Shown: one piece after another, positions 1 to 64,000 of the stretch
Position numbering within the stretch: the stretch's first letter is position 1
How the letters are laid out: the number at the start of each line of letters is the position of its first letter
DNA from: Microbacterium sp. LWH11-1.2
GTDB taxonomy: Bacteria > Actinomycetota > Actinomycetes > Actinomycetales > Microbacteriaceae
Direction of reading: 5' to 3'
Assembly: GCF_038397745.1 (NCBI RefSeq)
Contig: NZ_CP151636.1
Span: 558,001 to 622,000, forward strand
DNA: 64,000 nt
The notes under the pieces: model-generated
Databases searched by the model: none
What the model saw: only the letters and a program-made list of their open reading frames with translations
What the model was told of the DNA's origin: nothing
Translations under genes and position numbers: made by a program

Positions 1-226
1 GGAAGTTGCCGCCGGGGATGAGAGGCAGCGTCTCGCCGCGGGTGGCGTTGGTGCCGCTCGCCACGACCACGGACCACCACAGCGGGTACACGCTGCCGAT
101 GATGAAGGCCGCGAGCAGGCCGTAGGTGAGGAAGCCGGGACGGCTGCCGATGCCGGCGTTCCCTCCGGTCGCGCTGCGGCGGCGGCGGATCTTCTCCGGC
201 ACGCTGAGGGCCTGGGTGGCGGTCAT
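1..226 (-). CDS. Sugar ABC transporter permease, MalG-type (partial, 3' end off left edge)
   Basis: This is the N-terminal 75 residues of an inner-membrane permease. It starts MTATQALSVPEKIRRR and then has a hydrophobic helix (FLTYGLLAAFIIGSVYPLWW) of the kind that opens MalG/CebG-family CUT1 permeases. The start ATG at 226 overlaps the stop of the upstream permease (ATGA), so the two are translationally coupled. With the permease and binding protein upstream it would complete a CUT1 importer. The EAA loop and the rest of the gene lie outside the window, so the family call rests on the N-terminus and on position. Confidence 0.85.
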   Translation of the reverse strand, partial: MTATQALSVPEKIRRRRSATGGNAGIGSRPGFLTYGLLAAFIIGSVYPLWWSVVVASGTNATRGETLPLIPGGNF

Positions 227-1260
227 CGCGCCTCCTCCTTGGCCGAGCGGACGCGGCGGCGCGCAGCCCGGTTCTTCGGATCGCTGCCCGTGGAGATGCG
301 ACGGGAGATCAGGAAGTTGATCACGCCGATGCCCACGATGAGCAGGAACAGCAGGATGGCGACGGCGGATGCCTCACCGAGGTCGCGGCGGAAGAAGGCG
401 AGCTCCCAGAGGAAGAGCACGGTCGTCTGGAACTGACGATCGCTGCCGCCGATGCCGCCCGCCGTCGACACGTCGAAGAGACGCGGCTCGGCGAAGATCT
501 GCAGCCCGCCGATCGTGGCGGTGATGATCACGAAGATCAGCGTCGGCCGGATCGTGGGGATGGTGATGGAGAAGAAGCGGCGTGCGGCCCCGGCGCCGTC
601 GAGCGCGGCGGACTCGTAGAGGTCGCGCGGGACGGCCTGCATCGCGGCGAGGAGGATGAGCGCGTTGTAGCCGGTCCAGCGGAAGTTGACCATCACCGCG
701 ATGGCGATGTGCGACAGCGCCGTGTTGTGCTTCCACTCCTGGTCGGCGATGCCGATGAGGTTCAGGAGGTTGTTGGCGAGACCGTCGGCCTCGTTGAAGA
801 TGCTCGAGAAGATGATCGCGACCGCGACCGGCGTGACGACGAAGGGGATGAGCACGCTCATGCGCCAGAACGTCGGAGCGCGCAGCCCCCGGTCGAGGAG
901 GTAGGCGATCACCAGGGCGACCGCGAGCTGCGGGATCGCGGAGAGCAGGAAGATGCTCAGGGTGTTGCCGATCGAGTTCCAGAACATCGAGTCGCCGAGG
1001 ATCTCGACGAAGTTGCCGACGCCGACGAAGTCGCCCTCGCCCTTGAGCAGGTCCCACTCGTGCACGGCCACCCACACGGTGTAGAGCAGCGGGAACAGTC
1101 CGACGAGCCCGAAGAGCAGGAAGAACGGGGAGATGTAGAAGTACGGAGACGCGTTCTGGTCGAAGCGCGAGACGCGATGGCGCCACGGCCGCTTCGGCAC
1201 GGCATCCGTCTTCTGCGGGGGCGCGGATGCCGTCGCCCGGCGCTCATCGGTGAGAGTCAT
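223..1260 (-). CDS. Sugar ABC transporter permease, MalF-type
   Basis: Membrane permease of a CUT1 carbohydrate importer, 345 residues with about six transmembrane helices. The first helix is around residues 40-62 (FFLLFGLVGLFPLLYTVWVA). The cytoplasmic EAA-type loop that docks the ATPase is visible as ESAALDGAGAARRFFSITIP, about two thirds along. The gene lies between the binding-protein gene upstream and the MalG-type permease downstream, and its stop overlaps the next start. No ATPase gene is seen here; CUT1 systems of actinobacteria often share one MsiK-type ATPase encoded elsewhere. The substrate is inferred only from the operator upstream of the operon. Confidence 0.93.
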   Translation of the reverse strand: MTLTDERRATASAPPQKTDAVPKRPWRHRVSRFDQNASPYFYISPFFLLFGLVGLFPLLYTVWVAVHEWDLLKGEGDFVGVGNFVEILGDSMFWNSIGNTLSIFLLSAIPQLAVALVIAYLLDRGLRAPTFWRMSVLIPFVVTPVAVAIIFSSIFNEADGLANNLLNLIGIADQEWKHNTALSHIAIAVMVNFRWTGYNALILLAAMQAVPRDLYESAALDGAGAARRFFSITIPTIRPTLIFVIITATIGGLQIFAEPRLFDVSTAGGIGGSDRQFQTTVLFLWELAFFRRDLGEASAVAILLFLLIVGIGVINFLISRRISTGSDPKNRAARRRVRSAKEEAR

Positions 1261-1287
1261 GGGTCTTCCTTGTCGGATGCGAGCAGT

Positions 1288-1375
1288 GGGCGTTTCGTCT
1301 CGCTGCGCTCGCTCAACGACCGGATGGTGTCGGTCGTTGAGCGAGCACGGCGGAGCCGAGCGAGACGAAACGCCC
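1288..1375. repeat. Large intercistronic inverted repeat (hairpin) in sugar ABC operon
   Basis: The left arm GGGCGTTTCGTCTCGCTGCG and following bases (1288-1323) pair with the right arm (1331-1375, ending GAGCGAGACGAAACGCCC). The right arm carries about 11 extra bases that would bulge. The hairpin lies between the stop of the binding-protein gene and the start of the first permease, so it is transcribed in the middle of the operon. A related half element is at 3421-3461. It could attenuate read-through or stabilise the upstream message. Confidence 0.85.
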
Positions 1376-1382
1376 GAGGGTG

Positions 1383-2693
1383 TCAGTCGACGAGCTCGTT
1401 CAGGAGCTTGATCGCGGCATCCCAGGCACCCTGGGTGTCGGTGTCACCGCGGTCGAGTCCGCTGAGAGCCGGGCCGAAGACGTTCTCCTGGATGACGGAG
1501 TCGTCGGCGCCCTTGAACTGCGCCACGACGCCCTTCGCGCGCTCGGCCAGGATCGCGCCGGTGGGTGCGTCGTTGAAGAACGCGTTCGGCGTCGCCTCGG
1601 AGGCGAGAGTCTCCTGCGCCTTGACGGTCGAGGGGAAGTTGCCCGCGGCGGCGGACTGCTTCACCTGCTGCTCGGGCTGCGTCAGCCAGTCGGCGAGCTC
1701 AGCGGCCGCCTCCTGGTGCTGCGAGCTCTCCGGGATCGACAGGAAGGCGCCGCCCCAGTTGGCCGCCCCTCCGGGGAAGACGTCGGCGAAGTCCCAGCCG
1801 GTCGCCGCGTCTCCGCCGCCGGCCTCGACCTGGCCCTGGACGACGCCCAGCATCCAGCCCGGGCACACGAAGGTCGCGAAGGTGCCGTCGACGAACGACT
1901 TTCCGCCGTTCCAGTCCCAGGCGGTCTGCGCGGCGGACTGGCCGCCCTCGGTCGCGGCTCCCAGCAGCTCGAAGCGCTCCTTCAGCTCGGCGTTGTCCTC
2001 GACGTTCACCTTGCCGTCGGCGGTGTAGTAGCCCTCGTCGAGCTGGTTGACCATGGCGTTCCAGACGAAGCCGGAGTGGTCGTACCAGGCCTTGCCGGTC
2101 TTGGCCGTGTAGTCGGCGCCGACGGCGAAGTAGTTCTCCCAATCGCCGTCGAGCAGCTGGGCCACGGACTCGCGGTCGCTGGGCAGGCCAGCGGCCTCGA
2201 ACGCGGCGCCGTTGTAGCAGATGCCGCTCGGGCCGATGTCGGTGCCGTAGCCGATGACCCGGCCCTCGGCATCCGTCGCCTGGCCGTACTTCCAGTCGAC
2301 CCAGTCGGCCTTGCGGTCCTCGATGCCGAAGTCGCGCAGGTCGACGAAGGTGTCGGAGACGTCCATGATGGCGCCGAGCCACCCCTCCTCGATCGCGACG
2401 ATGTCGCTGAGGCCGGAGCCGGCGGCGATCTTGGTGAAGGCATCGGTACGGGCGTTGCCGCCGGTGTCGATGTTGGTCGCCTCGATCGTGACGTTCGGGT
2501 GCTCCTTCTCGTACTCGTCGTAGAGGTCTTCGTAGCCGAAGGTGCCGAACGTGGTGACGGTCAGCGTGACGTCCTCGTCGCCACTGCCGCCGGCGTCGCC
2601 GCCGGTGGCGCCGGAGCAGCCGGCCAGGGCGAGGGCGGAGACGGATGCCACGGCGGCTGCCGTCAGGATCCGGGTGCGGGCACGTGTGTTCAC
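1383..2693 (-). CDS. Sugar ABC transporter substrate-binding lipoprotein (CebE-like candidate)
   Basis: Extracellular solute-binding protein family 1, 436 residues. The N-terminus is a lipoprotein signal peptide ending in the lipobox LALAGC, so the mature protein should be anchored by its cysteine on the outer face of the membrane. The body has the two-lobed sugar-binding pattern, with hinge-region sequence such as [20 protein letters not shown] and tryptophan-rich binding segments. It is the first gene of an operon with the two permeases downstream. The gap to the first permease holds a large hairpin. The promoter carries two TGGGAGCGCTCCCA-type operators, which in streptomycetes and Thermobifida are bound by CebR/CelR, so cellobiose or another beta-glucoside is the best substrate guess. 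Confidence 0.92.
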
Positions 2694-2740
2694 AGGTCAC
2701 TCCTTTGTGGTGGGGGTCGCGCAGTGTGGTGCTCAGGGTG

Positions 2741-2801
2741 TCGTGGGAGCGCTCCCACGAACTGAGACGTCACTCTATGGGAGCGCTCCCACGAAAGTCA
2801 A
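2741..2801 (-). promoter_or_regulatory. Promoter with two CebR/CelR-like operators
   Basis: On the minus strand a -35 TTGACT (2801-2796) and a -10 TAGAGT (2777-2772) are 18 bp apart. A perfect 14-bp palindrome TGGGAGCGCTCCCA (2778-2791) lies inside that spacer. A second, perfect 20-bp palindrome TCGTGGGAGCGCTCCCACGA (2741-2760) covers the expected start of transcription. The centres are 34 bp apart, about three helical turns. The core equals the known CebR/CelR operator of cellulolytic actinobacteria, which are LacI-family repressors released by cello-oligosaccharides. Confidence 0.85.
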
Positions 2802-2828
2802 GCGCGACGGAGGAGGTAGCCTTGCCCG

Positions 2829-3368
2829 GTGCCCGAAGCCGCTCTCTCCCCCGCCCTCACCCGCGCCGCATCGCTGATCCGCAGCATCCCGGACTACCCG
2901 GAACCCGGCATCGTCTTCCGCGACATCACCCCGCTGCTCGCCGACGCCGAAGCACTTCGCGTCACCACCGAGGCGATCATCGAGCCCTTCGCCGGACAGT
3001 TCGACGTGGTCGCCGGCATCGAGGCGCGCGGCTTCATCCTCGCCGGAGCGGCCGCGATCGCGGCAGGGGTCGGCCTGATCCCGATCCGCAAGGCGGGCAA
3101 GCTGCCGCGGCCCGCGGCATCCGTCGACTACGCCCTCGAGTACGGCACCGCGACGATCGAGATGCACGACGACCTGCCCGCCGGATCCCGCGTGCTGCTC
3201 ATCGACGACGTGCTCGCCACGGGCGGCACGCTCGCCGCCGGACGGGAGCTCGTCGAGCGCCTCGGCAGCCACGTCGCGGGCATCTCGGTGCTGTTCGAGA
3301 TCGACGGGCTCGGCGGCCGTGCAGCCATCGGCGATCTGCACACGGTCTTCCACTCCGACCCCGCGTAG
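2829..3368 (+). CDS. apt: Adenine phosphoribosyltransferase
   Basis: Cytoplasmic purine-salvage enzyme converting adenine and PRPP to AMP and pyrophosphate. The 179-residue length is normal for the family. The PRPP-binding loop is clear ([13 protein letters not shown]), as is the upstream [19 protein letters not shown] segment typical of Apt. The start is the GTG at 2829. A -10-like TAGCCT (2817-2822) ends six bases before it, so the message is probably leaderless. It diverges from the sugar importer and precedes purS/purQ, giving a small purine neighbourhood. Confidence 0.95.
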
Positions 3369-3387
3369 GACGAGGTGCCGGGGCCGG

Positions 3388-3488
3388 TAGACTGAGGGCG
3401 CCAGCCTTCCCGCGACTTCCGGCGTTTCGACTCCTCGCTAGCGCTCGTCGCTCAACGACCATAGCTACGGCCTGCGGCCGCCTGGAGG
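3388..3488 (+). promoter_or_regulatory. purS leader: -10 element, repeat half element and RBS
   Basis: A TAGACT -10 candidate is at 3388-3393 and a strong GGAGG ribosome site at 3484-3488, so unlike its neighbours purS has a leader of about 95 bases. Within it, 3421-3461 (GGCGTTTCGACTCCTCGCTA onward, ending CTCAACGACC) resembles one arm of the hairpin at 1288-1375. I see no purine riboswitch fold that I can support. Confidence 0.5.
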
Positions 3489-3494
3489 ATCACG

Positions 3495-3739
3495 ATGCCC
3501 ACCATCGTCGTCGACGTCATGCCCAAGTCCGAACTCCTCGACCCGCAGGGGAAGGCCGTCTCGGGCGCGTTCGCCCGCCTGGGCGTCGAGGGCTTCGCCG
3601 ACGTCCGCATCGGCAAGCGCTTCGAGCTCACGGTCGAGGGCGAGGTCACCGACGAGCTGCTCGCCGAGGCGAAGCGCGTCGCCGACGAGGTGCTCTCGAA
3701 CTCCGTGATCGAGGACGTGGTGGGCGTCGAGGTCGTCGA

Positions 3740-3743
<4 letters not shown>
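3495..3743 (+). CDS. purS: Phosphoribosylformylglycinamidine synthase subunit PurS
   Basis: Small 82-residue subunit of the FGAM synthase complex (PurS-PurQ-PurL) in de novo purine synthesis. It shows the PurS pattern: an N-terminal strand ([18 protein letters not shown]), the segment [12 protein letters not shown], and a helix leading to a short C-terminal strand. The start has a GGAGG site seven bases upstream. Its stop overlaps the purQ start (ATGA), so the two are coupled. purL is not in the window; the next gene runs in the opposite direction. Confidence 0.95.
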
Positions 3744-4447
<704 letters not shown>

Positions 4448-4457
4448 AACCGCCAGG

Positions 4458-5717
4458 TCAGCCGGGCGGAAGGCGGAAGGGGTTGTCCCCGGCCTCCGCG
4501 AGCAGGTACCAGGCGGTCGCACCCGTGTGCAGGCTCGCGTAGTACAGGTCGCCGAAGCCGGAGTCGAGGCCGTCGCTCGACGTCGCCACGATCCCCTTGC
4601 CGTCTCCATTGAGGGCGTCGCGCTGCACCAGACGGATGCTGCTCAACAACGCCTCTGCGCGATCCGCATCACCCTGCCCACCGCGCAGCCGGAGCCCGAG
4701 CGCGAGGTTCCCCGCGCCCTCGAACCACACCTTCGAGACGTCGGTGTCGCTGATCGACGGTCCCGCGTAGGGGCCGTCGTTCGCGATCAGGTGGGCGAGC
4801 GTCCAGTCCAGCGCCGCGCCGTAGCGCGGGTCGCCGGTGCCGAGGTAGCTCCACGTCTGGGCATCCAGGGGCACGGGTCGGGTGTTGATCGTCGATCCGT
4901 CGAGGCCCGTGCCGGTGTCGACATGGCCGTCCGCGCTCTGCATCGCGGCGACGAAACCGGCGGCGACCGCTGCCCGATCCGCCCACACGGCCTCGCCGGT
5001 GAGCTGGGCCAGCTGCGTGAAGAACCCGGAGATGTCGCTGTTGTGCTCGGTCGACTTCCACGTCAGCGAGGTGCCGTCGTCCAGCTGGCCGCCCGTGTAT
5101 CCGAAGGGAGCGCGGACCATGTCGGCGGTGTTCGCCTGGATCCACTCGGCGATCCGCAGCGCCCCGTCGAGGTACTTCGTCTCGCCCGTCGCGTGGAACA
5201 GCCTCGCGAGGCTCATCCCGACCCAGGCCTGGTTCCCGGTGAAGGTACCGGGGCCGGTGATCTCCACCCGCCCCTGACGGATGCCGTGGGGCTCGTACGA
5301 CGTGCGCACGCGCCCGTCGCCGATCGGATCCTCCTCCTGCACGAACAGCAGCGTGTCGCCGATCGCCTGCGCACGGCGGAGGTCGGCGGGCAGGCCTCGG
5401 GCCGTGTAGGCGATCACGACGAGCGCGTCGTCGTAGACGAACGACGGCGTGAAGTCCCAGCTCGGGGTGGTGAAGAATCCACCCTGATAGCTGCGGGGCA
5501 GACAGCGCCCGGCCCCGTCGCAGAACTCGTCGACACGGGCGTCGAGGAACTCGTAGGCCCGCTCCATCGACGCCGCGGCATCCGGAGCGCTCACGCCGGG
5601 CACGGGATCATCCGCCGGTTCGATGACCCCCGAGGCGGCAGGAGCCGCTCCCGCGAGCACGGCCGCGACGACGAGCGCAGCGATGACCGCCCACGGCGAG
5701 CGCGGTGAACCGGACAT
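4458..5717 (-). CDS. Secreted alpha/alpha-barrel protein, possible glycosidase
   Basis: A 419-residue exported protein. A Sec-type signal peptide (hydrophobic core AVIAALVVAAVLAGAAPAA) is followed by a helical domain of repeated helix pairs with aromatic, glycan-contact-like segments (TGNQAWVGMSLARLFHATGE, FFTQLAQLTGE, VWFEGAGNLALGLRLRGG). This looks like the six-hairpin or (alpha/alpha)6 glycosidase fold. I cannot identify catalytic acids with confidence and do not assign a family. It converges on purQ ten bases away. It may be a cell-surface carbohydrate enzyme, matching the sugar genes around it, but that is inference. Confidence 0.7.
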   Translation of the reverse strand: MSGSPRSPWAVIAALVVAAVLAGAAPAASGVIEPADDPVPGVSAPDAAASMERAYEFLDARVDEFCDGAGRCLPRSYQGGFFTTPSWDFTPSFVYDDALVVIAYTARGLPADLRRAQAIGDTLLFVQEEDPIGDGRVRTSYEPHGIRQGRVEITGPGTFTGNQAWVGMSLARLFHATGETKYLDGALRIAEWIQANTADMVRAPFGYTGGQLDDGTSLTWKSTEHNSDISGFFTQLAQLTGEAVWADRAAVAAGFVAAMQSADGHVDTGTGLDGSTINTRPVPLDAQTWSYLGTGDPRYGAALDWTLAHLIANDGPYAGPSISDTDVSKVWFEGAGNLALGLRLRGGQGDADRAEALLSSIRLVQRDALNGDGKGIVATSSDGLDSGFGDLYYASLHTGATAWYLLAEAGDNPFRLPPG

Positions 5718-5872
5718 GCGGGCCCCTCCGTCGACATCCCGGGCCGAGTGCGCGACCCGCGGGCGACCGAGAGGTCACCAGGAAGAGCCTGACCGGTTCG
5801 TCGCGCTCCGGGAAGCGGCGAAAGTCCACTGTTCCCGTGCCATTCGGCGAACATCGCGATCAGGGATCGCTC

Positions 5873-6304
5873 CTATCCCAGCGCGGGCGGCCAGACGCCG
5901 ATGATGATCGCCATGACCACGACCGTGACCAGCTCGTGCGCGATGTTCAGGGTCGTGAGCCTGGTCGAGCGCCCTTCGAAGGCGTCGTGCGTGATGAAGC
6001 GGGCGGCCGTGAATCCGGCCCAGAGCGTCACGCCCGTCACGATCGTGCCCCAGAAGAACGGGCCGCCGTAGAAGTGCCAGGCGATGGCGGATGCTCCGGC
6101 GAGCACCCATGCCGTGAGGAAGCTCACGATGACCGTGGTGATGATGGGCCACATCGCCGTCGCGGCCGGCCGATCCATGTCGACGTTCGCGAGCTTCGAC
6201 CAGCGCGTGCCGAACACTTTCGGCGCGTACCAGACCGAGCCGACGAGCATGCTCGACGCGGTTGCCAGCAGCACCGCCCAGTAGTTGATCTCGGGAACCA
6301 TCAT
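5873..6304 (-). CDS. DUF1761 family membrane protein
   Basis: A 143-residue integral membrane protein with four predicted helices. It begins MMVPEINYWAVLLATASSML and has the DUF1761 hallmark SVWYAPKVFGTRWSKL after the first helix, with conserved GPFFWGTIVTGVTLW further on. No biochemical role is established for the family. It stands alone between two carbohydrate genes, on the opposite strand from the downstream glucosidase. A short palindrome GCGATC/GATCGC (5856-5870) overlaps its stop codon. Confidence 0.85.
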   Translation of the reverse strand: MMVPEINYWAVLLATASSMLVGSVWYAPKVFGTRWSKLANVDMDRPAATAMWPIITTVIVSFLTAWVLAGASAIAWHFYGGPFFWGTIVTGVTLWAGFTAARFITHDAFEGRSTRLTTLNIAHELVTVVVMAIIIGVWPPALG

Positions 6305-6424
6305 TGCCTCCTCGAATCGGATGCCGTCAGGCTACTCCCCTGTGGTCTCGCGGCCTGCAAGCGGCGCCGGGAGCGCGCATCCGCCCCGCCCTCCGAACCG
6401 ATTCGATCGCCGGTCTGGCGGGAA

Positions 6425-6445
6425 TGTAAGCGTTTGCACTAGTCT
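6425..6445 (+). promoter_or_regulatory. LacI-type operator and -10 element of the alpha-glucosidase gene
   Basis: The sequence TGTAAGCGTTTGCA (6425-6438) is an imperfect palindrome of the LacI-family type, with the central CG and flanking A/T half sites. Directly next to it is a -10 TAGTCT (6440-6445), six bases before the ATG at 6452, so the message is likely leaderless. A repressor here would block RNA polymerase. The LacI gene just downstream (8206) is the natural candidate. Confidence 0.75.
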
Positions 6446-6451
6446 CGTCCC

Positions 6452-8113
6452 ATGGCACAGCTTGAACAGATCGCAGCCCCCGGTTCCGAGTGGTGGCGCA
6501 GCGCCGTCATCTACCAGATCTACCCGCGCTCCTTCGCCGACGCGTCGGGCGACGGCATCGGCGACCTGCCGGGCATCACAGCACGGCTCGACTCGCTGAA
6601 GGATCTCGGCGTCGACGCGATCTGGCTGAGTCCGTTCATGACCAGCCCCCAGCGCGATGCCGGCTACGACGTCGCCGACTACCGCGACGTCGACCCGCTC
6701 TTCGGCACCCTCGCCGACTTCGACGAGATGCTGGCCGAGGCCCATGCCCGCGGCATCCGCGTGGTCGTCGATCTCGTCCCGAACCACTCCTCGGCGCAGC
6801 ACGCCTGGTTCCAGGAGGCGCTCAAGGCCGCCCCCGGAAGCCCCGAGCGTGCGCGCTACATCTTCCGCGACGGCAAGGGCGAGAACGGCGAGCTCCCGCC
6901 GAACAACTGGGAGTCCGTGTTCGGCGGCGGCATGTGGGAGCGCATCGTCGAAGCCGACGGCACTCCCGGCCAGTGGTACCTGCACATCTTCGACCCCACG
7001 CAGCCCGACTTCGACTGGAACAACGAAGAGGTGCGCGAGGAGTTCCGCTCGATCCTGCGCTTCTGGCTCGACCGCGGTGTCGACGGGTTCCGCGTCGACG
7101 TCGCGCACGGCATGATCAAGGCCGACGGCCTGCCCGACTACACGCCCCCGGCCGACGCCGACTCCATGGGCGGCGGCGAGGCGAACGTGCCGTACTGGGG
7201 CCAGGACGGCGTGCACGACATCTACCGCGACTGGCACGAGGTGCTCGCCGAGTACGACGGCGACCGCGCACTCTGCGGCGAGGCCTGGATGCCGACGCTG
7301 AAGCAGACCGCTCTCTGGGTGCGCCCCGACGAGATGCACCAGACGTTCAACTTCCCGTATCTCATGACCCCGTGGGACGCGAAGGAGCTCGCGGACGTCA
7401 TCCGCGAGTCGCTCGACGCGTTCGGCGCGGTCGGCGCCCCCAGCACCTGGGTGCTCTCTAACCACGACGTCGTGCGTCACGCGAGCCGGCTCGCGCTGAC
7501 GGCCGACAACCCGCAGGGCGAGGGCATCGGACCGAACACGCCCGACAAGCCCGACACGGCGATCGGACTGGCACGCGCCCGCGCGGCGACCACCCTGATG
7601 CTGGCCCTCCCCGGCTCCGCGTATCTCTACCAGGGCGAGGAGCTCGGTCTCCCCGAGGCGATGGAGATCCCCGACGCGTTCCGGCAGGACCCGACCTGGT
7701 TCCGCACGAACGGCGAGCGCTACGGACGCGACGGATGCCGCGTGCCGCTGCCCTGGACCGCAGAGGGCACCGCCTTCGGGTTCAACGACACCGGGGCATC
7801 CTGGCTGCCGCAGCCGGCCGACTGGGCGACCTACGCGCGGGATGTCGAAGAGGCCGATCCGACGTCGACGCTGTCGCTGTACAAGCAGCTGCTGACGGCA
7901 CGACGCGAGCACGGCTTCGGCAGCGGCTCGCTCGTGTGGGAGGACGCGGGAACGGATGCCGTGGCCTTCCGCCGCGGCGACGTGCACGTGGTCGCGAACC
8001 TCGGCACCGCCCCGCTCGAACTGCCCGCCGGCGCGAAGGTCGTGCTGTCGAGCCGGCCGTTCGACGGCACCTCGCTGCCCGTCGACACGGCCGCCTGGTA
8101 CACGACGGCCTGA
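6452..8113 (+). CDS. GH13 alpha-glucosidase / oligo-1,6-glucosidase
   Basis: Cytoplasmic glycoside hydrolase family 13 enzyme, 553 residues, that should release glucose from short alpha-glucosides. The early motif VIYQIYPRSFADASGDGIGD is typical of the oligo-1,6-glucosidase/alpha-glucosidase group. The catalytic residues are visible: nucleophile Asp216 in GFRVDVAHG, acid/base Glu277 in LCGEAWMP, and the stabilising Asp339 in LSNHDVVRH. There is no signal peptide. The C-terminal beta domain is short. The lacI gene follows after a 92-bp gap with a hairpin. Sucrose or trehalose activity cannot be excluded from sequence alone. Confidence 0.93.
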   Translation: MAQLEQIAAPGSEWWRSAVIYQIYPRSFADASGDGIGDLPGITARLDSLKDLGVDAIWLSPFMTSPQRDAGYDVADYRDVDPLFGTLADFDEMLAEAHARGIRVVVDLVPNHSSAQHAWFQEALKAAPGSPERARYIFRDGKGENGELPPNNWESVFGGGMWERIVEADGTPGQWYLHIFDPTQPDFDWNNEEVREEFRSILRFWLDRGVDGFRVDVAHGMIKADGLPDYTPPADADSMGGGEANVPYWGQDGVHDIYRDWHEVLAEYDGDRALCGEAWMPTLKQTALWVRPDEMHQTFNFPYLMTPWDAKELADVIRESLDAFGAVGAPSTWVLSNHDVVRHASRLALTADNPQGEGIGPNTPDKPDTAIGLARARAATTLMLALPGSAYLYQGEELGLPEAMEIPDAFRQDPTWFRTNGERYGRDGCRVPLPWTAEGTAFGFNDTGASWLPQPADWATYARDVEEADPTSTLSLYKQLLTARREHGFGSGSLVWEDAGTDAVAFRRGDVHVVANLGTAPLELPAGAKVVLSSRPFDGTSLPVDTAAWYTTA

Positions 8114-8123
8114 CCACCCTTCC

Positions 8124-8184
8124 GTTCCGGTCGCGATTTCTCACCGAGAACCACCCGCCGAGGGTGAGAAGCTGCGACCGGAAC
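8124..8184. repeat. Inverted repeat between alpha-glucosidase and lacI genes
   Basis: The arm GTTCCGGTCGCGATTTCTC (start 8124) pairs with its near-complement at 8163-8184, about 19 of 22 positions, around a 17-base loop. There is no T-run. A shorter relative sharing the TTCCGGTCGCA/TGCGACCGGA ends lies at 54302-54360. It probably acts as a terminator or an mRNA-stabilising hairpin between the two genes. Confidence 0.75.
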
Positions 8185-8205
8185 AGGATCCGACGGAGGA
8201 ACCGC

Positions 8206-9213
8206 ATGGCGAGCATCGATGAGGTGGCCCGGCTCGCCGGGGTCTCCACGGCGACCGTCTCACGCGCTCTGAGCGGCCGCGGGCAGGTCTCCGCGTCCGC
8301 CAGGGAGCGTGTGCAGGCGGCAGCGCAGACGCTCGGCTACGTCGTCTCCTCGCGGGCCTCGAGCCTCGCCTCGGGGCGCACGCGGAACATCGGCGTCGTG
8401 GTGCCGTTCCTCGACCGCTGGTTCTTCAGCACCGTGCTGTCCGGGGTCTCGGCCGCTCTGATGCGCGAGGGTTACGACATCACGCTCTACAACATCACCG
8501 CCGACAAGGACGTGCGTCGGCACGTGTTCGACACGTTCCTGCGCCGTCAGCGGGTGGATGCCGTGATCGCGGTGTCGATCGAGCTCGACGAGGACGAGAC
8601 GCAGTACCTGCTCGAGCTCGGACTCCCGGTCATCGCGATCGGCGGACCGAACCCGAAGCTCGACACCCTGACGGTCGACGACGTCGCCGTGGCGCAGCTG
8701 GCCACCGAGCACCTCATCGGACTCGGCCACACCGACATCGCGCACATCGGGGCGAACCCCGAGTTCGACCTCGACTTCCACATCCCGACCAACCGACGAC
8801 TGGGTTTCGAGCGGGCGCTGGCGAAGGCCGGCATCCCGCTCAACCCCGCCTTCCTGGAGCCCGCGGACTTCACGGTCGAGGGTGGCTATCGGGCGGCCAA
8901 GCAGCTGCTCGGCCGCCCGGGGCCCCGCCCGACCGCCGTGTTCGCCGCATCCGACGAGATGGCGATCGGTGCGCTTCTCGCTGCCCGCGACCTGGGCTTC
9001 GGCGTGCCGGACGACCTGTCGATCGTGGGCATCGACGGGCATGAGCTCGGGGAGTTCTTCCGACTCACGACCGTCGACCAGTTCCCGCTCGGCCAGGGGG
9101 AGCGAGCGGCGGATGCCGTGCTCGCAAAGCTCTCCGAGCCGGATGCCGTGCGCATCCCGGCCGCCCTGCCGTACGAGCTGAACGTGCGCGGGACGACCGC
9201 CCGACTCGTCTGA
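8206..9213 (+). CDS. LacI-family transcriptional repressor
   Basis: Sugar-responsive DNA-binding regulator, 335 residues. The N-terminal helix-turn-helix is canonical (ASIDEVARLAGVSTATVSRA), followed by the hinge (YVVSSRASSLASGRT) and a periplasmic-binding-protein-like effector domain (FDLDFHIPTNRRLGFERAL). The ATG at 8206 has a GGAGGAACC ribosome site. It follows the GH13 gene and probably represses it through the operator at 6425-6438. An alternative or added target is the operator pair at 2741-2791, since CebR is also a LacI-family protein. Confidence 0.94.
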   Translation: MASIDEVARLAGVSTATVSRALSGRGQVSASARERVQAAAQTLGYVVSSRASSLASGRTRNIGVVVPFLDRWFFSTVLSGVSAALMREGYDITLYNITADKDVRRHVFDTFLRRQRVDAVIAVSIELDEDETQYLLELGLPVIAIGGPNPKLDTLTVDDVAVAQLATEHLIGLGHTDIAHIGANPEFDLDFHIPTNRRLGFERALAKAGIPLNPAFLEPADFTVEGGYRAAKQLLGRPGPRPTAVFAASDEMAIGALLAARDLGFGVPDDLSIVGIDGHELGEFFRLTTVDQFPLGQGERAADAVLAKLSEPDAVRIPAALPYELNVRGTTARLV

Positions 9214-9245
9214 GCTGTTCCGCCGACCCGGCAGAAGCGGTCAGG

Positions 9246-9872
9246 TCATGATGCGACGATGAGGCCCTTCGCGGCGCGGGCGGTCTCGAAGCGGCGCTGC
9301 ACGTCGGGCCAGTTCACGAGCTCCCAGAACGCCTTCACGTAGTCGGCGCGCACGTTGAGGTAGTCGAGGTAGTAGGCGTGCTCCCACACGTCGAGCTGCA
9401 GAAGCGGCGTCACGCCGAGCGGGGCATTGCCCTGCTGGTCGAACAGCTGGAAGATCACCGGTCGTGCTCCCACGGAATCCCAGGCGAGAACGGCCCAGCC
9501 CGAGCCCTGCACGCCGAGCGCGGTGGCGGTGAAGTGCGCGCGGAAGGCATCGATCGACCCGAACGCGTCGACGAGCGCGGCCTCGAGCTCGCCCTCGGGA
9601 GCCCCGCCGCCCTCGGGCGAGAGGTTCTGCCAGAACACCGAGTGGTTGATGTGGCCGCCGAGGTTGAACGCGAGGTCCTTCTCGAGCTTGTTCACGTTCG
9701 CGAGGTCGCCGGCGCTGCGTGCCGCCGCGAGCTGCTCGAGCGCGGTGTTCGCGCCGGTGACGTAGGCCTGGTGGTGCTTCGAGTGGTGCAGCTCCATGAT
9801 CTTGCCGGAGATGTGCGGCTCGAGAGCGGAGTAGTCGTACGGGAGCTCGGGGAGCGTGTAGAGAGCGGACAT
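9246..9872 (-). CDS. sodA: Superoxide dismutase, Fe/Mn type
   Basis: Converts superoxide to oxygen and peroxide in the cytoplasm. It has 208 residues, the usual size. Family motifs are LPELPYDYSALEPHISGKIM, the metal-ligand region HHSKHHQAYV, and the C-terminal DVWEHAYYLDYLN that supplies the Asp and His ligands. A metal choice (Mn or Fe) cannot be made reliably. It is the last gene of an operon with flavin reductase (12-bp gap), FprA-type reductase and ferredoxin, so it shares their redox-responsive promoter unless an internal one exists. Confidence 0.96.
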   Translation of the reverse strand: MSALYTLPELPYDYSALEPHISGKIMELHHSKHHQAYVTGANTALEQLAAARSAGDLANVNKLEKDLAFNLGGHINHSVFWQNLSPEGGGAPEGELEAALVDAFGSIDAFRAHFTATALGVQGSGWAVLAWDSVGARPVIFQLFDQQGNAPLGVTPLLQLDVWEHAYYLDYLNVRADYVKAFWELVNWPDVQRRFETARAAKGLIVAS

Positions 9873-9884
9873 GATGTCTTCCTT

Positions 9885-10394
9885 TCAGAGGTGGGTGTCG
9901 TGCGGCAGCGGATGGAAGCGGCGGTCGAGGTAGACGAGCGGCCGCCCGGCGGTTCCGGGAAGCACCTCGAGCACCTCGGCGATGACCACGGTCGACGAGC
10001 CGACCGGGACGGTCTGGATGGGGCGGCAGCGCAGCGCGACGCGGGCTCCGGCGAGGTGCGGCTCACCGGTCGGGAGCGTCGCCCATCCCTGCTCCGTCGT
10101 GAAGCGCTCGGAGCCGCTGACCGCGAACGTCTGCGCGAGAGCGGAGTGCTCGTCGTCGATGAGGTGCACGACGAAGGAGTCGGCTGCGAGGATCGCGCCG
10201 GCGGAGCCGGTCGCCCGGGTCACCGAGAAGACGATCGCGGCGGGGTCGACGGCCACCGAGGCGACGCTCGACGCCGTGAGCCCGACCGGCCCCGCCGGGG
10301 TGCTCGCCGTGATGATCGCCACACCCGCGGGATGTGTGCGGAAGGCCGCCTTGAGCCCGTCGCCGACCGGCGTGGGCACGGGTGCCGTGCTCAT
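9885..10394 (-). CDS. Flavin reductase-like FMN-binding protein
   Basis: A 169-residue protein of the flavin reductase family (split-barrel FMN fold), likely using NAD(P)H to reduce FMN or FAD. Family sequence includes HPAGVAIITASTPAGPVGLT near the N-terminus, the segment VDPAAIVFSVTRATGSA, and the C-terminal GRPLVYLDRRFHPL. The start ATG (10394) overlaps the stop of the upstream reductase by four bases. In this operon it could pass electrons from the ferredoxin/FprA pair, or be part of an oxidative-stress response. No partner monooxygenase is encoded nearby. Confidence 0.88.
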   Translation of the reverse strand: MSTAPVPTPVGDGLKAAFRTHPAGVAIITASTPAGPVGLTASSVASVAVDPAAIVFSVTRATGSAGAILAADSFVVHLIDDEHSALAQTFAVSGSERFTTEQGWATLPTGEPHLAGARVALRCRPIQTVPVGSSTVVIAEVLEVLPGTAGRPLVYLDRRFHPLPHDTHL

Positions 10395-11755
10395 CGAGCG
10401 ACCTCCATCCGCTGCCCCTGCCCGGCGTGCGCGAGCATCTCCGAGCGATCGACGATCTTGGTGCGCTCGCGTCCTCGTTCGGCTCCGGCACCGCGCTCCG
10501 CGGCGTCGATCCGCAGCCAGCCGTCGAGATCGACGGCGCGCGCGAGGTGAGCGATCGGGTCGTCGTCGCGGTCCTCGCGTGCGACGTCGGCGACCGCGAG
10601 ATCGTCCACGAGGTGGGAGACCGTCTGCGCGGCATCCGATTTGGTCGAGCCGATGAGACCGACCGGACCCCGCTTGATCCAGCCGGTGGCGTAGAGCCGC
10701 GGAACGGGTGACCCGTCGACATCCACGACGCGGCCCTCGACATGCGGCACGACGCCCGGATCTGCGGCGAACGGCACCCCGGGAACCGGCGACGACCGAT
10801 ATCCCACAGCACGGTAGACGGCCCCGACGTCGTAGCGCAGCAGCTTCCCGGTGCCGACCAAGCGGCCCAGCTCGTCGGATGCCGTGCGCTCCATCTCGAT
10901 CCCGGTGACCCGGTCGCTGCCGAGCAGCCGGACCGGACGCTGCCGCAGATGCAGGTGGATGCGGCGTGAGCCGGTGCGGCTCGCGGGATCGAGCGCGGCC
11001 CACTCGGTCAGGGTGCGCACGATGATGCGACGCTGCGTGAACTGCGCCATCATCCGCTCGGCGTGCGCGTCGAGCGCGAGCTCATCGGGGTCGACGATCA
11101 CATCGACGTCCTCCTGATCGGCGAGCTCGCGCAGCTCCATCGCGGAGAAGCGCACGTCGGCGGGACCGCGTCGGGCGAAGAGGTGGACGTCGCGCAACGG
11201 GCTCGCAGCGAGCCCGTCGAGCACCGCGTCCGGGGTATCGGTGCGCATCAGCGCCGATGCGGGCTTGGCGAGGATCCTCGTCACATCGAGCGCGACATTG
11301 CCGGCGCCGAGCACGGCGACCGACTCGGCCGTGAGCGGCCAGGTGCGTGTCGTGTCCGGGTGCCCGTCGTACCAGGCGACGAACTCCGCGGCACCGAACG
11401 ATCCCGGCAGGTCGATGCCGGGGATGTCGAGGGCGACGTCGAGGTCGGCGCCCGTCGCGATGATCACACCGTCGTAGGCTGCGCGGAGTGCGTCGACGGT
11501 GACGTCGACACCGATCTCGACGTTGCACCGCAGCCGGATCCGGGGGTTCACGAGCACGTCGTGCAGCGCATCGGTGATCCTGCGGATGCGCGGGTGGTCG
11601 GGGGCGACGCCGTACCGGACCAGGCCGTACGGTGCGGGGAGCTTCTCGAAGAGGTCGATCGAGGCGTGCGGCACGCGCCCGAGCAGGATGTCGGCGGCGT
11701 AGATGCCCGCGGGTCCCGCCCCGACGATGGCGATGCGCGGTTCGGTGATGGTCAT
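10391..11755 (-). CDS. fprA: Ferredoxin-NADP(+) reductase, FprA/adrenodoxin-reductase type
   Basis: Flavoenzyme of 454 residues moving electrons between NADPH and ferredoxin. The FAD-binding Rossmann motif is at the N-terminus ([17 protein letters not shown]), followed by [18 protein letters not shown], typical of FprA. The second nucleotide motif [17 protein letters not shown] is near residue 150, and the C-terminal [20 protein letters not shown] is strongly conserved in this family. It overlaps the ferredoxin gene upstream (ATGA), its obvious partner. The start ATG (11755) is fixed by the FAD motif. Confidence 0.94.
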
Positions 11756-12078
11756 GCGTGCGCCTCCTGGGGTGGGAGGACGGCGACGACGGGGTGGTCG
11801 AACGACAGCATCCCCGTCTTGGCGGCGCCTCCCGGCGATCCGATCTCGTCGAAGAACTCGACGTTGGCCTTGTAGTAGTCCTGCCATTCGCCGGGCAGGT
11901 CGTCCTCGTAGTAGATCGCCTCGACCGGGCACACCGGCTCGCAGGCACCGCAGTCGACGCACTCGTCCGGATGGATGTACAGCGAACGTTCACCCTCGTA
12001 GATGCAGTCGACGGGGCACTCGTCGATGCAGGCCTTGTCCTTCACATCGACGCACGGCAGGGCGATGACATAGGTCAT
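11752..12078 (-). CDS. fdxA: 7Fe ferredoxin (3Fe-4S/4Fe-4S)
   Basis: Small 108-residue electron carrier of the FdxA type. Cys9, Cys17, Cys21 and Cys25, then Cys40, Cys43, Cys46 and Cys50, form the two cluster-binding sets; the wider first spacing is usual where a 3Fe-4S cluster forms. The acidic C-terminal half ([20 protein letters not shown]) is typical of actinobacterial FdxA. It is the first gene of the operon with FprA, flavin reductase and superoxide dismutase. Longer in-frame extensions upstream cross the promoter and are rejected. Confidence 0.95.
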
Positions 12079-12107
12079 CGGGTGGTCTTCGTCCGGGTCA
12101 CAGTGCC

Positions 12108-12138
12108 ACCGTAAAACCTCAACTGCACTTGAGGTCAA
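12108..12138 (-). promoter_or_regulatory. SoxR/MerR-type promoter of the redox operon
   Basis: On the minus strand a -35 TTGACC (12138-12133) and a -10 TACGGT (12113-12108) are 19 bp apart, the long spacing that marks MerR-family activated promoters. The spacer contains the palindrome CCTCAACTGCACTTGAGG (12117-12134), whose half sites CCTCAA/TTGAGG equal those of the classical SoxR box. The downstream genes are redox genes. No MerR/SoxR gene is in the window, so the regulator would act in trans. Confidence 0.85.
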
Positions 12139-12149
12139 ATCGGCGCGAC

Positions 12150-14396
12150 TCAGGCCACCTCGAACCCGGCGGTCAGCAGCACCTCGTCCCGCGACGACGG
12201 TCCCACCAGCAGCTCGAACGCCCCCGGCTCGACGACGCGGATGCCGGCGGCATCCACGATCGTGCAGTCGGCGACCGGCAGCTCCAGCCGCACCCGCACC
12301 GACTCGCCCGGCTCGATGTCGACCTGGCGGTAGGTCTTGAGCTCCTTGTCGGTCCAGCTCACGCTGGTCACGGCATCCCGCACGTACACCTGCACGGTCT
12401 CGCGCACCGGACGCTCCCCCGTGTTCGTCACGGTGATGTGCCCGACGATCGTGTCGTCCACCGCCAGCGCTGGCGACTCGAGCGCGAGGTCGGAGTACTC
12501 GACCGTCGTGTACGACCGCCCTTCCCCGAACGCCCACGCGGGCGACTGGGTGAGGTCGGCGTAGCGGTCGCCGTGCTGGCCGCGGATCTGGTTGTAGTAG
12601 GTCGGCTGCTGGCCCACATGCCGCGCGAACGAGATCGGCAGGCGTCCCGAGGGCTCGACGGCTCCGGAGATGATCTCGGCGAGCGCGCGCCCGCCCTGCA
12701 TCCCCGGGTTCGCCGCCCAGATCACGGCGGCCGCCTGCTGCACGGATGCCGGCAGCACGAGCGGCTTCGACGCGAGAAGCACCACGACCACGGGCTTGCC
12801 CGTCGCGATCACCGCGTCGAGCAGGGCGTTCTGCCCGCCGATGAGCTCGAGCGTCGCGGTCGATCGCCCTTCGCCGACGAGCTCGATGCGGTCGCCCACG
12901 ACGGCGACGACCACATCGGACGCGGATGCCGCCGCGACGGCCTCAGCGATCAGAGCCTCATCCGGCGCGCACGGCTTCACCACCGGCGGTCGCGGCTGGT
13001 GGTCCGGGAAGAACGCGCCCTGCGGGTCCTCCTCCAGGGTGAGGATGTCGGCGCCGCGGGCGTAGGAGACGTTCCAGCCGTCGATGCCCTCCAGTCCGTC
13101 GCGGACGGTCGCGATCATGTCGCGCGGCTGCCCGTCGAGCCAGCCGGCCTGTCCCGACCCTCCCGCCCAGTCGCCGAGCTGCGTCTGCGCGTCGTCGGCG
13201 AGCGGGCCGACGACCGCGACCCGGAGCGAAGCGGTGGCGTCGAGCGGCAGCACGCCGTCGTTCTCGAGCAGCACGATCGAGCGGCGGGCCGTCTCGAGAT
13301 TCAGCTCCGCGTGCGCAGCGCTGCCGACGACGGCATCCAGTTCCGCTCCCGGGAGCCGCGGGTCCTCGAAGAGCCCCAGCTCGAACTTCAGCGTGAGGAT
13401 CCGCGCGGCCGCGGCGTCGAAGGCGTCCTCCGCGAGAAGCCCCTGCGCCACGGCATCCAGAGCACCCTCGAAGAATCCGGGTGTCGTCATGATCATGTCG
13501 TTCCCGGCCCGCACCGCCGCCGCGGCGGCGTGCGCGATGTCGGGCTGGATGCGCTGCTCCCAGACCATCCGCCCGACGTTGTCCCAGTCGGTGATGAGCG
13601 TCCCGGTGTAGCCCCACTCGCCGCGCAGCACATCGCTGAGCAGCCACTCGTTGGTCGTGATCGGCACCCCGTCCATGGTCTGGTACCCGAGCATGAACGA
13701 CCGGCAGCCCTCACGGGCGACCCGCTCGAACGGCGGGAGGAACCAGGACCGGAGCTTCCGTCGGGAGATGTCCGCCTCGCTCGCGTCCCGCCCGCCCTGC
13801 GTCTCGGAGTAGCCGGCGAAGTGCTTGGCCGTCGCGAGGATCGCGGTGGGATCGTCGAGACCGTCGCCCTGATAGCCGCGCACCATGGCACTGGCGAGCT
13901 CGCCGATGAGGAACGGGTCCTCGCCGAAGGTCTCGCTCACCCGCCCCCAGCGCAGATCGCGCGAGATGCAGAGCACCGGCGAGAACGTCCAGTGGATGCC
14001 GGTGACGGCGACCTCCTCCGCCGTGGCGCGGGCGACGCGCTCGAGCAGACCGGCATCCCACGACGCCGCCATGCCGAGCTGCGTGGGATAGATCGTCGCA
14101 CCGGGCCAGAACGAGTGGCCGTGGATGCAGTCCTCGGCGACGAGCAGCGGGATCCGCAAGCGGGTCTCGGCGGTCAGCTCGTTCGCCCGCAGGATGCGCT
14201 CCGGCGAGGTGTGCAGGATGGACCCTGCCCGTCGGCGCAGGATGTGGTCGTCGAGATCGTCGCGTGCGTCGAGCTGCAGCATCTGCCCGATCTTCTCCTC
14301 CAGCGTCATCCGGTCGAGGAGATCGGCGACGCGCTCGGGGATCGGCAGTGCGGGGTCGCGGTACGGGAGGGTGGTCGTCAGCGTGGGAGAGGTCAT
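12150..14396 (-). CDS. GH3 beta-glucosidase
   Basis: Glycoside hydrolase family 3 enzyme, 748 residues, with no signal peptide, so it acts in the cytoplasm on imported oligosaccharides. The N-terminal barrel shows [15 protein letters not shown], and the nucleophile Asp270 lies in LITDWDNVG. The second domain ([20 protein letters not shown]) and a C-terminal fibronectin-III-like domain follow, giving the usual three-domain layout. It is the last gene of the dipeptide-type ABC operon: its ATG shares one base with the permease stop (TGATG). The natural reading is that the transporter brings in beta-linked oligosaccharides that this enzyme cleaves. Confidence 0.94.
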
Positions 14397-15499
14397 CACT
14401 TCGTGTTCTGTGTCTTCGTCATGTTCGTCGTGTTCGGAGACGACGCGGTCTTCGGGGAGGTCGGGATGCTGCGCACGGCGGTGACCGCGTCGTTCACGTT
14501 CAGGCCCTTCTTCTTCATGGCCCTGGCCCGCTCGCCGGCCGAGCGCAGGCGCGGGTTGACGTACTCGTCGATCCCGAAGTTGATGAGCGAGAGCGCGACG
14601 CCGATGATGGCGATGCAGAGACCTGCGGGAACGTACCACCACCACAGCCGGGGGAACGCGCCGTTCTGCTGGGCCCAGAACAGGATCGTGCCCCAGTTCA
14701 GGTTGCTCACCGGGATCACGCCGATGAAGGCGAGCGTGGTGAGGCCCAGGATCGCAGCGGTCACGGTTCCGACGAAGCTCGACGCGATGAGCGCCATGAG
14801 GTTCGGCAGCATCTCGACGGTGATGATGCGGCGCAGGGGCTCGCCGTTCGCGCGCGCCGCCTGGATGAAGTCGCGATTGCGCAGCGACATCGTCTGCGCG
14901 CGCAGCACTCTCGCGCCCCACGCCCATCCGGTCAGGCCGAGGACGGCGGCGATCACGATCAGCGGCGGGTTCTCGAACTGCGACGCGATGATGATGATCA
15001 GCGGGATGCCGGGGATCACCAGGAACACGTTGGTCAGCGCCGAGAGAGACTCGCTCTTCCAGCCGCGCACGTAGCCGGAGATGACCCCGATCGTGATCGC
15101 GATGACCGTGGCGATGGCGGCGGAGAGGAAGCCGACGACGATCACGCCGCGGGTGCCGAAGATGATCTGGCTGAGCACGTCCTCGCCCATGTGGGTGGTG
15201 CCGAGCCAGTGCTCGAACGACGGCGGCTGCCGCAGCGCCGAGCGGTCCTTCTCGGTCGCGCCGTAGGGGGCGATCCAGTCGGCGAGGATCGCGACGAGGA
15301 CGAACACGCCGAGGATGATGAGCCCGGCGATCGACTTGCGGTTGCGGAACATCGCGAACGCCTGCGCGAGCTGCGAGCGGAAGGTGCGCTGCTCCGGAGG
15401 GACGGATGCCGGCGCACGCAGGGTCGCTGTCTCCGGCATCCCCGAGACGACCGGCGATCCGTCAGGGGCGGTGGTTCCGGCGGTGGTGGGAACGGTCAT
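14396..15499 (-). CDS. Dipeptide/oligosaccharide ABC transporter permease, DppC type
   Basis: Inner-membrane permease of 367 residues. The N-terminal cytoplasmic tail precedes the first helix (SIAGLIILGVFVLVAILADW), then the periplasmic loop with HWLGTTHMGEDVLSQIIFGT, the OppC/DppC hallmark. Five more helices follow, with the ATPase-docking loop DFIQAARANGEPLRRIITVE. The C-terminal tail is long and polar, rich in Thr and Asn. The chosen ATG (15499) lies one base after the DppB stop. It belongs to the family often called peptide permeases, but in this operon a carbohydrate substrate is more likely. Confidence 0.92.
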   Translation of the reverse strand: MTVPTTAGTTAPDGSPVVSGMPETATLRAPASVPPEQRTFRSQLAQAFAMFRNRKSIAGLIILGVFVLVAILADWIAPYGATEKDRSALRQPPSFEHWLGTTHMGEDVLSQIIFGTRGVIVVGFLSAAIATVIAITIGVISGYVRGWKSESLSALTNVFLVIPGIPLIIIIASQFENPPLIVIAAVLGLTGWAWGARVLRAQTMSLRNRDFIQAARANGEPLRRIITVEMLPNLMALIASSFVGTVTAAILGLTTLAFIGVIPVSNLNWGTILFWAQQNGAFPRLWWWYVPAGLCIAIIGVALSLINFGIDEYVNPRLRSAGERARAMKKKGLNVNDAVTAVRSIPTSPKTASSPNTTNMTKTQNTK

Positions 15500-15500
15500 C

Positions 15501-16589
15501 TCAGGCCTCCGTCTGACGAGTGCGCGGGTCGAGGTAGGCGTACACGACATCGGCGAGGATGTTCGCGACGAGCACCGAGAGCGTGATCACGAGGAACACG
15601 CCCTGCATGAGCGCATAGTCCTTGGCGTTGGTGGCGTCGAGCAGCAGCTTGCCGACACCGGGGTAGCTGAAGACCATCTCCATCACGATCGTGCCACCGA
15701 CGATGAAGCCGATCGAGAGGGCGAAGCTCTGGATCTGCGGCAGCACGGCGTTGCGGGCGGCGTAGGCCCACAGCACGCGGCGGTTCGGCATGCCCTTCGC
15801 CTGCGCGACGGTGATGTAGTCCTCGTCGAGCACGGTCAGCATCATGTTGCGCATGCCGAGCATCCATCCGCCCAGCGAGGCGATGATGATGGTCAGCGCC
15901 GGGAGGGTTCCGTGCATGATCACCTGGCCGATGAAGTCGAGGCTCCACTCCGGCGACTGCCCCTTGTCGTAGGCGTGCGAGGAGGGGAACCACTTCAGCG
16001 TCGAGGAGAAGATCGCGATCGCGATGAGGCCGAGCCAGAAGTACGGGATGGTGTTGAAGAACGTGGTGATGGGGATCAGCGCGTCGAGCCTGCTGCCGCG
16101 CCGCCAGCCGACGATGGCACCGCCGATCGTGCCGATCGCGAACGAGATGATCGTGGCGAGTCCGACCAGGCCGAGCGTCCACGGCAGCGCCGCCGACAGC
16201 ACCTCGCCGACCGGGCGCAGACCGTGCAGGGTCGAGATGCCCAGATCGCCGCGGAACAGCATGCCCCAGTACTCGAGGTACTGCTGCCAGATCGACTTGT
16301 CGGTGTCGATGCCGAGCAGGATGCGGAGCGAGTCGGCGGCCTCCGGGCTCACGTTGCGGTTGCGCGCGAGGTACGAGCTCACCGCGTCGCCCTTCATGAA
16401 GCGCGGCAGGAAGAAGTTGATCGTGAGCGCCGCCCAGAGGGTGAAGAGGTAGAAGACGGCGCGCCCGGCGAAGAACCGCCAGGGCACCGGTCGGCGGGTG
16501 CGCTCGGCGGTCGTCGCCGTCGTGCCGACCTCGAGGGCGTCCTTCGCGACGAGATCGTCGTCGTCGAGCTGGGGGAATGCCGTGCTCAC
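15501..16589 (-). CDS. Dipeptide/oligosaccharide ABC transporter permease, DppB type
   Basis: First permease of the heterodimer, 362 residues. The first helix is FFAGRAVFYLFTLWAALTIN near residue 40, followed by a large extracytoplasmic region (EAADSLRILLGIDTDKSIWQ) typical of DppB/OppB. The helices end with MQGVFLVITLSVLVANILAD and the usual DPRTRQ tail. The docking loop TVAQAKGMPNRRVLWAYAAR is clear. Its start overlaps the stop of the upstream ATPase by four bases. The N-terminal extension is somewhat longer than usual. Confidence 0.93.
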   Translation of the reverse strand: MSTAFPQLDDDDLVAKDALEVGTTATTAERTRRPVPWRFFAGRAVFYLFTLWAALTINFFLPRFMKGDAVSSYLARNRNVSPEAADSLRILLGIDTDKSIWQQYLEYWGMLFRGDLGISTLHGLRPVGEVLSAALPWTLGLVGLATIISFAIGTIGGAIVGWRRGSRLDALIPITTFFNTIPYFWLGLIAIAIFSSTLKWFPSSHAYDKGQSPEWSLDFIGQVIMHGTLPALTIIIASLGGWMLGMRNMMLTVLDEDYITVAQAKGMPNRRVLWAYAARNAVLPQIQSFALSIGFIVGGTIVMEMVFSYPGVGKLLLDATNAKDYALMQGVFLVITLSVLVANILADVVYAYLDPRTRQTEA

Positions 16590-17388
16590 AGTGCACCTCC
16601 GGTCGATGCGGCCGAGGCGAAGTGCTTCTCCGGGTCGGGGGATGCCGCGCGCAGCTCGCGGGTGTACGGATTCTGGGGGTTGAGGATGACGTCGTCGGCG
16701 GTGCCGTACTCCACGACCCGCCCCTGGTTGAGCACCATGATCTCGTCGCTGAAGTGCCGGGCGGTGGCGAGATCGTGGGTGATGTAGAGCACGCCGAGCC
16801 CCTCCTCGCGCTGCAGGTCGGCGAGCAGGGTCAGCACGCCGAGACGGATGGAGACGTCGAGCATCGACACCGGCTCGTCGGCGACGAGAAGCGACGGGCG
16901 CGAGGCGAGCGCGCGGGCGATGGCGACGCGCTGGCGCTGGCCGCCGGAGAGCTCGTGCGGGCGGCGGTCGATCACGGCATCCGCATCGAGGCGCACCCGG
17001 GCGAGCAGACGACGGACCTCGGCGTCGGTGTCCTTCTTCGGCACGACGGCGTCGAGTCTGATGGGCCGCTCGAGGTGATAGCGGATCGAGTGGTACGGGT
17101 TGAGCGAGGCGAAGGGATCCTGGAAGACCATGCGCAGCTGCTGCCGGTAGCGCCGCAATCCCCTGCCACGACGCGGGATCGGCTGCCCGTCGAGCAGCAC
17201 CTCGCCGCTGGTGGGCGTCTCGAGCTGCGTGAGGATCTTCGCGATGGTCGACTTGCCGCTGCCGGACTGGCCGACGAGGCCGATCGTCCGCCCCGAGGTC
17301 AGCGTGAAGCTGACGTCGTCGAGCGCCTTGATGCGTCCGGCACCGCGGACGTTGTAGCTCTTCGTGACGCCGCGGAACTCGAGCGTGG

Positions 17389-17392
<4 letters not shown>
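16586..17392 (-). CDS. ABC transporter ATP-binding protein, DppF type
   Basis: Second ATPase of the importer, 268 residues. Walker A is GLVGQSGSGKSTIAK, the Q-loop is RMVFQDPFASLNPYHSI, the signature is [15 protein letters not shown], and Walker B is LLVADEPVSMLD. The C-terminal part ends NPQNPYTRELRAASPDPEKH, which is shared by OppF/DppF/GsiA relatives. It is coupled to DppD before and DppB after by four-base overlaps. It powers the transporter on the cytoplasmic side. Confidence 0.94.
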
Positions 17393-18213
<821 letters not shown>

Positions 18214-18254
18214 GGGTGTGTGTCCTTCATCGATCAGAGGGGGAGGCGCCGACC

Positions 18255-18302
18255 CTTCGACAGGCTCAGGGACCCATTGCTGGGTGGCTGAGCCTGTCGA
18301 AG
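18255..18302. repeat. Near-perfect hairpin repeat after the binding-protein gene
   Basis: The arm CTTCGACAGGCTCAGGGACC (from 18255, arm end 18276) pairs with 18281-18302 in about 20 of 22 positions around a four-base loop TTGC. It sits in the gap between the binding-protein gene and the first ATPase gene. Single arms of the same repeat lie inside kdpD at 54428-54449 and 56966-56985. This is a dispersed palindromic element, and here may also limit read-through or protect the upstream message. Confidence 0.9.
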
Positions 18303-18327
18303 CCGCCGACGCTCCCCGTCGGATGCG

Positions 18328-19992
18328 TTACTCGGCGGGCTTCAGCTTCGTGAGGATCTGCACGATGTTCTGCTGCGTCGGGTCGGCCGACGCGTACGGG
18401 TCCTCCTCCGACGGCCAGCCCACGTAGTTCCGCGTGTTGAACTCGCCGAGCAGCGGGTGCGCACCCAGCGGGATCGCCGGAACCTGCTCGACGAAGATCT
18501 TCTGCATGGTGTCGAGGGCCGCCGTGCGCTCCTCATCGGATGCCGCGTTCGCGTAGGTGTTCAGCGCCTCCGTCGCGGCCGGGTCCTCGAAGCGTCCGAA
18601 GTTGAAGCCGGCGATGCCGTCGGGCGAGATCCAGCGCGGGTCCATCGTCGAGGTGTACAGACCGTAGGCGGTGCCGCTGTCCTCGAGCCAGTGGATGATC
18701 GCCGAGAACGAGCCGTCGTCGCGCGGGCCCTGCCAGCCGCCCCAGTCGGGCATGTCGATCTTCACCTCGGCGCCGATGGACTCGGAGACGTCTTCGGCGA
18801 TCAGCTCCTGCGCGGTGTTCCAGTCGCTCCATCCGGAGGGAACCGAGAGCGTGAACGAGACGGGCGTGCCGTCGGGATCGATGAGCGCGTCGCCGCTCCA
18901 CGTGTAGCCGGCTGCTTCGAGCACGCCGCGGGCCTTCTCGGCATCCACCGAGTAGTCCTTGCCCTGGAACTCGGGCTGGATCTCGTCCTCGAGGATCGAG
19001 GAGAGTCCGGTGACCGACCAGACCGGCTCGCTCGCACCCTCGCGGGCGATGTCGACGTAGGCGTCGCGGTCGATCACCCAGGCGAGGGCCTGACGGAACG
19101 CGGGGTCGTCGAACGGCTTCTGGTGCAGGTTCATGAAGAGCGTCGCGGATCCGGTCGTCGGCGCGGCCCAGAACTTGTTGTGCTCGGGGTCGGCGGAGAG
19201 GAACTGCTCCTCGATCTGCGGGATGAACGCCTGCGCCCAGTCCGCTTCGCCCTGGGCGAGCGCGGTGGTCAGCGCGGTGTTGTCGCCGTACGAGACGTAG
19301 TGCAGCTCGGGCACGGCCAGGTCGCCGCCCCAGTAGTCGTCGCGCGCCTCGAGGGTGACCGACTCGGTCGACCAGTTCGACAGCGCGTACGGGCCGGTGC
19401 CGACCAGGTCGTCGCCCTTGACGGGGTTCGTTGCCGGATCGTCGAGGTTCTCCCAGATGTGCTTGGGGACGATCGGCACGTGCAGCACGCGGGCCTGGTT
19501 GACGAACTTCGACTGGCCGAAGGTCAGGGTGACGGCGTCGCCCTCGACCGTCGCACCCTCGAACTGCAGGCCGGCGGTGTCGAGCGCCGGGGTCGAGACG
19601 AGCTCGTACGTGAAGACGATGTCGTCGGCGGTGAACGGCTCGCCATCGCTCCAGGTGACGTCCTTGCGCGGGACCACGGTGACCGCGGTGTAGTCGTCGT
19701 TCCATTCGATGCTCTCGGCCAGCCACGGGGTGACCTCGCGGTCGCCGGTCTGGTTGACGAGGCCGAGCGTCTCGAAGATGACCTTGCCGTAGCCGTACTT
19801 CGAGGCGGACGAGTCGCCGACGAACGGGTTGTTCGACTCGGTGGTGATCGCGCCGTCGGGCTTCGCGATGGTGAGGGAGGCCGAATCGCCGGAGCCGGCG
19901 TCGTCGTTTCCGCCGGCGGAGCAGCCCGCGAGGGCTGAGATTCCGAGGGCGGTGATCGCCGTGACGGCGATCAGGGATTTCCTGAGCTTCAT
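18328..19992 (-). CDS. ABC transporter substrate-binding lipoprotein, peptide/nickel/oligosaccharide family 5
   Basis: Family 5 extracellular solute-binding protein, 554 residues. The lipoprotein signal MKLRKSLIAVTAITALGISA ends with the lipobox SALAGC. The mature part has the family 5 pattern: YGKVIFETLGLVNQTGDREV, the signature DVTWSDGEPFTADDIVFTYE, and late FRQALAWVIDRDAYVDIARE. The ATG (19992) has an AAGGAGAA ribosome site; a longer in-frame start at 20034 lies in the shared promoter region. As first gene of an operon ending in a beta-glucosidase it probably binds cellobiose-like oligosaccharides, as some family 5 proteins of Thermotoga and archaea do. Confidence 0.93.
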   Translation of the reverse strand: MKLRKSLIAVTAITALGISALAGCSAGGNDDAGSGDSASLTIAKPDGAITTESNNPFVGDSSASKYGYGKVIFETLGLVNQTGDREVTPWLAESIEWNDDYTAVTVVPRKDVTWSDGEPFTADDIVFTYELVSTPALDTAGLQFEGATVEGDAVTLTFGQSKFVNQARVLHVPIVPKHIWENLDDPATNPVKGDDLVGTGPYALSNWSTESVTLEARDDYWGGDLAVPELHYVSYGDNTALTTALAQGEADWAQAFIPQIEEQFLSADPEHNKFWAAPTTGSATLFMNLHQKPFDDPAFRQALAWVIDRDAYVDIAREGASEPVWSVTGLSSILEDEIQPEFQGKDYSVDAEKARGVLEAAGYTWSGDALIDPDGTPVSFTLSVPSGWSDWNTAQELIAEDVSESIGAEVKIDMPDWGGWQGPRDDGSFSAIIHWLEDSGTAYGLYTSTMDPRWISPDGIAGFNFGRFEDPAATEALNTYANAASDEERTAALDTMQKIFVEQVPAIPLGAHPLLGEFNTRNYVGWPSEEDPYASADPTQQNIVQILTKLKPAE

Positions 19993-20035
19993 TGCTTCTC
20001 CTTGGGCACGGTCGTTGTGCTGCGTGGGGGACATT

Positions 20036-20091
20036 CACTTACTGGCGAGAAAGTAAGTGATTGCGAGGTTACCCACTGGTAAGTTCATTGG
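20036..20091. promoter_or_regulatory. Candidate TetR operators in the divergent promoter region
   Basis: The inverted repeat CACTTAC(N10)GTAAGTG lies at 20036-20059 between the divergent binding-protein and TetR genes. About 16 bp further, ACTGGTAAGT at 20075-20084 repeats a related half site, so a second, degenerate operator is possible. I cannot fix the promoters precisely. The position suggests the TetR protein controls both its own gene and the ABC/GH3 operon. Confidence 0.65.
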
Positions 20092-20118
20092 CAAGTACGA
20101 GTCGGAGAGGAGCACCGC

Positions 20119-20760
20119 GTGGCAGACGAGAAGTCGCGAGTGCGTCCGTCGACCCTCGCGAAGCGTGAGCAGATCCTCACCGCAGCGGTCGAGATCTTCG
20201 GCAACAAGGGGTCGACGAACGGCACGCTGGCGGACGTGGCCGAGCAGGTCGGCCTCACCCACGCCGGCGTGCTCCACCACTTCGGCTCCAAGCAGAAGCT
20301 GCTGCTCGAGGTGCTCTCCTACCGTGACCAGGCGGATGTGGCGGCACTCGAGAAGAAGCACATCCCCGGCGGGCCCGAGCTCTTCCTGCACCTCGTGCGC
20401 ACGGCCTTCGCCAACGAGAAGCGCCCGGGCATCGTGCAGGCGTACACCGTGCTCTCCTCCGAGTCCGTCACCGACGACCACCCCGGGCGGGAGTACTTCG
20501 AGGAGCGGTACACGACGCTGCGCCGCGAGGTGACGGCGGCGTTCCACGAGCTCTGCGCCCAGGAGGGCGTGGACGACCCGCAGAGCATCGCCGCAGCATC
20601 CGCCGGCATCCTGGCCGTCATGGACGGGCTGCAGCTGCAGTGGCTCCTGCACCCCGGCGTCATCGAACTCGGAGAGGCGAGCGAGTTCGCGATCCGCGCG
20701 ATCGTGAACGGCGTCCTGCATCCGGGACCGGAGCTGGGGACCTACGCCCGCGAGGCGTGA
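20119..20760 (+). CDS. TetR/AcrR-family transcriptional regulator of the oligosaccharide operon
   Basis: A 213-residue one-component regulator. The N-terminal TetR helix-turn-helix is clear: KREQILTAAVEIFGNKGSTN, then LADVAEQVGLTHAGVLHHFG. The C-terminal ligand domain is unlike better-known drug regulators. The GTG at 20119 follows a GGAGAGGAG ribosome site. It is divergent from the ABC/GH3 operon, with an inverted repeat between them. TetR control of a glycan utilisation operon is less common than LacI or ROK control. Confidence 0.9.
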   Translation: MADEKSRVRPSTLAKREQILTAAVEIFGNKGSTNGTLADVAEQVGLTHAGVLHHFGSKQKLLLEVLSYRDQADVAALEKKHIPGGPELFLHLVRTAFANEKRPGIVQAYTVLSSESVTDDHPGREYFEERYTTLRREVTAAFHELCAQEGVDDPQSIAAASAGILAVMDGLQLQWLLHPGVIELGEASEFAIRAIVNGVLHPGPELGTYAREA

Positions 20761-20818
20761 CACGTCCGCCCGCTCGACGCCTCAATCCCGGCGAGCAGGC
20801 GCGGCCGCGGTCCGGACG

Positions 20819-21292
20819 TTACGCGAGTTCGGCTCGATAGTGGGCGATCTTGGCTTCGTCGACTCCCGACCGTTCCGCGCCCGCCTCGCCGTCGAGCAGG
20901 GCCCGCAGATCCTCGAGACACGTGTCCCAGCCGGCCGCCGTCCGCGGCACAGAGTCGGGGTCGACGATGGTGTTGCTCAGGCGCAGGATGCACCCGTCAC
21001 CATCGGCTTCGACCGTCCAGCGCAGATGTTCGCCGGACCATTCGTAGGCGAGCGCATGCGGGGGATCGAACTCGCTCACGTGAGAGATCTCGGGAGCTTC
21101 GCCATCGAAGATGAAGGAGATGACGCCGCCTTCGCGCGGCTCGATCTCCACTCGACAGGGGAACCAGCGACTCGCCTCCTCCGAATCGATGAGCGATCTC
21201 CAGACGCGCTCGACCGAATGCGGCAGGTGCCGGGTGAGCAGCAGCACCGGCCGTCTCGGGTCGGTGCGGTCGACACTCGCTTCAGTGACCAT
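20819..21292 (-). CDS. SRPBCC (AHSA1/START-like) domain protein
   Basis: A 157-residue single-domain protein of the AHSA1/SRPBCC group, with a hydrophobic ligand-binding helix-grip fold. Motifs are LLLTRHLPHSVERVWRSLID, ASRWFPCRVEIEPREGG, and LAYEWSGEHLRWTVEADGDG. Its ATG (21292) lies inside the end of the ArsR gene, an 11-bp overlap. ArsR + SRPBCC pairs are common in actinobacteria, and the enzyme or binding role is usually unknown. The two are surely one transcription unit. Confidence 0.88.
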   Translation of the reverse strand: MVTEASVDRTDPRRPVLLLTRHLPHSVERVWRSLIDSEEASRWFPCRVEIEPREGGVISFIFDGEAPEISHVSEFDPPHALAYEWSGEHLRWTVEADGDGCILRLSNTIVDPDSVPRTAAGWDTCLEDLRALLDGEAGAERSGVDEAKIAHYRAELA

Positions 21293-21611
21293 GGTCGGTC
21301 CTTTCCGGGGTCTCATCCAGGTGGCGAGCGAGGGATTCGATCGCATCGGTCCACTTGCGCCGATACGGCGCCAGCCACTCTTCGATCGGCGCAAGCGCGC
21401 TCGGTTCGATCCGATACCGACGGGCCTTGCCCTCCGGGATGCCGTAGACGAGGTTTCCCTGCCGGAGGACACCCAGATGCTTCGAGACGTTCGACTGCGA
21501 GAGCCCGGTCGCCTCGACGATGTCCCCCACGAGCAATCCGTCAGTCGCGGAGAGTTCGTCGAGGATGCGTCGCCGAGAGGGTTCGGCGACGAGGGCGAAG
21601 ACATCGGTCAT
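21282..21611 (-). CDS. ArsR-family transcriptional repressor
   Basis: Winged-helix regulator of 109 residues. MTDVFALVAEPSRRRILDEL and the recognition region VEATGLSQSNVSKHLGVLRQ mark the ArsR fold. The metal-binding cysteines of ArsR/SmtB are absent, so it is not a metal sensor of that kind. I place the start at the ATG 21611. An upstream in-frame ATG at 21632 falls within the promoter and operator. It should control itself and the SRPBCC gene that overlaps it. Confidence 0.9.
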   Translation of the reverse strand: MTDVFALVAEPSRRRILDELSATDGLLVGDIVEATGLSQSNVSKHLGVLRQGNLVYGIPEGKARRYRIEPSALAPIEEWLAPYRRKWTDAIESLARHLDETPERTDHGH

Positions 21612-21617
21612 CACGAT

Positions 21618-21658
21618 AGTATGACCCTTCATTCATATGACTGTCAAGTGATATGAAT
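21618..21658 (-). promoter_or_regulatory. ArsR autoregulatory promoter/operator
   Basis: A 28-bp inverted repeat has perfect eight-base arms, ATTCATAT (21631-21638) and ATATGAAT (21651-21658). On the minus strand a perfect -35 TTGACA (21647-21642) sits in its centre, with a -10 CATACT (21623-21618) 18 bp downstream. The start of transcription would fall at or near the ATG at 21611, so the message is probably leaderless. Repressor binding would cover the -35. Confidence 0.85.
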
Positions 21659-21698
21659 AGCGGATCCGTCGGCAGCACCCAGGGATAGGCTCGGGGCC

Positions 21699-22913
21699 AT
21701 GACGATCGACCTCGAAGCGCTCTACATCGACCTGCACCAGCACCCCGAGCTCTCGTTCCAGGAGACGCGCACCGCCGGCATCGCCGCCGCCCACCTGCGC
21801 GATCTGGGTCTCGAGGTCGAAGAGGGCGTCGGAGTCACCGGAGTCGTCGGAATCCTTCAGAACGGTGACGGCCCGGTCGTGTGGGTGCGGGCGGACATGG
21901 ATGCGCTGCCCGTCGAGGAGCAGACCGGGCGGGCATACGCGAGCACGGCGAAGGGCGTCGATCCCTCGGGCAACACCGTCCCGGTCATGCACGCGTGCGG
22001 GCACGACATGCACGTGACCGCGATGATCGGCGCGGTCGAGAAGCTGGTCGCCGAGCGGGCCGACTGGTCGGGCACGCTCGTGGTGCTGATCCAGCCGGCC
22101 GAGGAGTACGGCGCCGGCGCGCGGGCGATGCTCGACGACGGCCTCCTCGACCGCTACCCGAAGCCCGACATCGTGCTCGGACAGCACGTCACCCCGCTGC
22201 CCGCCGGGATCATCGGCGTGCGCAGCGGTACACAGATGGCGGCATCCGACGGTCTCACCGTGGTCCTGCACGGCCGGGGCGGGCACGGCTCGCGCCCGCA
22301 CTCCACGATCGATCCGGTGGTCATGGCCGCCGCGACCGTCATGCGACTGCAGACCATCGCCTCCCGCGAGATCGACCCGCAGGGCGTGGGCGTCGTGACG
22401 GTCGGCTCGATCCACGCCGGCCTGAAGAACAACATCATCCCGGCCGAGGCGACGCTCGAGCTGAGCCTGCGCTACCCGAACGAGCAGGCCCGCGAGAAGG
22501 TGCTCGCGAGCGTCGAGCGCATCGTGCGCGCCGAGGCCCTCGCCTCCGGCGCGGAGCGCGAGCCCGAGATCCGCACGCTGCACACCCTGCCTGCCACCAT
22601 CAACGACGACGATGCCACGGCGCGCGTGACCGCGGCCCTGCAGCGCGCACTGGGCGAGGAATCCGTCATCGATCCCGGCATGTTCACCGGCAGCGAGGAC
22701 GTCTCGTGGTTCGCGCGGGACGCCGGTGTGCCGCTGGTCTTCTGGTTCTGGGGCGGCGTCGACCCCGCGCGCTTCGCCGAGGCCGTCGAGGCCGGCCGAC
22801 TGGACAAGGACATCCCGACCAACCACTCGCCGTTCTTCGCCCCGGAGATCCACCCGACCATCGAGGTCGGCGTGACCGCGCTGTCGTCGGCGGCCCGCGA
22901 ATTCCTCGGCTAG
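21699..22913 (+). CDS. M20D-family amidohydrolase
   Basis: Metal-dependent hydrolase of 404 residues, M20 peptidase family, subgroup of hippurate hydrolase/IAA-amino-acid hydrolase/N-acetyl-amino-acid deacetylases. Metal-binding sequence is MHACGHDMHVTAMIGAVEKL; the cysteine in CGHD is a usual ligand in M20D enzymes. The dimerisation domain starts near LTVVLHGRGGHGSRPHSTID, and the C-terminal FTGSEDVSWFARDAGVP closes the catalytic site. There is no signal peptide. A TAGGCT -10 seven or eight bases before the ATG suggests a leaderless message. The exact N-acyl substrate cannot be told. Confidence 0.92.
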   Translation: MTIDLEALYIDLHQHPELSFQETRTAGIAAAHLRDLGLEVEEGVGVTGVVGILQNGDGPVVWVRADMDALPVEEQTGRAYASTAKGVDPSGNTVPVMHACGHDMHVTAMIGAVEKLVAERADWSGTLVVLIQPAEEYGAGARAMLDDGLLDRYPKPDIVLGQHVTPLPAGIIGVRSGTQMAASDGLTVVLHGRGGHGSRPHSTIDPVVMAAATVMRLQTIASREIDPQGVGVVTVGSIHAGLKNNIIPAEATLELSLRYPNEQAREKVLASVERIVRAEALASGAEREPEIRTLHTLPATINDDDATARVTAALQRALGEESVIDPGMFTGSEDVSWFARDAGVPLVFWFWGGVDPARFAEAVEAGRLDKDIPTNHSPFFAPEIHPTIEVGVTALSSAAREFLG

Positions 22914-22919
22914 CCGCAC

Positions 22920-23900
22920 GTGACCGGGCACGAACCGAGAGGCCGTCTGCTCGTCGTCGGCGAGCTCTGCGTCGACCTGATCATCGAGGTGGATGACGAG
23001 ATCCGCTTCGGGCAGCACGAGCAGATCGTTCCCCGCACGACGTTGACGATGGGCAGCTCGTCGGCGATCACGGCGTGCGGAGCCGCCGCCCTCGGCGTCG
23101 ACACCCGACTGATCAGCGTGCGCGGTGACGACACGTTCGGGCGCTTCCTCGACACCGAGCTGCGCGAGCGCCGGGTCGACACCGCCGGCGTTCGCGTCGA
23201 CGCCGCGCTCCCCACCGGCGCATCCACGCATCTCACGCGGCCGAACGGCGATCGCGCCATCCTCACATCGATGGGCTCGATCGGCACCGTCCGGGCCGCC
23301 GACGTCACGGCCGACGACCTCGCCTCCGCCGCGCACCTGCATGTGGGCAGCTACTTCCTCCAGCACGACCTGCACGCCGAGGCACCCGCGCTCTTCCGCG
23401 CCGCTCGGGCGGCCGGGGTGACCACGTCACTCGACGGCAACTTCGACCCGGACGAGCGGTGGGGCTCCGGCATCCTCGACCTGATGCCGCACGTCGATGT
23501 CTTCTTCGGGAACGAGGAGGAATTGACCGGCATCACCCGAGCGGACGACATCGACGCGGCGATCGCCCAGCTCCTCGCGGCCATGCCGGAGAGCGCGGTC
23601 GTCGTCGCGAAGCTCGGTGCCGACGGCGCGGTCGCCGCCTGGCGCTCGGCCGAGGACATCGAGCGGATTCGCGCGAGCGTTCCGCCGCTCGACTCCGACC
23701 TCGTGGACACCGTCGGCGCAGGCGACACGCTCGCGGCCGGCTTCCTCACCGCCCGCCTGCTCGACATGCCGGTCGACGACGCGATCGCGTTCGCCGTCGC
23801 CTGCGGAACGGCGTCCACGCGGGGCCCCGGCGGGGTCGGCGCGCAGCCGGATCGCGTGACGGCCTTCGCGCTTGCGGCGCAGACCGCCGTCGTCCGCTGA
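22920..23900 (+). CDS. PfkB-family carbohydrate kinase
   Basis: Ribokinase-family sugar or nucleoside kinase, 326 residues. It has the N-terminal LLVVGELCVDLIIEVDDE, the substrate region with DTFGRFLDTELRERRVDTAG, and the PfkB signature 2 with its catalytic aspartate in DLVDTVGAGDTLAAGFLTAR. The start is a GTG six bases after the M20 stop, so the two are co-transcribed. Amidohydrolase + sugar kinase suggests processing of an N-acylated sugar or a nucleoside-like compound, but this is inference. Confidence 0.9.
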   Translation: MTGHEPRGRLLVVGELCVDLIIEVDDEIRFGQHEQIVPRTTLTMGSSSAITACGAAALGVDTRLISVRGDDTFGRFLDTELRERRVDTAGVRVDAALPTGASTHLTRPNGDRAILTSMGSIGTVRAADVTADDLASAAHLHVGSYFLQHDLHAEAPALFRAARAAGVTTSLDGNFDPDERWGSGILDLMPHVDVFFGNEEELTGITRADDIDAAIAQLLAAMPESAVVVAKLGADGAVAAWRSAEDIERIRASVPPLDSDLVDTVGAGDTLAAGFLTARLLDMPVDDAIAFAVACGTASTRGPGGVGAQPDRVTAFALAAQTAVVR

Positions 23901-23912
23901 GACAGGTGGTCG

Positions 23913-24179
23913 TCAGAGGTGGCGGACGGTGATCGCCTCGCGTCCGTAGGTCTGCCGCGCGGTGCGCATGCAGCGTGAGCAGAGGATCTCGACGCGCCGC
24001 GGATGCCCCTCTCCGCAGATGCAGTCGATCGTGACCCGCCACTTGGCCTTGCGCCCGCACGCCTGGTAGGCCTCCTCGCCCCCGTGGTCGCATTCGCAGA
24101 GCTGACGTCCTCGGTCCATGCCGGGGAGTTCGCCGACGTCGACGACGCCCTCGGTCTCGACACCCGCGGAACTCACCAC
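23913..24179 (-). CDS. Small cysteine-rich, putative zinc-binding protein
   Basis: I do not recognise this protein of about 88 residues. It has an acidic N-terminus and eight cysteines in pairs: LCECDHGGEEAYQACG, then IDCICGEGHP, then ILCSRCMRTA, consistent with two zinc ribbons. The start is uncertain. I prefer the GTG at 24179 because GGGAG precedes it by nine bases; longer in-frame sequence overlaps the TetR gene and has its shadow composition. It lies downstream of, and in line with, the TetR gene. Confidence 0.6.
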   Translation of the reverse strand: MVSSAGVETEGVVDVGELPGMDRGRQLCECDHGGEEAYQACGRKAKWRVTIDCICGEGHPRRVEILCSRCMRTARQTYGREAITVRHL

Positions 24180-24229
24180 CAGGTGATGCTCCCAGGAGTC
24201 CCCCGTCGACCGCAAGAGCACTCGACGCC

Positions 24230-24808
24230 TCAGCGGGTCAGATACTCCAGGTGGAGTGCGAGCGAGGCCTCGAGCGTGTCGGTCTCGCCCGTGGATCGCA
24301 GGACCTGCACCCCTCCCTGGATGCCGGCGATGACGGATGCCGCGACCCGCGCGGCATCCGCGTCGGCCCGCGCCTCTCCGGCCCCCTGCATCGCGCGGAT
24401 GCCGCGGGCGAGGCGCTCCCGCCAGTCGAGGAGCAGCGTGGAGATGACCTCGGCGGCACCGGGAGTCGACGCCTGGTCCATCAGCGCGGCAAGTGGGCAG
24501 TTGGCTCCCAGCGCGCGATAGCGGGAGACGACCGCCGTGCTCCACTGCTCCCAGCCGCTCCGGCTGGTGAGGTCGTCGAGCTGCGGCTGCTGATCGTCGA
24601 TCACCCGATCGGCCTCGCGCCGGATGGCGGCGAGCAGCAGCTCCTCCTTGCCCGCGGGGAAATAGTGGAACAACTGCCCCTTGCTGGTCCCGGTCACCGC
24701 CCGGATGTCATCGAGGGTGATCTCGCCGGGGGCGTCGCTGCGCAGGTAGGCACCGGTCGCCTCCAGGATGCGCTCTCGAGTGGCACGGCCTTTCGCGGTG
24801 AGGGTCAT
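24230..24808 (-). CDS. TetR-family transcriptional regulator
   Basis: A 192-residue repressor. The N-terminal domain reads GRATRERILEATGAYLRSDA and DDIRAVTGTSKGQLFHYFPA, a clear TetR helix-turn-helix. The C-terminal part with NCPLAALMDQ resembles AcrR/NemR-like regulators of quinone or electrophile response, where a cysteine can sense the ligand. It diverges from the SDR gene, and a perfect 22-bp palindrome lies between them. A CAGGAT -10 six bases before the ATG suggests a leaderless message. Confidence 0.92.
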   Translation of the reverse strand: MTLTAKGRATRERILEATGAYLRSDAPGEITLDDIRAVTGTSKGQLFHYFPAGKEELLLAAIRREADRVIDDQQPQLDDLTSRSGWEQWSTAVVSRYRALGANCPLAALMDQASTPGAAEVISTLLLDWRERLARGIRAMQGAGEARADADAARVAASVIAGIQGGVQVLRSTGETDTLEASLALHLEYLTR

Positions 24809-24826
24809 GCTCCCATCCTGCCCGCT

Positions 24827-24863
24827 TTCTGGACTCGCGAGTCCAGAATCTTCGGCGTACCGT
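24827..24863. promoter_or_regulatory. Perfect 22-bp TetR operator and SDR promoter
   Basis: A perfect palindrome at 24827-24848 has the half site TTCTGGACTCG. For the plus-strand SDR gene a -10 TACCGT (24858-24863) ends seven bases before its ATG, so the operator covers the -35 position. It is also about 18 bp from the TetR ATG on the other strand. One bound repressor would silence both genes. Confidence 0.88.
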
Positions 24864-24870
24864 CACCGGC

Positions 24871-25650
24871 ATGACAGACAGACTGCAGAACAAGACCGCT
24901 CTCGTCACGGGCTCGACGAGCAACATCGGACGCGCCATCGCGACCGCGTTGGCCGCAGAGGGCGCCCACGTCATCGTCTCGGGGCGCGACGCCGATCGCG
25001 GTGCCGAAGTCGTCCAGGAGATCCGCGACACCGGCGGGCGAGCCGACTTCGTGCGCGCCGATCTCACCGGGGATCCGGCGGCCAGCGCCTCCCTCGCCAC
25101 CGAGACGCTCGCGCTCACCGGCGGTCGTCTCGACATCCTCGTCAACAACGCCGGCGTCTACCCGCGGCACTCCACGGAGGATGCCGGCGACGACCTGTTC
25201 GACCTGATCTACGGTGTGAACGTGAAGGCGCCGTTCCATCTGGTGCAGGCTCTCGTCGCGCCGCTCACGAAGAGCCACGGCGTCATCCTCAACCTCGGTT
25301 CCTGGGTCGCGCGGCTCGCGGTGCCGTCGAGCCCGCTCTATTCGTCGTCGAAGGCGGCGATGGAGGCGCTGACGCGGGCCTGGTCGTCGGAGCTCGGGCC
25401 CCGTGGCATCCGAGTGGTGGGCGTCTCCCCCGGCGTGATCCGGCCGCTCGGCTCCGATCCGGATGCTCCGCACAGCGCCGACACGATGATGGCCGATGCT
25501 CCCGCGGGCCGCGCGGGCGAGGCGTCCGACATCGCCGCGGCAGCCGTCTACCTCGTCTCGGACGAATCGGTGTTCGTGCACGGCACGACGCTCGATGTCG
25601 ACGGCGGACGTGCGAACGTCGCGATGTCGGCGGAGCGAGACGCGGCCTGA
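24871..25650 (+). CDS. Short-chain dehydrogenase/reductase
   Basis: Classical SDR oxidoreductase, 259 residues. The cofactor-binding glycine motif is variant, TGSTSNIGRAIATALA; the arginine in SGRDADRG suggests NADP(H). The NNAG motif (DILVNNAGVYPRHS) is present, and the catalytic Tyr and Lys are in SPLYSSSKAAMEALTRAW. The final segment is the usual VYLVSDESVFVHGTTLDVDG. Regulated by the divergent TetR, it probably reduces a toxic carbonyl or quinone, but the substrate is unknown. Confidence 0.93.
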   Translation: MTDRLQNKTALVTGSTSNIGRAIATALAAEGAHVIVSGRDADRGAEVVQEIRDTGGRADFVRADLTGDPAASASLATETLALTGGRLDILVNNAGVYPRHSTEDAGDDLFDLIYGVNVKAPFHLVQALVAPLTKSHGVILNLGSWVARLAVPSSPLYSSSKAAMEALTRAWSSELGPRGIRVVGVSPGVIRPLGSDPDAPHSADTMMADAPAGRAGEASDIAAAAVYLVSDESVFVHGTTLDVDGGRANVAMSAERDAA

Positions 25651-25672
25651 CACCGACGGTCCCTCGGTCGGA

Positions 25673-26755
25673 TCAGCCGCCGATGGCGTTCATGCCGCGC
25701 GCCGGCTGCAGGAACGAGGGGTCGTCGATCGCGTGGCCGGGCAGCTTGCCGTGCACGCACGAGCGCAGCATCCCGGCGATCGCGTCGGCCCGCTGACCGG
25801 GGACGGCCCCTTCGCCGCGCATCACGGCGGTGAGGTCGTACTCGGCGTTCGAGAACAGGCAGTTTCGCAGCTGGCCGTCGGCCGTCAGCCGCAGCCGGTC
25901 GCAGGCGCCGCAGAACGGCGCAGTCACCGAGGCGATCACGCCGACCTCGTGCGGACCGCCGTCGATGCGCCACTTCTCGGCCGGTGCCCCACCGCGTCCG
26001 GGGACGGGGTCGAGCTGCCACCGCTCACCGAGCCTCTCGAGGATCTCCTCACGCGTCACCATCGTGGAGCGATCCCAGGTGTGCCCGGCGTCCAGCGGCA
26101 TCTGCTCGATGAAGCGCAGCTGCGCGCCGACCTCCATCGCGAACGCCACGAGATCGGTGAGCTCGTCGTCGTTCACGCCGCGCATCGCGACGGCGTTGAG
26201 CTTGAGAGGACGGAGTTCGGATGCCGCAGCGGCGGCGATGCCCTCGAACACGTCCTCGAGCCGGTCGCGACGGGTGAGGTCGGCGAAGCGCTGTCGGTCG
26301 ACGGTGTCGATGCTGATGTTCAGACGCGTGAGGCCCGCGTCGATCAGGTCGGGGAGCTTCTTCGCGAGGCTGATGCCGTTCGTGGTCATCGCGACCTCGA
26401 CCGGGCCGTCCTCTCCCTCGATGCGGGCGATCCGGCGCACGACGTCGACGATGTCGGCGCGCAGGAGCGGCTCGCCCCCGGTGAGCCGGAACGTGCGGAT
26501 GCCGAGAGCGGCAGCCACCTCGGCCACTTCGACGATCTCGTCGGTGGAGAGGATGCTGGTGCGCGCGAGCCACTCGTTGCCCTGCTCGGGCATGCAGTAG
26601 GTGCAGCGCAGGGAGCAGCGGTCGGTCAGCGAGATGCGCAGATCGCGATGCACACGGCCGTGCGTGTCGACGAGCGCGCCGCTCGTCGGGGCGGTTCCCG
26701 GCGCCGTGATGACCTCGGGCGCGCGGACGCCGATGACGACGGGCACGGCCGTCAT
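25673..26755 (-). CDS. moaA: GTP 3',8-cyclase MoaA
   Basis: Radical SAM enzyme for the first step of molybdenum cofactor synthesis, GTP to 3',8-cyclo-dihydro-GTP, which MoaC then converts to cyclic pyranopterin monophosphate. It has 360 residues. The SAM 4Fe-4S cluster cysteines are Cys47, Cys51 and Cys54 (CSLRCTYC). The second cluster motif APFCGACDRLRLTADGQLRN is near the C-terminus, and the protein ends in the Gly-Gly needed for activity in this family. It converges on the SDR gene and is not adjacent to the other moa genes, which lie about 9 kb away. Confidence 0.96.
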   Translation of the reverse strand: MTAVPVVIGVRAPEVITAPGTAPTSGALVDTHGRVHRDLRISLTDRCSLRCTYCMPEQGNEWLARTSILSTDEIVEVAEVAAALGIRTFRLTGGEPLLRADIVDVVRRIARIEGEDGPVEVAMTTNGISLAKKLPDLIDAGLTRLNISIDTVDRQRFADLTRRDRLEDVFEGIAAAAASELRPLKLNAVAMRGVNDDELTDLVAFAMEVGAQLRFIEQMPLDAGHTWDRSTMVTREEILERLGERWQLDPVPGRGGAPAEKWRIDGGPHEVGVIASVTAPFCGACDRLRLTADGQLRNCLFSNAEYDLTAVMRGEGAVPGQRADAIAGMLRSCVHGKLPGHAIDDPSFLQPARGMNAIGG

Positions 26756-26858
26756 CGCTTCACCTCGCTCGTAGTCATCTTCCGAGACTAACCCGCGTCA
26801 CGCCCTCGAGGGTAGGCGAGACCGCGACGACCGGCACATTGCCAGCGTCGCCGAGGGG

Positions 26859-27323
26859 TCAGGACGACGCCGTTTCGCCGGAGTCGCGCAGCGAGTGGAT
26901 CATGCTGCGGAGGATCCTGCGCGCCTCCGCCTGTTCCCGCACGGACATCCCGCCCAGCATCCGGACCTCCACCGCTCGGACCGCAGAGCTCGCCGCCGCG
27001 AGCCGCTCCCGACCGACGGGCGTGAGCCGCGCGGGAAGCACCTTGCCCACGGGCGCCTCGGCGGGGCGCGTCACCGACCCGTCACGCTCCAGCGCCTGCA
27101 GCAGGACGTTCATCGACTGCCGGGTCACGAACGTGCCCCGTGCGAGTTCGGAACTCGAGAGCCCAGGGCGCTGCGCCAGCAGCTCGAGGCAGGCGTAATG
27201 GGTGACGGTCATGCCGAGCGGCCGCAGAACCGCCTCCATCTCGAAGCGCAGGGCGCTCGCGGCTTCCTTCAGCAGGTAGCCCAGGGAGGTCGCGAGGTCG
27301 ACGCCCGCACGGTCTTGATTCAT
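26859..27323 (-). CDS. MarR-family transcriptional regulator
   Basis: A 154-residue winged-helix repressor. MTVTHYACLELLAQRPGLSS and LARGTFVTRQSMNVLLQALE are the helix-turn-helix region, and VGKVLPARLTPVGRERL forms the wing. The ATG at 27323 lies in the first operator palindrome and has no visible ribosome site, so either the message is leaderless or translation starts at a less obvious codon. It diverges from the VOC gene and shares the promoter region. Confidence 0.9.
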   Translation of the reverse strand: MNQDRAGVDLATSLGYLLKEAASALRFEMEAVLRPLGMTVTHYACLELLAQRPGLSSSELARGTFVTRQSMNVLLQALERDGSVTRPAEAPVGKVLPARLTPVGRERLAAASSAVRAVEVRMLGGMSVREQAEARRILRSMIHSLRDSGETASS

Positions 27324-27365
27324 GTCAGTATTCTGACATAGACTGACGTGTCAGATAACTGACAC
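27315..27365 (+). promoter_or_regulatory. MarR-controlled promoter with two palindromic operators
   Basis: For the plus-strand VOC gene, -35 TTGATT (27315-27320) and -10 TAGACT (27339-27344) are 18 bp apart. The palindrome ATGTCAG(N4)CTGACAT (27322-27339) fills the spacer. A second, GTGTCAG(N4)CTGACAC (27348-27365), covers the start of transcription. The centres are 26 bp apart. A third overlapping half-site pair CTGAC/GTCAG at 27343-27354 links them. An AAAGGA ribosome site precedes the VOC ATG. Confidence 0.88.
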
Positions 27366-27382
27366 AACGAAAGGATACGCTC

Positions 27383-27751
27383 ATGCCCGTCACCGGCCCC
27401 GATTTCCTCTCTCTCCAGGCTCGCGATCTCGCCGCTTCTCAGGCGTTCTACGAGAAGTACCTCGGTCTCGTGCGCTCCCCCGCGGGGCCGCCGCACGCGG
27501 TCGTGTTCGAGACGACCCCGATCGCCTTCGCACTGCGCGACGTGGTCCCCGGCACGGATCTGTCGTCCGGCGAGCACCCCGGCATCGGCGCGGCGATCTG
27601 GCTGCACGCCACCGACGTCCAGACGATCCACGACGCCCTCGTCGCCGACGGGCACACCATCGCCTCGGCGCCGATCGACGGGCCGTTCGGCCGCACGTTC
27701 ACGTTCGCCGACCCGGACGGCTACCGGATCACGCTGCACGACCGCGCGTAG
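27383..27751 (+). CDS. VOC-family (glyoxalase/bleomycin-resistance fold) protein
   Basis: A 122-residue metalloenzyme-fold protein. FLSLQARDLAASQAFYEKYL opens the first beta-alpha-beta-beta-beta module and GRTFTFADPDGYRITLHDRA closes the second. Such proteins include glyoxalases, extradiol dioxygenases and antibiotic-binding resistance proteins; the substrate cannot be inferred. MarR control from the divergent gene favours a response to an aromatic or electrophilic compound. The start has the AAAGGA ribosome site. Confidence 0.9.
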   Translation: MPVTGPDFLSLQARDLAASQAFYEKYLGLVRSPAGPPHAVVFETTPIAFALRDVVPGTDLSSGEHPGIGAAIWLHATDVQTIHDALVADGHTIASAPIDGPFGRTFTFADPDGYRITLHDRA

Positions 27752-27772
27752 CGCCCGCGGCTCGGATCGCTG

Positions 27773-28828
27773 TCAGCCGCCCGCCACGAACCGCACATCG
27801 GCGGGGTCGATGCGCAGCCGCAGCGGATCCCCCGGGGCGAGTCCCACGGCATCGGCGAGCGGCACGTCGACCTGGCAGTACGGCGTGTGCACCCGGATGC
27901 CGGCCAGCGTCGACTCGAGCCGGGTGACCTGCGTGCGCCACGCGGCGGCATCCGTCACCGCGTGATCGACGAGGCGCACATCCTGCGGGCGGAACACCGC
28001 TACCAGCGCTGCTCCGTCCGACGCGGCCAGCGCGCGCGACGCGGCATCCGCGCTCTCGAGGCGGAGCCCGTCGCTCGACCACCCGCCGTCCTGTGCGATG
28101 CCGACGACGCGATTGACGCCGGCGATGGAGGCGACGAAACCGGATGCCGGTGCCGCCAGCACCTCGCGCACGGGTCCGCTCTGCGTCACGCGACCGGACT
28201 CGATCACGACGAGGCGCTCGGCGAGCGCGACGGCATCCGCCGCATCGTGCGTCACCGCGATCGTCGTGGTCCCCGCGAGCTGGTCGCGGAGCATCCGCCG
28301 GATCTCCCCTGCCGTCTCGGGATCGAGCGCGACGAGCGGCTCGTCCAGGAGCACCGCACGCGGAGACGCGGCGAGCGCACGGGCGACGGCGACGCGTTGG
28401 CCCTCGCCGCCGGAGAGCTCTCGAGGCATGCGGTCCCCTGCTCCCGGAAGACCGACACGGATGAGCCAGTCGTCCGCGGAGTCGCGCGCCGCGCGGGCGT
28501 CGACACCACCCGCACGCGGTCCGAAGGCCACGTTCTCGCGCACCGACAGGTGCGGGAACAGCCGCGCGTCCTGCCCGAGCAGCACGATGCCGCGACTCAT
28601 GGGCTCCGTGCGCACACGCGGAGTCTCGACGCGATCGACGACCCTGCCTCCGACCGCGATCTCGCCGGCGGTCAGTGGCTCGAGCCCGGCGAGCGCCTGG
28701 AGGAGCGTCGACTTGCCCGCCCCACTCGGCCCCATCACCGCGACGGTCTCACCGGGGGCGACCTCCAGGGCGACATCGACGGCGAAGTACTCACGAGCGA
28801 CGACCACGTGCGCACGCAGCCCGCTCAT
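27773..28828 (-). CDS. modC: Molybdate ABC transporter ATP-binding protein
   Basis: ATPase of the molybdate importer, 351 residues. Walker A is AVMGPSGAGKSTLLQALAGL, the Q-loop ILLGQDARLFPHLSV is replaced here by VLLGQDARLFPHLSV, and the signature is LSGGEGQRVAVARAL, with E in place of the usual Q. Walker B is AVLLDEPLVALD. The C-terminal third carries the regulatory TOBE/MOP-like domain (RVHTPYCQVDVPLADAVGL). The ATG (28828) overlaps the modB stop. It converges on the VOC gene. Confidence 0.94.
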   Translation of the reverse strand: MSGLRAHVVVAREYFAVDVALEVAPGETVAVMGPSGAGKSTLLQALAGLEPLTAGEIAVGGRVVDRVETPRVRTEPMSRGIVLLGQDARLFPHLSVRENVAFGPRAGGVDARAARDSADDWLIRVGLPGAGDRMPRELSGGEGQRVAVARALAASPRAVLLDEPLVALDPETAGEIRRMLRDQLAGTTTIAVTHDAADAVALAERLVVIESGRVTQSGPVREVLAAPASGFVASIAGVNRVVGIAQDGGWSSDGLRLESADAASRALAASDGAALVAVFRPQDVRLVDHAVTDAAAWRTQVTRLESTLAGIRVHTPYCQVDVPLADAVGLAPGDPLRLRIDPADVRFVAGG

Positions 28829-29613
28829 CGCGCCGCCCCCGGCCGCCAGCCGCGCACCAGCAGCAGCACCGCGATGGCGGTGGCGAGGAGCAGCAGCGCG
28901 AGCGCGACCGCCGCCCCCTGCGACACCCCGGCGCCGTTGAACGCGGTGTAGATCGCGAGCGGCATGGTCTGGGTGACGCCCGGGCGGTTGCCGGCGAACA
29001 GCGCCGTCGCCCCGAACTCGCCGATGGCGCGGGCGAAGCACAGCACGATGCCCGCCACGATGCCGGGCGCCGCGAGCGGCAGGGTGATGCGGCGGAGGAT
29101 CGTCCACCGCCCCGCACCGAGCGCCGCGGCCGTGCGCTCGTAGTCGACGCCGGAGGTGCGCACGGCGCCCTCGACGGCGAGCACCAGGAACGGCAGGGCG
29201 ACGAAGGTCTGCGCGAGCACGACAGCGGGGGTGCTGAACGACAGCCCGAGGCCGCCGAGCCATCCGGCACGTCCGAACAGGTACAGCAGTGCGACGCCGC
29301 CGACCATCGGGGGAAGGACGAGCGGAACCGTCACCGCGGCGCGGAGCACGGCCGCCAGGCGAGGGCCCGAGCGGGCGATGTACAGGGCGAGCGGCACGCC
29401 CACGACGACACACAGCAGCGTGGCGACGAGTCCGGTGACGAGCGACAGCGTGAGCGCCGAGAGCGCGGCCTCCGAGGTGACGTCCGCGATGAACGTCGAC
29501 CACTGCACGCGGGCGACGAGCGCGGCGAGCGGAACGATCAGGAGAGCCAGTCCGACGAAGGCGGGGACGGCGAGCGCGCGGGGCGCGTAGCCCTGCGCGC
29601 CGGCCGGACTCAT
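28825..29613 (-). CDS. modB: Molybdate ABC transporter permease
   Basis: Inner-membrane permease, 262 residues, with about six helices. The first is PAFVGLALLIVPLAALVARV. The docking loop is ERTAAALGAGRWTILRRITL, and the family motif FARAIGEFGATALFAGNRPG lies after it, as in ModB. The start overlaps the modA stop and the stop overlaps the modC start, both by ATGA. Longer frames upstream are shadows of modA. Confidence 0.95.
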   Translation of the reverse strand: MSPAGAQGYAPRALAVPAFVGLALLIVPLAALVARVQWSTFIADVTSEAALSALTLSLVTGLVATLLCVVVGVPLALYIARSGPRLAAVLRAAVTVPLVLPPMVGGVALLYLFGRAGWLGGLGLSFSTPAVVLAQTFVALPFLVLAVEGAVRTSGVDYERTAAALGAGRWTILRRITLPLAAPGIVAGIVLCFARAIGEFGATALFAGNRPGVTQTMPLAIYTAFNGAGVSQGAAVALALLLLATAIAVLLLVRGWRPGAAR

Positions 29614-30398
29614 GGCTTGCCGAATCCGAAGTCCGCCAGGATCTTCTGACCCGCGTCCGAGAGCACGAACGCGACGAACGCCTCGGCGGCATCCGGGTTC
29701 GCTGCATCGGCGAGCGCGGCGATCGGATAGTGGTTCACGACGTCCTCGGCGCCCTCGGGCACGATCACCTCGACGTCGTCGCGACCGACCACATCCGTCG
29801 CGTACACGAGACCGGCGTCGGCTTCGGATGCCGCGACCTTCGTGAGCACGGCGGTCACGTTCTGCTCGAGGCTCGCCGCCTGGACCGTGACACCGGCGGC
29901 GGTGAGGAGCTTCGCGGATGCCGCGCCGCACGGGACCTCGGGGGCGCAGAGCACTGTGGTGACCTCGGCGAGGTCGGCGAGCGATTTCACGTCTCCGGGG
30001 TTGCCTGCGGGAACCGCGATCACGAGGGTGTTGGAGGCGAAGAGCGCCGGGTCGATCGCGGCATCCTTCGCCTTGTCCATGTTCGCCTCGTCGGCGGAGG
30101 CGAAGACGTCGGCCGGGGCACCCTCGAGGATCTGGGTGACGAGCGTCGACGAGCCGTCGTAGACCGGGCTGACCGTCACGTCGGGGTTCTCGGCGGTGAA
30201 CTCCTCGGCGATCGCGTCGAAGGCACCCGAGAGCGATGCGGCGGCGTACACGTTCAGCTCACCGCTCAGGGTGCTCTCCGCGGTCGTCTCGGAGGGCGAG
30301 GCCGACGGAGTGGATCCGGCCGCGCCCGCACACCCGGTGAGGGCGAGGACGGCGGCAGCGAGGAGCGCGGTGGCGGAGCGGCGGAGTGCGCGGTTCAT
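29610..30398 (-). CDS. modA: Molybdate-binding lipoprotein
   Basis: Extracellular molybdate receptor, 262 residues. The lipoprotein signal TALLAAAVLALTGC is followed by a Ser/Thr-rich linker. The binding domain starts LNVYAAASLSGAFDAIAEEF, where the first serine is a usual oxyanion contact, and continues with VSPVYDGSSTLVTQILEGAP, the second contact site. It is the second gene of the operon, one base after the HTH-TOBE regulator gene, and the major specificity factor for molybdate or tungstate. Confidence 0.95.
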   Translation of the reverse strand: MNRALRRSATALLAAAVLALTGCAGAAGSTPSASPSETTAESTLSGELNVYAAASLSGAFDAIAEEFTAENPDVTVSPVYDGSSTLVTQILEGAPADVFASADEANMDKAKDAAIDPALFASNTLVIAVPAGNPGDVKSLADLAEVTTVLCAPEVPCGAASAKLLTAAGVTVQAASLEQNVTAVLTKVAASEADAGLVYATDVVGRDDVEVIVPEGAEDVVNHYPIAALADAANPDAAEAFVAFVLSDAGQKILADFGFGKP

Positions 30399-30399
30399 G

Positions 30400-30792
30400 T
30401 CAGTCCTTCGGGAGTTCGACGACGACCTGCGTCGCCTTGACGGATGCGGTGGCGAGAGAGCCGACCTCGAGATGCAGTTCGCGCGCGGCCTCCGCTGACA
30501 TCAGCGACACGACCCGGTGCGGGCCCGCCTGGAGATCGACCTGGGCCATCAGCCCGTCGATCTGCACGCGCGTGACGATGCCGACGAAGCGGTTGCGGGC
30601 GCTGGACAGCAGGTGGTCCGCGGCCTTCGCCTCCTCGGCGAGCGCGACCGCGCGGGCGGCGAGCGCGTCGCCCGGGATCTCCGCCGGGACGGCATCCGTC
30701 ACGGGCAGGAGTCCGTGATCGATCCAGCGCCGGACGGTGTCGTCGCTCACGCCGAGGAGCTGCGCGGCGCGTGCGATGCGGTAGGTCTGCAT
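30400..30792 (-). CDS. HTH-TOBE molybdate-responsive regulator candidate
   Basis: A 130-residue two-domain protein. An excisionase/MerR-like helix-turn-helix (RIARAAQLLGVSDDTVRRWI) is followed by a single TOBE/Mop domain (NRFVGIVTRVQIDGLMAQVD to the end), which binds molybdate in Mop and ModE. This is not the classical ModE layout. It is the first gene of the modABC operon, so it may sense molybdate and control the operon, or store the anion. The ATG start is clear and the gap to modA is one base. Confidence 0.88.
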   Translation of the reverse strand: MQTYRIARAAQLLGVSDDTVRRWIDHGLLPVTDAVPAEIPGDALAARAVALAEEAKAADHLLSSARNRFVGIVTRVQIDGLMAQVDLQAGPHRVVSLMSAEAARELHLEVGSLATASVKATQVVVELPKD

Positions 30793-30804
30793 GGGGCGAA
30801 TCTA

Positions 30805-30823
30805 CCGCAGATGCGGAACCTGC
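30805..30823 (-). promoter_or_regulatory. Candidate operator and promoter of the mod operon
   Basis: The perfect 12-bp palindrome CCGCAGATGCGG (30805-30816) lies 13 bp upstream of the HTH-TOBE ATG. On the minus strand a TTGCAG (-35-like, 30824-30819) and a TAGATT (-10-like, 30803-30798) flank it with only a 15-bp spacer, so the promoter call is weak. The palindrome would suit autoregulation by the HTH-TOBE protein. Confidence 0.4.
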
Positions 30824-30864
30824 AACCATATTCGTCCGATTCTGCGTAACTAAGGCGCGATTCG

Positions 30865-31878
30865 TCAGGGACTCCGCGAAATGTCGCCTCTCACCGCGAG
30901 GACCACGGCCAGTCCGCTGACCAGCATCCAGGCCAGACCACCGCACCAGACCGCGATCGTCCCGATCACCACGAGCTCGCCGACGTCGACAGCCCTGCCG
31001 AGCGCGATCGTCGCGGTCGCGTACATGCCGATCGGGAAGACGATGCTCCACCATCCGACAGTGAAGCTCCGGGCGGCGGGCCTGGTGCGCAGGTCGCGGA
31101 TGCCGAGTCCGACGAGGAAAGGGATGAGGAACGTCCCGAACGACCACAGCACCATCGAGACGACGGTCACGGCGCCCTCGGTTCCGGGGAGTGCGACGGT
31201 GTCGGCGGTGAGGACACGCGACGCGGCGAGCGTCGAAATCGCCGTCGCGCCCGTGAGCACCCAGGCCGTCGGCGCCACGTCGATCCGATCGCGTGTCTCC
31301 GAGAGCAGTCGCACCACGACGGCCGCCATGAGCAGCAGATACACGACGATGCCCAGGCACCACAGCGCGAAGGCCACGAGCGACAGCGCGTGGTGATCAC
31401 CGGCTGTCGCGCTCGTGAGCACCGACAGCGACTGGGTGGCGACGACGACGAGGAACCATCCGCCGTCGACGGTCGGCAGCAGCGGTCGCACCGCGGCGTG
31501 CGTGACGAGCCAGGGCAGCATCCCGTAGACCAGGAGCAGCCAGAGCAGCGCCTCGACGACGAGGGCGCCGGGCAGCATCCCCGCGGCTCCGAGCGACGCT
31601 CCGAGCGTCGCGGTCACCCCCGTCGCGGCGACGATCGTGAAGAAGCCGAACGCGCGGGCGGGGTCGCGCGCATCGCGGAGCACCTCCCCCGGCGCGACGA
31701 TCAGGCGCCCGACGGTGGCGACGAGCAGAAGGACGTAGCCGACCGCCGCGAGGACCAGTGCGACGACCCCCACGGGACGGATGCCGATGGCGACGAACGA
31801 CGTGCCGACGATCCCCGTCGCCATGACGAACGAGAACCCCGCGGGCGGGACCCGCTCGATCACCGTGCGCAGCGACAT
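30865..31878 (-). CDS. TDT-family anion transporter (TehA/Ssu1/SLAC1 type)
   Basis: Integral membrane protein of 337 residues with about ten helices, of the tellurite-resistance/dicarboxylate transporter family. The opening PPAGFSFVMATGIVGTSFVA and ARAFGFFTIVAATGVTATLG are family features. Members include the yeast sulfite exporter Ssu1 and the plant anion channel SLAC1. It begins three bases after the stop of the sulfite-oxidase-type membrane fusion, so they are almost certainly co-expressed, and sulfite or a related small anion is a plausible substrate. Confidence 0.87.
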   Translation of the reverse strand: MSLRTVIERVPPAGFSFVMATGIVGTSFVAIGIRPVGVVALVLAAVGYVLLLVATVGRLIVAPGEVLRDARDPARAFGFFTIVAATGVTATLGASLGAAGMLPGALVVEALLWLLLVYGMLPWLVTHAAVRPLLPTVDGGWFLVVVATQSLSVLTSATAGDHHALSLVAFALWCLGIVVYLLLMAAVVVRLLSETRDRIDVAPTAWVLTGATAISTLAASRVLTADTVALPGTEGAVTVVSMVLWSFGTFLIPFLVGLGIRDLRTRPAARSFTVGWWSIVFPIGMYATATIALGRAVDVGELVVIGTIAVWCGGLAWMLVSGLAVVLAVRGDISRSP

Positions 31879-31881
31879 CGC

Positions 31882-33696
31882 TCAGATCGACTGCCGGTAG
31901 CCGAAGAACTCGTGATCGTTGTTGTATCCGCCGAGACCGCCGCCGACGTCTTCGAAGCGCTCGACGAACTCGATCCCCTGGATCCACTTCACCATCTTGA
32001 AGCCCAGCTGCGCCTCGTTGCGGAGCCGCAGCGGCGCACCGTGCGAGAAGGTGAGGGGCTCGTCGTTCATGTCGTACGCGAGCATCGTCAGGTGGTACCG
32101 CATCTGATCGATGTCCTGCGCGTCGTAGTAGAGACCGCCCTCCGCTCCCTCGGCGAACGAGTAGAAGACGACCCACTTCGCCTCGGGTGTCGGCCGCACG
32201 AGATCGAGAACCGACGACATCGAGACCCCGCCCCACTTGGCGACGCCCGACCATCCCTGGATGCAGAAGTGCTGGGTGATCTGGTCGTGGTGCGCCATCG
32301 CCCGGAGGTCGTCGACGCTCAGTGACACCGGATTCTCGACGAGCCCGCCGACGCGGAGACGATAGTCGCGGAACCCTCCCTCCTCCAGGCGCTTGTACTC
32401 GTCACTGTCGGGAACCCGGCCGTTCGACCAGAAGTACGGGGAGATGTCGTCCTCGGTGTACTCGCCCGGCTTCGAGTCCACGTGCTCGAAGAGCCGCTGC
32501 ACGGGACCGATCAGCGCGAGACCCATCCGGCGGATCGCGCGCGGATACCGGTACGTGACCGGAGTGGCGGCGACCCAGACGACGGCGAGCACCGCGCTCG
32601 TCGCGAGGAAGATCCAGAACCCCGTCCAGGAGTTCGTGTCGTTGCCCGCGTACATGTGGTTGAGGTTGCGCAGCGCCCCCGTCGCGAAGACGAGAGCGAC
32701 GTGCACGAGGACGAACATCACGTACCAGCACAGCACGAGGAAGTGCAGCGATCGGGCGAACTGGATGTTGAACACCCGGCTGATGCGACGGAACCGGGTC
32801 GACAGCGCCGGCGACATGCCGAGCCCGGTGAGCAGCGCCAGGGGAGCGGCCACGAAGACCGTGATGAAGTACGCGAGAAGCTGCAGGGCGTTGTAGTTCA
32901 CCCAGCCGTTCTCGGTCGGCCAGTCGAGCGACAGGTACTGGATCGCGGTGCTGATCGCGTTCGGTATGACATCCCAGCTCGTCGGCACGATCCGCGCCCA
33001 GTGACCCGTCACGAACAGCAGCACGACGAACACGATCCCGTTCACCAGCCACAGCACGTCGATGCTCAGGTGCCACCAGCGGGCCAGCCCGATCGAGTGG
33101 CGGCGCCCGGGCAGGCCGACTCCATCCGGAAGGGTGAGGGAGTCGCCCTTCGCGGTGTACGTCGGGTCGTCCGGTACCGGACGCTGCATCCGGAACCACT
33201 CCCTGCCGGGCGTGGAGTGCCGCGTCCAGTAGAGCCGCGGATGGTCGGCGAGGATGCTGAGCCCGGAACGGATCATGAAGAACATGAAGAAGATGTTGAG
33301 CCAGTGCTGCCATTGCATCCACACCGGGAAGCCCTCCGGCGTGCCTTCGGGGAGAGCGGATGCCCCGGGGTAGGTCTGCAGGAAGTCGCGCACGACAGGG
33401 AGGTCGACGATCCCTCGCGCGATCGAGATGCCCAGGATCATGACGGCGACCCCGATAGGCACGAGCCAGAGCAGGTTGAACCACTTCGTGCGACCGACCC
33501 GGACGCGCGGTGCGACCCCGTACTGCGCGGGAAGGCCGCCGGCCCAGTCCGCTCCGACCCGGTCGTGCCGCCGCGAGTCGAGCGCCTCACGGAACGAGGG
33601 CGACACCTCGCGCAGCTGCTGCGACCGCTGCTCTTTCGGCGTGCGGGCGAGCGTCTCCTGCTCGGCCGCGGCTGCCGCATCTCCGCTGTCGACCAT
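31882..33696 (-). CDS. Cytochrome-b-like / sulfite-oxidase-type molybdoenzyme fusion
   Basis: A 604-residue fusion. After about 70 polar residues come some six membrane helices resembling a cytochrome b561/formate-dehydrogenase-gamma domain, with histidines in WMQWQHWLNIFFMFFMIRSG, GLARWWHLSIDVLWLVNG and ARSLHFLVLCWYVMF as candidate haem ligands. The last 200 residues are a sulfite-oxidase-type molybdopterin domain; the likely Mo-ligand cysteine is in QITQHFCIQGWSGVAKWGGV. No twin-arginine signal is visible. With the N-terminus inside and six helices the Mo domain would face the cytoplasm. The TDT transporter follows three bases later. Confidence 0.9.
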   Translation of the reverse strand: MVDSGDAAAAAEQETLARTPKEQRSQQLREVSPSFREALDSRRHDRVGADWAGGLPAQYGVAPRVRVGRTKWFNLLWLVPIGVAVMILGISIARGIVDLPVVRDFLQTYPGASALPEGTPEGFPVWMQWQHWLNIFFMFFMIRSGLSILADHPRLYWTRHSTPGREWFRMQRPVPDDPTYTAKGDSLTLPDGVGLPGRRHSIGLARWWHLSIDVLWLVNGIVFVVLLFVTGHWARIVPTSWDVIPNAISTAIQYLSLDWPTENGWVNYNALQLLAYFITVFVAAPLALLTGLGMSPALSTRFRRISRVFNIQFARSLHFLVLCWYVMFVLVHVALVFATGALRNLNHMYAGNDTNSWTGFWIFLATSAVLAVVWVAATPVTYRYPRAIRRMGLALIGPVQRLFEHVDSKPGEYTEDDISPYFWSNGRVPDSDEYKRLEEGGFRDYRLRVGGLVENPVSLSVDDLRAMAHHDQITQHFCIQGWSGVAKWGGVSMSSVLDLVRPTPEAKWVVFYSFAEGAEGGLYYDAQDIDQMRYHLTMLAYDMNDEPLTFSHGAPLRLRNEAQLGFKMVKWIQGIEFVERFEDVGGGLGGYNNDHEFFGYRQSI

Positions 33697-33908
33697 GCTG
33701 CCCCCTCAGTCCGCGTCGTTCCCGCCGGGCCGAACACCGGCGAAGGCCTCGTGCCCCCGAGGATGGCAGAGCCGGAGCCGGAACGCGAGACCCGCGCCGC
33801 GAAGCGCGCGAGCTCAGGAGCGACGGTACTCCGCGACGATCGCCCCCGCATGTTCGCCTGCGACATACTCCCTCGTGCCGTGCCTGCGACGAGGCATACG
33901 CTGAAGCC

Positions 33909-34694
33909 ATGCAACCTCTCGTCGCCCCCGCATCCGCTCTGGAGCCGACCGAGCTCGTCCGCACCGCCCGGCACGCGGTGCTCGCGGGCATCGGCGAAGA
34001 GGGCCAGCGTCGCCTGAACGCCGCTCGTGTCACCGTCGTGGGTGCGGGCGGACTCGGCTCACCCGTGCTTCTCGCTCTCGCCGCCGCCGGCATCGGGGCC
34101 ATCACCGTGATCGACGACGACGTCGTGGAGCTGACGAACCTGCAGCGTCAGCTGGCGCACCGGGTCGAGGACATCGGCACGCGCAAGACCGCGTCCGCGG
34201 AGCGGGCGATCAGCGCTCTCGCCCCGCAGACCGTCATCACGCAGTTCCCGGAGCGACTCGACGCCGCGAACGCCGCACGACTGCTCGCCGGCGCCGACGT
34301 CGTCGTCGACACGAGCGACTCGTTCGCGACCCGCCGCGATGTCGCCGCCGCGACGCAGGAACTCGGCGTCCCCCTGGTGTGGGGCGCCGTGCAGGAGTGG
34401 CATGCGCAGGCCACGGTCTTCTGGTCGAACCCGCCGGAGGGCGAGCCGGTGGTGCTCGCCGACCTCTTCCCGCTCGGCACCGAGGGCGAGCCGCCGAGCT
34501 GTGCCCAGGTCGGCGTGCTCGGCGCTCTCTGCGTGCAGGTCGGCGGGATGCTGGCCGGCGAGGTGATCAAGCTCGTCACGGGAGCCGGGATGCCCCTGCT
34601 GGGCAGGCTCGCGATGATCGATGCGCTGACATCCCGCCAGCACGAGATCGCGATCCGCCCCGCGTCCAGGCAGACCGCGGCGGTGTCCGCGTGA
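33909..34694 (+). CDS. moeB: ThiF/MoeB-family adenylyltransferase
   Basis: E1-like enzyme, 261 residues, that adenylates the C-terminal glycine of MoaD so that it can receive sulfur. The nucleotide motif is VTVVGAGGLGSPVLLALAAA, then IDDDVVELTNLQRQ with conserved contacts, and VVVDTSDSFATRRDV. The late cysteine in PPSCAQVGVLGALC may be the sulfur-relay or active-site residue. There is no rhodanese domain. The ATG at 33909 lies seven bases after a TACGCT -10-like element, so it may be leaderless. It overlaps moeA. Confidence 0.93.
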   Translation: MQPLVAPASALEPTELVRTARHAVLAGIGEEGQRRLNAARVTVVGAGGLGSPVLLALAAAGIGAITVIDDDVVELTNLQRQLAHRVEDIGTRKTASAERAISALAPQTVITQFPERLDAANAARLLAGADVVVDTSDSFATRRDVAAATQELGVPLVWGAVQEWHAQATVFWSNPPEGEPVVLADLFPLGTEGEPPSCAQVGVLGALCVQVGGMLAGEVIKLVTGAGMPLLGRLAMIDALTSRQHEIAIRPASRQTAAVSA

Positions 34695-35935
34695 GCGGCG
34701 CGACCGGGCGGCGCTCCGTCGAGGAGCAGCTCGCCGTCGTCCTCGACGCCGTGCACGTTCTCGAGGCCGAGACCCGTGCGGTGCAGGATGCCGCGGGGCG
34801 CACGCTCGCCGATCCTGCTGTCGCCGCCCACGACATCCCGCTGTTCGACAACTCCGCGATGGACGGCTTCGCGGTACGCGGTGCCGACGTCGAGGCGGCA
34901 TCCGCGGCGAACCCGGTCACCCTCCGCGTCGTCGCGGACCTGCCGGCCGGGGTGTCTCTCGACCCGCCGCTGGGCCCCGGCGAGGCCGCACGCATCATGA
35001 CCGGCTCGCCTTCTCCGGCCGACGCCGACACGATCGTGCCGTTCGAGGACACCGCGGGCGGCCTCGCGGACTCCCTGGGAGAGGTGCAGGTTCTGCGGGC
35101 ACCCGCGAAGCCGGGCGCGTTCGTGCGTCGGCGCGGGGCGGACCTGCGGGCCGGCGACGACGTCGTGCTCGCGGGCGAGCGCCTGGGCGCGTTCCAGATC
35201 GCCGCCGCGGTCGCCGCCGGGATCGCCGAGGTGACCGTGACCCGCGCGCCGCGCGTGGCCGTGGTGTCGACCGGCAGCGAGCTGCTCGCGCCCGGAGAGC
35301 CCGCGGCACGGGGACGCATCCCCGATTCCAACGGGCCGCTGCTCGCACAGCTGGTGGCGGATGCCGATGCCGAGGTCGTGCTCGTCGCACGCGTGCCCGA
35401 CGAGGCCGATGCCGTCCGCGCGGTCACGGCAGAGGCCACTGCTCTCGGCGCCGATGTGATCGTGTTCTCGGGCGGTGTGAGCGCCGGAGCGTACGAGCCC
35501 GTGCGCGGCGCGTTCGACGGGAAGGGCGAGGTCGAGTTCGTCGGCGTCGCGATGCAGCCCGGCAAGCCGCAGGCGTTCGGGGTGCTGGATGCGGGGGCAC
35601 TCGTCTTCGGCCTCCCCGGCAACCCGGTCAGCGTCGCCGTGTCGTTCGAGGTATTCGTGCGCCCCGCTCTGCTCGCGATGCAGGGGCGCACCGGCATCCA
35701 TCGCCCGCACGCGACGTTCACCGCCGACGCCGCCTGGACCACTCCCCCCGGTCGCCGCCAGTACCTCCCTGCCGTGGTCGATCTGATCGCCCGCACCGTG
35801 CGCCCCGCGACGTCCGGCGGCTCGGGGTCGCACCTGGCGGGCGGGCTGGCCCGCGCGCAGGCGTTCGCGATCGTCCCCGCCGAGGTGGAGGCCGTTTCCG
35901 TGGGCGACGCGATCGATGTCATGCTGGTCGGATGA
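34691..35935 (+). CDS. moeA: Molybdopterin molybdenumtransferase MoeA
   Basis: Inserts molybdate into adenylated molybdopterin. It has 414 residues. Family motifs are PLFDNSAMDGFAVRGADVEA, GEAARIMTGSPSPADADTIV, and the molybdopterin-binding domain VAVVSTGSELLAPGEPAARG with the later FSGGVSAGAYEPV. The C-terminal domain has LPGNPVSVAVSFEVFV. The GTG start (34691) overlaps the moeB stop (GTGA), and its end overlaps moaC (ATGA). Confidence 0.96.
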   Translation: MSGATGRRSVEEQLAVVLDAVHVLEAETRAVQDAAGRTLADPAVAAHDIPLFDNSAMDGFAVRGADVEAASAANPVTLRVVADLPAGVSLDPPLGPGEAARIMTGSPSPADADTIVPFEDTAGGLADSLGEVQVLRAPAKPGAFVRRRGADLRAGDDVVLAGERLGAFQIAAAVAAGIAEVTVTRAPRVAVVSTGSELLAPGEPAARGRIPDSNGPLLAQLVADADAEVVLVARVPDEADAVRAVTAEATALGADVIVFSGGVSAGAYEPVRGAFDGKGEVEFVGVAMQPGKPQAFGVLDAGALVFGLPGNPVSVAVSFEVFVRPALLAMQGRTGIHRPHATFTADAAWTTPPGRRQYLPAVVDLIARTVRPATSGGSGSHLAGGLARAQAFAIVPAEVEAVSVGDAIDVMLVG

Positions 35936-36426
35936 GCTTCCCTCACCTTGACGCGGCCGGCCGCGCGCACATGGTCGATGTGACCGCGAAGCAGCCGACC
36001 GTCCGCACGGCGTCCGCACGCGGCTTCGTCCGCTGCAGCCCCGAAGTGATCGCGGCCCTCCGTGACGGCACCGCCCCGAAGGGCGACGTGCTCGCCGTCG
36101 CGCGCATCGCCGGCATCCAGGCCGCCAAGTCCACGCCCGCGCTGCTCCCGCTGGCGCACGTCATCGGCGTGCACCGCGCGAGCATCGAGCTCGACATCAT
36201 CGACGACGGCGTGCTCATCGAGGCGACCGTCGGCACGGCCGACCGCACCGGCGTCGAGATGGAGGCCCTCACGGCCGTGTCGGTGACGGCCCTCGCCATC
36301 GTCGACATGATCAAGGGCATCGATCGCGCGGTCGTGATCGAGAACGTGCGCATCGTCGCGAAGTCGGGCGGGCGCTCCGGTGACTGGGTCCGCCCCGGCG
36401 AAGACGCACCGGGAGACGCACGATGA
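35932..36426 (+). CDS. moaC: Cyclic pyranopterin monophosphate synthase MoaC
   Basis: Second enzyme of cofactor synthesis, completing the rearrangement begun by MoaA. It has 164 residues. MVDVTAKQPTVRTASARGFV, the segment AAKSTPALLPLAHVIGVH, and GVEMEALTAVSVTALAIVDM are diagnostic, with the catalytic lysine expected in the late MIKGIDRAVVIENV region. It overlaps moeA before and moaD after. Confidence 0.97.
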   Translation: MSFPHLDAAGRAHMVDVTAKQPTVRTASARGFVRCSPEVIAALRDGTAPKGDVLAVARIAGIQAAKSTPALLPLAHVIGVHRASIELDIIDDGVLIEATVGTADRTGVEMEALTAVSVTALAIVDMIKGIDRAVVIENVRIVAKSGGRSGDWVRPGEDAPGDAR

Positions 36427-36656
36427 CCCGCGTACGCTACTTCGCCGCCGCCGCAGAGGCCGCCGGAACGGATGCCGAGGAACGGGACGAGCCCACGCTG
36501 CTCGCGTTCCGCGCCGCGGTCGTGGCGCAGCATCCGGCCCTCACCGACATCCTGCCGCGCTGCGCGGTTCTCGTCGACGGCGTCCGCGCGGATGACGACC
36601 GTCCGCTCGACGATGCCGAGCTGATCGACGTCCTGCCGCCCTTCGCCGGGGGCTGA
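36423..36656 (+). CDS. moaD: Molybdopterin synthase sulfur-carrier subunit MoaD
   Basis: Ubiquitin-fold sulfur carrier of 77 residues. VRYFAAAAEAAGTDAEE is the N-terminal strand-helix, and the protein ends in PPFAGG, whose Gly-Gly becomes the thiocarboxylate. It is activated by MoeB and pairs with MoaE, whose gene converges on it 14 bp away, an unusual opposite-strand arrangement for the two halves of one enzyme. Confidence 0.95.
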   Translation: MTRVRYFAAAAEAAGTDAEERDEPTLLAFRAAVVAQHPALTDILPRCAVLVDGVRADDDRPLDDAELIDVLPPFAGG

Positions 36657-36663
36657 GACGGCC

Positions 36664-36680
36664 CGGCGGCTCAGCCGCCG
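36664..36680. terminator. Short hairpin between convergent moaD and moaE
   Basis: CGGCGGC (36664-36670) and GCCGCCG (36674-36680) form a perfect seven-base stem with a three-base loop, TCA. The loop is the moaE stop codon read on the plus strand. It may end transcription from both sides. It lacks a T-run, as many actinobacterial terminators do. Confidence 0.6.
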
Positions 36681-37099
36681 ATGCCCTTCCACGACGTGGT
36701 GCCGTCGGACTCGAGCTGGCGCTTCCACACCGGCAGATCGCGCTTGATGTCCTCGATCACCGCACGGCACACCTCGAAGGCCTCGGCGCGGTGCTCGGAG
36801 GCGACCGCGATCACGACGGCCGCGTCGCCGACCGCGAGACGTCCGACGCGATGACTGACGGCCACCACCGCGGAGGCATCACCGCCGGCCTGCTCGGCGA
36901 TGCGGCGCAGCGTCGCCTCGGCATCCGGATGGGAGCTGTACTCGAGCCCGACCACCGGCGTCTGCGCGTCGGGGTCGTTGTCGCGCACCCGCCCGACGAA
37001 GGTGGTCACGCCGCCGAGGCGCGGGTCCTCCACGGCCCGGAGATGCGCGTCGAGGTCGAGGAGCTCCTCGCTCATCGCGGCCAGTCGTACATCGTTCAT
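36671..37099 (-). CDS. moaE: Molybdopterin synthase catalytic subunit MoaE
   Basis: Catalytic half of molybdopterin synthase, 142 residues, adding two sulfurs to cyclic pyranopterin monophosphate. Motifs are GGVTTFVGRVRDNDPDAQTP, LEYSSHPDAEATLRRIAEQA, and HRVGRLAVGDAAVVIAVASE; the C-terminal IKRDLPVWKRQLESDGTTSW carries the conserved lysines. It overlaps the upstream mog/moaB-type gene by four bases. Confidence 0.96.
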   Translation of the reverse strand: MNDVRLAAMSEELLDLDAHLRAVEDPRLGGVTTFVGRVRDNDPDAQTPVVGLEYSSHPDAEATLRRIAEQAGGDASAVVAVSHRVGRLAVGDAAVVIAVASEHRAEAFEVCRAVIEDIKRDLPVWKRQLESDGTTSWKGIGG

Positions 37100-37584
37100 G
37101 AGTGGTCTCCGCCCTCTACCTGATCCACGATATGCCCGGCGACGCCGAGAATCACGGGCACACCGGATGCCACGGCACGCGTGGACCCGGGAAGATTCAC
37201 GACCAGCGCCCCGGAGGGATCGATGATGCCGGCGAGTCCGCGCGACAGCACCGACAGCGGGGTGTCGGCGAGTCCGCTGCGGCGCAGCTCCTCCGCGATG
37301 CCCGGGAGTTCGCGGGTGATCACGCGGCGCGTGCCCTCGGGCGTCTGGTCGCGCGGTGCGACGCCGGTCCCGCCGGTCGTGACGATCAGCCGGATGCCGC
37401 GCGCGACGGCCCTGCGCAGAGCATCCGCCACCGAGTCGGCGCCGTCCGGGATGATCTCGGCATCCGGGCAGTGCCAGCCGGCATCCCGCAGGAGGCCGAC
37501 CGCGATCGGTCCCCCGCGGTCCTCCCGCTCTCCTCGCGACGACCGATCGGAGACGGTGATCACGAGGGCAGGCAGCGACGTCAT
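37096..37584 (-). CDS. mog: MogA/MoaB-family molybdopterin adenylyltransferase
   Basis: A 162-residue protein of the MogA/MoaB fold, which adenylates molybdopterin before molybdate insertion by MoeA. ALVITVSDRSSRGEREDRGG opens the domain, and the binding loop is LIVTTGGTGVAPRDQTPEGT. The choice between MogA and MoaB names is not clear from sequence. Its stop overlaps the moaE start. Confidence 0.93.
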   Translation of the reverse strand: MTSLPALVITVSDRSSRGEREDRGGPIAVGLLRDAGWHCPDAEIIPDGADSVADALRRAVARGIRLIVTTGGTGVAPRDQTPEGTRRVITRELPGIAEELRRSGLADTPLSVLSRGLAGIIDPSGALVVNLPGSTRAVASGVPVILGVAGHIVDQVEGGDHS

Positions 37585-37618
37585 GGGTCCACCCTACGGG
37601 CCGGCGCCGCGCGCGGGA

Positions 37619-39208
37619 TCACGTGACCCGGATCAGCGAACGCTGCCACCCGGTCGAGCCGTCGGGAGCGATCGGTGCACGTTCCTCGATCTGCAGATCG
37701 CCGTTCTTGTTGACCGCGCGGACGGCGACGTAGTGCGTGCCGGGCGTCGCGTCCCACTCCATGAACCACTGCACCCAGGTGTCGTCGTTGATGGGGGTCG
37801 ACATCGTGGCCGGCATCCAATCGCCCTCGTCGATCTTCACCTCGACCCGTTCTATGCCGACCGACTGCGCCCAGGCCACGCCCGCGATCGGGATCCTCCC
37901 CGCCGGCACGGCCTCGCCGATGCTGGGGGTGTCGAGCCGCGACGAGAACTTGATCGGCGCCTCGGCGCTGTAGCCGCGCGGGGTCCAGTAGGCCTCGTCG
38001 TCAGCGAAGGTCGTGACCTTGAGCTCGGTCAGCCACTTCGTCGCCGACACGTAGCCGTAGAGCCCCGGAACGACCATGCGCACCGGGAATCCGTGCTCGA
38101 GCGGCAGCGGCTCGCCGTTCATCCCGACCGCGAGGATCGCATCGAGGTTGTCGTCGGTCAGCGCGGACAGCGGCGTGCTCGCGGTGTACCCGTCGACGCT
38201 CTTGGAGAGCACCATGTCGGCGCCGGACTTGACGCCGGCCTTCTTCAGCACATCGCGCAGCGGGACACCGAGCCACATCGCGTTGCCGACGAGCTCGCCG
38301 CCGACCTCGTTCGAGACGCAGGTGAGCGTGATCGCGTACTCGTCGAGGCCCATGTCGAGGATGTCCTGGAACGACATCTCCACGCGCTGGTCGACCATGC
38401 CGTCGATCACGAGACGCCAGGTCTCGGGGTCGATCGTGGGAACCGTGAGCGCGGTGTCGACGCGGTAGAAGTCCTTGTTCGGCGTGAACAGCTCGCTCAG
38501 ACCCTTGATGTCGAGCTCCGCACCCTGCGGCACGGTCACGGTCGACTTCGGCGCGGGGAGCTTGAGGGCGTTGCGGATCGACTCGACCGAGCCGACGGCC
38601 ATGGTCACGGCACGCGAGGCGACGCCCACGACGACGGCGGAGACACCGGCGATGGCGGCGAGGGCGAAGAAGCGACGACGGTCGATGCCCTTGGGGGCGG
38701 CCGGGTTCTCGGGCACCTCGCCTGTCGCGGGAGCATGTGGCTGCACGACGGCTGCACGCCAGGCGCGCAGCCGCCGCACGAGCAGGACGAGGATCAGGGA
38801 TCCGACGACCGTGCCGATCACGGGCGGGAGGAAGGCGAGCGGAGTGACGCCGGCGCGCGTCACGATGGCGGCCGTGGAGAGCACGCCGGCGATGACCAGC
38901 GCGATGACGCCCAACGGTGCCTTCACGAGCTGCAGGATGCCGGCGATCGCCGAGGCGATGACCACCGCGAGGCCCAGTCCCGCGAGGAGCGCGATCTTGT
39001 CGTACTCGCCGAACGTAGCGATCGCGAACTCCTTGAACGGCTGCGGGACGATGTCGATCACGAAACCGCCGACCGCGAGGATAGGGCTGGCCGCGCGCGC
39101 GAAGATGAGCGCGAACAGTTCGGCGGTCGCGAGGAACACCGCGCCGCTGATCACGCCCGCGAGGGCGGCCCACGCGATGAATCGTTTCCCGCTGCGTCGC
39201 TCGGCCAT
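37619..39208 (-). CDS. Membrane-anchored sulfite-oxidase-like molybdoenzyme
   Basis: A 529-residue enzyme. The first 140 residues hold about five membrane helices (AWAALAGVISGAVFLATAEL, LLAGLGLAVVIASAIAGILQ and others). A Tat-like sequence DRRRFFALAAIAG then precedes a sixth hydrophobic stretch. The rest is a sulfite-oxidase-type molybdopterin domain, with the Mo-ligand cysteine in EYAITLTCVSNEVGGEL, and a C-terminal dimerisation domain. I choose the ATG at 39208 because AGGAG lies six bases before it; a GTG at 39226 lacks a site. The Mo domain should face outward. The substrate is unknown. Confidence 0.9.
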   Translation of the reverse strand: MAERRSGKRFIAWAALAGVISGAVFLATAELFALIFARAASPILAVGGFVIDIVPQPFKEFAIATFGEYDKIALLAGLGLAVVIASAIAGILQLVKAPLGVIALVIAGVLSTAAIVTRAGVTPLAFLPPVIGTVVGSLILVLLVRRLRAWRAAVVQPHAPATGEVPENPAAPKGIDRRRFFALAAIAGVSAVVVGVASRAVTMAVGSVESIRNALKLPAPKSTVTVPQGAELDIKGLSELFTPNKDFYRVDTALTVPTIDPETWRLVIDGMVDQRVEMSFQDILDMGLDEYAITLTCVSNEVGGELVGNAMWLGVPLRDVLKKAGVKSGADMVLSKSVDGYTASTPLSALTDDNLDAILAVGMNGEPLPLEHGFPVRMVVPGLYGYVSATKWLTELKVTTFADDEAYWTPRGYSAEAPIKFSSRLDTPSIGEAVPAGRIPIAGVAWAQSVGIERVEVKIDEGDWMPATMSTPINDDTWVQWFMEWDATPGTHYVAVRAVNKNGDLQIEERAPIAPDGSTGWQRSLIRVT

Positions 39209-39306
39209 GATCGTCTCCTGTTCCACCGGTGAAGGTGCTCGCAGGTAGTTCGGAGGCAGAGCGGAAACGGATCGGAGCGACGTTCCGGCGCGCGCTCCGT
39301 GTTCTC

Positions 39307-39396
39307 GCGTTCACAATTCAGGAGAAACGCGCGGGCATGGCCCGAAAAGGGTCCCTCTGGGGCAGTTTCCGGAAGAATCTGCTGAGTTGTGAACGC
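39307..39396. repeat. 90-bp imperfect inverted repeat upstream of the molybdoenzyme gene
   Basis: The arm GCGTTCACAATTCAG (39307-39321) is complementary to CTGAGTTGTGAACGC (39382-39396) in 14 of 15 positions, with a 60-base interior. The interior has further weak pairing (GAAAC/GTTTC). It occupies the 224-bp gap between the end of fdhD and the start of the sulfite-oxidase-like gene. The rest of the gap shows nothing else I can support. Confidence 0.75.
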
Positions 39397-39432
39397 CTCG
39401 AGTCGGTGCCGCGTCGCGAACCGCGGGCCGGA

Positions 39433-40341
39433 TCAGGCCATGACGCGCTCCGGCCGCGCGTAGACGTTCATCGAGCTCCCCCGCACGAACCCCGCGAGAG
39501 TGAGCCCCGACGCGGCCGCGAGCTCGACGGCGAGCGATGACGGCGCGGACACGGCGGAGAGGATCGGGATGCCGGCCATCACGGCCTTCTGAACCAGCTC
39601 GAAACTCGCCCGCCCCGACACCTGCAGCACGGTTCCGCTCAGCGGCAGGCGGTCGTCGAGGGCGGCCCAGCCGATCACCTTGTCGACGGCGTTGTGCCTG
39701 CCGACGTCCTCCCGCAGCACCAGCAGCTCGCCGGTCGCGGCGTCGAAGAGCGCCGCGGCGTGGAGGCCGCCGGTCTTCTCGAACACCGCCTGGCCGGCGC
39801 GCAGCCTGTCGGGGAGCGCGAGCAGCAGCGCGGCATCCACGGTCACGGCATCCGCTGCCACATCGAAACGCGAGGTCTTCTCGATCGCCTCGATCGACGC
39901 GGCACCGCAGACTCCGCAGGAGCTCGTCGTGTAGAAATTGCGGGCGATGTCGGTCAGCAGCGGCTCGAGACCTGGGCGCAGGGTGACGTCGAGCACGTTG
40001 TACGTGTTGCCCGAGGCGAGGACGGATGCCGGCGGCTCGGAGCCGATCGTCAACAACGGGGCGACGGTGCCGGGCGCCCCGCCGCCTGTGCCCGGACCAC
40101 CGCAGTGGATCGCGGAGAGGAAGTCGCCACCGGCCCCGATCACGCCCTCCGACACGAGGAACCCGGCCGCGAGCTCGACATCGTGGCCGGGGGTGCGCAT
40201 CGTCACGGTCAGCGGGGCTCCCGCGACGCGGATCTCGAGCGGCTCCTCCACCGCGAGGGTGTCGGCGCGGCGGCGGACCGTGACCTCGTCATCGACGACC
40301 GCGATGCGGGTGACCGGTGAGCGGGCGGTGAGGCGGCCCAC
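39433..40341 (-). CDS. fdhD: Formate dehydrogenase accessory sulfurtransferase FdhD
   Basis: Transfers sulfur from a cysteine desulfurase to the molybdenum cofactor of FDH-type enzymes. It has 302 residues. Conserved parts are [20 protein letters not shown], the loop cysteines in [16 protein letters not shown], and [20 protein letters not shown]. The one-base gap after the FdhF/YdeP-type oxidoreductase gene shows the two form an operon and links FdhD to that enzyme. Confidence 0.96.
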
Positions 40342-40342
40342 G

Positions 40343-42769
40343 TCAGCCGCCCGACACGGTGGCGCGGTGCTCGAGACGCACGATCACGGCCTTCGAGGTC
40401 GGCGTGCCGCTGACGTCGGCGACGGAGTCGAGGGGCACGAGCACGTTCGTCTCCGGATAGTAGGCCGCCGCGTTGCCGCGCGGCGTGGAGTACGGCACGA
40501 CGCGGAACTCCTCGGCGCGACGTTCCTCGATGGAGCCGTCGGCGCGCGTCCACTCCGAGACCAGGTCGACGATCTCTCCCTCGGCGAATCCGAGCTCGGT
40601 GATGTCCTCCGCGTGGACGAGCACCACCCGGCGTCCGCCGTGGATGCCGCGGTAGCGGTCGTCCTTGCCGTAGATCGTCGTGTTGTACTGATCGTGCGAG
40701 CGCAGAGTCTGCAGCAGGAGGCGGCCCGGCGGGATCACCGGGAACTCGAGGGGGTTGGCCGTGAACCGGGCCTTGCCGTCCACCGTCGCGAATCGGCGCT
40801 CGTCGCGGGGCCCGTTCGGGAGGAAGAAGGTGCGCCCCTTCTCGATGCGCGTCTCGAAGTCGTCGAACCCCGGGATCACGCGCTCGATGTGGGAGCGGAT
40901 GAGCGCGTAGTCGGCCTCGAGGGCTTCCCAGTCGGCTCGCGGCACGTTCCCCGTCGAAACCGGCGAGCGCCGCTCGCCCTCGATCTCACCGTGCTCGGGG
41001 AGGCCTCGCTCAGGGTCGCCGTCGTGAGATACGGGCGCCTGCGCGGGTGACGCTCCCTCGTCGAAGAGGTGCGCGCAGAGCCGGGCGACGATCGCGACCT
41101 CGCTGAGAAGATCGTCGGCAGGAGGCGCCAGACGGCCGCGGGACGCGTGGACGGCGCCCATCGAGTCCTCGACCGTGACCCGCTGCTCGGAACCGCCGCG
41201 GCGGTCGCGGTCGGTGCGCCCGAGCGTCGGCAGGATGATGGCGCGACGGCCGGTCACGACGTGCGAGCGGTTGAGCTTGGTCGAGACGTGCACCGTGAGG
41301 CCGACCCGAGCCATCGCCGTCTCGACGACCGCCGTGTCGGGCGTGGCCGAGACGAAGTTGCCGCCCATGCCCATGAAGACGCGTACCCGGCCGTCACGCA
41401 TCGCGCGGATCGCCTCGACGGTGTCGAAGCCGTGTTCCCGAGGTGCCGTGAAGGCGAACTCTCGATCGAGCGCTGCGAGAAACGCCTCAGACGGCTTCTC
41501 GTAGATGCCCACCGTGCGATCGCCCTGCACGTTCGAGTGCCCGCGCACGGGGCAGACTCCGGCGCCCGGGCGGCCGATGCTGCCCTGCAGCAGGAGCACG
41601 TTGACGACGTCACGCAGGGTCGGAACCGAGTGCTTGTGCTGCGTGAGGCCCATCGCCCAGCAGACGATCGTCGCCTTCGAGGTGCGCACCTCCTCGGCGA
41701 TCTCGCGCAGCACCTCTTCGGTCATGCCGGTCGCCTCGGTCAGCGACGCCCAGTCGGCGCGGGCCATCGCGTCGCGGTACGCATCGATCCCGCTGGTGTG
41801 CGCGTCGATGAAGGCGTGGTCGAGCACGCCGCCGTCGCGTTTCTCGACCTCGAGCAGGTGTTTCCCTATGGCCTGGAACAGCGCCTGATCCCCGCCGGAG
41901 CGGATCTGCACGAACCGGTCGGCGATCTTCGTGCCGCCGAAGGCCACGCCTCGCGGGGTCTGCGGGTTCTCGAAGCGCATGAGGCCGGCTTCGGGCAGCG
42001 GATTCACCGCGATCACCCGGGCGCCGCGCTGCTTGGCCTTCTCGAGTGCCGACAGCATCCGCGGATGATTCGTGCCGGGGTTCTGCCCTGCGACGATGAG
42101 CAGGTCGGCGTCGTGCACGTCCTCGATAGAGACTGTGCCCTTGCCGATGCCGATGGTCTCGGTGAGCGCGGATCCGCTGGACTCATGGCACATGTTCGAG
42201 CAGTCCGGCAGGTTGTTGGTGCCGACGCCGCGCACGAGCAGCTGGTAGAGGAACGCGGCCTCGTTCGACGTGCGACCGGAGGTGTAGAAGACGGTCTCGT
42301 CAGGGTCGTCGACCGCGGCGATCTCGTCGGCGATGGCCCGCAGCGCGTCGTCCCACGTCAGCGGCCGGTAGTGGGTCGCGCCCTCGTCGAGGATCATCGG
42401 ATGCGTCAGTCGCCCCTGCTGACCGAGCCACCAGTCATCGTGGTCGCGGAGATCTTCGAGAGAGTGCTGCTGGAAGAACGCGGGGCCCACGGTGCGGAGA
42501 GTCGCCTCCTCGGCGACCGCCTTGGCCCCGTTCTCGCAGAACTCCGCGACGTGGCGCTTGTCCTCCTCCGGCCACGCGCAGCCGGGGCAGTCGAACCCGT
42601 CCTTCTGGTTGACCCGCGCGAGCGTCTGCACCGAGCGCACGATGCCCATCTGCTCGTTCGCGATCTGCAGCGCATGCAGCACAGCGGGCACTCCCACAGC
42701 GACCTTCTTGGGCTCGGAGACCCGGACGCGAGCCTCATCGATGTCGGTCTTCGGTGCCTTCGTCGCCAT
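40343..42769 (-). CDS. FdhF/YdeP-family molybdopterin oxidoreductase
   Basis: Large cytoplasmic oxidoreductase, 808 residues, of the DMSO-reductase superfamily. The N-terminus has the YdeP-type sequence [17 protein letters not shown] and [15 protein letters not shown] in place of a normal 4Fe-4S ferredoxin-like motif. [19 protein letters not shown] and [20 protein letters not shown] belong to the bis-MGD binding domains, and the C-terminal [20 protein letters not shown] is the usual last domain. The reaction of this family is unclear; formate oxidation is not shown. It needs FdhD, encoded just after, and a mobA product encoded outside the window. Confidence 0.94.
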
Positions 42770-42825
42770 GCCGCCATGTTAGGTCAGCATCCTCGGATCG
42801 GGGCTCGAGCCCGCGGCATCCTCGC

Positions 42826-43575
42826 TCAGACTCCGACGATGCGCGGGGGCGGCGGCGGGGCCAGCTGCCGACGCGGCACGCCGTGGGCCTCGCGGTGCAG
42901 GCGCTCCATGCGGGTGTCGAGCTCGGCGGCGGCCGCCGCGGCATCCGTCAGGCTGTCGACGAGGTGCGACGGGACCTGATTCGAGAACTTGTAGTAGATC
43001 TTGTGCTCGAGGCTGGCCCAGAAGTCCATCGCGATGGTGCGGAACTGCACCTCGACCGGCACCGACAACGCCCCGGTCGACAGGAACACCGGGACCTCGA
43101 TGATCGCGTGCAGGCTCTTGTAGCCGTTCTCCTTCGGCTGCGCGATGTAGTCCTTCACCACGCGGACGGTGACGTCGTCCTGCTGGGTGAGGAGGTCGAA
43201 GAGCTGGTAGACGTCGGCGACGAAGCTGCAGGTGACGCGCACACCCGCGATGTCGGTGATCTCGGAGCGGATGCGGTCGAAGTCGGGCTCATCGATGCCC
43301 TTGCGAGCGATCTTCTCGACGATGCTGTCCGGGGTCTTCAGCCGGCTCTTCACGTGCTCGATCGGGTTGTACGCGTGGTCGTGCGTGAACTCGTCGCGCA
43401 GGATCGAGATCTTCGTCTCCACCTCGCGCATCCCGAACTCGTACTCGCGCAGGAAACGCTGGAACTCGTCACGCAGCTCGCGTGTCTTGCGGATGGAGTC
43501 TTCGGTGACCTGAAGGGTCGTCATGTCCTCGACGTTACGGGTTCGTGATCGGAAACCGCTGTGGATCGACGTCAT
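42826..43575 (-). CDS. Small alarmone synthetase (RelA/SpoT synthetase domain)
   Basis: Single-domain (p)ppGpp synthetase of 249 residues with no hydrolase, TGS or ACT domain. Synthetase motifs are DIAGVRVTCSFVADVYQLFD, then KDYIAQPKENGYKSLHAIIE, and VEVQFRTIAMDFWASLEHKI with the catalytic glutamate and the RT..MDFWA..EH signature. I place the start at the ATG 43575, which has a strong GGAGGG site five bases upstream; an alternative ATG at 43524 has a poor site. It stands alone after the FdhF-type gene. Confidence 0.92.
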   Translation of the reverse strand: MTSIHSGFRSRTRNVEDMTTLQVTEDSIRKTRELRDEFQRFLREYEFGMREVETKISILRDEFTHDHAYNPIEHVKSRLKTPDSIVEKIARKGIDEPDFDRIRSEITDIAGVRVTCSFVADVYQLFDLLTQQDDVTVRVVKDYIAQPKENGYKSLHAIIEVPVFLSTGALSVPVEVQFRTIAMDFWASLEHKIYYKFSNQVPSHLVDSLTDAAAAAAELDTRMERLHREAHGVPRRQLAPPPPPRIVGV

Positions 43576-43845
43576 GTCGCCCTCCGCAGAGACGACAGCG
43601 CGAGCGCCTCGCCGGCGCTTACGCTGTGGCAACCCCGCCCGCTGCACAGTGAGAGCTGCAGCACGGAAGGGGCATCCATTGGCACCTGCATCCCCCGGTT
43701 CCCGACACCGGATCGCGCGGAGCACACCGCCCGGAGAGTCGACCGCACCCGTCGGCGCGTACGCGGCCTACCTGGCATGGCTCTCTCTTCAGGAGCTCCG
43801 GCAGTCGCAGCGCCCCGCGCGTCCCACCACATCGGAGCGCACCTC

Positions 43846-44070
43846 ATGATCGGCGACCTCTCGACCCTCCTCGCCGGATTCGGGGTGCTCGTGGCCACCG
43901 AGATGGTCCTGTCGACGATTCTGGCGTTCTGCATGATCGCCTTCCTCTGCGCTCTCTTCGCCGTCATCCTGGCGACTCTCGCAGTCCGATGGTTCGTGGG
44001 CCTGTTCCGCGTCCGCGGAACGGCGGACGGGTCGCTCCCGTCAGGGAACGACCCGTCTGTCAGGCGCTGA
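43846..44070 (+). CDS. Possible small membrane protein
   Basis: A 74-residue ORF with a convincing two-helix hydrophobic region (LLAGFGVLVATEMVLSTIL and CMIAFLCALFAVILATLAV) and a basic-polar tail. A GGAG site lies eight bases before the ATG. It ends 11 bp inside the convergent permease gene. I do not recognise a family. The 270 bp between it and the alarmone synthetase start (43576-43845) hold no feature I can support besides longer in-frame sequence with shadow composition. Confidence 0.5.
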   Translation: MIGDLSTLLAGFGVLVATEMVLSTILAFCMIAFLCALFAVILATLAVRWFVGLFRVRGTADGSLPSGNDPSVRR

Positions 44071-45250
44071 GCGCGGCGGTCGGTGAGGTCCGAGCGGCGC
44101 GGATGGCGGGTATGGATCCCGCGACCGCTCCGACGAGCATCGTGACGACGACGCCGGCGACGAGCACCAGGGGAGGGATGGACACGAGCCACCCGTTGCC
44201 CGTTGCGACGATCCAGGTGATCAGCCACCCGATGAGCGAGCCTCCGAGCCCGCCGAGCGAGGCGAGCAGAACGGCTTCCACGAGGAACTGCGATCGGATG
44301 TGCCCGCGGGTCGCTCCGATCGCTCGCCGGAGGCCGATCTCGCGGCGGCGCTCGAGGACCGTGATCACCATGGTGTTCGCGACGCCGATACCGCCGACCA
44401 GAAGAGCGATGGAGCCGACGCCCACCAGGAGTCCGGTGAAGGCCTGATCGATCGTGTTCTTCGCGGCGAGCGCATCGGACGGGCGACTGACCTTGACCTC
44501 GTTGGGAGCCTCCGGATCGACCGTGCGTGGGAGGAGCTCGCGCGCCTCGTCCACCGCGTCGTCCGCAGAGCGCTCATAGATGGTCGTCGGCGAGCCGTCG
44601 AATCCGAAGAGCTCCTCGGCGATGCCCGCGCCGATCAGGGCGGCGGTGTCGAGCTCGGGCGCGAGCGGCGCCCGCTCGAGGATCCCGACGACGGTGAAGT
44701 ACCGTCCGCCCAGCCAGACCTGGCTCCCGACCGTGGTGATGCCGAGCCTCTCGGCCGCCTTGAACCCGAGCACGACCGTCGGGAGCTTGTCCGTCACCTC
44801 GTTCATCCACGCGCCCGCCTGCAGGTCGGAGCCGGTCGCCTCGAGCAGATCGTCGCCGGCGGCAGCGACCGTCAGCCCTCCGGTCTCACCCTTGTCGATC
44901 GATGCGCTCCGATAGACGTGCACGTCTTTGAGTGTCGATATCCAGGTCGCCGTCTCGACACCGGGGAGGTTCCGTACGCGGATGATCGCGTCTGCGGGGA
45001 GCTTGGTGTCTCCCCCGAAGACGTCGCTGCCTGCCGTGACCGTCAGGAGGTTGGTCCCCAGCGAGGCCAGGCGCTGCTTCACGAGCGCCTCGCTCGACGT
45101 GGAGATCCCGATCACGGCGATCATCGCGGCGATGCCGATCGCGATGCCCAGCGCCGACAGGACGGCCCGCAGCGGGTGCGCGCGAAGGCCGTGGAAGCCG
45201 AGCCCGAGCAGGTCGGATGTGCGCAGTCTCGCCTGCAGCCGCACGCTCAT
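44060..45250 (-). CDS. FtsX/MacB-type ABC transporter permease
   Basis: A 396-residue permease of the MacB/FtsX type, with one N-terminal helix ([20 protein letters not shown]), a large extracytoplasmic domain, and three C-terminal helices ([40 protein letters not shown] and the last [20 protein letters not shown]). The family loop [20 protein letters not shown] is clear. It overlaps the ATPase gene by four bases. Such systems export peptides or lipids, or act as mechanotransmitters. Confidence 0.93.
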
Positions 45251-45972
45251 GCCGTCACCTCCAGACTCGGTGCCGACGAGACGGCGACGTCGGACGGACG
45301 CCCCGTGTCTGCGACGATCTGGCCGTCGCGGATGCGGATCTGCCGCGGCATCCGATCGGCGAGCTCCTGGTCGTGAGTGATGACCACGACCGTGGTGCCC
45401 GCCCGGTTGAGCTCCTTCAGGATCTCGACGACGGCGGCGCCCGACGTGCTGTCGAGGCTTCCCGTGGGTTCATCGGCGAGCAGCAGGGCGGGCTCACCCA
45501 CGACGGCACGGGCGATCGCGACACGCTGTCGCTCCCCGCCCGAGAGCTGTCGCGGCTGATGGCGCAGCCGATGCCCCAGCCCCACGCGCTCGAGCGCGAC
45601 CGCCGCGCGCTTGCGACGCGCCGCCGTCGGCGTACCGGTGTAGAGCAGCCCGGTCGCGACGTTGTCGAGAGCGGTGACGCCGTCGGAGAGATGGAACTGC
45701 TGGAACACGAAGCCGATGGTGTGGGCGCGCAGAGCGGAGAGCTGCGAGTCGCCCAGGTCGGCGACGTCGTACCCTGCGATCCGGGTGAGACCCGAGCTCG
45801 CTCGATCGAGCGTGCCCATGAGGTTCAGGAGCGTCGATTTCCCCGAGCCGCTCGGGCCCACGATCGCCACCATCTCGCCCCGGTCGATGCGAAGATCCAC
45901 CCCGCGAAGGGCGAGGGTCGGGGGCGACCCGTAGGAACGGGTCACCCCCGAGAGCTCGATCACGGCGCTCAT
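45247..45972 (-). CDS. MacB/LolD-type ABC ATP-binding protein
   Basis: A 241-residue ATPase. Walker A is [20 protein letters not shown], the signature is [20 protein letters not shown], and Walker [17 protein letters not shown], the typical MacB/LolD string. Starts and stops overlap with the adaptor gene upstream and the permease gene downstream (ATGA each). It energises the permease. Confidence 0.95.
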
Positions 45973-47150
45973 CTCGCCACCGCCACGACGTCGCCTTCGG
46001 CGAGGTCGCCTCCGACGACCTCCACCATCCCGTCCGCGAACTTGCCGAGCTCGACCGTGACGAGCTCGGTCTTCTTGTTCACGACGCGCTCGACCGCCGA
46101 CCCTCCACCCGGCTGCGCGAGCAGGGCGGTCACGGGGACCAGCAGCACGTCCTCGGCGATGACATGGACCAGCGTCACACTCACGCTGACCGTGTCGAAG
46201 GCCGCTGCGACCGTCGGGTCGTCGAGCACGATCGTGATCGGCAGCTTCAGCGTCTTGCCGCCGTTGTCGTTGTCCCGTTCGACGGGCGCGCCCACGGCGG
46301 TGACCGTGCCGGGTGCGACGGTGCCATCGGGCAGTCGCACATCGACCTTGGCGCCCACCGGCGCGTTCGCCGCCAGGTTCGGGTCGATGTCGACGGCCGC
46401 CTCCTTGGTGCTGTCGGAGACCTTCAGCACCGCTCCGCCCGCCGGGCTGCCGACCTTCGCGGCGGCATCCTGAACCCGCACCTCTCCGGGAGCGAAGACG
46501 ATCCGTCCCATCTCGATGCGGCCCGTCTCCTCGAGACCGAGGGCTTTCTGCCACTCCTTGATCGCTTCGATCGTCGCCCACCGGAACTCGTCGTCCGGCT
46601 CGCCGTCGAAGAAGCCGAGGGCCTGGAGGTTGGCCTCGAGCTGTCGGATGTCCTCGCCGTCGGCCATGCCCTCGGCGAACTCGCGCCACACGGGCAGCAC
46701 CCCGAACATCAGGATGACCGGGGTGTCGTCCACGCGGAAGAGCTCGTAGCCGCGTCCGACGACGCTCCCCGGTGCGGGCACGCCCGTGACGGTGCCGGCG
46801 AGCGGAGATCCGAGATCGCGGACATTCTTGAACTCGAGCTTGCCCGTCACGCGGACCTGCTCGGTCAGATTCCCGCGGGTCACCTCCGTGGTCTCGGCGG
46901 GCGGCTTCTTCTGCTCGTCGTCTGCCTCGGCCGGGGGCCGGGTCAGCAGGATCGTCGCGGCGACCGCCGCCACCACGACGAATGCGGTCGCCGCGATGAT
47001 CCAGCCGCGGCGACCGCGGCCCGAGGAGGAGTGCTGCTCCTCCTCGTCGCCGTCGCCGCCGTCATCTCCGCCGCCGCCGATCGCGAGAACGGTGTCCAGA
47101 TCGTCGGCGTCAGGATCTCTCTTCCTCAGGATGCCGAATGAGGGCCTCAT
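45969..47150 (-). CDS. Membrane-fusion-type adaptor with peptidoglycan-binding domain
   Basis: A 393-residue HlyD-like adaptor. A polar acidic N-terminus precedes one helix ([20 protein letters not shown]). The biotinyl-lipoyl-like halves ([20 protein letters not shown] and later [20 protein letters not shown] region) flank a PG_binding_1 domain ([20 protein letters not shown], then [20 protein letters not shown]). In actinobacteria such adaptors likely link the ABC transporter to the cell wall rather than to an outer membrane. It overlaps the lipoprotein gene before and the ATPase gene after. Confidence 0.9.
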
Positions 47151-47686
47151 CCTTCTGCTCCGGGGAAGCCCGCCTCGGTCATGCACGCGTCCATGTCGGC
47201 CGGGTCGTAGTCGCCCATGGGCATGGCGGCCGTGGTTCCGGCAGGGCCGGGCTCGGGGTCGGGGAAGTCGTATCCCGCGTCGCGCATGCACTGGGCGAAG
47301 GTGAGCATCATCTCGTTCATCTCGTCGTCGGAGGGCATGTCGTCGCGGGTGGGCGGATCTCCGAGCTTCTCGTCGCAGACCTCGCGGGCGTCCTCCATCG
47401 CGGCGATGTCGGCGTCGCTCGGCGGCTCCGGTGCCTCCGGAACCTCTTGTTCGACCTCGTCCCCGTCGCGGCTGGCCTTGACCATAAACTGCGACATGTC
47501 GACGCCCTCGTCCTTCATGCACTTCTCCCAGGCGAGCTGCCAGTCCTCGAACTCCTGTTCCTGACTGGCGCTGTCCAGGTCCGGAGACTCGTCTGCGGCG
47601 TCGGGCGTGGGGGCGCAGGCGGCGAGGCCGCCCACGAGCATCAGGCCTGCCAGGAAGATCAGGCCGCGGTTGCGTGTGATTCGCAT
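47147..47686 (-). CDS. Lipoprotein of the export operon, with repeated CM(K/R)D..G motif
   Basis: A 179-residue predicted lipoprotein. The signal GLIFLAGLMLVGGLAAC gives the lipid-modified cysteine, and the rest is acidic. It carries WEKCMKDEGVDM, REVCDEKLGD, FAQCMRDAGYDFPDP and DACMTEAGF, so four cysteines in related settings. I know similar FxxCMRxxGxxFPDP proteins next to such adaptors, but no function is established. The start ATG (47686) has an AGGA site; a longer start would destroy the signal. It is the first gene of the operon. Confidence 0.8.
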   Translation of the reverse strand: MRITRNRGLIFLAGLMLVGGLAACAPTPDAADESPDLDSASQEQEFEDWQLAWEKCMKDEGVDMSQFMVKASRDGDEVEQEVPEAPEPPSDADIAAMEDAREVCDEKLGDPPTRDDMPSDDEMNEMMLTFAQCMRDAGYDFPDPEPGPAGTTAAMPMGDYDPADMDACMTEAGFPGAEG

Positions 47687-47756
47687 GGGGTGTCCTTTCG
47701 GTGTTCCCTCGCGCTGAGGGGTGAGGACAGTCCACGGGGCGGCCGGTCGCACGAGG

Positions 47757-47774
47757 GTAAAGAGAACCCTTTAC
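47757..47774. promoter_or_regulatory. Inverted repeat in the divergent promoter of export operon and two-component genes
   Basis: GTAAAG (47757-47762) and CTTTAC (47769-47774) form an inverted repeat, with the flanks making AGGGTAAAG and CCTTTACC. It is in the 142-bp region between the lipoprotein gene and the response-regulator gene. A response regulator normally binds direct repeats, so this is a candidate only. Confidence 0.4.
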
Positions 47775-47828
47775 CTTCCGCGAACCTGCATAGTGATTGC
47801 ATGTGATCTGGAGTGAGGAGAACTCGAG

Positions 47829-48494
47829 ATGCGAGTCCTGATTGTCGAAGATGAGCGGTACCTGGCCGAGGCCGTGCACACGAAGCTGGGCCTGGAGGCG
47901 ATCTCTGCGGACATCGCCGATGACGGCGCGGCCGCGCTCGAGGCCGTCGCGCACACCGAGTACGACGTCGTGCTCCTGGACCGCGACATTCCCGTGATCC
48001 ACGGCGACGAGGTGTGCCGGCGACTCGCACTCGACCCCGATCGACCGGCGATCCTGATGCTCACCGCGGCTCGCCTGCTCGACGACAAGGTCGACGGCCT
48101 CACGCTCGGAGCGGACGACTACCTCGCGAAGCCTTTCCAGTTCCCAGAGCTGATCGCTCGACTGCGCGCCCTGAGCCGGCGCCGGTTCAGCGCGCTGCCG
48201 CCGATCCTGGAGGCGGCGGATGTGCGCCTGAACCCGATCCGTCGAGAGGTGACCCGCTCCGGGAGATACGTGAACCTCACCCGCAAGGAGTTCGCCGTCC
48301 TGGAGGTGCTGATGCGTGAGCCCGGCACGGTCGTGAGCGCCGAGAGACTGCTCGAGAAGGCCTGGGACGAGAACGCGAACCCCTTCACGAACTCGGTCAA
48401 GGTCACCATCAGCACGCTGCGCCGGAAGCTGGGCGAGCCCCGCGTCATCGAGACGCTGCCGGGTGCCGGATACGTCATCGGCCGGACGGGCTGA
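47829..48494 (+). CDS. OmpR/PhoB-family response regulator
   Basis: A 221-residue regulator. The receiver domain starts MRVLIVEDERYLAEAV. The phospho-acceptor aspartate is in YDVVLLDRDIPVIHG and the conserved lysine in DYLAKPFQFPELIARL. The C-terminal winged helix (NLTRKEFAVLEVLMREPGTV, then VKVTISTLRRKLGEPRVIET) is typical. One base separates its stop from the kinase start. It diverges from the lipoprotein/ABC operon and probably controls it. Confidence 0.94.
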   Translation: MRVLIVEDERYLAEAVHTKLGLEAISADIADDGAAALEAVAHTEYDVVLLDRDIPVIHGDEVCRRLALDPDRPAILMLTAARLLDDKVDGLTLGADDYLAKPFQFPELIARLRALSRRRFSALPPILEAADVRLNPIRREVTRSGRYVNLTRKEFAVLEVLMREPGTVVSAERLLEKAWDENANPFTNSVKVTISTLRRKLGEPRVIETLPGAGYVIGRTG

Positions 48495-48495
48495 C

Positions 48496-49704
48496 GTGTC
48501 CGCCACACGACCGACGGGCGCCACCGAGCCGAACCGTCTGAGGCTGAGCATCGAGGGCTTCCGATTCACGCTGAGGACCCGCCTCGCCCTCACATACGCC
48601 GGGCTCCTCACGCTGGCGGGCGCGCTGATGATGCTGATCGTCTACATCGTGGTGGGCTACCTTCCCACCTACGCCTTCGCGGTTCCGGCGACGACCGCGG
48701 AACCTCTGCAGACCACGCCGACCGAACCGCTCTACGACACCGGCATCGCCTCGACCGACGCCCTGCTCGTCTCGTCCCGGGGCGATGTGCAGACGCTGAT
48801 CCTGATCATCGCCGCGGTGCTCCTCGTCCTCCTCGCCGCTGGCGGAGGATGGGCCGGATGGGCCCTGGCAGGGCGGATGCTCCGGCCGCTGCAGGAGGTC
48901 AACGCCGCGGCGCACCGCGCAGCACGCGGACACCTCGACCATCGGATCGCCCTCGCCGGCCCGCGCGACGAGCTCACCGACCTGGCCGACACCTTCGACG
49001 AGATGCTCGAAGGGCTCGAGCGCTCTTTCGGGACCTACCGTCGCTTCGCGGCCAATGCCTCGCACGAGCTGCGGACGCCGTTGGCGACGACCCGCGCGAT
49101 GCTCGACGTCGCCCTCAGCGGGGCGGATGCGCACGAGCGCCCTCTGCTCGAGCGCCTGCGCGAGACCAACGAGCGCAGCATCGACACGGTGGAGTCACTG
49201 CTCGACCTGACCGAGGTCGACGCTTCGAGCGCCGACCATGGCACCGTCCACTTGGAGCAGCTGGCGACGTTCGTACTGGCCGAGGTCTCCGACGAGGCGG
49301 AGGCCGCGGGAGTGCGGATCGACTACCGCCTGTCGACGTCGCCGGTGTCCGGCGACACCTCGCTGCTCCGCCAGCTGCTCTTCAATCTCATCCAGAACGG
49401 CATCCGGCACAACGAGCCCGGCGGGTGGGTGCGGGTGACGACCGTCGCGCACCCGCGAACCGGGGTCGAGCTGCGGGTCGAGAACTCGGGAGCGATCGTG
49501 GCGGATGCCGACCTCGAGTCCCTCACCGACCCGTTCTTCCGCGTGCGTGGCCGGTCCACGGAGTCGACCTCGAAGGGCCGGGGTCTCGGCCTGTCGATCG
49601 TGAAGGCCATCACGGATCGCCACGACGCCACTCTTCGATTCACGGCGAGGGAGGACGGCGGCCTCATCGCCACGGTGGTCTTCCCGCCGGACAGCGCATA
49701 CTGA
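48496..49704 (+). CDS. Sensor histidine kinase
   Basis: A 402-residue kinase. Two helices (LALTYAGLLTLAGALMMLIV and LILIIAAVLLVLLAAGGGWA) frame a loop of about 45 residues outside the cell. A HAMP domain follows, then the phospho-acceptor histidine in FAANASHELRTPLATTRAML, the N-box LLFNLIQNGIRHNEP and the G-box GRGLGLSIVKAITDRH. I use the GTG at 48496, one base after the regulator stop; an in-frame GTG at 48463 would overlap it. With the regulator it is of the MprAB/CutRS-like kind. Confidence 0.93.
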   Translation: MSATRPTGATEPNRLRLSIEGFRFTLRTRLALTYAGLLTLAGALMMLIVYIVVGYLPTYAFAVPATTAEPLQTTPTEPLYDTGIASTDALLVSSRGDVQTLILIIAAVLLVLLAAGGGWAGWALAGRMLRPLQEVNAAAHRAARGHLDHRIALAGPRDELTDLADTFDEMLEGLERSFGTYRRFAANASHELRTPLATTRAMLDVALSGADAHERPLLERLRETNERSIDTVESLLDLTEVDASSADHGTVHLEQLATFVLAEVSDEAEAAGVRIDYRLSTSPVSGDTSLLRQLLFNLIQNGIRHNEPGGWVRVTTVAHPRTGVELRVENSGAIVADADLESLTDPFFRVRGRSTESTSKGRGLGLSIVKAITDRHDATLRFTAREDGGLIATVVFPPDSAY

Positions 49705-49709
49705 GTCCC

Positions 49710-49739
49710 GTCGCGTCCGCACCAGGACGGAGACGCGAC
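49710..49739 (+). terminator. Hairpin after the sensor kinase gene
   Basis: GTCGCGTC (49710-49717) and GACGCGAC (49732-49739) form a perfect eight-base stem with a 14-base loop, five bases after the kinase stop. There is no T-run. It probably ends the two-component transcript before the KimA-type promoter. Confidence 0.6.
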
Positions 49740-49779
49740 CCCGTAAGGATTCCGTGAGGGTCGCCCGACACGCCGTAGG

Positions 49780-49824
49780 GATTCCGTGAGGATGTCGTGA
49801 GGATGCCGTCGGCAGGCGTAGTGT
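49780..49824 (+). promoter_or_regulatory. Response-regulator-like direct repeats and -10 of the KimA-type gene
   Basis: Three units spaced exactly 11 bp, GATTCCGTGAG (49780), GATGTCGTGAG (49791) and GATGCCGTCGG (49802), form direct repeats on one helix face. A further copy, GATTCCGTGAGG, is at 49748-49759, 32 bp upstream. The -10 TAGTGT (49819-49824) follows. Eleven-base direct repeats are the classic binding pattern of OmpR/PhoB-family regulators such as KdpE. Confidence 0.7.
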
Positions 49825-49832
49825 CGCCGGAC

Positions 49833-51908
49833 GTGTCAGACGAAATCAAGGACGGCGCGGATGCACCTCCGCGCGCCAAGCGCATCCTCATCGGCGACCC
49901 GCTGACGAGCGAGCAGGTCGAGGACCAGCTGCTCCCGAAGAAGATGGCGCTGCCGATCTTCGCGTCGGACGCGCTGAGCTCCGTGGCCTACGCGCCGCAG
50001 GAGCTCGTGATGATCCTCCTGATCGGCGGGCTCACGTTCCTGTCGTTCACGCCGCTGGTCGCCGCCGCGGTCGTCCTGCTGCTGATCGTCGTTGTGCTCA
50101 GCTACCGGCAGCTCATCAAGGCCTACCCGTCGGGAGGTGGCGACTACGAGGTCGCCTCGAAGAACCTCGGCGAGATCCCCGGCGTGATCGTCGCGGCCGC
50201 TCTTCTCGTCGACTACGTGCTCACGGTGGCCGTCTCGGTCGCCTCGGGCGTGGACAACATCATCTCGGCCGTCCCTGGTCTCGATCCCCTGCGCGTGGAG
50301 CTGGCGGTCGGATTCGTGATCCTGATCATCATCGTGAACCTCCGCGGCGTGCGCGAGGCGTCTCTGGTCTTCGCCATCCCGACCTACGTGTTCATCGGCT
50401 CGGTCGGCTTCATGATCGTGACCGGTCTGGTGCGCACGTTCCTCGGTGACGCCCCCATCGCCTCGAGCGCCGAGTTCTCGGTGCAGGCCGAGAACCTCAG
50501 CCAAGCCGCGGTCATCCTGCTCATCCTCCGCGCGTTCTCGAGCGGATGCTCCGCCCTCACGGGCGTGGAGGCCGTGTCGAACGGCGTTCCCGCGTTCCGC
50601 ACTCCCAAGGTGCGCAACGCGCAGTCGACCCTCGTGCTGATGGGCTCGATCGCCGCCTGCCTGTTCGCCGGGCTCACCGCTCTGGCCCTGATCACCGGCG
50701 TGCACTACGCCGAGAACCCGTGCGACCTCATCGGCTTCGACTGCACAAATCCGCAGCCCAGCCTGATGGCGCAGATCGCCAGCGCGACGTTCGGCGGCGG
50801 CAGCATCCTGTTCTTCATCGTCCAGGCGGCGACCGCCTGCGTGCTGCTGCTCGCGGCGAACACGGCGTTCAACGGCTTCCCTCTGCTGGGTGCGGTGCTC
50901 GCCCGCGACGGCTACGCGCCGAAGTCACTGAACACCCGCGGCGACCGCCTGGTGTTCTCGAACGGCATGATCCTGCTCGGCATCGGCGCCATCATCGTCC
51001 TCGTGGTGTTCCAGGCGCGGCTGACGACGCTGATCCAGCTGTACATCATCGGCGTCTTCGTGTCGTTCTCTCTCGGCCAGATCGGCATGGTGCGGCACTG
51101 GCGGCGGGTTCTGCGCGGACCCGCCGAACACCACCCCGGTGACGCGGTCGACGGGGCCGCGGCATCCGATCGCCGCTCCGCCAAGGTGGGACTCATCATC
51201 AACTCCGCCGGCGCCGTGATGACGGTGGCGGTGCTGCTGATCGTGACGATCACCAAGTTCACCCACGGCGCGTACCTGGTGTTCTTCGCGATCCCGATCC
51301 TCGCCTTCCTGATGATGGGCGTGAAGCGCTACTACCGCGACGTCGATCACGAGATCGCGATCGACGACACCACCCGCTTCGGGGCGACGGGCGACGTCGC
51401 GATCGTGATGGTCAGCAAGCTGCAGAAGCCCGTCGCGAAGGCCGTCGACTACGCCGTCGCCGCGAAGCACGGCAAGACGATCGCGGTCCACGTCGCCGTC
51501 GATGCGGATGCCGCCACCGAGCTGCAGAAGCAGTGGGCGGATCACCTGATGCCGATCCCGCTCGTGATCCTCGAATCGCCGTACCGGTCGTTCGCGCAGC
51601 CGGTCACGCAGTTCATCAAGCAGTACCGGGCGAAGCACGGCTCCTCGGTCGTGACCGTCTACCTGCCGCAGTACATCGTGGGGCACTGGTGGGAGTCGTT
51701 CCTGCACAACCGCCGCGCCCGGCGACTCGCCAACCAGCTCATGCTCGTCCACGGGGTGTCGATCACCCTCGTGCCCTGGCTGCTGGATTCGTCCGAGCTC
51801 ATCTACGGCCGACGCTCCCGCCCCCTGCCGGGCCAGGAGCGCGCCGGTCGCCCGGTCGTGGTGTCGGGCCGTCGCGCACATCGCCCGGAGGGCCCGCCGC
51901 AGACGTGA
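49833..51908 (+). CDS. KimA-type potassium transporter (APC superfamily)
   Basis: A 691-residue membrane protein matching Bacillus KimA (YdaO) in several places: KRILIGDPL at the start, FASDALSSVAYAPQELVMIL, SYRQLIKAYPSGGGDYEVAS, and FSSGCSALTGVEAVSNGVPA. About 12 helices are followed by a cytoplasmic C-terminal domain of about 190 residues. KimA imports potassium with protons and is inhibited by c-di-AMP in Firmicutes. I choose the GTG at 49833 because a -10 lies eight bases upstream and the RR-like repeats would then sit before the start; other starts are GTG 49797 and ATG 49803. Confidence 0.88.
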   Translation: MSDEIKDGADAPPRAKRILIGDPLTSEQVEDQLLPKKMALPIFASDALSSVAYAPQELVMILLIGGLTFLSFTPLVAAAVVLLLIVVVLSYRQLIKAYPSGGGDYEVASKNLGEIPGVIVAAALLVDYVLTVAVSVASGVDNIISAVPGLDPLRVELAVGFVILIIIVNLRGVREASLVFAIPTYVFIGSVGFMIVTGLVRTFLGDAPIASSAEFSVQAENLSQAAVILLILRAFSSGCSALTGVEAVSNGVPAFRTPKVRNAQSTLVLMGSIAACLFAGLTALALITGVHYAENPCDLIGFDCTNPQPSLMAQIASATFGGGSILFFIVQAATACVLLLAANTAFNGFPLLGAVLARDGYAPKSLNTRGDRLVFSNGMILLGIGAIIVLVVFQARLTTLIQLYIIGVFVSFSLGQIGMVRHWRRVLRGPAEHHPGDAVDGAAASDRRSAKVGLIINSAGAVMTVAVLLIVTITKFTHGAYLVFFAIPILAFLMMGVKRYYRDVDHEIAIDDTTRFGATGDVAIVMVSKLQKPVAKAVDYAVAAKHGKTIAVHVAVDADAATELQKQWADHLMPIPLVILESPYRSFAQPVTQFIKQYRAKHGSSVVTVYLPQYIVGHWWESFLHNRRARRLANQLMLVHGVSITLVPWLLDSSELIYGRRSRPLPGQERAGRPVVVSGRRAHRPEGPPQT

Positions 51909-51936
51909 GGCGGCGCGGCATCCGTAGGCTGAGGGC

Positions 51937-52644
51937 ATGACCTCACGCAGAGCCTTGATCGTGCGCGGCGGCTGGGCCGGGCATCAGCCGGTGGAGACGA
52001 CGGATGTGTTCCTCCCGTTCCTCGAGGGCAACGGCTACGACGTCAGGATCGAGGAGTCGAGCGAGATCTATGCGGATGCCGCCGCCATGGCGGAGATCGA
52101 CCTGATCGTGCAGTCGGTGACCATGTCGGAGATCTCCGGCGCCGCTGTGAGGGGTCTGCGCGATGCCGTTCTCGCCGGAACCGGATTCGCGGGCTGGCAC
52201 GGCGGCATCGTCGATTCGTACCGTGCCAACTCGGACTACCTGCAGCTGGTCGGCGGGCAGTTCGTGAAGCACCCGGCGAAGGCGCAGGATCAGATCCTCG
52301 GCGACGGCGCCGACAGCTTCCTGCCGCACACGATCGACATCACCGATCTCGGCCGCGATCACGAGATCACGCGCGGCATCGACGACTTCGCACTCACCAC
52401 CGAGCAGTACTGGGTGCTGCACGACGACCTCAACGACGTGCTGGCCACGACGACGCATCCCGCCCGACCCGATCAGCCCTGGCACCGGCCGGTCACCTCA
52501 CCGGCGATCTGGACGCGGCTCTGGGGCGCCGGCCGCGTCTTCGTCGCCACCCCCGGCCACGATCCGGAGGTGCTCCGCGACGCCAACGTGCGCACGGTCG
52601 TGGAACGCGGCCTGCTGTGGGCGAGTCGCGGGACTTCGACGTAA
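51937..52644 (+). CDS. ThuA-like domain protein
   Basis: A 235-residue protein of the ThuA/trehalose-utilisation family, with a class I glutamine-amidotransferase-like fold. ALIVRGGWAGHQPVETTDVF starts the fold. GTGFAGWHGGIVDSYRANSD and LQLVGGQFVKHP follow, and GAGRVFVATPGHDPEVLRDA ends it. The substrate is unknown, with a role in sugar metabolism often assumed. A TAGGCT -10 six bases before the ATG suggests a leaderless message. Confidence 0.92.
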   Translation: MTSRRALIVRGGWAGHQPVETTDVFLPFLEGNGYDVRIEESSEIYADAAAMAEIDLIVQSVTMSEISGAAVRGLRDAVLAGTGFAGWHGGIVDSYRANSDYLQLVGGQFVKHPAKAQDQILGDGADSFLPHTIDITDLGRDHEITRGIDDFALTTEQYWVLHDDLNDVLATTTHPARPDQPWHRPVTSPAIWTRLWGAGRVFVATPGHDPEVLRDANVRTVVERGLLWASRGTST

Positions 52645-52712
52645 CGGCGACCGATCCCGGCCCCTTTCCGAGTACCCGTGAACCTTTCTCCAGGGATCGG
52701 GCAATAGCTTGT

Positions 52713-52841
52713 ATGACCATTCATGATTCGCACGCCGTCGACCCGGCATCCGTCTTCCTCCCGCAGACCGTTCAGGTCGACCTCAGCTGGCTCTTCGCCG
52801 ACCTGCATGCGGGTAACTCGACGCCGACGCGGTCGGCGTAG
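52713..52841 (+). CDS. Possible small protein, 42 residues
   Basis: A short ORF, MTIHDSHAVDPASVFLPQTV followed by QVDLSWLFADLHAGN, with a balanced composition unlike the arginine-rich shadow frames around it. No ribosome site is visible; the ATG lies just after CAATAGCTTGT. A hairpin 15 bp after its stop supports a transcript end. I do not recognise it and the coding call is tentative. Confidence 0.35.
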   Translation: MTIHDSHAVDPASVFLPQTVQVDLSWLFADLHAGNSTPTRSA

Positions 52842-52856
52842 CTGCGGAGCGATGAG

Positions 52857-52880
52857 CGTCTGACGATTCGGCGTCAGACG
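52857..52880. terminator. Hairpin between two convergent small ORFs
   Basis: CGTCTGACG (52857-52865) and CGTCAGACG (52872-52880) form a perfect nine-base stem with a six-base loop. It lies between the plus-strand 42-residue ORF and the end of the minus-strand acidic ORF, and overlaps the stop codon of the latter. A bidirectional terminator is likely. Confidence 0.65.
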
Positions 52881-53062
52881 TCGTCGACCGGCCCGAAGAC
52901 GAACCGCTCCGCCTCATCGACACGCTCTGAGCAGTCCGGAGCGAAAGCCTCGTCGATCAGAGTCTCGAGTTGCGGCGAGTGACCATCGGCTGTGGTGTCA
53001 TCCCACGCGGCGTCGTATCCCTCTGAGAACGCCGCGTCGTACGCCTCCTCCAGATTCGTCAT
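52874..53062 (-). CDS. Small acidic protein, 62 residues
   Basis: A very acidic ORF, MTNLEEAYDAAFSEGYDAAW onward, with 18 or more Asp/Glu residues. I do not recognise a family. A TAGCAT -10 six bases before the ATG (53062) suggests a leaderless transcript, and the hairpin at 52857-52880 covers its end. These two features, and low arginine content, argue for a real gene. Confidence 0.55.
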   Translation of the reverse strand: MTNLEEAYDAAFSEGYDAAWDDTTADGHSPQLETLIDEAFAPDCSERVDEAERFVFGPVDDV

Positions 53063-53095
53063 GGCCAAATGCTAGCCAACCACCTCGACGTCGAG

Positions 53096-54274
53096 TCACG
53101 CCGCGACGAGGACCAGCGCCAGCGCGGCGACCACGACCGTCGGCACGGCCACGACGACGCCCCAGAGCATGAAGCGCGGCCAGCTGATCGTGACGCCGAG
53201 CGCGACGACGCGGTGATGCCACAGGAGCGTCGCGAGGGAAGCCCAGGGGGTGATGAGCGGCCCCAGATTCACGCCGATCAGGAGCGCCATCAGCGCGACG
53301 GGATCGCCGGCGGCGGGCTCGAGGATGAGATAGGCGGGGAGGTTGTTCACGCCGTTGGCGGTGAGGGCGCCCATCGCGGCGAGCTGGAGGAGCGCCGCCA
53401 CCCCGTGACCGTCCGGCGCGACGTCCGTCAGGAAGTCCAGGATGCCGTTGGCGTGGGCTGTCTCGACAAGCACGAACAGCGCGGCCGCCAGTCCCAGGGC
53501 TTGCCATGGCACCAGCCCGAGCCGCAGGACGTGCCGCCGACGCACGGCGAACAGCGCGAGCATCGACAGCGCCGCCACCGTTGCGGGGATCCAGACGTCA
53601 TGCGTGAAGGTCAGCAGAGGCAGCAGTACCACCAGCACGCCGACCGCACCCCAGAACAGCACACGGTCGGAAGGCGTGCCCGGCTGCGGCACCCGATAGG
53701 CGCCGAACAGCGTGCGGCGGTGGGCGACCGTGAGGATCGCGACCGGGATGAGCACTCCGACCAGCGTCGGAGCCCAGCTGAGCGCGAGGAACGCGGCGGG
53801 GTCGGCACCGATCGCGGGAGCAGCGAGCAGATTCGTGAGGTTCGACACGGGCAGTGCGAGGGATGCCGTGTTCGCGAGCCACACCGTCGCGAGCGCGAAC
53901 GGCAGCGGGGAGACGCCGATGCTCTGCGCGAGCACCACCACGACCGGCGTCACGATCACGGCCGTGGTGTCGAGCGACAGGAACACCGTACTGACCACGG
54001 CGAGCGCGACCACCGAGGCCCACAGTGCGATGACGCGACCGCGCCCCCAGCGGGCGAGCCGCTGCGCGAGCACATCGAACACGCCGGCATCACGAGCGAG
54101 CTCGGCGACGATCGTGATGGCCACCACGAATCCCAGCACCGGGGCGACGCGGAGGCCGAGGGCGCCGGCATCCGCTCTCGGAAGGATGCCGGCGACGAGC
54201 GCGACCGCTGCCACGGCGACGAGCGCGAGGACGATCACCGTCCCCGCCCCGATCCGCCGCCTGGTCGTACCCAC
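53096..54274 (-). CDS. ArsB/SLC13-type membrane transporter
   Basis: A 392-residue integral membrane protein with about 11 helices, of the ion-transporter superfamily that includes ArsB, NhaD and SLC13. The two repeat motifs VVSTVFLSLDTTAVIVTPVV and WLANTASLALPVSNLTNLLA carry the conserved D/N and SNLTN residues. TANGVNNLPAYLILEPAAGD in the second half is the mirror site. The substrate may be arsenite, a dicarboxylate or another ion; no arsR or arsC is next to it, so arsenite is not favoured. Confidence 0.88.
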   Translation of the reverse strand: MGTTRRRIGAGTVIVLALVAVAAVALVAGILPRADAGALGLRVAPVLGFVVAITIVAELARDAGVFDVLAQRLARWGRGRVIALWASVVALAVVSTVFLSLDTTAVIVTPVVVVLAQSIGVSPLPFALATVWLANTASLALPVSNLTNLLAAPAIGADPAAFLALSWAPTLVGVLIPVAILTVAHRRTLFGAYRVPQPGTPSDRVLFWGAVGVLVVLLPLLTFTHDVWIPATVAALSMLALFAVRRRHVLRLGLVPWQALGLAAALFVLVETAHANGILDFLTDVAPDGHGVAALLQLAAMGALTANGVNNLPAYLILEPAAGDPVALMALLIGVNLGPLITPWASLATLLWHHRVVALGVTISWPRFMLWGVVVAVPTVVVAALALVLVAA

Positions 54275-54301
54275 TCCGCGAGCTTAGGACCGCAGGCCCT
54301 G

Positions 54302-54360
54302 ATTCCGGTCGCAGTACCGCATCGATCCGAGCGGACGATCGCTGCGAATGTGCGACCGGA
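54302..54360. repeat. Second copy of the TTCCGGTCGCA inverted repeat
   Basis: ATTCCGGTCGCA (54302-54313) pairs with TGCGACCGGA (54351-54360) around a 37-base interior. The ends match those of the repeat at 8124-8184. It lies in the 135-bp divergent gap between the ArsB-type gene and kdpD, so here it is not a terminator but part of a promoter region. A TAGGAT -10 candidate (54377-54382) follows it. Confidence 0.65.
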
Positions 54361-54409
54361 GCGGGTGTGCGGCTCATAGGATTCAAAAGGCGGGATGACG
54401 GGAGGGCGC

Positions 54410-57007
54410 ATGAGCGGAGAGCAGGCCCTTCGACAAGCTCCGGGACCCACGAGGGAGCAGAGACCACGAGGTCGCCTCCGCGTGCTCCTCGGCGCCGCGC
54501 CTGGTGTGGGGAAGACGTTCGAGATGCTCGCCGAAGGGCGGCGCCTGCACGACGAGGGCCACGACGTCGTCATCGCCCTCGTCGAGACGCACGAGCGCGC
54601 CGCGACGATCGCGCAGGCCGTCGGCCTCGAAGAGGTCGCCCGTCGCGTCGACCAGCATCGCGGCGTCCCGCTGACCGAGCTCGACCTCGACGCGGTCCTG
54701 GCCCGCGCCCCCGAGATCGCCCTCGTCGACGAGCTCGCGCACACGAACAGCCCCGGCTCGCAGCATCCGAAGCGCTGGCAGGACGTCGAGAGCCTCCTCG
54801 CCGCCGGCATCGACGTGATCACGACCGTGAACGTGCAGCACATCGAGTCGCTGAACGCCGTGGTCGAGAAGATCACGGGCATCGCCCAGCAGGAGACGAT
54901 CCCGGATGCCGTGGTGCGCGCAGCCGACGAGATCGAGGTCGTCGACCTCGCACCGCAGTCGCTGCGGGACCGGCTCTCCGCGGGTCTCGTCTACCCGGCC
55001 GAGCGCATCGACGCCGCCCTGTCGAACTACTTCCGCCTCGGCAACCTCACCGCGCTCCGCGAGCTCGCTCTCCTGTGGCTCGCCGACGAGGTCGACAGCG
55101 CGCTGCGCACCTACCGCGCGGAGCAGGGCATCGAGGGCACCTGGCAGGCGCGCGAGCGCGTGGTCGTCGCGCTCACCGGCGGGCCGGAGGGCGAGACCCT
55201 GCTGCGCCGCGGCGCGAGGATCGCCGCGCGGTCCGCCGGCGGAGAGCTGCTGGCCGTGCACGTATCCGCCCAGGACGGGCTCCGCGACGAGACGCCCGGC
55301 GCCCTCGCCGCCCAGCGCACCCTCGTCGAGTCGCTCGGCGGCAGCTACCACCAGATCGTCGGCGACGACATCCCCGCGACCCTCGTCGAGTTCGCACAGG
55401 GCGCCGACGCCACGCAGCTCGTCATCGGCGTCAGCCGCCGTGGACGCCTCACCGCGGCACTGACCGGACCGGGCATCGGCTCCGAGGTGATCCGGCGCTC
55501 CGGCGACATCGACGTGCACATCGTCACGCACGCGGCCGCCGGAGGGCGACTCGCGCTCCCCCGCATCACCGGCGGGGCACTCGGCTGGCGGCGGCAGGTG
55601 CTCGGGTTCGCGGTCGCCCTGCTGTTCGGCCCGCTGCTCTCCTGGGTGATGTTCACGTTCCGCTCCCCCGAGTCCATCACGGCCGAGGTGCTCGCCTATC
55701 AGCTGCTGGTCGTGGTGGTCGCCCTGATCGGCGGCATCCGTCCTGCGGTCTTCGCGGCGGTGCTCTCGGGCATCACGCTCGACTTCCTCTTCGTCGCGCC
55801 CCTGTTCACGATCACGGTCGCGCATCCGCTGCACGCGCTCGCTCTCTCGCTCTACGTCGTCATCGCGATCCTCGTCAGCATCATCGTCGACCAGGCCGCC
55901 CGTCGCGCTCGCACAGCGCAGCGCGCCGCAGCCGAGGCCGAGCTGCTCGCTGCCGTCGCGGGCAACGTCCTCCGCGGCGACAACGCCGTGCTGGCCCTCG
56001 TGAGCCGCACCCGAGAGGCCTTCGGGCTCAGCGGCGTGCGACTGCTCTCACCCGACGGCGAGGTGCTCGCGAGCGACGGCGAGCCCGTGGCCGACGGCCG
56101 CGCCACGACGATCCCGGTCGGCATCGGCGCCGACGGAGCTGCCCGTGCCGTGCTCGAGCTGAACGGGGAGCCGCTCGCCGGCCCCGAACGCCGCCTGCTC
56201 GATGCGATCGTGGCGCAGCTGTCGGCGGCGATCGAGCACACCGATCTGCGCGCGACCGCCCTCGAGGCCGAGGCGCTGGCCGAGACCGATCAGGTGCGCA
56301 GCGCCCTGCTCTCGGCGGTCAGCCACGACATCCGCCGTCCGCTGGCATCGGCGGTCGCCGCGATCGGAGGGTTGCGCGGTGCCCAGGAGCTGTCGGCATC
56401 CGATCGCGCCGAGCTGCTCGCCACCGCCGACGAGAGTCTCGCGACGCTGTCGACCCTCGTCACCGATCTGCTCGACGTGAGCCGCGTGCAGGCGGGGGTC
56501 CTGGCGGTCTCGGCGACACGGCTGGACGCGACGGCTCCGATCCTCGCCGCGGTCGACGAGCTCGGTCTCGGTCCCGCCGACGTCGACCTGGCCCTCGATC
56601 CGGCGCTGCCCGCGCTGCAGGCCGACCCGGTGCTGCTGCAGCGGGTGCTCGTGAACGTGCTCGCCAACGCGCACCGTCACGCGCCCGAAGGCAGCCGGGT
56701 ACTCGTGTCGACCAGCGCACTCGGCGACCGCGCCGAGATCCGCGTGATCGATCGCGGCGCCGGCGTCGCCCCCGAGAGACGCGACCGCATCTTCCAGCCC
56801 TTCCAGCGGTTCGGCGACACCGACAACACCACGGGACTCGGTCTGGGACTCGCCCTGTCGCGCGGATTCACCGAGGGCATGGGCGGTACTCTGACACCCG
56901 AGGACACGCCGGGTGGCGGCCTCACGATGGTCATCTCCCTGCCGCTGGTCGCAGGGTCCACCGACCTTCGACAGGCTCAGGACCCGCGAGAGACAGAGGC
57001 ACAGTGA
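54410..57007 (+). CDS. kdpD: Potassium sensor histidine kinase KdpD
   Basis: Membrane kinase of 865 residues. The KdpD N-terminal domain has Walker A GAAPGVGKT (residues 28-36) and ALVDELAHTNSPGSQHPKRW, then a Usp-like domain, four close helices near residues 395-500 (LGFAVALLFGPLLSWVMFTF and others), a GAF-like domain, the phospho-acceptor histidine in LLSAVSHDIRRPLASAVAAI, and the ATPase motifs LVNVLANAHRHAP and GLGLGLALSRGFTEGMGG. The ATG at 54410 has a GGAGGG site. Both ends contain translated copies of an intergenic repeat (ALRQAPGPT, DLRQAQDPR). It overlaps kdpE. Confidence 0.95.
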   Translation: MSGEQALRQAPGPTREQRPRGRLRVLLGAAPGVGKTFEMLAEGRRLHDEGHDVVIALVETHERAATIAQAVGLEEVARRVDQHRGVPLTELDLDAVLARAPEIALVDELAHTNSPGSQHPKRWQDVESLLAAGIDVITTVNVQHIESLNAVVEKITGIAQQETIPDAVVRAADEIEVVDLAPQSLRDRLSAGLVYPAERIDAALSNYFRLGNLTALRELALLWLADEVDSALRTYRAEQGIEGTWQARERVVVALTGGPEGETLLRRGARIAARSAGGELLAVHVSAQDGLRDETPGALAAQRTLVESLGGSYHQIVGDDIPATLVEFAQGADATQLVIGVSRRGRLTAALTGPGIGSEVIRRSGDIDVHIVTHAAAGGRLALPRITGGALGWRRQVLGFAVALLFGPLLSWVMFTFRSPESITAEVLAYQLLVVVVALIGGIRPAVFAAVLSGITLDFLFVAPLFTITVAHPLHALALSLYVVIAILVSIIVDQAARRARTAQRAAAEAELLAAVAGNVLRGDNAVLALVSRTREAFGLSGVRLLSPDGEVLASDGEPVADGRATTIPVGIGADGAARAVLELNGEPLAGPERRLLDAIVAQLSAAIEHTDLRATALEAEALAETDQVRSALLSAVSHDIRRPLASAVAAIGGLRGAQELSASDRAELLATADESLATLSTLVTDLLDVSRVQAGVLAVSATRLDATAPILAAVDELGLGPADVDLALDPALPALQADPVLLQRVLVNVLANAHRHAPEGSRVLVSTSALGDRAEIRVIDRGAGVAPERRDRIFQPFQRFGDTDNTTGLGLGLALSRGFTEGMGGTLTPEDTPGGGLTMVISLPLVAGSTDLRQAQDPRETEAQ
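54428..54449 (+). repeat. Dispersed repeat arm inside the 5' end of kdpD
   Basis: CTTCGACAAGCTCCGGGACC (from 54428) differs from the arm of the hairpin at 18255-18276 at only two positions. It is read in frame as ALRQAPGPT in the non-conserved N-terminal tail of KdpD, before the Walker A region. Confidence 0.85.
56966..56985 (+). repeat. Dispersed repeat arm inside the 3' end of kdpD
   Basis: CTTCGACAGGCTCAGGACCC (56966-56985) matches the same arm as 18255-18276 with a one-base deletion. It is read as DLRQAQDPR in the last 15 residues of KdpD, after the conserved ATPase domain. Confidence 0.85.
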
Positions 57008-57675
57008 AGCTCCTCATCGCCGACGACGACCCGCAGATGGTGCGGGCTCTACGGATCACCCTCGCGGCCCACGGCTACGAGGTCGTCGTCGCAGCGGACG
57101 GAGCGGCAGCGATCGCGGCCGCGGCGCAGACGCATCCCGACCTCATCATGCTCGACCTCGGGATGCCGCAGCTCGACGGCATCGAGGTGATCCAGGCCCT
57201 GCGCGGCTGGACGAACGTGCCGATCATCGTGGTGTCGGGCCGCACCGGCTCCGCCGACAAGGTCGAGGCGCTGGATGCCGGAGCCGACGACTTCGTCACC
57301 AAGCCGTTCCAGGTGGACGAGCTACTGGCACGGCTGCGGGCGCTCTCCCGCCGATCCGCTCCCGCCGGGGGCGAGTCGGTGGTGATGTTCGCCGACGTCG
57401 TCGTGGATCTCTCGACGAAGACCGTCACACGGGCCGGCGCCCGCGTGCACCTGACCCCGACCGAGTGGCGGATGCTGGAGCATCTGTCGCGGCATCCGGG
57501 CGCTCTCGTCACGCGTCAGGACCTGCTGAAGGAGATCTGGGGCAGCGAGCAGGTGTCGGATTCCGGATACCTGCGGCTCTACATGTCGCAGCTGCGCAAG
57601 AAGCTCGAACACGAGCCGGGCGCGCCCGTGCACCTGCTCACCGAGTCGGGGATGGGCTACCGGCTCGTGCTCTGA
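57004..57675 (+). CDS. kdpE: Response regulator KdpE
   Basis: OmpR-family regulator of 223 residues, the partner of KdpD. KLLIADDDPQMVRALRITLA opens the receiver domain; the aspartate in DLIMLDLGMPQLDG is the phospho-acceptor and TKPFQVDELLARLRAL has the conserved lysine. The winged helix LTPTEWRMLEHLSRHPGALV and LRLYMSQLRKKLEHEPGAPV follows. The start GTG (57004) overlaps the kdpD stop (GTGA). No kdpFABC genes are in the window. Confidence 0.95.
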   Translation: MKLLIADDDPQMVRALRITLAAHGYEVVVAADGAAAIAAAAQTHPDLIMLDLGMPQLDGIEVIQALRGWTNVPIIVVSGRTGSADKVEALDAGADDFVTKPFQVDELLARLRALSRRSAPAGGESVVMFADVVVDLSTKTVTRAGARVHLTPTEWRMLEHLSRHPGALVTRQDLLKEIWGSEQVSDSGYLRLYMSQLRKKLEHEPGAPVHLLTESGMGYRLVL

Positions 57676-58460
57676 GCGACCGCCCGGCGGCGACGGAGCG
57701 AAGCGACGACGCCGGCCAGGACCAACAGCACGGTCACGATGATCGCCGTGACCGCGGTCGTGGTGCTCTCCGGCTCACCCGTCAGGCGCCCGACGGCCAG
57801 CCAGGCGAGACCCCACGCGGTCGCGAGTGCCGGGGCGATACGGCCGGTGAACCAGGCGGATGCCGCGCCGATCACGAGCACGACGACCAGCACGGCGACG
57901 GCCCAGACCTCGGCCTGATCCGCCCAGCCCTCGGGGGCGATCTGCGTGAGCCACGCGGCGATGTTGGCGACGGTCGCGATCGTCACCCAGCCGAAATGGA
58001 GGCCGTTCGCGCCGTCGGTGAGGATGCGGTCGGCGAGATTCTTCGCCGGGAAACGCCCCAGCAGCACGATCACCCGTGCGATCGTCGCCAGCAGCAGCAC
58101 GATGACGATCCAGGTGAGGACGAGCGTGAGGAACTGGGCCGTCACGAGCCACAGCCCGTTCAGCACCATCGTCGCCGCGACCCATCCGCCGACGGCGCGC
58201 TGGCGCTCGTCCGCGCGCTGCGCCGGGAGTGCCTGCCACACCGTGTACGCGATCAGTCCGAGGTAGATCAGGGACCAGATCGAGAAGGCGGGGCCGGCCG
58301 GGGCGAGGTACGACCCCTGCGCTGAGAGCGCGCCGTCCTGCAGCTCGTCCACCGAGGTTCCGCCGAAGGCACCGGATCCCACGGCGGCGGCGATCAGCAT
58401 GAAGGATGCCGAGGCGATGATCACGGTCTGGCGGATGATGTCCTGCGTCCGGGATTCCAT
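57657..58460 (-). CDS. TspO/MBR-like (tryptophan-rich sensory) membrane protein
   Basis: A 267-residue membrane protein with seven or so helices. LAPAGPAFSIWSLIYLGLIA is the family hallmark, with tryptophans in MVLNGLWLVTAQFLT, GLHFGWVTIATVANIAAWLT and ATAWGLAWLAVG. It is longer than the five-helix TspO. The stop codon lies 19 bp inside the end of kdpE, so the two genes converge and overlap. The start is not certain: ATG 58460 is preferred and an in-frame ATG lies at 58508. The role, perhaps porphyrin or light/oxygen related, is unknown. Confidence 0.8.
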   Translation of the reverse strand: MESRTQDIIRQTVIIASASFMLIAAAVGSGAFGGTSVDELQDGALSAQGSYLAPAGPAFSIWSLIYLGLIAYTVWQALPAQRADERQRAVGGWVAATMVLNGLWLVTAQFLTLVLTWIVIVLLLATIARVIVLLGRFPAKNLADRILTDGANGLHFGWVTIATVANIAAWLTQIAPEGWADQAEVWAVAVLVVVLVIGAASAWFTGRIAPALATAWGLAWLAVGRLTGEPESTTTAVTAIIVTVLLVLAGVVASLRRRRAVAQSTSR

Positions 58461-58535
58461 GGCTGCGACACTAGCCTCCCTCTGCGCGCCCGGCAGGAGG
58501 ATTGACAACCGGCATCCAACTCGCTAACCAGGTAA

Positions 58536-60074
<1,539 letters not shown>

Positions 60075-60119
60075 CATCCGCCCGCGTTCGGTCGAGCGCT
60101 GTACGCCTCACCAGGTCTT

Positions 60120-60168
60120 GTGCGCCTGCCAAGGTCGGAATCCTCGGATCCCGCCTTGTCAGGCGCAC
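60120..60168. terminator. Hairpin between convergent hydrolase and siderophore genes
   Basis: GTGCGCCTGCCAAGGTCGG (60120-60138) pairs with CCGCCTTGTCAGGCGCAC (60151-60168) with two mismatches or bulges and a 12-base loop. It is in the 149-bp gap between convergent genes, so it may work for both strands. The rest of the gap shows nothing else. Confidence 0.8.
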
Positions 60169-60223
60169 TTGTCCGTGCCACGCGCACGCACGACGGACGC
60201 GCAGATGCGACCGTGGCGGTCGC

Positions 60224-61183
60224 TCAGCCGCGCATCGCGACGCCGCGGCGCCAGTAGCCCATGAAGGCGACCTGCGAGCGGTCGATGCCGAGGTCCTTCA
60301 CCAGGTGGCGACGAAGAGTCGTGACGACGCCGCTCTCTCCCGCGATCCAGAAGTACCGCTCCGCCGGAGCATCCGCCACCGTGATGTCCTCGCCGAGACC
60401 CGAGTAGTCCGGCGTCTCCCAGAGCAGCTCCTCGGTGTCGATGTCCTTCACGCGGATCTCCTCGGCGGCATCCGCGTCACCCAGGTAGCCGAGCACGGCG
60501 GGGATGAGCGTCAGTCCGTGCAGCTCACCGGCATCGCGCGGAAGCCAGTGCACCTCGACGTCCGACGGCGCGTCGATCGCCAGGATGTCGGCCGGCGTCG
60601 GCACCTCGATGAAGGCGACGCCGCGCAGATCGCGCGGAGCGTCCTCGAGGATGCGGGCGATGGCCGGGGCCGCCGTCTCGTCGCCGACGAGCACGACGGA
60701 GCGGGCGCTGCCCGGTTCGTACTCGGCGCCGCCGTGCGCATCGGCATCCACACCGCGGCGCGGCCCGACCAGGAACAGCTCCTGCCCGACGGCGGCCCGG
60801 CTCGCCCACAGCGAGGCGGGGCCGGTCAGCCCCGGCTCCAGATGCAGCACGAAGTCCACGACGACCTCGGTGCCGGCCTCGGTCACCCGCAGCTCGCGCA
60901 CGGAGTAGGTGCGCATCGAACCGCGCTCCTCCTCCGGAACGGCGAGGTACGAGCCCCACCAGTCGTGCGAGGACCGATCGATCGGAGGCAGGATGCCGGA
61001 TGCCGGCGGGAAGACGAGCTTGATGCGGGAGTCGAAGACCTCGCCCGGCGTGCCGAACTCGGACAGCTCGTCGCCCCCGAACGTCACCCGGACGAAGGAG
61101 GGCGAGACGCGATCGACCGCGCGCACCTCGGCGCGGGTGAGGATGTAGGTGGGGCGGTCGGTGATGGTCGTCTCAGCGGACAT
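60224..61183 (-). CDS. Siderophore-interacting protein (FAD-dependent ferric reductase)
   Basis: Cytoplasmic flavoenzyme of 319 residues that reduces ferric siderophores to free the iron. The FAD-binding motif is SMRTYSVRELRVTEAGTEVV, then FVLHLEPGLTGPASLWASRA. SVVLVGDETAAPAIARILED is the nucleotide site, and the C-terminal YFWIAGESGVVTTLRRHLVK is typical of ViuB/FhuF-unrelated SIP proteins. Its ATG lies 11 bp inside the end of the ATPase gene, so it is the last gene of the siderophore operon. Confidence 0.94.
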   Translation of the reverse strand: MSAETTITDRPTYILTRAEVRAVDRVSPSFVRVTFGGDELSEFGTPGEVFDSRIKLVFPPASGILPPIDRSSHDWWGSYLAVPEEERGSMRTYSVRELRVTEAGTEVVVDFVLHLEPGLTGPASLWASRAAVGQELFLVGPRRGVDADAHGGAEYEPGSARSVVLVGDETAAPAIARILEDAPRDLRGVAFIEVPTPADILAIDAPSDVEVHWLPRDAGELHGLTLIPAVLGYLGDADAAEEIRVKDIDTEELLWETPDYSGLGEDITVADAPAERYFWIAGESGVVTTLRRHLVKDLGIDRSQVAFMGYWRRGVAMRG

Positions 61184-61973
61184 GATGCCTCCCGATAGGT
61201 GTGACCATCGGCTTTCCGGAAACCGGGTCGGTCGTGATCTGGTTGGCGAGGCCGAAGACCTCTTCCACGATGTCGGCGGTGATGACCTCGTGCGGGGCGC
61301 CGGTGGCATGCACCCGCCCGGCCTTCATCGCGACGAGCTCGTCGGCGTACCGCGCGGCCATGTTGAGGTCGTGCAGCACCATGACGATCGTCGTGCCGCG
61401 CGAGACGCTCAGGTCGGTGAGCAGGTCGAGCACCTCGATCTGGTGCGCCACGTCGAGGAACGTCGTCGGCTCGTCGAGCAGCAGGATGTCGGTCTCCTGC
61501 GCGAGCGCCATCGCGATCCACACACGCTGGCGCTGTCCGCCCGAGAGCTCGTCGACGCTGCGGTCGGCGAGGTCGGAGACCCCGGTCGCCTCGAGCGCAT
61601 CCGCCACGACCTCGTAGTCGTGGGCGCTCCACCGGGCGAGTGCCTTCTGATGCGGGTGGCGTCCCCGTCCGACGAGGTCGGCGACGGCGATGCCCTCCGG
61701 CGCGATCGGCGACTGCGGCAGCAGACCGAGGATGCGCGCGACCTCTTTGGTGGGACGCGCGTGCACCGAGGTGCCGTCGAGCACGATCTGCCCCGCCGTG
61801 GGAGAGAGCAGACGCGCGAGCGAACGCAGCAGCGTCGACTTGCCGCATCCGTTCGCTCCGACGATGGTCGTGATCTTGCCGGGCGCGATCTGCAGGTCGA
61901 GGCCGTCGATGATGGTGCGATCGCCGTAGGCGAGGGTCACCCCCTCCGCCGACAGAGTGTGCGAGACGGTCAT
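61173..61973 (-). CDS. Siderophore ABC transporter ATP-binding protein (FecE type)
   Basis: ATPase of 266 residues. Walker A is TTIVGANGCGKSTLLRSLAR, the signature LSGGQRQRVWIAMALAQETD, and Walker B ILLLDEPTTFLDVAHQIEVL, all as in FecE/FepC. It overlaps the permease gene by ATGA and the siderophore-interacting gene by 11 bp. It energises uptake of an iron-siderophore whose kind cannot be told here. Confidence 0.96.
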   Translation of the reverse strand: MTVSHTLSAEGVTLAYGDRTIIDGLDLQIAPGKITTIVGANGCGKSTLLRSLARLLSPTAGQIVLDGTSVHARPTKEVARILGLLPQSPIAPEGIAVADLVGRGRHPHQKALARWSAHDYEVVADALEATGVSDLADRSVDELSGGQRQRVWIAMALAQETDILLLDEPTTFLDVAHQIEVLDLLTDLSVSRGTTIVMVLHDLNMAARYADELVAMKAGRVHATGAPHEVITADIVEEVFGLANQITTDPVSGKPMVTPIGRHHVR

Positions 61974-63043
61974 AGCGAACCCCCGGAGCGGTTGGTGCGG
62001 ATGAGGAGATAGATCAGGTACGGAGCGCCCAGCACGCCGGTGACGACGCCCACCGGGTAACGCGTGCCGAGCGCGAACTGCGCGATGAGGTCGCCGCCGA
62101 GCACGAGCACCGCGCCGACGAACGCGCTCGGCAGGAGGAGATTCGCGCCGGGGCCGGTGAGGCGTGCGGCGATCGGACCGGCCATGAACGACACGAAGGC
62201 GATCGGACCGGTCGCCGCGGTCGCGAAGGCGAGCAGGGCGACGGCGCTGAGGATGAACAGCAGCCGCGTGGAGTTCACGCGCACCCCGAGGCCCGCCGCC
62301 GAGTCGTCTCCCAGCTGCATCGCCCCGAGCGCGCGTCCCTGCAGCAGCAGGAAGGGCACGATCAGCGCCGAGGCGATCGCGATCGGCAGGACGCGCTCCC
62401 AGGAGGCGTTGTTCAGGCTGCCGGTGAGCCACTGCATCGCGACCTGGATGTCCCAGTTCGGTGCACGCGACAGCAGATACGAGATGACGCTCTGCAGCAT
62501 CAGCGCCACGCCGATCCCGATCAGGATGAGGCGCGTGCCGGCGAAGCCGCCCTTGATCGACAGCAGGTAGATCGTGAGAGCGGTGACGAGGGCGCCGCCG
62601 AGCGCGAGCAGCGAGACCACGGGGCCGCCTGCCGAGAGGACGATGATGCCGAAGACCGCGGCTGCGCTGGCGCCGTTCGAGATGCCGATGATGTCGGGGG
62701 ACGCCAGCGGGTTGCGCAGCAGCGTCTGGAAGGCGACTCCCGCGATGCCGAAGCCGATCCCGGTGAGGACCGCCAGGATCGCGCGGGGCAGACGCAGGTC
62801 GCCCACCGTGAACGATGCGCCGGGGACGGTCTCGCCGAGGATCACGCGGATCACTTCGTCGGGCGTGTAGAACGTGTTGCCGACCATGAGCGCCGTGGCG
62901 AACAGCGCGAAGAGCACGGCGCCGAGCACGATCGTCGCCGTCGCATGGCGGCGGTGACGGGCTCGACGGCCCGCCACCACACGCGCGGTGCGGTGCGCAG
63001 CCGACTCGTCGGAGCGGTGCAGGGTGTGCTCGGTCGTGCTCAC
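61970..63043 (-). CDS. Siderophore ABC transporter permease (FecCD family), second
   Basis: A 357-residue FecCD-family permease with about ten helices. After a long histidine- and arginine-rich N-terminus the family sequence RLPRAILAVLTGIGFGIAGV starts, then NPLASPDIIGISNGASAAAV, and the late ATGPIAFVSFMAGPIAARLT. The start overlaps the stop of the upstream permease by four bases. It makes the heterodimer with it. Confidence 0.95.
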   Translation of the reverse strand: MSTTEHTLHRSDESAAHRTARVVAGRRARHRRHATATIVLGAVLFALFATALMVGNTFYTPDEVIRVILGETVPGASFTVGDLRLPRAILAVLTGIGFGIAGVAFQTLLRNPLASPDIIGISNGASAAAVFGIIVLSAGGPVVSLLALGGALVTALTIYLLSIKGGFAGTRLILIGIGVALMLQSVISYLLSRAPNWDIQVAMQWLTGSLNNASWERVLPIAIASALIVPFLLLQGRALGAMQLGDDSAAGLGVRVNSTRLLFILSAVALLAFATAATGPIAFVSFMAGPIAARLTGPGANLLLPSAFVGAVLVLGGDLIAQFALGTRYPVGVVTGVLGAPYLIYLLIRTNRSGGSL

Positions 63044-64000
63044 AGCTCACGCACCTTCTGACGACGGACGATCCAGATGAAGAACGGGGCTCCGATGATC
63101 GCCGTGATGATGCCGACCTGGATCTCCTCGAATGACGGCGCGATCACCCGGCCGACGATGTCGCTCGCGGTCAGCAGCGCGGCTCCCGCGAGGGCCGAGA
63201 ACGGCAGCAGCCAGCGGTGGTCGGTGCCGATCAGCATCCGGCAGATGTGCGGGACGACGAGCCCGACGAAGCCGATCGGTCCGGCGATCGCGGTGGCGGC
63301 ACCCGCGAGGATGACGGCCCCCAGAGCCGACATCAGCCGGGTGCGGAAGACGTGCTCACCGAGTCCCTTGGCCATGTCGTCGCCGAGAGCGAGCGAGTTC
63401 ATCCCACGCGAGCAGAGGAGGCAGATGAGCGCACCGACCGCGAGGACCGGCGCGGTGAGCGCGATGCGCGGCCACTCCGCACCGCCGACGCCGCCGATCT
63501 GCCAGGACTGGAAGGTCTGCAGCAGGTCGACGCGCGGGAGCATCACGGCGCTGATGAGGGAGGCGAACGCGGCCGAGGTGGCAGCCCCGGCGAGCGCGAG
63601 TTTGAGGGGCGTGGCGCCGCCGCGACCGAGCGAGCCGACGGTGTAGACGAAGACCGCAGCGACCGCCGCGCCGACGATGGCGAAGCCCATCTGCCCGAAC
63701 GGGTTGCTGAGGCCGAAGAAGGCGATCCCCACCACGACCGCGAGCGAGGCGCCGTTCGAGACGCCGAGGATGCCGGGATCGGCGACGGGGTTGCGCGTCA
63801 CGGCCTGCATGGTCGCCCCCGAGAGGGCGAGGGCCGCCCCCACGAGGAGCGCGAGCACCGTGCGCGGGATGCGCTTGACGATCGCGGCCTGCTCGATGGT
63901 GTCGGTCCGGCCGCCGAGGGCCGCGACGATGTCGTCGAACGTCACGGCGCGCACACCGAAGGAGATCGACAGGATGCTGAGGACGAGCAGGAGTCCGACC
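63040..64000 (-). CDS. Siderophore ABC transporter permease (FecCD family), first (5' end off right edge)
   Basis: C-terminal 320 or so residues of a FecCD-family permease. The sequence runs to the edge as VGLLLVLSILSISFGVRAVT, then KRIPRTVLALLVGAALALSG and NPVADPGILGVSNGASLAVV, with the late GPIGFVGLVVPHICRMLIGT. The GTG at 63954 is internal, not the start. The siderophore-binding protein and the operon promoter must lie beyond the window. Confidence 0.95.
   Translation of the reverse strand, partial: VGLLLVLSILSISFGVRAVTFDDIVAALGGRTDTIEQAAIVKRIPRTVLALLVGAALALSGATMQAVTRNPVADPGILGVSNGASLAVVVGIAFFGLSNPFGQMGFAIVGAAVAAVFVYTVGSLGRGGATPLKLALAGAATSAAFASLISAVMLPRVDLLQTFQSWQIGGVGGAEWPRIALTAPVLAVGALICLLCSRGMNSLALGDDMAKGLGEHVFRTRLMSALGAVILAGAATAIAGPIGFVGLVVPHICRMLIGTDHRWLLPFSALAGAALLTASDIVGRVIAPSFEEIQVGIITAIIGAPFFIWIVRRQKVREL

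Follow-up and report, generated by a model that had tools for sequence, protein, structure and literature searches.

A predicted SoxR-operated ferredoxin, FprA, flavin reductase and superoxide dismutase operon in Microbacterium, and the loss of its adjacent soxR

Which regulator reads the promoter of a four-gene redox operon whose promoter resembles a SoxR target, when no soxR gene lies near it? The question is raised by a 64,000-nucleotide stretch of DNA from Microbacterium sp. LWH11-1.2 (hereafter the window; C1:558001-622000 of the one-contig genome G000, 4,223,098 bases). Our analysis makes it highly probable that a SoxR-operated promoter drives the ferredoxin (fdx), fprA, flavin reductase and superoxide dismutase (SOD) genes, and that the one SoxR remaining in the genome, referred to below as type B, acts on this promoter in trans.

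The promoter lies on the minus strand directly before the whole four-gene operon. A -35 element TTGACC (12133-12138) and a -10 element TACGGT (12108-12113) are separated by 19 bp, as a preliminary description of the window had proposed, and re-reading of positions 12138 to 12108 gives TTGACC TCAAGTGCAGTTGAGGTTT TACGGT. An 18-bp palindrome occupies positions 12134-12117 and its arms, CCTCAA and TTGAGG, are perfect; the palindrome of the preliminary description thus stands, yet it had been written as the complement, and the transcribed strand reads CCTCAAGTGCAGTTGAGG. A palindromic box within an over-long 19-bp spacer is the layout of promoters that SoxR activates. Compared with the E. coli SoxR box CCTCAAGTTAACTTGAGG, as printed in the relevant passages of PMC4411124, 15 of 18 positions are equal. 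The likeness to the box of mfsA in Stenotrophomonas maltophilia, CCTCAACTGCAGTTGAGG, is closer (17 of 18 equal, one different); that box is also placed inside a 19-bp spacer, and according to the same passages purified SoxR binds it in gel shifts and leaves a mutated version unbound (PMC4411124).

All four genes are on the minus strand and their family assignments agree with the preliminary description, as does their close spacing. The first, fdx (11752-12078), encodes a 7Fe-type ferredoxin of 108 aa (NF045480 FdxA_Actino, 190 bits; best solved relative 2v2k, E 1.6e-50). It is followed by fprA (10391-11755), the 454-aa product of which is an NADPH-ferredoxin reductase of the adrenodoxin-reductase/FprA type with a PF07992 domain and has adrenodoxin reductase and FprA as its closest solved proteins (1cjc, E 3e-80; 1lqt, E 1.4e-79). 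The flavin reductase (9885-10394; 169 aa; PF01613, 113 bits) is RutF/HpaC-like, yet falls under the equivalog cut-offs, and the last gene (9246-9872) encodes an Fe/Mn superoxide dismutase of 208 aa (PF00081 and PF02777). The junctions fdx-fprA and fprA-flavin reductase are 4-bp overlaps (ATGA), and 12 bp separate the flavin reductase and SOD genes. The functions of the four products are predicted from these matches. Elsewhere in the genome there are two more FprA-like matches (E 1e-60 or better) and, with two PF02777 matches in total, a second Fe/Mn SOD.

The leader between promoter and ferredoxin contains a mini-ORF of 8 codons (12075-12101, minus strand), which starts with GTG 6 nt past the -10 element and whose stop overlaps the ferredoxin ATG. 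Of 51 ferredoxin-type loci examined, 44 have an ATG or GTG 5-8 nt past the -10 element and 7 have none. At 33 loci this codon starts a mini-ORF that closes on the ferredoxin ATGA, at 8 it is in frame with the ferredoxin (a stop intervenes at one of these) and at 3 it is in the third frame. Leader lengths vary by indels while the frame of the mini-ORF is mostly kept. This pattern suggests a leaderless upstream ORF that would be coupled to the ferredoxin gene through ATGA.

Further copies of the box were sought in the whole genome with the pattern TTGACCTCAA-N6-TTGAGG-N3-TA-N3-T, allowing up to 3 mismatches. It matched three places in the 4,223,098 bases, each without a mismatch: the box of the window (12108-12138, minus strand), a second at 921131-921101 of contig C1 (about 10102-10132 of the fetched stretch L012) before the gene for a 467-aa MFS protein, and a third at 1348607-1348577 between a soxR on the plus strand and a divergent gene for a 485-aa MFS protein (PF07690). 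Two of the three boxes thus precede MFS genes. Boxes with 1-3 mismatches and matches to the reversed control pattern were both absent from the genome. Chance similarity, with an ordinary promoter of the housekeeping type before the operon, is a reading for which we found no evidence and to which we attach practically no weight, given these empty control and near-match classes and the conservation of the box over 28 orthologous operons (see below). The MFS gene behind the second box has its ATG 8 nt after the -10 element, and its mRNA is possibly leaderless. A reductase-like gene, which we take to be imine-reductase-like, overlaps the MFS gene of the third box (L013, 4174-5052, minus strand).

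The preliminary description had rightly stated that there is no soxR in the window and had called for a search for a homologue with the [2Fe-2S] cysteines. Such a gene exists at 1,348,644-1,349,057, 0.78 Mb from the operon, next to the third box. It encodes the only protein in the genome above the TIGR01950 cut-off (177.8 bits versus 116.9), is matched by the E. coli SoxR structure 2zhg (E 1.7e-39) and keeps the four cysteines as C-x2-C-x-C-x5-C (CIGCGCLSLKAC), a motif present in 72 of 72 collected SoxR sequences. The alignment pairs E. coli Arg127 and Pro131 with Leu and Arg here, at two positions that reportedly (Sheplock is said to have found this in 2013) tune the sensitivity of SoxR. Eight further TIGR01950 matches, all MerR-like proteins, lie below the cut-off.

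These eight proteins lend some weight to the idea that an activator of the MerR family other than SoxR uses the box, as does the fact that MerR regulators in general share over-long spacers. Box and SoxR were counted in 295 genomes of the genus (box with up to 2 mismatches; SoxR above the family cut-off). The box was found in 84 genomes at 147 places, with 0 matches for the reversed control, and SoxR in 85 genomes. Both occur together in 82 genomes, with box only in 2, SoxR only in 3 and neither in 208 (Fisher p 1e-66, uncorrected for relatedness). The two box-only genomes, G236 and G254, carry 2-mismatch boxes, beside a weak MerR-like gene in one and an MFS gene in the other. Operon-type FprA (at least 68% identity; the next best among the matches listed has 57%) is present in 28 genomes, each of which has SoxR, and in none of the 210 SoxR-less genomes. 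All 28 four-gene operons have the box in its 19-bp arrangement before fdx, so that the spacer is conserved in the relatives as well, and in 22 of the 28 a soxR divergently adjoins the operon (not adjacent in G000, its same-species relative G250, G005, G209, G230 and G149). A box that tracks SoxR in 82 of 84 genomes and adjoins soxR in 22 of 28 operons, as expected for a SoxR regulon, leaves another MerR-type activator very improbable and supports the SoxR control that the preliminary description had suggested.

Gene order was compared in the 27 other four-gene operons and in 33 selected stretches, mostly beside soxR, that cover 35 of the remaining 119 box places. The latter comprise fdx-flavin reductase-SOD (13 stretches, one with a partial fdx and one with a partial SOD match), fdx-flavin reductase (8), flavin reductase-SOD (3), SOD and fdx on opposite sides of soxR (1), a decayed locus in G280 (1), MFS genes only (4) and no tested gene downstream (3). 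At the decayed locus (L095, 2409-4193) the box is intact, most of fprA is gone and the match to the flavin reductase is divided between two frames.

Why, then, is there no soxR beside the window operon? Upstream lies a frame that we take to encode a GH3-type glycosidase (12150-14927, minus strand), and downstream a convergent gene, presumably for a LacI-type regulator (8206-9213, plus strand). Both are conserved flanks: at the 27 other operon loci, some of whose fetched stretches end before the flank genes, the GH3 gene is found at 18, the LacI gene at 18 and both at 13. In the soxR-linked relatives soxR stands between the GH3 gene and the box; in the window only 11 bp lie between the GH3 stop and the start of the -35 element. 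The conserved flanks indicate that the window lineage lost its adjacent soxR (type A) in place and kept the promoter, which accounts for the missing neighbour. A scenario in which the operon instead moved away from soxR is refuted by the same flank genes in many relatives. On a tree of the 28 operons, the presence of a neighbouring soxR has to change twice (2-2 over the bootstraps), so a single loss does not suffice either; by this tree soxR-A was lost at least twice, in a second lineage separately.

With the neighbouring regulator gone, the promoter might be a relic whose box is no longer read, leaving the operon weakly constitutive or decaying. The absence of soxR-A in the window lineage itself and the mostly missing fprA and split flavin reductase match of G280, which is without SoxR-A, would fit such a relic. 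In sharp contrast, the six four-gene operons that lack an adjacent soxR all keep box and 19-bp spacer intact and free of mismatches, the four window genes are open, and the own box of the remaining SoxR is of the same canonical type. We therefore regard a relic promoter as improbable and retain control by a SoxR acting from elsewhere.

SoxR types were compared in a tree of 72 SoxR sequences. Three types were distinguished by their neighbours, namely A beside fdx, flavin reductase or SOD genes, B beside MFS3 genes (the kind in the window genome) and C beside MFS2 genes; 4 of 17 type B rows have no nearby MFS gene, and of 5 ungrouped rows one (L078) lies within A. For each of the three types a branch of the tree has all its members on the same side (supports 98/91 for A, 94/88 for B and 100/100 for C). 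In the genomes of the six operons without adjacent soxR, as well as in G280, the only SoxR over the cut-off is type B. That SoxR-B reads the fdx box is suggested by the similarity of the boxes and by the lack of another SoxR, while its usual neighbour is an MFS gene, and elsewhere SoxR-B is likely to be the switch of this neighbouring efflux gene.

Eight genomes carry both A and B, and their B box is CCTCGAG-N4-CTCGAGG, whereas the B box is canonical in G000, G250, G005 and G133. The residue aligned to E. coli Ser26, a position we assume to lie in the recognition helix, is Thr in the SoxR-B of all eight dual genomes and Ser in the other 64 sequences. The eight proteins form one clade (100/100), and Ser-to-Thr and box change thus count as one event and not as eight. 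A strict rule linking Ser or Thr to the box fails for G075 and G247, which have type B only, with Ser and a box changed in one half. In 6 of the 8 dual genomes the reductase-like gene named above adjoins the SoxR-B-linked MFS gene. Our search of the open-licence literature for residue-level SoxR specificity in actinobacteria found nothing.

The SoxR-B of the window genome is not simply the SoxR-B of its sister genomes: a tree that places its SoxR-B and MFS genes with those of G077, G127, G040 and G197, the grouping seen for the operon, is rejected (p-AU 0.00016). The operon and the SoxR-B/MFS unit thus differ in history, probably because one or the other was replaced laterally. Grouping the SoxR-B of the window genome with all eight dual copies is not rejected (p-AU 0.437).

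The box, the gene identities, the co-occurrence, the synteny and the in-place loss are read from the sequences themselves, and SoxR binding and redox activation are predicted. SoxR appears to switch on the redox operon directly and as one unit. Reduced SoxR on the box would keep the 19-bp spacer in a geometry unusable for the polymerase; a redox-active compound would oxidise the [2Fe-2S] cluster, the spacer would be distorted and fdx, fprA, flavin reductase and SOD would be transcribed. Through FprA-ferredoxin and reduced flavin, electrons from NADPH and NADH could then reach damaged Fe-S centres, redox-active compounds and perhaps SoxR, SOD would clear superoxide from redox cycling, and the two MFS proteins whose genes follow the remaining boxes may export the redox-active compound. 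After the in-place loss of type A soxR, its paralogue, the type B SoxR at 1.35 Mb beside an MFS gene, would serve the operon in trans. PMC5288332 states that redox-active compounds oxidise the S. coelicolor SoxR whereas superoxide fails to do so, and that the protein stays inactive with paraquat; by analogy, paraquat may be a poor inducer here.

No match to PF02508 (Rnf-Nqr subunits) was obtained in the genome while the E. coli control was positive, so the E. coli Rsx route of SoxR reduction appears to be absent. Ferredoxin as the obligate reductant of SoxR is contradicted by several SoxR loci where MFS genes are the sole neighbours of the kinds tested, which makes it at most one SoxR-reducing route. 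The more detailed evolutionary scenario, with a hand-over from SoxR-A to SoxR-B in trans, insulation of the two through Ser-to-Thr and CTCAAG-to-CTCGAG changes, and feedback from ferredoxin and flavin reductase as SoxR donors where Rsx is absent, is put forward tentatively, and we lean slightly against it as a whole.

Direct control of SOD by SoxR is not unheard of. Saenkham reportedly described it in 2007 for sodBII of Agrobacterium tumefaciens, which is not known to be more than a single SOD gene without electron-transfer genes, whereas in the window SOD stands together with them. In E. coli, sodA belongs to the SoxRS regulon. So does fpr, as stated in the pertinent lines of PMC5302815. E. 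coli shares the sensor family and the box with the window genome, but its SoxR acts through SoxS, as summarised in parts of PMC4146615, whereas here the SoxR box directly precedes the output genes, which argues for direct control. Streptomyces coelicolor resembles the window genome in that an actinobacterial SoxR acts on a handful of genes for redox enzymes and a transporter; the six genes named in the regulon description of PMC4146615 (ecaA-D, SCO2478 and SCO0320ext) include neither SOD nor ferredoxin, and neither superoxide dismutase nor ferredoxin is mentioned anywhere in that text, unlike the window, where SOD, 7Fe-type ferredoxin, FprA and flavin reductase share one SoxR-box operon. The soxR-mfsA pair of S. 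maltophilia, divergent, with a 19-bp spacer and a near-identical box, has the layout of soxR-B and its MFS gene in the window genome; soxR-mfs pairs are also mentioned for several actinobacteria, and the passages on mfsA describe it without a ferredoxin/SOD operon (PMC4411124).

Given the S. coelicolor regulon, the soxR-mfs pairs and the reported Agrobacterium case, the principle of SoxR control is already known, and the novelty lies in the operon and in how it evolved. Neither a Microbacterium SoxR regulon nor an fdx-fprA-flavin reductase-SOD operon was found described in the open-licence literature, as judged by titles and abstract starts. The genus offers a natural experiment in which one promoter occurs with its own SoxR, with a substitute SoxR, or in a genome where a further SoxR has a changed box of its own. 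Differences of single residues and bases among them bear on two questions, how SoxR paralogues stay separate and what re-reduces SoxR without Rsx.

Outside the genus, 349 genomes of the family (7 of them Microbacterium) were searched with a 28-base pattern and up to 1 mismatch. The box was found in 67 (reversed control, 2 matches); of 30 family loci among the matches listed, the box adjoins fdx, flavin reductase and/or SOD in 22, an MFS gene in 7 and none of these in 1. At order level SoxR is present in 114 of 347 genomes, and fdx, flavin reductase or SOD lies near 11 of 40 selected SoxR places. The box (up to 3 mismatches) stands at 27 of 80 named FprA loci; those of at least 67% identity belong to Microbacterium in 20 of 21 cases and to Plantibacter in one. 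The Plantibacter sp. VKM Ac-2880 locus (L141, 3834-5356) has a perfect box, a ferredoxin match over two frames and a full-length fprA match, with no match for flavin reductase or SOD at this locus. SoxR boxes before SOD, ferredoxin or flavin reductase genes recur in Micrococcales-type genera: three Leucobacter loci read soxR-box-fdx-fprA-flavin reductase-SOD, and one Cellulomonas locus reads box-fdx-SOD-fprA with soxR beside fprA. The loci point to a putative circuit, recurrent in several actinobacterial genera, in which SoxR would directly control SOD and electron-transfer genes and which would add to the Streptomyces and proteobacterial models. In one Microbacterium genome (G157; L103, 5743-6256) soxR lies between two boxes that face SOD and fdx, the operon being split around its regulator, and similar layouts occur in another family (L266 and L267).
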